Source of the DNA: a bacterium | Lineage (GTDB): Bacteria; DYJV01; JALVYZ01 | Assembly: GCA_027037705.1 (NCBI GenBank) | Contig: JALVYZ010000251.1 | Span: 1-10,680, forward strand | Direction: 5' to 3' | Length of the DNA: 10,680 nt | Shown here: one piece after another, positions 1 to 10,680 of the stretch | Position numbering within the stretch: the stretch's first letter is position 1 | Layout of the letters: the number at the start of each line of letters is the position of its first letter | Position numbers and translations under genes: made by a program | The notes under the pieces: model-generated | The model's input: only the letters and a program-made list of their open reading frames with translations | What the model was told of the DNA's origin: nothing | The model's database searches: none

Positions 1-752
1 TTTAAGATTGAAATCCATTTTTTTACTGTATTTACTGATATTCCAACTTCTTTTGAAATATCAGAGTAATTTAATAATTGACCAGTTCGTGAAGCTAATA
101 TTTTTAAAAAATTTATAAATCTTAACTCATCCTGTATATTTGATAATTCCCTTATATCCCTTTGTAGATAAGTTTGGGTATATGAGCTATAAAAAATTTC
201 CCATTCAATATCAGGATTAATTGCTATTTTAGGGAAAAAACCTCTCCAGATTTTCTTATAAATCTCATATAGGTCAGGTTTTGATGGTATTTCTTTATTT
301 TTTGGAATAAAAGGAGATTGCTTTAATCCTTTATTGTAAATTTCCATCATTGAGAATCCTGAAAGATTAATAATTGCAACTCTTCCAGCAAGTGATTCAG
401 AAACATTTTTCATTAAATGAAAATGTTGAGAACCTGTTAACCATATCAAATCTGATTTATTGTATTCATCAGCAATAATTTTAATATATGGTAAAAGTTC
501 TGGGGCATATTGAATTTCATCAATAACTACAGGTGGTTTAAATTTCTTAAAAAAAAGAGCAGGGTCTTTTTTGGCAAGAGTCCTAATAATAGGATCATCT
601 AAGGTAATATATTTTTTTCCATTATTAATTTTTCTAAAAAGAGTAGTCTTACCAACCTGCCGTGCTCCTGTAAGCAGGATAACAGGGAATTGTTTTGAAA
701 TTTTTAGAATGTATTTTTCTAATGTTCTGTGGTGATATTGGAAATTTTGCAT
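1..752 (-). CDS. AAA_14/DUF4143-family ATP-binding protein, C-terminus cut by the window edge
   Basis: The frame is open from an ATG at 752 to the left edge (250 codons visible). Proteins of this family usually have about 390-430 residues, so the C-terminal third is outside. What is seen: a Walker A loop GARQVGKTT (residues 29-37), the segment YITLDDP (48-54), a Walker B strand VVIDE followed by IQYAPELL (75-87), a sensor-like LTGSQ (105-109), and SESLAGR (118-124). From about residue 190 the segment YTQTYLQRDIRELSNI leads into a winged-helix-like part (roughly 210-248). These match the widespread 'ATP-binding protein, DUF4143' family, whose cellular role is poorly defined; some authors place it with mobile or toxin-antitoxin-like genes. 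The start is forced, because an in-frame TAA lies five codons upstream. No Shine-Dalgarno precedes it. It lies 34 nt after cbiC in the same direction. Family assignment is firm; function is not assigned. Confidence 0.9.
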   Translation of the reverse strand, partial: MQNFQYHHRTLEKYILKISKQFPVILLTGARQVGKTTLFRKINNGKKYITLDDPIIRTLAKKDPALFFKKFKPPVVIDEIQYAPELLPYIKIIADEYNKSDLIWLTGSQHFHLMKNVSESLAGRVAIINLSGFSMMEIYNKGLKQSPFIPKNKEIPSKPDLYEIYKKIWRGFFPKIAINPDIEWEIFYSSYTQTYLQRDIRELSNIQDELRFINFLKILASRTGQLLNYSDISKEVGISVNTVKKWISIL

Positions 753-786
753 TATGATTGCAAATTAGCCGAAATTTTTAATTAAG

Positions 787-1416
787 TCAAGATATTATTT
801 TCAACAACGCATTTATTATTGCTACGGCAACAGGAGTACCACCTTTACGACCAAGGGAGGTGATATATTCAACATTGTTTAGTTTTGTTAATTCATTTTT
901 ACTTTCTTCTGCTCCAACAAAGCCAACTGGAACTCCAATTATTGCATTTGGTTTAATTTCACCATTTTTTATCATTTCTATTGCCTGAAATAGAGCTGTA
1001 GGAGCATTTCCTATTGCAATAATTCCATTATCAGCTTCTTTTCCATGTAATAACAATGCTGCTTTTGCTCTTGTAGTTTTATTTTTTTTTGCATATTCAA
1101 TAACATCTTCTGATGACATGTAACATTTTACTTTTATCCCAAATTTTTCACAATAATTTTTGGATATTCCAGCTTCAATCATCTTTACATCTGTTAAAAT
1201 TGTACATCCATTTTTCAAAGCTTCAGTTGCTTTTTTAAAAAAATTTTCTGTGAATTTTATGTTATATAAAAACTCAAAATCAGCAGTTGCATGAATTACC
1301 CTAACTATCACAGGCTTTAATTCTTCTGGAATTAGACTAAAATAATCTTCATCAATTTCTTCTTTTATAATTTCAAAACTTTTATTCTCTATCTCTAAAG
1401 GTTGTAAATTATGCAT
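787..1416 (-). CDS. cbiC: Precorrin-8X/cobalt-precorrin-8 methylmutase
   Basis: This enzyme moves a methyl group from C11 to C12 of the corrin ring precursor, giving hydrogenobyrinate (aerobic route, CobH) or cobyrinate (anaerobic route, CbiC). It is a cytosolic step of cobalamin synthesis. The 209-residue length is normal for the family. Visible motifs are VIHATADFE with the expected catalytic His (H42), TDVKMIEAGI (75-84), TTRAKAAL (114-121), GNAPTAL (136-142), GVPVGFVGAEESK (161-173) and GRKGGTPVAVA (189-199). The ATG at 1416 lies inside the end of the upstream phosphatase gene (8-nt overlap). It is preceded by GGAGGG, which is at the same time codons of that gene, so translation is probably coupled. 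CbiC versus CobH cannot be decided from sequence alone; CbiC is preferred because the organism looks anaerobic or microaerophilic, which is inference. No other cobalamin gene is in the window. Confidence 0.93.
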   Translation of the reverse strand: MHNLQPLEIENKSFEIIKEEIDEDYFSLIPEELKPVIVRVIHATADFEFLYNIKFTENFFKKATEALKNGCTILTDVKMIEAGISKNYCEKFGIKVKCYMSSEDVIEYAKKNKTTRAKAALLLHGKEADNGIIAIGNAPTALFQAIEMIKNGEIKPNAIIGVPVGFVGAEESKNELTKLNNVEYITSLGRKGGTPVAVAIINALLKIIS

Positions 1417-2329
1417 TTTCTCCCTCCATTAGTTCAATAATAATACCTTCTAATAAACCTGAATCTATGGAAATAACTTCATCAAAGCCAAATTGTTCCA
1501 TAGTTTTCCAAATAATTATAATTCCTGGAATAATAACATCTTCTCTTCCTTTTTCAAGAAAATAGTTTTTTAATCGTTCTTGATTTGTTAATTTTACCAT
1601 TTTATTTAACAAATTAGAAATAAATTTTTTAGGAATAGAATGATTATTAATTAATTCAGGTTTATATTCTTTTAAATTTTGATGTATGGCAGCTAAAGTT
1701 GTGACAGTACCTGCTGTCCCTATAAAATGGTAATTGCTATAATCTTTCTTGTTAAAAAAATTTTCAATAGTAATTAAATTTTCAACTATATAATTTGCAA
1801 GATTTGTAAGTTCTTCATCAGTTGGGGGATCATTTTTTATAAATTTCTCATAAAGATATACCACACCAAAATTTAGACTGATAGATTTTTTGGGCTCTCT
1901 TTTTTCAACTAATGTATATTCATTACTACCACCACCAATATCAAGTAGAATAAAATCTTTTATATCATTTTTTAAACTCCATAAGACTCCTTTTAAAGTT
2001 AGTTCAGCTTCTTTTTTCCCATCAATTACTTCAATCCGAATTCCAGTTTTTTCAAAAATTTCCTCTATAAATTGTTCCCTTTCAATACATTCTCTTATTA
2101 CGCTTGTTCCAACAGCTTTAAATTTTTTAATATGGTGAGCATACATTATTTCTTTGAAATAATTTAATGTTTCGATTAATCTTTTTTTTGCAATAATAGA
2201 AATTAAACCATTAAAGTTTTCACCAAGTCGTGTGATAATTCTCCTTTTTTCAAGCACTTTATTAGATTCTTTATCAAAAATTATTAATCTTGTTGTGTTT
2301 GTGCCAATATCAATACCAGCTAATTTCAA
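1409..2329 (-). CDS. Ppx/GppA-family exopolyphosphatase / guanosine pentaphosphatase
   Basis: This is a member of the ASKHA-fold Ppx/GppA family, which hydrolyses terminal phosphate from polyphosphate and/or converts pppGpp to ppGpp, linking it to phosphate storage and the stringent response. Motifs: GIDIGTNTTRLIIFD (phosphate-1 loop, residues 5-19), GTSVIRE (74-80), the acidic EAEL segment (107-110), LLDIGGGSNEYTL (phosphate-2 loop, 128-140), GTAGTVTTLAAI (204-215) and DSGLLEGI (289-296). At 306 residues it is the short form without the C-terminal HD-like domain of E. coli Ppx/GppA. Which substrate it prefers cannot be told. The start is TTG (2329-2327): an in-frame TGA lies 12 codons upstream, no ATG intervenes, and the conserved GIDIGTN begins at residue 5. 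TTG overlaps the TGA of the preceding gene by 4 nt, with GAGGG about 10 nt upstream. Confidence 0.9.
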   Translation of the reverse strand: MKLAGIDIGTNTTRLIIFDKESNKVLEKRRIITRLGENFNGLISIIAKKRLIETLNYFKEIMYAHHIKKFKAVGTSVIRECIEREQFIEEIFEKTGIRIEVIDGKKEAELTLKGVLWSLKNDIKDFILLDIGGGSNEYTLVEKREPKKSISLNFGVVYLYEKFIKNDPPTDEELTNLANYIVENLITIENFFNKKDYSNYHFIGTAGTVTTLAAIHQNLKEYKPELINNHSIPKKFISNLLNKMVKLTNQERLKNYFLEKGREDVIIPGIIIIWKTMEQFGFDEVISIDSGLLEGIIIELMEGENA

Positions 2330-3135
2330 TGTGAAATTTCCCTCTTGTAAATATGTGTTTTTTCATAATTTTGATAATGTTTTAATCCATCAAAAGCTGA
2401 AATTATTTCTAAGTCATTTTTATGATTATTTAAAAAATCTTTTATTGCTGCAATAGATTCAGGATGTGGATGTCCAATTGCAATAACATATTCTTTTTTA
2501 GTTGCAAGTTCATATACTTTCTCAAGTTGTGACAATATGTAATTTTTATCCAAAATATTGTCAATAAAAATATCTCTTATGCCAGTTAATATACCTTTTT
2601 CAATTGAAATTTTCCCAGCAATTGAATTATGTGATGTTTTACTATCAATAAAAAAAAGATTTTTATTTTTAATAACATTAAAAAATTTTTCCATACATTC
2701 TTTATTAGATGTAAATTTGGAGCCCATATGATTATTGATACCTTGATAATATGGAATTGAATTTAAAATTTTTTTAGTAATATTTTTAATCTGCTCATAT
2801 GACATATTGGTTAATAAAAAATAACTTTCAAGTTTTTCATTACAAATGTATGGTTCCATTGGGACATGGAGCATTACTGGAAGATGGTTTTTTTGGGCAT
2901 ATATTGATATTTTTTTAGAATATTTCAAAAATGGTAAAATAGATAATGTTATATTTTTATTTATTGACCAGATTTTTTTTGCTTCTTCAAAACTATTTCC
3001 AATATCATCAATTATAATTGTTGCTTTTGGTTTTTCAAAATTTTTTAAATTATCATTAAATAAAAAATCTGGTAAATTATATGCATAAAATGTTGTAGAT
3101 ACAAAAATTATTGTAAAAAATATAAATTTTTTCAT
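2326..3135 (-). CDS. Divergent polysaccharide deacetylase family protein (YibQ/DUF610-type), secreted
   Basis: This 269-residue protein has an N-terminal signal-like segment (Lys2-Lys3 then a hydrophobic stretch to about residue 18, ending in FYA), so it is probably exported to the periplasm. The body carries the hallmarks of the divergent polysaccharide deacetylase family (NodB-like barrel): IIDDIG (41-46), MLHVPMEP (88-95), GINNHMGS (132-139), IDSKTS (163-168), RDIFID (187-192) and GHPHPES (221-227). The Asp and His residues in these motifs are the likely metal and active-site ligands by analogy. The true substrate of this family is not established; a role in cell-wall or envelope glycan processing is inferred. 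Its ATG overlaps the stop of ctpA in TAATG (1 nt), with only a weak Shine-Dalgarno, so it probably relies on coupling. Association with an S41 protease gene fits an envelope function. Confidence 0.87.
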   Translation of the reverse strand: MKKFIFFTIIFVSTTFYAYNLPDFLFNDNLKNFEKPKATIIIDDIGNSFEEAKKIWSINKNITLSILPFLKYSKKISIYAQKNHLPVMLHVPMEPYICNEKLESYFLLTNMSYEQIKNITKKILNSIPYYQGINNHMGSKFTSNKECMEKFFNVIKNKNLFFIDSKTSHNSIAGKISIEKGILTGIRDIFIDNILDKNYILSQLEKVYELATKKEYVIAIGHPHPESIAAIKDFLNNHKNDLEIISAFDGLKHYQNYEKTHIYKREISH

Positions 3136-4433
3136 TACTGTCTATTAATTGCAATTTCAAGAGCTTTAACAATTTCAAGAGCTTGAAGCAACTGATAATC
3201 ATCTACATTTTCAAATTTCTCTATTTTTTTATTCTTTTTTGTAGTCTTTTTCTCATTTTTCTTTTTCATTGCTTCATCATTCTCAAAATGTCCTTTTAAG
3301 TTTTTCTCTCTTACGATAAATTCATCCTCATTTTTTTCTTTTGTAATTTTTCTTTGAGGCACAATTATATCTGGTTTTATCCCTTCTGCTTGTATAGATC
3401 TTCCTGAAGGTGTATAATATTTTGCTGTTGTTAATCTTATAGCTGAACCATCTTGCATTGGAATTATTGTTTGGACAGAACCTTTTCCAAAAGTTTGAGT
3501 TCCAATAATTATTGCTCTTTTGTGATCTTGTAATGCCCCAGACACAATTTCTGATGCACTTGCAGTCCCAGAATTAACTATAATTACAATTGGATAATTC
3601 CCCTCATCTCCATCGTCATGTGCAAAAAATTTATAACTACTATTTTCAACTCTTCCTTTTGTATAAACAATTAATCCTTTTTTTAAGAAAACATCGCTTA
3701 CACCAACTGCCTGGCTTAAAAGACCACCTGGATTGTTTCTCAAATCAAGAACAAGTCCTTTTATTTCACCATATTCTTTCTGTAAATCTTTTAAAGCTTT
3801 TTTTAAATCTGATGTAGTTCTTTCTTGAAACTGTGTTATCCTAATATAAGCAATATTATTTTCAAACATTTTCTTTTTAACGCTTTTTATTTTAATAATT
3901 GCTCGTGTAATTGTAATATTTTTTAATTTTTTAAAACCTTCTCTAAAAATTGATATTGTTACTTTTGTTCCTGGTTTTCCTCTTAATTTTTTAACAGCTT
4001 CCATTAAAGTTAAATTTCTTGTGCTTTCTCCATTTATTTTTAAAATTTTGTCACCTGCTTTTATCCCAGCTTTATATGCAGGAGTGTCTTCAATAGGGGA
4101 TACTACTGTTAAAATACCATCCTTTATTGTGATAACAATTCCAAGGCCGCCAAATTCTCCTTTTGTTTCTACTTGCATTTCTTTGAAACTATCTGGAGGT
4201 AAAAAAGATGAATGAGGATCTAATGAAGATAACATTCCATTTATTGCTCCATAAATTAAATCTTTATATGTTTTATCTTCAACATAGTCTTTTTTTACTA
4301 TTGATAATACTTTTGTAAATAACTCAAGGTTCTTGTATAGATTATTATCATCTTCATTATTTTTTGCGAATATAAAATTTGCAGTAAAGATGACAATAAA
4401 TAAAATAACTAAATATCTCTTGAATCTTTTCAT
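3135..4433 (-). CDS. ctpA: Carboxyl-terminal processing protease, S41 family
   Basis: This is a periplasmic serine protease of the CtpA/Prc type, which trims or degrades envelope proteins from their C-termini. The 432 residues show an N-terminal hydrophobic signal or anchor (about 7-23, ending IFA) and the typical SSLDPHSSFLPP segment (69-80). A PDZ domain follows (about 94-178, with GGLGIVI and AGIKAGDKILKING), then the peptidase core with DLRNNPGGLL (230-239), GTASASEIVSGALQD (289-303) and TFGKGSVQ (314-321). By alignment with E. coli Prc (Ser452/Lys477, 25 apart) the catalytic pair is S292 and K317, with Q321 supporting. A Lys/Glu-rich linker (about 362-408) precedes a short C-terminal helix. 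The ATG at 4433 has GGAGG seven bases upstream (4441-4445). It heads the four-gene overlapping operon and has its own promoter-like sequence in the 70-nt gap after fliW. Confidence 0.95.
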   Translation of the reverse strand: MKRFKRYLVILFIVIFTANFIFAKNNEDDNNLYKNLELFTKVLSIVKKDYVEDKTYKDLIYGAINGMLSSLDPHSSFLPPDSFKEMQVETKGEFGGLGIVITIKDGILTVVSPIEDTPAYKAGIKAGDKILKINGESTRNLTLMEAVKKLRGKPGTKVTISIFREGFKKLKNITITRAIIKIKSVKKKMFENNIAYIRITQFQERTTSDLKKALKDLQKEYGEIKGLVLDLRNNPGGLLSQAVGVSDVFLKKGLIVYTKGRVENSSYKFFAHDDGDEGNYPIVIIVNSGTASASEIVSGALQDHKRAIIIGTQTFGKGSVQTIIPMQDGSAIRLTTAKYYTPSGRSIQAEGIKPDIIVPQRKITKEKNEDEFIVREKNLKGHFENDEAMKKKNEKKTTKKNKKIEKFENVDDYQLLQALEIVKALEIAINRQ

Positions 4434-4440
4434 TTATTTT

Positions 4441-4496
4441 CCTCCATAAATTTGATATTGACGATAATTATTATTTGAAAATTGAACTCTTGTCAA
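4441..4496 (-). promoter_or_regulatory. Probable σ70-type promoter and ribosome binding site of ctpA
   Basis: In the 70-nt gap after fliW the minus strand has a perfect −35 hexamer TTGACA (4496-4491), an 18-nt spacer, and AATAAT (4472-4467), which matches TATAAT at five of six positions. The ATG of ctpA is 34 nt beyond the −10, with GGAGG at 4445-4441. This would let ctpA and the three overlapping genes behind it be transcribed separately from the flagellar genes. No terminator-like hairpin is visible in the gap, so read-through from fliW is also possible. In such AT-rich DNA a −10 match alone would mean little; the perfect −35 and correct position carry the call. Confidence 0.6.
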
Positions 4497-4503
4497 ACTA
4501 TTT

Positions 4504-4986
4504 TTATGGAATTGAATAAGAAAGGTCTAAATGAGGTTGTTCTTTCTTTTTATTAAAATCTAATTCATACTTAATAGGGTAATCATTTTCATATAAAATT
4601 ACTTGTTTCCCAATTTTTTTCTCAAGGTTTATAATAATAGGTGCTTTTAGATTCAATGAAAATTTTTTCTCTTCATTATTTATTGTTACTATAGAAAATA
4701 CAAAGACATCTTTTCCAAACTTTGAAGAATTTTCTATTTCAAGGATATATAAATCTCCATCACTTAATTTAAAATTATAATCTGGTAAAAATATAAAAGG
4801 ATTTGTCAAAATAAACATTAAATTCTCTACTTCTATTGAATGTAAAAAATAAAAATATGGGATATTCTTTTTACTTAAGATGACATATCTTTTAAATTTA
4901 TCAAATCCAGGAATTCCAAATGGAAAATAAACTACATTTGTTGGATTATATTCAATTTCTCCAAATCTTGATGAAAAAAACTTCAT
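4504..4986 (-). CDS. fliW: FliW, flagellar assembly factor and CsrA antagonist
   Basis: FliW binds CsrA and relieves its repression of translation (flagellin in Bacillus subtilis). It is itself sequestered by flagellin, so it couples flagellin secretion to synthesis. Family motifs are FGIPGF (23-28), LHSIEVENLMFI (48-59), TNPFIFLPDY (61-70), NLKAPIIIN (112-120) and QVILYENDYPI (128-138). The 160-residue length is at the long end; the last 16 residues after ELDF are Lys/Pro-rich and look like a lineage-specific tail. It starts 12 nt after csrA, and its Shine-Dalgarno AAGGAG overlaps the csrA stop (TAAGGAG), so the two partners should be made from one message in linked amounts. The order csrA-fliW is the reverse of that in Bacillus. 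Confidence 0.95.
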   Translation of the reverse strand: MKFFSSRFGEIEYNPTNVVYFPFGIPGFDKFKRYVILSKKNIPYFYFLHSIEVENLMFILTNPFIFLPDYNFKLSDGDLYILEIENSSKFGKDVFVFSIVTINNEEKKFSLNLKAPIIINLEKKIGKQVILYENDYPIKYELDFNKKKEQPHLDLSYSIP

Positions 4987-4998
4987 TTATTTAACTCC

Positions 4999-5214
4999 TT
5001 ACAAATTTTCAAGTTTTTCTATTTCAAAATCAATTTTTGCAGCTTCGATATTTTGATTTTTTATTTTTAAAAATATTTCTTCTCTGTAAACTGGGATATT
5101 TTCAGGTGCTTCTATCGCAATTTTAACATTATTTCTTTTTATTGAAAGAATTTGAATTTTTATATTTTCATTAATAATAATTGATTCACCAGCTTTTCTT
5201 GTTAAAATTAACAT
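4999..5214 (-). CDS. csrA: CsrA/RsmA post-transcriptional regulator
   Basis: CsrA is a small dimeric RNA-binding protein that recognises GGA in hairpin loops or leaders and usually blocks ribosome access. The 71 residues begin [14 protein letters not shown] and contain [15 protein letters not shown] (34-48). Both RNA-contacting regions known from CsrA are present: Leu4 in the first strand and Arg44 in VYREE. The C-terminal tail after the fifth strand (about 50-71) is charged and a little longer than in E. coli CsrA (61 residues), as is common in species that use FliW, which binds near the C-terminal part. It lies 9 nt after flgL; the Shine-Dalgarno AAAGGA overlaps the flgL TAA. That site holds a GGA, which would allow autoregulation, but this is only a possibility. 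Confidence 0.97.
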
Positions 5215-5223
5215 TAAAATCCT

Positions 5224-6339
5224 TTAAATATAATTTAAAATAGTTAAATTTGTTATCATTGCAGCAGTTTTTAATGTTGCTTGATACAACATTTGTTGTT
5301 TAGCTAAATTTGTCATAGCTTCTGCTATATCAGTATCTTGAATTTCTGATAATTGTTTAGTTGCATTTTCTTTTTTAGCATTAATAAAATCAACTTTAAA
5401 GTTTTCTAATATATCCTGTTTTAATCCAATATCAGCATCTTGATCCAAAATATGAGTCTCAATGTCATTTAATCTATCAAGTTGCTTTGAAATCATATCT
5501 CTATTATTGGTTATCATACCTGCCCAAATTTTTCCAAGTATTTTAAAAATATTTTTAGAGTCATCTGGAGTAAAAATTTTGCTCCCAAGTTTATTCACTT
5601 TTAAACTTTGTTTGTCATCAATTTCTATATTAAAATTCCCATTATCACCTTGGTATGTTTGAGTTATTGAAAAATTAACAACATCTCCGCTTGCTGGTGA
5701 AGATGAATTTACACTAAAGCCAAGGATAGGGTTTACACTATTTATTAAAAAACCATTACCATCATTATCAAGCCAAGTATTTCCTCCATCTACACTAAAT
5801 TCATAATGAGAATTATCAATCATTCTAATTTGTAGATCTAAATCAAAATTAAAATTTTCTCCATCAATGGTATAATTTGAATTAGATGAAGTTACATCTG
5901 TTTTAAATGGTTTTGTCTCAACTTTATAACCTGAAAAAATATATTTACCATTTATATCTGTTGTTGCTATTTCCATAACAGAATCTGCTATAGTATTAAT
6001 CTGGGTGGCTAATATTTTTCTCTGTTCATAATTCAGTGACTCAGTTGCTGCTTGAGTTGTAATTTCTCTAACTTTTGTATTTAAAGATTTTAATTGCATT
6101 AAAGCAGTATCTGTAGTTTTTAACCATATACTTGCAGTTGTTATATTTTTTGAATATTGAGTTATCGAGGAAATTTGTTTATTCAATCTTAAAATTTTAC
6201 TTGTTTCTAAAGGAGCATCTGATAAATTATTAATTTTTTTGCCAGAAGCAATCTCTTCATTTAAGGAATTAATTTTATCATAATTTTCATTAACATATTT
6301 TACTATATTATTGTAAATTATTGTATTTGTTACTCTCAT
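5224..6339 (-). CDS. flgL: Flagellar hook-associated protein 3 (FlgL, hook-filament junction)
   Basis: FlgL forms the distal of the two junction rings between hook and filament; it is exported by the flagellar type III apparatus with help from FlgN. The 371 residues show the flagellin-like N-terminal helices (MRVTNTIIYNNIV; ASGKKINNLSDAP at 31-43; NGKYIFSGY at 130-138). A β-rich central domain follows (about 145-250), then the C-terminal helix region with LDRLNDIETHILDQDADIG (288-306) and IQDTDIAEAMTNLAKQQ (333-349). Both ends together are diagnostic for FlgL rather than flagellin. The central domain contains WLDNDGNGFL (189-198), resembling a calcium-binding DxDG loop. The Shine-Dalgarno AGGAG overlaps the flgK stop (TAGGAG) and sits 7 nt before the ATG. 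Confidence 0.95.
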   Translation of the reverse strand: MRVTNTIIYNNIVKYVNENYDKINSLNEEIASGKKINNLSDAPLETSKILRLNKQISSITQYSKNITTASIWLKTTDTALMQLKSLNTKVREITTQAATESLNYEQRKILATQINTIADSVMEIATTDINGKYIFSGYKVETKPFKTDVTSSNSNYTIDGENFNFDLDLQIRMIDNSHYEFSVDGGNTWLDNDGNGFLINSVNPILGFSVNSSSPASGDVVNFSITQTYQGDNGNFNIEIDDKQSLKVNKLGSKIFTPDDSKNIFKILGKIWAGMITNNRDMISKQLDRLNDIETHILDQDADIGLKQDILENFKVDFINAKKENATKQLSEIQDTDIAEAMTNLAKQQMLYQATLKTAAMITNLTILNYI

Positions 6340-6349
6340 AATAGTTCTC

Positions 6350-8893
6350 CTAAATTGTATTTATAATATGTTCTGTTAATTTATCTATTACTGATATTAA
6401 TTTAGAACTTGCAATGTAAGCATGCTGAGTCTGTATAAGTTTAGTCATTTCTTCATCAATAGAAACTCCGCTTATACTATTTCTCTGTTGTTTTAATCCT
6501 TCCTCCCTGATTTTTGTTGCATCTAATCTGTTAGACATATAATTTTTGTCAATCCCTATTTTGGTTAAGAGAAGTGAATAACTGTCTGTTATGCTATTTA
6601 CACCATTATCCATTACTTTTTCATCTCTTAAATTTGATATTTTAAGGGCAATTCTATTATCTCCATTAGAATAATCAAGTAAATTGCTGCTTACTTTAAT
6701 AAGGTCACCATTGTTTGTTGATGAATTAAAATTAATTCTAATTCCCTGAAATTCAACAAAATTTGCGCCTTGCGCAGTTGGTGTTATATTATTTCCCTGT
6801 TCGTCGGTAATTTGATATGTTCCTCCTCCTAATGCAATAATATTAAAGTTTGTTCTTGTTAATAGATTAAAATTCGTTACTTCAATATTATGTATAGAAG
6901 TGGAAGATTGAGAATCATCAACTTCTATTGAATTGACTTTTCCTGCATTAATTGATTTTACATCATTTTCATTAAAATTAGTATCAATATATTTTGCTCC
7001 AACTATTTTAGGTTTGATCTCTATTGTTCCAAAGCTATTATTTGCTATTGTTATTGTTAGACCAGTGCTTTTAATTTTTATACCTTTAAAGTCAATAACA
7101 CCATCATTATCAACATCTATATCTGAGACTTGAAATTCATTATCCATTAAAGTCCTATTATTATCAAGGTCTGTTATGGATATGCTGTTGTCTCCCTGGC
7201 TAAAATCAATTCTATATGTATGATTGTCTACTAAATTATCATCATAAATGCTTGAAGAATTAATTGTATTAATATGAAATTTATTATTTCCAGTCCAAGA
7301 TGAATTATCTAATTGTAGTTTAATTCCGTCAAACTTAATAGTTAAATGATTATCTACAACATCTATTTTATATTTACTTTTGTCTAATGTTTCTCCAGTA
7401 AATAAATCTTTTATTGTTAGATTTCCACTATTATATTCAATTTCATATTCATGGCCAGTTAGTTGAGATTTATCATAATAACCTGTAAATATTAAATGAT
7501 CTGAATTAGTTTGCTCTTCAGTAGCTACAATATTAACAGATGGAGAAAGATCATATTTTTTTTCATGGAAAAATGTATTTATACCTAATCCACTTAAAAG
7601 TCCTGTGTTGTCATCTGCAAAAGCAAATTTAAAACCTTCATCTGCAGAAATATGTAATTTATTATTGATTATTGAAGCATGAAGATGATTTATATTATTT
7701 ATTTCGTTCATAAATTCTTTTAAGTTATTTATATCATTATCCATTAAAGGATTATTAGATTCTGGATCCCCAATCACTAAATTTTTATATTCAACAGGAT
7801 TTCCATTCGCATCATAAACTACAATGCTTAAATTCCCCTGTTGAACTGCGTTGCTAAGCCCACTATAATTAAATGATAAATCTGGATTATTAACTCTTAC
7901 ATTTGATATTATCTGTTGGAATGGTTCTAAACCAATCCCTTGAGAAAAAATTTTGTTAACTTCAGTAATTAAAGAATTGGCAATTTGACCAAGTTTATTT
8001 TTGTAAAAACCTATATAATTATCTCTAACATCAACTAATCCCTTTAATTCTCCACTCTTTAGTTCTGTAGTAATGTCTTCTTTTTTGCCACTACTACTAA
8101 TCCAATAAATTTTATAAAAAGAATTATCAATGGAGCCTGGTTCTACTTTAAGAGAGTTTGCGACTGTTCCATTAACTAAAGTTTTTCCATTTCCAGTGTA
8201 AATAATATATTTGTTGTCTTCTTCTATATATTTAATATTTATATATTTTGATAATTCTTTTACAAGGGTATCTCTTCTATCTCTTAAATCATTAGCATTA
8301 TTTTGAGGATTTACTTCAATATTAAAAATTTCCTGATTCAGTTTTGCAATCTCTTTTGTAATATCATTTATTTTATCCACAGTATCTGAGATATCTAAAT
8401 CTATCATCTTTTGGACTTTTTCTAATTCATTATCAGTATAATGGAAAATAGAAGATAAATTTACTGCTTTTTCAATTACTGCATTTCTTTCTGGTGTTGA
8501 TGATGGATTATTTGAAAGCTCATACCAAGCATTCCAGAATTCATTTAATTTGTCACCAAGACCACTGTTTTTTAAATCATTAAAAATAGATTCAATATTC
8601 TTTAAATATTTATTGGAAATTTCATATTGTCCTAATTCACTTAAGTTTGAAGTAATATTCATTTCTAAAAATTTGTCTATAAGGCGAGTAACTTCTTTTA
8701 CATTTACACCTGTACCAATTGAGCCAGGAGAAATCTCTTTTATTGGAGGATTTGTATCGACTAAAACACTTTTTTTTGTATAATTTTCATTATCTGCATT
8801 TGCTATATTTTGGCCAATTACATTGATTCTATACTGATTTAAAAAAAGTGAGGATTTTGCTATTTGTAGAGCATTATCAAGGCCAATAGCCAT
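6350..8893 (-). CDS. flgK: Flagellar hook-associated protein 1 (FlgK), enlarged central domain
   Basis: FlgK forms the hook-proximal junction ring. The 847 residues are longer than the usual 450-650. The N-terminal part is canonical: GLDNALQIAKSSLFLNQ, INVIGQNIANADNENYTKK (24-41), GTGVNVKEVTRLID (60-73), the coiled helices to about residue 220 with NDLRDRRDTLVKEL (201-214). So is the C-terminal part: NGDNRIALKISNLRD (743-757) and SGVSIDEEMTKLIQTQHAY (808-826). GLGINTFF (435-442) is normally followed within tens of residues by the GDN motif; here nearly 300 residues intervene, containing three related β-rich units (see the repeat entry). The composition is rich in Asn, Asp and Ser, with no frame break. 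The ATG is preceded by AAGGAG inside an inverted repeat; the 50-nt gap to flgN also holds a σ54-like element. FlgN, its chaperone, is encoded directly upstream. Confidence 0.95.
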   Translation of the reverse strand: MAIGLDNALQIAKSSLFLNQYRINVIGQNIANADNENYTKKSVLVDTNPPIKEISPGSIGTGVNVKEVTRLIDKFLEMNITSNLSELGQYEISNKYLKNIESIFNDLKNSGLGDKLNEFWNAWYELSNNPSSTPERNAVIEKAVNLSSIFHYTDNELEKVQKMIDLDISDTVDKINDITKEIAKLNQEIFNIEVNPQNNANDLRDRRDTLVKELSKYINIKYIEEDNKYIIYTGNGKTLVNGTVANSLKVEPGSIDNSFYKIYWISSSGKKEDITTELKSGELKGLVDVRDNYIGFYKNKLGQIANSLITEVNKIFSQGIGLEPFQQIISNVRVNNPDLSFNYSGLSNAVQQGNLSIVVYDANGNPVEYKNLVIGDPESNNPLMDNDINNLKEFMNEINNINHLHASIINNKLHISADEGFKFAFADDNTGLLSGLGINTFFHEKKYDLSPSVNIVATEEQTNSDHLIFTGYYDKSQLTGHEYEIEYNSGNLTIKDLFTGETLDKSKYKIDVVDNHLTIKFDGIKLQLDNSSWTGNNKFHINTINSSSIYDDNLVDNHTYRIDFSQGDNSISITDLDNNRTLMDNEFQVSDIDVDNDGVIDFKGIKIKSTGLTITIANNSFGTIEIKPKIVGAKYIDTNFNENDVKSINAGKVNSIEVDDSQSSTSIHNIEVTNFNLLTRTNFNIIALGGGTYQITDEQGNNITPTAQGANFVEFQGIRINFNSSTNNGDLIKVSSNLLDYSNGDNRIALKISNLRDEKVMDNGVNSITDSYSLLLTKIGIDKNYMSNRLDATKIREEGLKQQRNSISGVSIDEEMTKLIQTQHAYIASSKLISVIDKLTEHIINTI
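6692..7453 (-). repeat. Three degenerate β-rich protein repeats within FlgK
   Basis: The encoded FlgK segment 481-734 contains three units that share the pattern 'aromatic-x-I ... TD/KD ... hydrophobic F-x-GI-x-I'. They start at HEYEIEY (481; core FDGIKLQL 521-528), HTYRIDF (558; core FKGIKIKS 602-609) and TNFNIIA (681; core FQGIRINF 715-722). The units are about 55-70 residues and differ at most positions, so the repeat is visible in protein, not DNA. They probably form extra outward-facing domains (D2/D3 level) of the junction ring. The middle unit carries DVDNDG (593-598), similar to a calcium-binding loop. Repeat borders are approximate. Confidence 0.65.
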
Positions 8894-8897
8894 TTTA

Positions 8898-8924
8898 TTC
8901 TCCTTTTTTACTGTTTAAGGAGAA
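8898..8924 (-). promoter_or_regulatory. Inverted repeat masking the flgK Shine-Dalgarno
   Basis: The minus strand has TTCTCCTT (8924-8917), an 11-nt A-rich loop, and the perfect complement AAGGAGAA (8905-8898), which contains the flgK ribosome binding site and ends 4 nt before the ATG. An 8-bp stem with no U-tract behind it is not a terminator. If folded it would hide the Shine-Dalgarno on any message that starts upstream of about 8924. The repeat is seen directly; the regulatory effect is inferred. Confidence 0.6.
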
Positions 8925-8927
8925 AAA

Positions 8928-8943
8928 AGCAATATCTATGCCG
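8928..8943 (-). promoter_or_regulatory. Candidate σ54 promoter upstream of flgK
   Basis: Directly after the flgN stop the minus strand reads CGGCAT-AGATA-TTGCT. Compared with TGGCAY-N5-TTGCW it differs only at the first base. The invariant GG (8942-8941) and GC (8930-8929) are exactly 10 nt apart. Initiation would be expected near 8917, giving a leader of about 24 nt before flgK. σ54 drives hook and junction genes in several flagellated lineages, but whether this organism has RpoN and an activator cannot be seen. A chance match is possible. Confidence 0.4.
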
Positions 8944-9459
8944 TTAAATTTTTCCTGTATATAATGAAGTTGTAGATGGTGTATATGATTTTTTAACAAT
9001 TTTACCATAATTTGAATATGTAGATGGGTATAGATTTTGGTTCACTATATTTAATGATTTTTCTATGAATGAAAGGGATGTTTCTATCACAAATTTATTT
9101 ATTTCATTTAAATTTTTTATTTTAAAACCAATTTCTTTAAATTTTTCTTTAAAATTTTCATAAATTTTTTTATTTTTAGGTTCAGAGATACTTGCAAGAA
9201 ATGAAAGATTAAAGTTATCATAATCGAGATTAAAGTTATTACATAACTCTTTTATAAAATTGTTTCTTCTATTTTTTATTTCAAAGATATTTAGTAAAAT
9301 ACCTTCTTTTTGTAAATTTATGTCTGATAGTGAATCATATTTAAAATCTGATAGATATTTCCTTTCTAAAATCAATATATCTTTAAGTTCCAGATATAGG
9401 TTATACTCTTTTTCTAAAAGGCTGATCATTTTTTTATGGTATTCTTCAGGTATTTTCAT
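8944..9459 (-). CDS. flgN: FlgN, export chaperone for FlgK and FlgL
   Basis: FlgN is a small helical cytosolic chaperone that binds the C-terminal ends of FlgK and FlgL and delivers them to the flagellar export gate. The 171-residue protein is almost wholly helical by composition. The first helix is LLEKEYNLYLELKDILILERKYL (14-36), where FlgN proteins typically have E...Y..L..IL..E...L. The C-terminal helix has NKFVIETSLSFIEKSLNIV (121-139), followed by a polar Tyr/Ser/Thr tail with YGKI (151-154). Sequence identity in this family is low, so the call rests on this pattern, the length and the position between flgM and flgK. It starts 9 nt after flgM, with the Shine-Dalgarno AGGAG overlapping the flgM stop (TAGGAG), which suggests coupled translation of FlgM and FlgN. 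Confidence 0.88.
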   Translation of the reverse strand: MKIPEEYHKKMISLLEKEYNLYLELKDILILERKYLSDFKYDSLSDINLQKEGILLNIFEIKNRRNNFIKELCNNFNLDYDNFNLSFLASISEPKNKKIYENFKEKFKEIGFKIKNLNEINKFVIETSLSFIEKSLNIVNQNLYPSTYSNYGKIVKKSYTPSTTSLYTGKI

Positions 9460-9468
9460 ATTTTTCTC

Positions 9469-9768
9469 CTATTTATAAAAATTTCCAAAAATTAAATCCT
9501 CCACAATTTTATCTGCAAGTTTATGTACATCAATATTGTAATTTCCAGATTTTATCATTTCTTTTAATTTTTCAATTTTTTCTGTTCTGTTTTCTGGGTA
9601 GTCAAGGATATCTATAACCAATTTTTCAGCCTCTTTTAATGTATCGGAAAAATTTACCTTATCTGAAGAGGAATTTACTTTTTTTTCTTCAGGTCTAATT
9701 TTCTTTTTGACCTTTTCGTTATCTTCTAAAACTTTTTTGATTCCTGTGTCTATGTCTTGAATTTTCAT
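9469..9768 (-). CDS. flgM: FlgM, anti-σ28 (FliA) factor
   Basis: FlgM binds and holds σ28 inactive until the hook is finished and FlgM itself is secreted. The 99-residue length is typical. The N-terminal half is charged and probably disordered (lysine-rich to about residue 38), as expected for an exported flexible protein. The C-terminal half carries the σ28-binding region: LVIDILDYPENRTEKIEKL (50-68), then KEMIKSGNYNIDVHKLADKI (69-88), matching the family pattern R.EK...LK..I..G.Y.(I/V)D...(L/I)A.K(I/M). The ATG is chosen because AGGAGG (9780-9775) lies 6 nt upstream. It is the first gene behind a perfect σ28 promoter, so σ28 would raise its own inhibitor, as in Salmonella. Upstream read-through from flgJ is also possible. 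Confidence 0.94.
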   Translation of the reverse strand: MKIQDIDTGIKKVLEDNEKVKKKIRPEEKKVNSSSDKVNFSDTLKEAEKLVIDILDYPENRTEKIEKLKEMIKSGNYNIDVHKLADKIVEDLIFGNFYK

Positions 9769-9776
9769 ACCAAACC

Positions 9777-9817
9777 TCCTGCCTTTTTATAATCCTTCAA
9801 TCTTGTTATCGGCAGGA
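9777..9817 (-). promoter_or_regulatory. Inverted repeat masking the flgM Shine-Dalgarno
   Basis: The minus strand has TCCTGCC (9817-9811) and its perfect complement GGCAGGA (9783-9777), with 27 nt between. The right arm covers four bases of the Shine-Dalgarno AGGAGG (9780-9775). The left arm overlaps the −10 element of the σ28 promoter, so it can be present only in transcripts that start further upstream. A competing stem AATCCT (9819-9814) with AGGATT (9796-9791) uses the same left arm and would free the Shine-Dalgarno. The repeats are seen; folding and effect are inferred. Confidence 0.5.
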
Positions 9818-9832
9818 TTTTTTAAAACTTTA
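9806..9832 (-). promoter_or_regulatory. σ28 (FliA) promoter of flgM
   Basis: TAAAGTTT (9832-9825), an 11-nt spacer, and GCCGATAA (9813-9806) on the minus strand match the enterobacterial σ28 consensus at all 16 positions with the correct spacing. Initiation is expected about 6-8 nt beyond the −10, near 9800, giving a leader of about 30 nt before the flgM ATG. It should drive flgM, flgN and, by read-through, flgK, flgL, csrA and fliW, placing them in the late flagellar class. Confidence 0.92.
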
Positions 9833-9847
9833 ATTTACTAATGTCAA
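9819..9847 (-). promoter_or_regulatory. Possible σ70-type promoter overlapping the σ28 site
   Basis: TTGACA (9847-9842) starts three bases after the flgJ stop and is followed after 17 nt by TAAAAA (9824-9819), four of six matches to TATAAT. If active, it would overlap the σ28 −35 box, so the two polymerases would compete. Its transcript would start near 9812, inside the left arm of the inverted repeat, so it is unlikely to carry the whole arm. The −10 is weak in AT-rich DNA, so this is only a candidate. Confidence 0.3.
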
Positions 9848-9850
9848 ATT

Positions 9851-10153
9851 TTATTTTTCAAACTGTTTTAAATAATTGTATAATAAATCAGATATCCCTA
9901 ATGATTGTCCTTTTACAGCCTCCTTTGTTAATGCATTATAATACATATATTCATAAATTTTTTTTGCATTTGATTCAGGAAAAAGTGAATTCCCTGGTGA
10001 AGCTTTTCTAAGTTCCTCTAAAACCATATCCAAAAAATAAGCTTCAAAATCTCTACATGCATCTTTTAACTTTTTGTCATTTTTTGTTTTTAATTCTTGT
10101 TCAATATTTTTGCTATTTAAATTTTTTATTAAAATATCACCTTTATTTATCAT
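9851..10153 (-). CDS. flgJ: Rod-binding protein, FlgJ N-terminal-domain type
   Basis: The 100-residue protein corresponds to the N-terminal rod-capping/rod-binding domain of FlgJ, which helps assemble the flagellar rod in the periplasm. It lacks the peptidoglycan-hydrolase domain of the two-domain FlgJ, so another enzyme must open the wall. Motifs: KLKDACRDFEAYFLDMVLEE (28-47), where the family has A..FE..FL..ML..(L/M), then SNAKKIYEYMYYNALTKEA (61-79) and SLGISDLLYNYL (84-95), the usual G.G.A..L ending. The start ATG at 10153 has GAGGG four bases upstream and lies 11 nt after flgI, the gene order seen in many flagellar operons (flgI-flgJ-flgM). The call is firm as to domain; the symbol flgJ applies in the single-domain sense. 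Confidence 0.9.
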   Translation of the reverse strand: MINKGDILIKNLNSKNIEQELKTKNDKKLKDACRDFEAYFLDMVLEELRKASPGNSLFPESNAKKIYEYMYYNALTKEAVKGQSLGISDLLYNYLKQFEK

Positions 10154-10164
10154 TATACCCTCAT

Positions 10165-10680
10165 TTACATTATTATTAAATCTGCTTGTAAAGCCCCAGC
10201 TTCTTTAATTGCCTGCAATATTGATATTAAATCACGAGGTGTAACTCCTATTCTATTTAATCCTCTAACTAAATCTCTAATTGTAGGAGAGTTCTTAATT
10301 ACCATTAATCTTGCTTTTTCCTCTTTTACTTTAATATTTGTATTTGCTGTTGCAACTGTTTTCCCAGCAGAGAAAGGATTTGGTTGGCTAACTTTTGGAG
10401 TTTCCTTAATAACAATACTAAGATTTCCATGTGCTACTGCAACTGTGCTTACCTTTACATTTTCACCAATCACTATTGTTCCAGTTCTTTCATTAATAAC
10501 TATTCTCGCTTTTATATCAGGAGTTACATCTATATCTTCTATTTTTGATATGAATCTTACTATATTTTCATTTTCAGGAACTTTAACTTCCAAGGTTGCT
10601 CCATCAATTGGATTTGCCAAATTTTTATGTAAATAGAAATTAATAGTATCAGCCATTTTTTGGCATGTTTTAAAGTCTGG
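10165..10680 (-). CDS. flgI: Flagellar P-ring protein FlgI, C-terminal half
   Basis: FlgI builds the periplasmic P-ring around the rod, a bushing found in Gram-negative flagella. The frame is open through the right edge, so only about 171 of the usual 350-370 residues are here. The ATG at 10656 is an internal methionine: upstream codons to the edge read PDFKTCQK, which fits the family's PDF(T/S)TA..(I/M)A motif running straight into MADTIN. Seen after that: RIVINERTGTIVIGENVKVS, VAVAHGNLSIVI, TIRDLVRGLNRIGVTPRDLI and the canonical ending LQAIKEAGALQADLII. The N-terminal signal peptide and first domain lie outside the window. It presumably heads, or sits within, the operon that continues into flgJ. 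Confidence 0.95.
   Translation of the reverse strand, partial: PDFKTCQKMADTINFYLHKNLANPIDGATLEVKVPENENIVRFISKIEDIDVTPDIKARIVINERTGTIVIGENVKVSTVAVAHGNLSIVIKETPKVSQPNPFSAGKTVATANTNIKVKEEKARLMVIKNSPTIRDLVRGLNRIGVTPRDLISILQAIKEAGALQADLIIM

Follow-up and report, generated by a model that had tools for sequence, protein, structure and literature searches.

A σ28 promoter of flgM that may double as an anti-Shine-Dalgarno arm in read-through RNA, with covarying arms in a distant family

The window, that is, the whole stretch of 10,680 nucleotides that was analysed, carries on its minus strand a flagellar block comprising flgI (cut by the contig end), a flgJ-type rod-binding gene, flgM, flgN, flgK, flgL, csrA and fliW, with four of these genes assigned through Pfam. 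The flgJ-type gene (9851..10153; PF10135), which encodes 100 aa, closes the upstream unit, the one from which RNA would run on into flgM. It is followed by the gene for the anti-σ28 factor, flgM (9469..9768; PF04316, 49.8 bits), the export chaperone gene flgN (8944..9459; PF05130) and the gene for the hook-filament junction protein, flgK (6350..8893; PF22638 and PF06429), with csrA and fliW located at 4504-5214. The FlgJ of the window consists of the short rod-binding domain only; in G261 (L106), a genome from outside the window's phylum, the rod-binding gene seems to form a fusion with a peptidase-like domain. The longest gaps in the flagellar block are those preceding flgM (82 nt) and flgK (50 nt). 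As the first-pass annotation had claimed, both of them hold a perfect inverted repeat on the Shine-Dalgarno (SD) sequence, with the 5' arm situated at or upstream of the expected local start, where a locally started RNA would lack it. The genome encodes FliA (216 bits) and RpoN (451 bits), both above the cut-off, and the same two σ factors are encoded by G001, the only other genome of the phylum that was compared, which belongs to another family of the same order and was reached through family and phylum searches.

In the leader of flgM, a pattern search has located a σ28 promoter of exact consensus, TAAAGTTT-N11-GCCGATAA (9806..9832, minus strand), a box that is also found in G001. The 5', anti-SD arm TCCTGCC (9811..9817, minus strand) overlaps the spacer and the -10 element of this promoter, its GCC falling within the -10, and the 3' arm GGCAGGA (9777..9783, minus strand) overlaps the SD AGGAGG (9775-9780), with which it is placed in the predicted fold. 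According to the sequence coordinates, the arms form seven perfect pairs around a 27 nt loop, a stem length that was reached in 0.08% of shuffled leaders in which the promoter cores, the SD and the ATG were held fixed (p 0.0008). As the arm lies within the promoter, an RNA started there would be without it wherever the exact start falls, and the arm is thus, by geometry, absent from the RNA of the proximal flgM promoter, whose start is a predicted one. Folding of the two leaders predicts that the SD is paired at 0.85 (37 °C) and 0.69 (60 °C) in read-through RNA, compared with 0.17 (37 °C) and 0.15 (60 °C) in local RNA, so that in the model the flgM SD would be closed in the long RNA and open in the short one. 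The earlier proposal that local RNA is free and read-through RNA masked is consistent with these predictions in the case of flgM.

For read-through to occur, the unit upstream of flgM has to be transcribed into it. A search of the genome with the σ54 pattern GGCA-N6-TTGCW gave 22 matches against 1 for the reversed control, and several of the sites immediately precede genes, flgF and flgH among them. G001 shows the whole run flgF-flgG-flgA-flgI-flgJ-flgM-flgN-flgK-flgL, with a σ54 box ahead of flgF; such a box precedes flgF in the window genome as well, where contigs end and the join from flgF to flgI falls outside the view. A scan of positions 8800-10200 revealed no terminator-like site on the coding (minus) strand from flgJ to flgK, ruling out an intrinsic terminator there, given that no GC-rich stem with a T run was present. 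A known RNA family was likewise ruled out, with 0 Rfam matches in the window. Taken together, the σ54 box before flgF and the lack of a terminator between flgJ and flgK make read-through into flgM likely.

How unusual such stems are has been assessed against a background of 111 SD-led genes in sampled parts of the window genome, only five of which have a stem of at least six pairs on the SD. Within this background flgK ranks first and flgM third in stem length, and the order is reversed for the duplex energy of upstream-SD pairing, where flgM ranks first and flgK third; as both genes had been preselected from the window by the first-pass annotation, these ranks and the shuffle p values are somewhat optimistic. 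The flgM of G001 ranks second of 123 sampled genes, its stem length being reached in 0.53% of shuffled leaders. Stems on the SD are hence uncommon, not unique, occurring with at least six pairs in 3-5% of genes. This background frequency is one of the points in favour of coincidence, which holds that a σ28 -10 (CCGATAA preceded by pyrimidines) is inherently complementary in part to an SD (GGAGG), so that a few long stems without function will arise. Foreign promoters also lower the accessibility of the SD: when whole leaders were folded with swapped σ28 promoters, 12% of the foreign ones masked the SD of the window equally well, a figure that rises to 45% for the SD of the G001 flgM.

A wider survey of flgM in genomes across the domain points in the same direction. 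A σ28-like box was found within 200 nt in 69 of 111 flgM genes, and for 50 leaders with a close box the pairing between own promoter and SD exceeded that of swapped combinations (p=0.002; 0.009 without the window's own phylum), an excess that is weak after GC adjustment (z -1.7; -1.1 without the own phylum). An arm as a universal property of flgM has been ruled out on this basis, and family f268, which came from the same search for relatives as the family f208 described below, has no arm design at flgM; the window flgM is the most extreme case of all. Against coincidence, on the other hand, stand the σ28 promoters of fliD and flaG in the window genome, which have no comparable perfect arm. The same is true of fliD in G001, and a general property of σ28 promoters has therefore been ruled out. 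The fliD of the window genome adjoins a divergent gene, for which reason read-through is not expected there. In a first σ28 survey, the strongest promoter-SD pair was found in G298 (L070, around 1500-1560), where a σ28-like box before a 107-aa gene of unknown function pairs with the SD of that gene at -20 kcal/mol (TTTTCCCTTTT with AAAGGGGAAAA) and a possible terminator is located just upstream.

Conservation in G001 is a second argument against coincidence. The flgM leader of this relative has kept both the σ28 box and the arm (TCCTGCCGATAA and GCAGGAGG; TCCTGC:GCAGGA), even though the FlgM proteins are only 52% identical between the two genomes. Since the arms of G001 and the window are identical, this constitutes conservation and not covariation within the phylum. 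A second flgM of G001 (L205 / G001:C87:43300-46000) is preceded by a different σ28-like box, GACGATAA, and lacks a masking arm, an indication of a second set of flagellar genes. The G001 leader also bears on the view that these leaders are controlled by CsrA and not by the promoter of origin of the RNA. Control of flagellar RNAs by CsrA and FliW is known (PMC4894983) and counts for that view, as do the presence of csrA and fliW in the flagellar block (4504-5214) and the two GGA motifs (AAGGATT and CAGGAGG) in the local flgM leader. In the masked form, however, the GGA of the SD lies in a stem and not in a loop, the short G001 leader has the GGA of its SD alone, and the co-adapted arms of family f208 are left unexplained, making control by CsrA highly improbable as an account of the repeat.

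The family f208 came to attention through G261, whose flgM leader was one of few to form a long stem. This genome has the gene order flgI-flgJ-flgM-flgN-flgK of the window, and its σ28-like box, TTAA-N15-TCCGATAT, holds ATCCTCC, the complement of its SD GGAGGAT. In the same genome (L338:14386-14677), a perfect stem of nine pairs, TCTCCTTTC:GAAAGGAGA, lies over the SD of a small gene and is unrelated to flgM. The addition of 23 further leaders brought the family set to 24, and in most of these genomes the arm is located within the -10 and spacer of the flgM σ28 promoter. The arms differ among members: TAAATCCTCC:GGAGGATTTA in G386, ATCCTCC:GGGGGAT with a G-U pair in G403, CCG[TA]TCCTCC:GGAGGACGG in G400 and G409, CTG[CA]TCCTCC:GGAGGACAG in G413, CAT[A]CCTCCG:CGGAGG[G]ATG in G402 and ACTAAT[A]CTCC:GGAGGTTAGT in G414. 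The CCG:CGG of G400 and G409 has become CTG:CAG in G413, which represents a compensatory change. Across the family, the mean predicted accessibility of the SD is 0.10 in read-through RNA as opposed to 0.73 in local RNA.

Exchanging arms among the 24 leaders has shown that they are co-adapted. Own arm-SD duplexes have a mean energy of -11.4 kcal/mol compared with -9.7 kcal/mol for swapped ones (p<5e-5, also when GC-adjusted), and neighbouring control segments gave p values of 0.03 to 0.14. The difference persists when the genus of discovery is left out (p=6e-5), when one genome is taken per genus (median p=0.003) and when the -10 is removed and the spacer alone is swapped (p=8e-5). No other σ28 promoter was found in the 400 kb of G261 that were read; the co-adaptation of the spacer is independent of whether CCTCC belongs to the usual -10 of this lineage. 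When the leaders were aligned without gaps, with the -10 and the SD and not the structure as anchors, the covariation score amounted to 0.250, compared with 0.08-0.13 for slid partners, and was reached by 1 of 500 shuffles. The arm of the window pairs poorly with the SDs of f208 (mean -7.7, compared with -15.3 for its own). The first-pass annotation had pointed to compensatory changes in relatives as a sign of function, and in f208 the alignments indicate that pairing of the flgM arms has been kept through changes on both sides. Taking into account that the f208 arms are co-adapted with as well as without the -10, that the arm is conserved in G001 and that fliD and flaG are without one, coincidence is an improbable explanation for the flgM repeat.

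The f208 leaders have a further regularity: flgJ ends with a stop codon inside the -35 (GGTTAA) of the flgM σ28 promoter (L286-L325). The distances from this shared site to the masking arm and the -10 are nearly constant, with 11-13 nt between stop and arm in 20 of the 24 leaders. This arrangement bears on an account in which translation is coupled: the hairpin would close flgM in read-through RNA unless ribosomes ending flgJ open it, and FlgM made from the long RNA would follow the translation of FlgJ. With a stop codon in the -35, 11-13 nt before the arm, a terminating ribosome would be within reach of the hairpin in these 20 leaders. The fixed 11 nt in f208 may, however, merely reflect the overlap of the stop codon with the -35. 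In the window the arm begins 33 nt past the flgJ stop codon, and in G001 the distance is about 30 nt. Distances of 30-33 nt are beyond the footprint of a terminating ribosome, and the spacing in the window thus argues for a plain lock, with coupling seeming unlikely.

The situation is different in the leader of flgK. A genome pattern search has located a σ54-type box, GGCATAGATATTGCT (8928..8942, minus strand; also delimited as GGCATAGATATTGC, 8942-8929), followed by a 5' arm, TTCTCCTT (8917..8924, minus strand), the +1 being expected near 8917, and by a 3' arm with the SD, AAGGAGAA (8898..8905, minus strand). The coordinates give eight perfect pairs, a stem length reached in 0.16% of shuffled leaders with fixed promoter cores, SD and ATG (p 0.0016). 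The flgK SD is predicted to be paired at 0.99 in read-through RNA; contrary to the earlier proposal, the local RNA would be partly closed too, with the SD paired at 0.66. Neither the σ54 box nor the arm is present in the flgK leader of G001, the only phylum relative compared. The hook-filament junction genes have their σ54 box ahead of flgL in G001 (L100:9735-9748) and ahead of flgK in the window. The other σ54 leaders of the window genome, those of flgF, flgH and fabG, have no arm, and the arm as a general property of σ54 promoters has been ruled out accordingly.

A lock on flgK is possible, with a weak case and with support from outside the window genome absent. Since the upstream promoter proposed before flgF is of the σ54 type, as is the local one, read-through and local RNA would mark no different stages, and a lock on flgK would set its dose relative to the flgMN RNA and not the stage. 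It is somewhat likely that the flgK repeat either arose by chance, where the T-rich start region of a σ54 promoter meets an A-rich SD, or sets the dose of FlgK relative to the flgMN RNA. The absence of the repeat in G001, where the σ54 box precedes flgL, the armless flgF, flgH and fabG leaders and the partly closed local leader in the model are in agreement with this account, and the constrained-shuffle p of 0.0016 and the longest SD stem among the 111 sampled genes count against it. The idea of one design common to both leaders, put forward in the first-pass annotation, is not supported, in view of the missing box and arm in G001, the partly closed local leader and the σ54 type of both promoters. 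Its suggestion that both proteins would be made at the correct assembly stage would not follow for flgK, the proposed upstream promoter being σ54 as well; for flgM it stands if reworded as production when σ28 is active, a matter of negative feedback and not simply of lateness.

For flgM, it is quite probable that the repeat acts as a translation lock on read-through RNA, with the σ28 promoter supplying one of the two arms. A σ54 promoter before flgF would drive the upstream unit of rod and ring genes, flgF-flgG-flgA-flgI-flgJ, and its RNA would read on into flgM, carrying the spacer and -10 of the flgM promoter as RNA. In this read-through RNA, TCCTGCC would pair with GGCAGGA and close the SD, and RNA started by σ28, beginning after the -10, would have no arm and an open SD. 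FlgM from the window locus would thereby come mainly from σ28-started RNA, giving a tight negative feedback from σ28 to FlgM, and the early operon RNA would be kept from making this brake protein of flagellum assembly. The sequences directly show the geometry of the leader, its conservation in one relative and the co-adapted arms of a distant family, f208, with this gene order; we infer the start sites at flgM, the existence of the read-through RNA and its poor translation. FlgM is needed also before hook completion, and the lock is therefore probably partial. The interpretation is well supported as a hypothesis and is strengthened by an independent lineage, f208. A broader formulation, for which the chances seem evenly balanced, is that in several lineages with the order flgI-flgJ-flgM-flgN-flgK the flgM σ28 promoter doubles as an anti-SD arm, constituting a recurrent, selected checkpoint device in which an anti-σ factor is translated only from RNA of the σ factor that it inhibits.

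If the proposed lock is true, a translational layer would be added to the best-known bacterial assembly checkpoint, with FlgM made only when σ28 is active and not from early operon RNA, and a single DNA element would be under two constraints, as promoter and as pairing RNA. The leaders illustrate how the same bases can serve in a promoter and in a regulatory arm of an RNA, and they provide a search rule for other temporal cascades, namely to look for arms within promoters that serve operon-internal genes.

Among the open-access papers searched, none was found to describe an SD lock embedded in the promoter of a flagellar gene. In Salmonella and E. coli, flgM is transcribed from an upstream class 2 promoter as well as from its own σ28 promoter (PMC8527033, PMC5809477), and control of its translation has been reported to proceed via FlgN, Flk or the small RNAs OmrA/B; unlike that of the window, the E. 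coli flgM leader has no promoter-embedded anti-SD arm. SD masking in read-through RNA had been mentioned in the first-pass annotation as known for some phage and bacterial genes, which agrees with the literature, where it is described for phage T4 and proposed for Bacillus subtilis, both of them close precedents. For the B. subtilis sigG gene (spoIIIG), read-through RNA from the spoIIG promoter has been suggested to be kept from translation by a hairpin that RNA started at the sigG promoter itself is unable to form (PMC5942855). That hairpin is very large, with 20+ pairs, and belongs to the gene of a sporulation σ factor, whereas the flgM kind has 6-10 pairs and precedes a flagellar anti-σ gene. 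In phage T4, late genes present on early and middle RNAs (I-TevI, segB, e and soc) have an SD that is masked by a hairpin forming solely when transcription began at promoters further upstream, and the late promoter is sited so that its own RNA is without the 5' arm (PMC2988022). T4 differs from the flgM case in that phage genes and late transcription are involved, while in flgM the leader belongs to an anti-σ gene under the very σ factor that it inhibits, with the arm lying partly in the -10.
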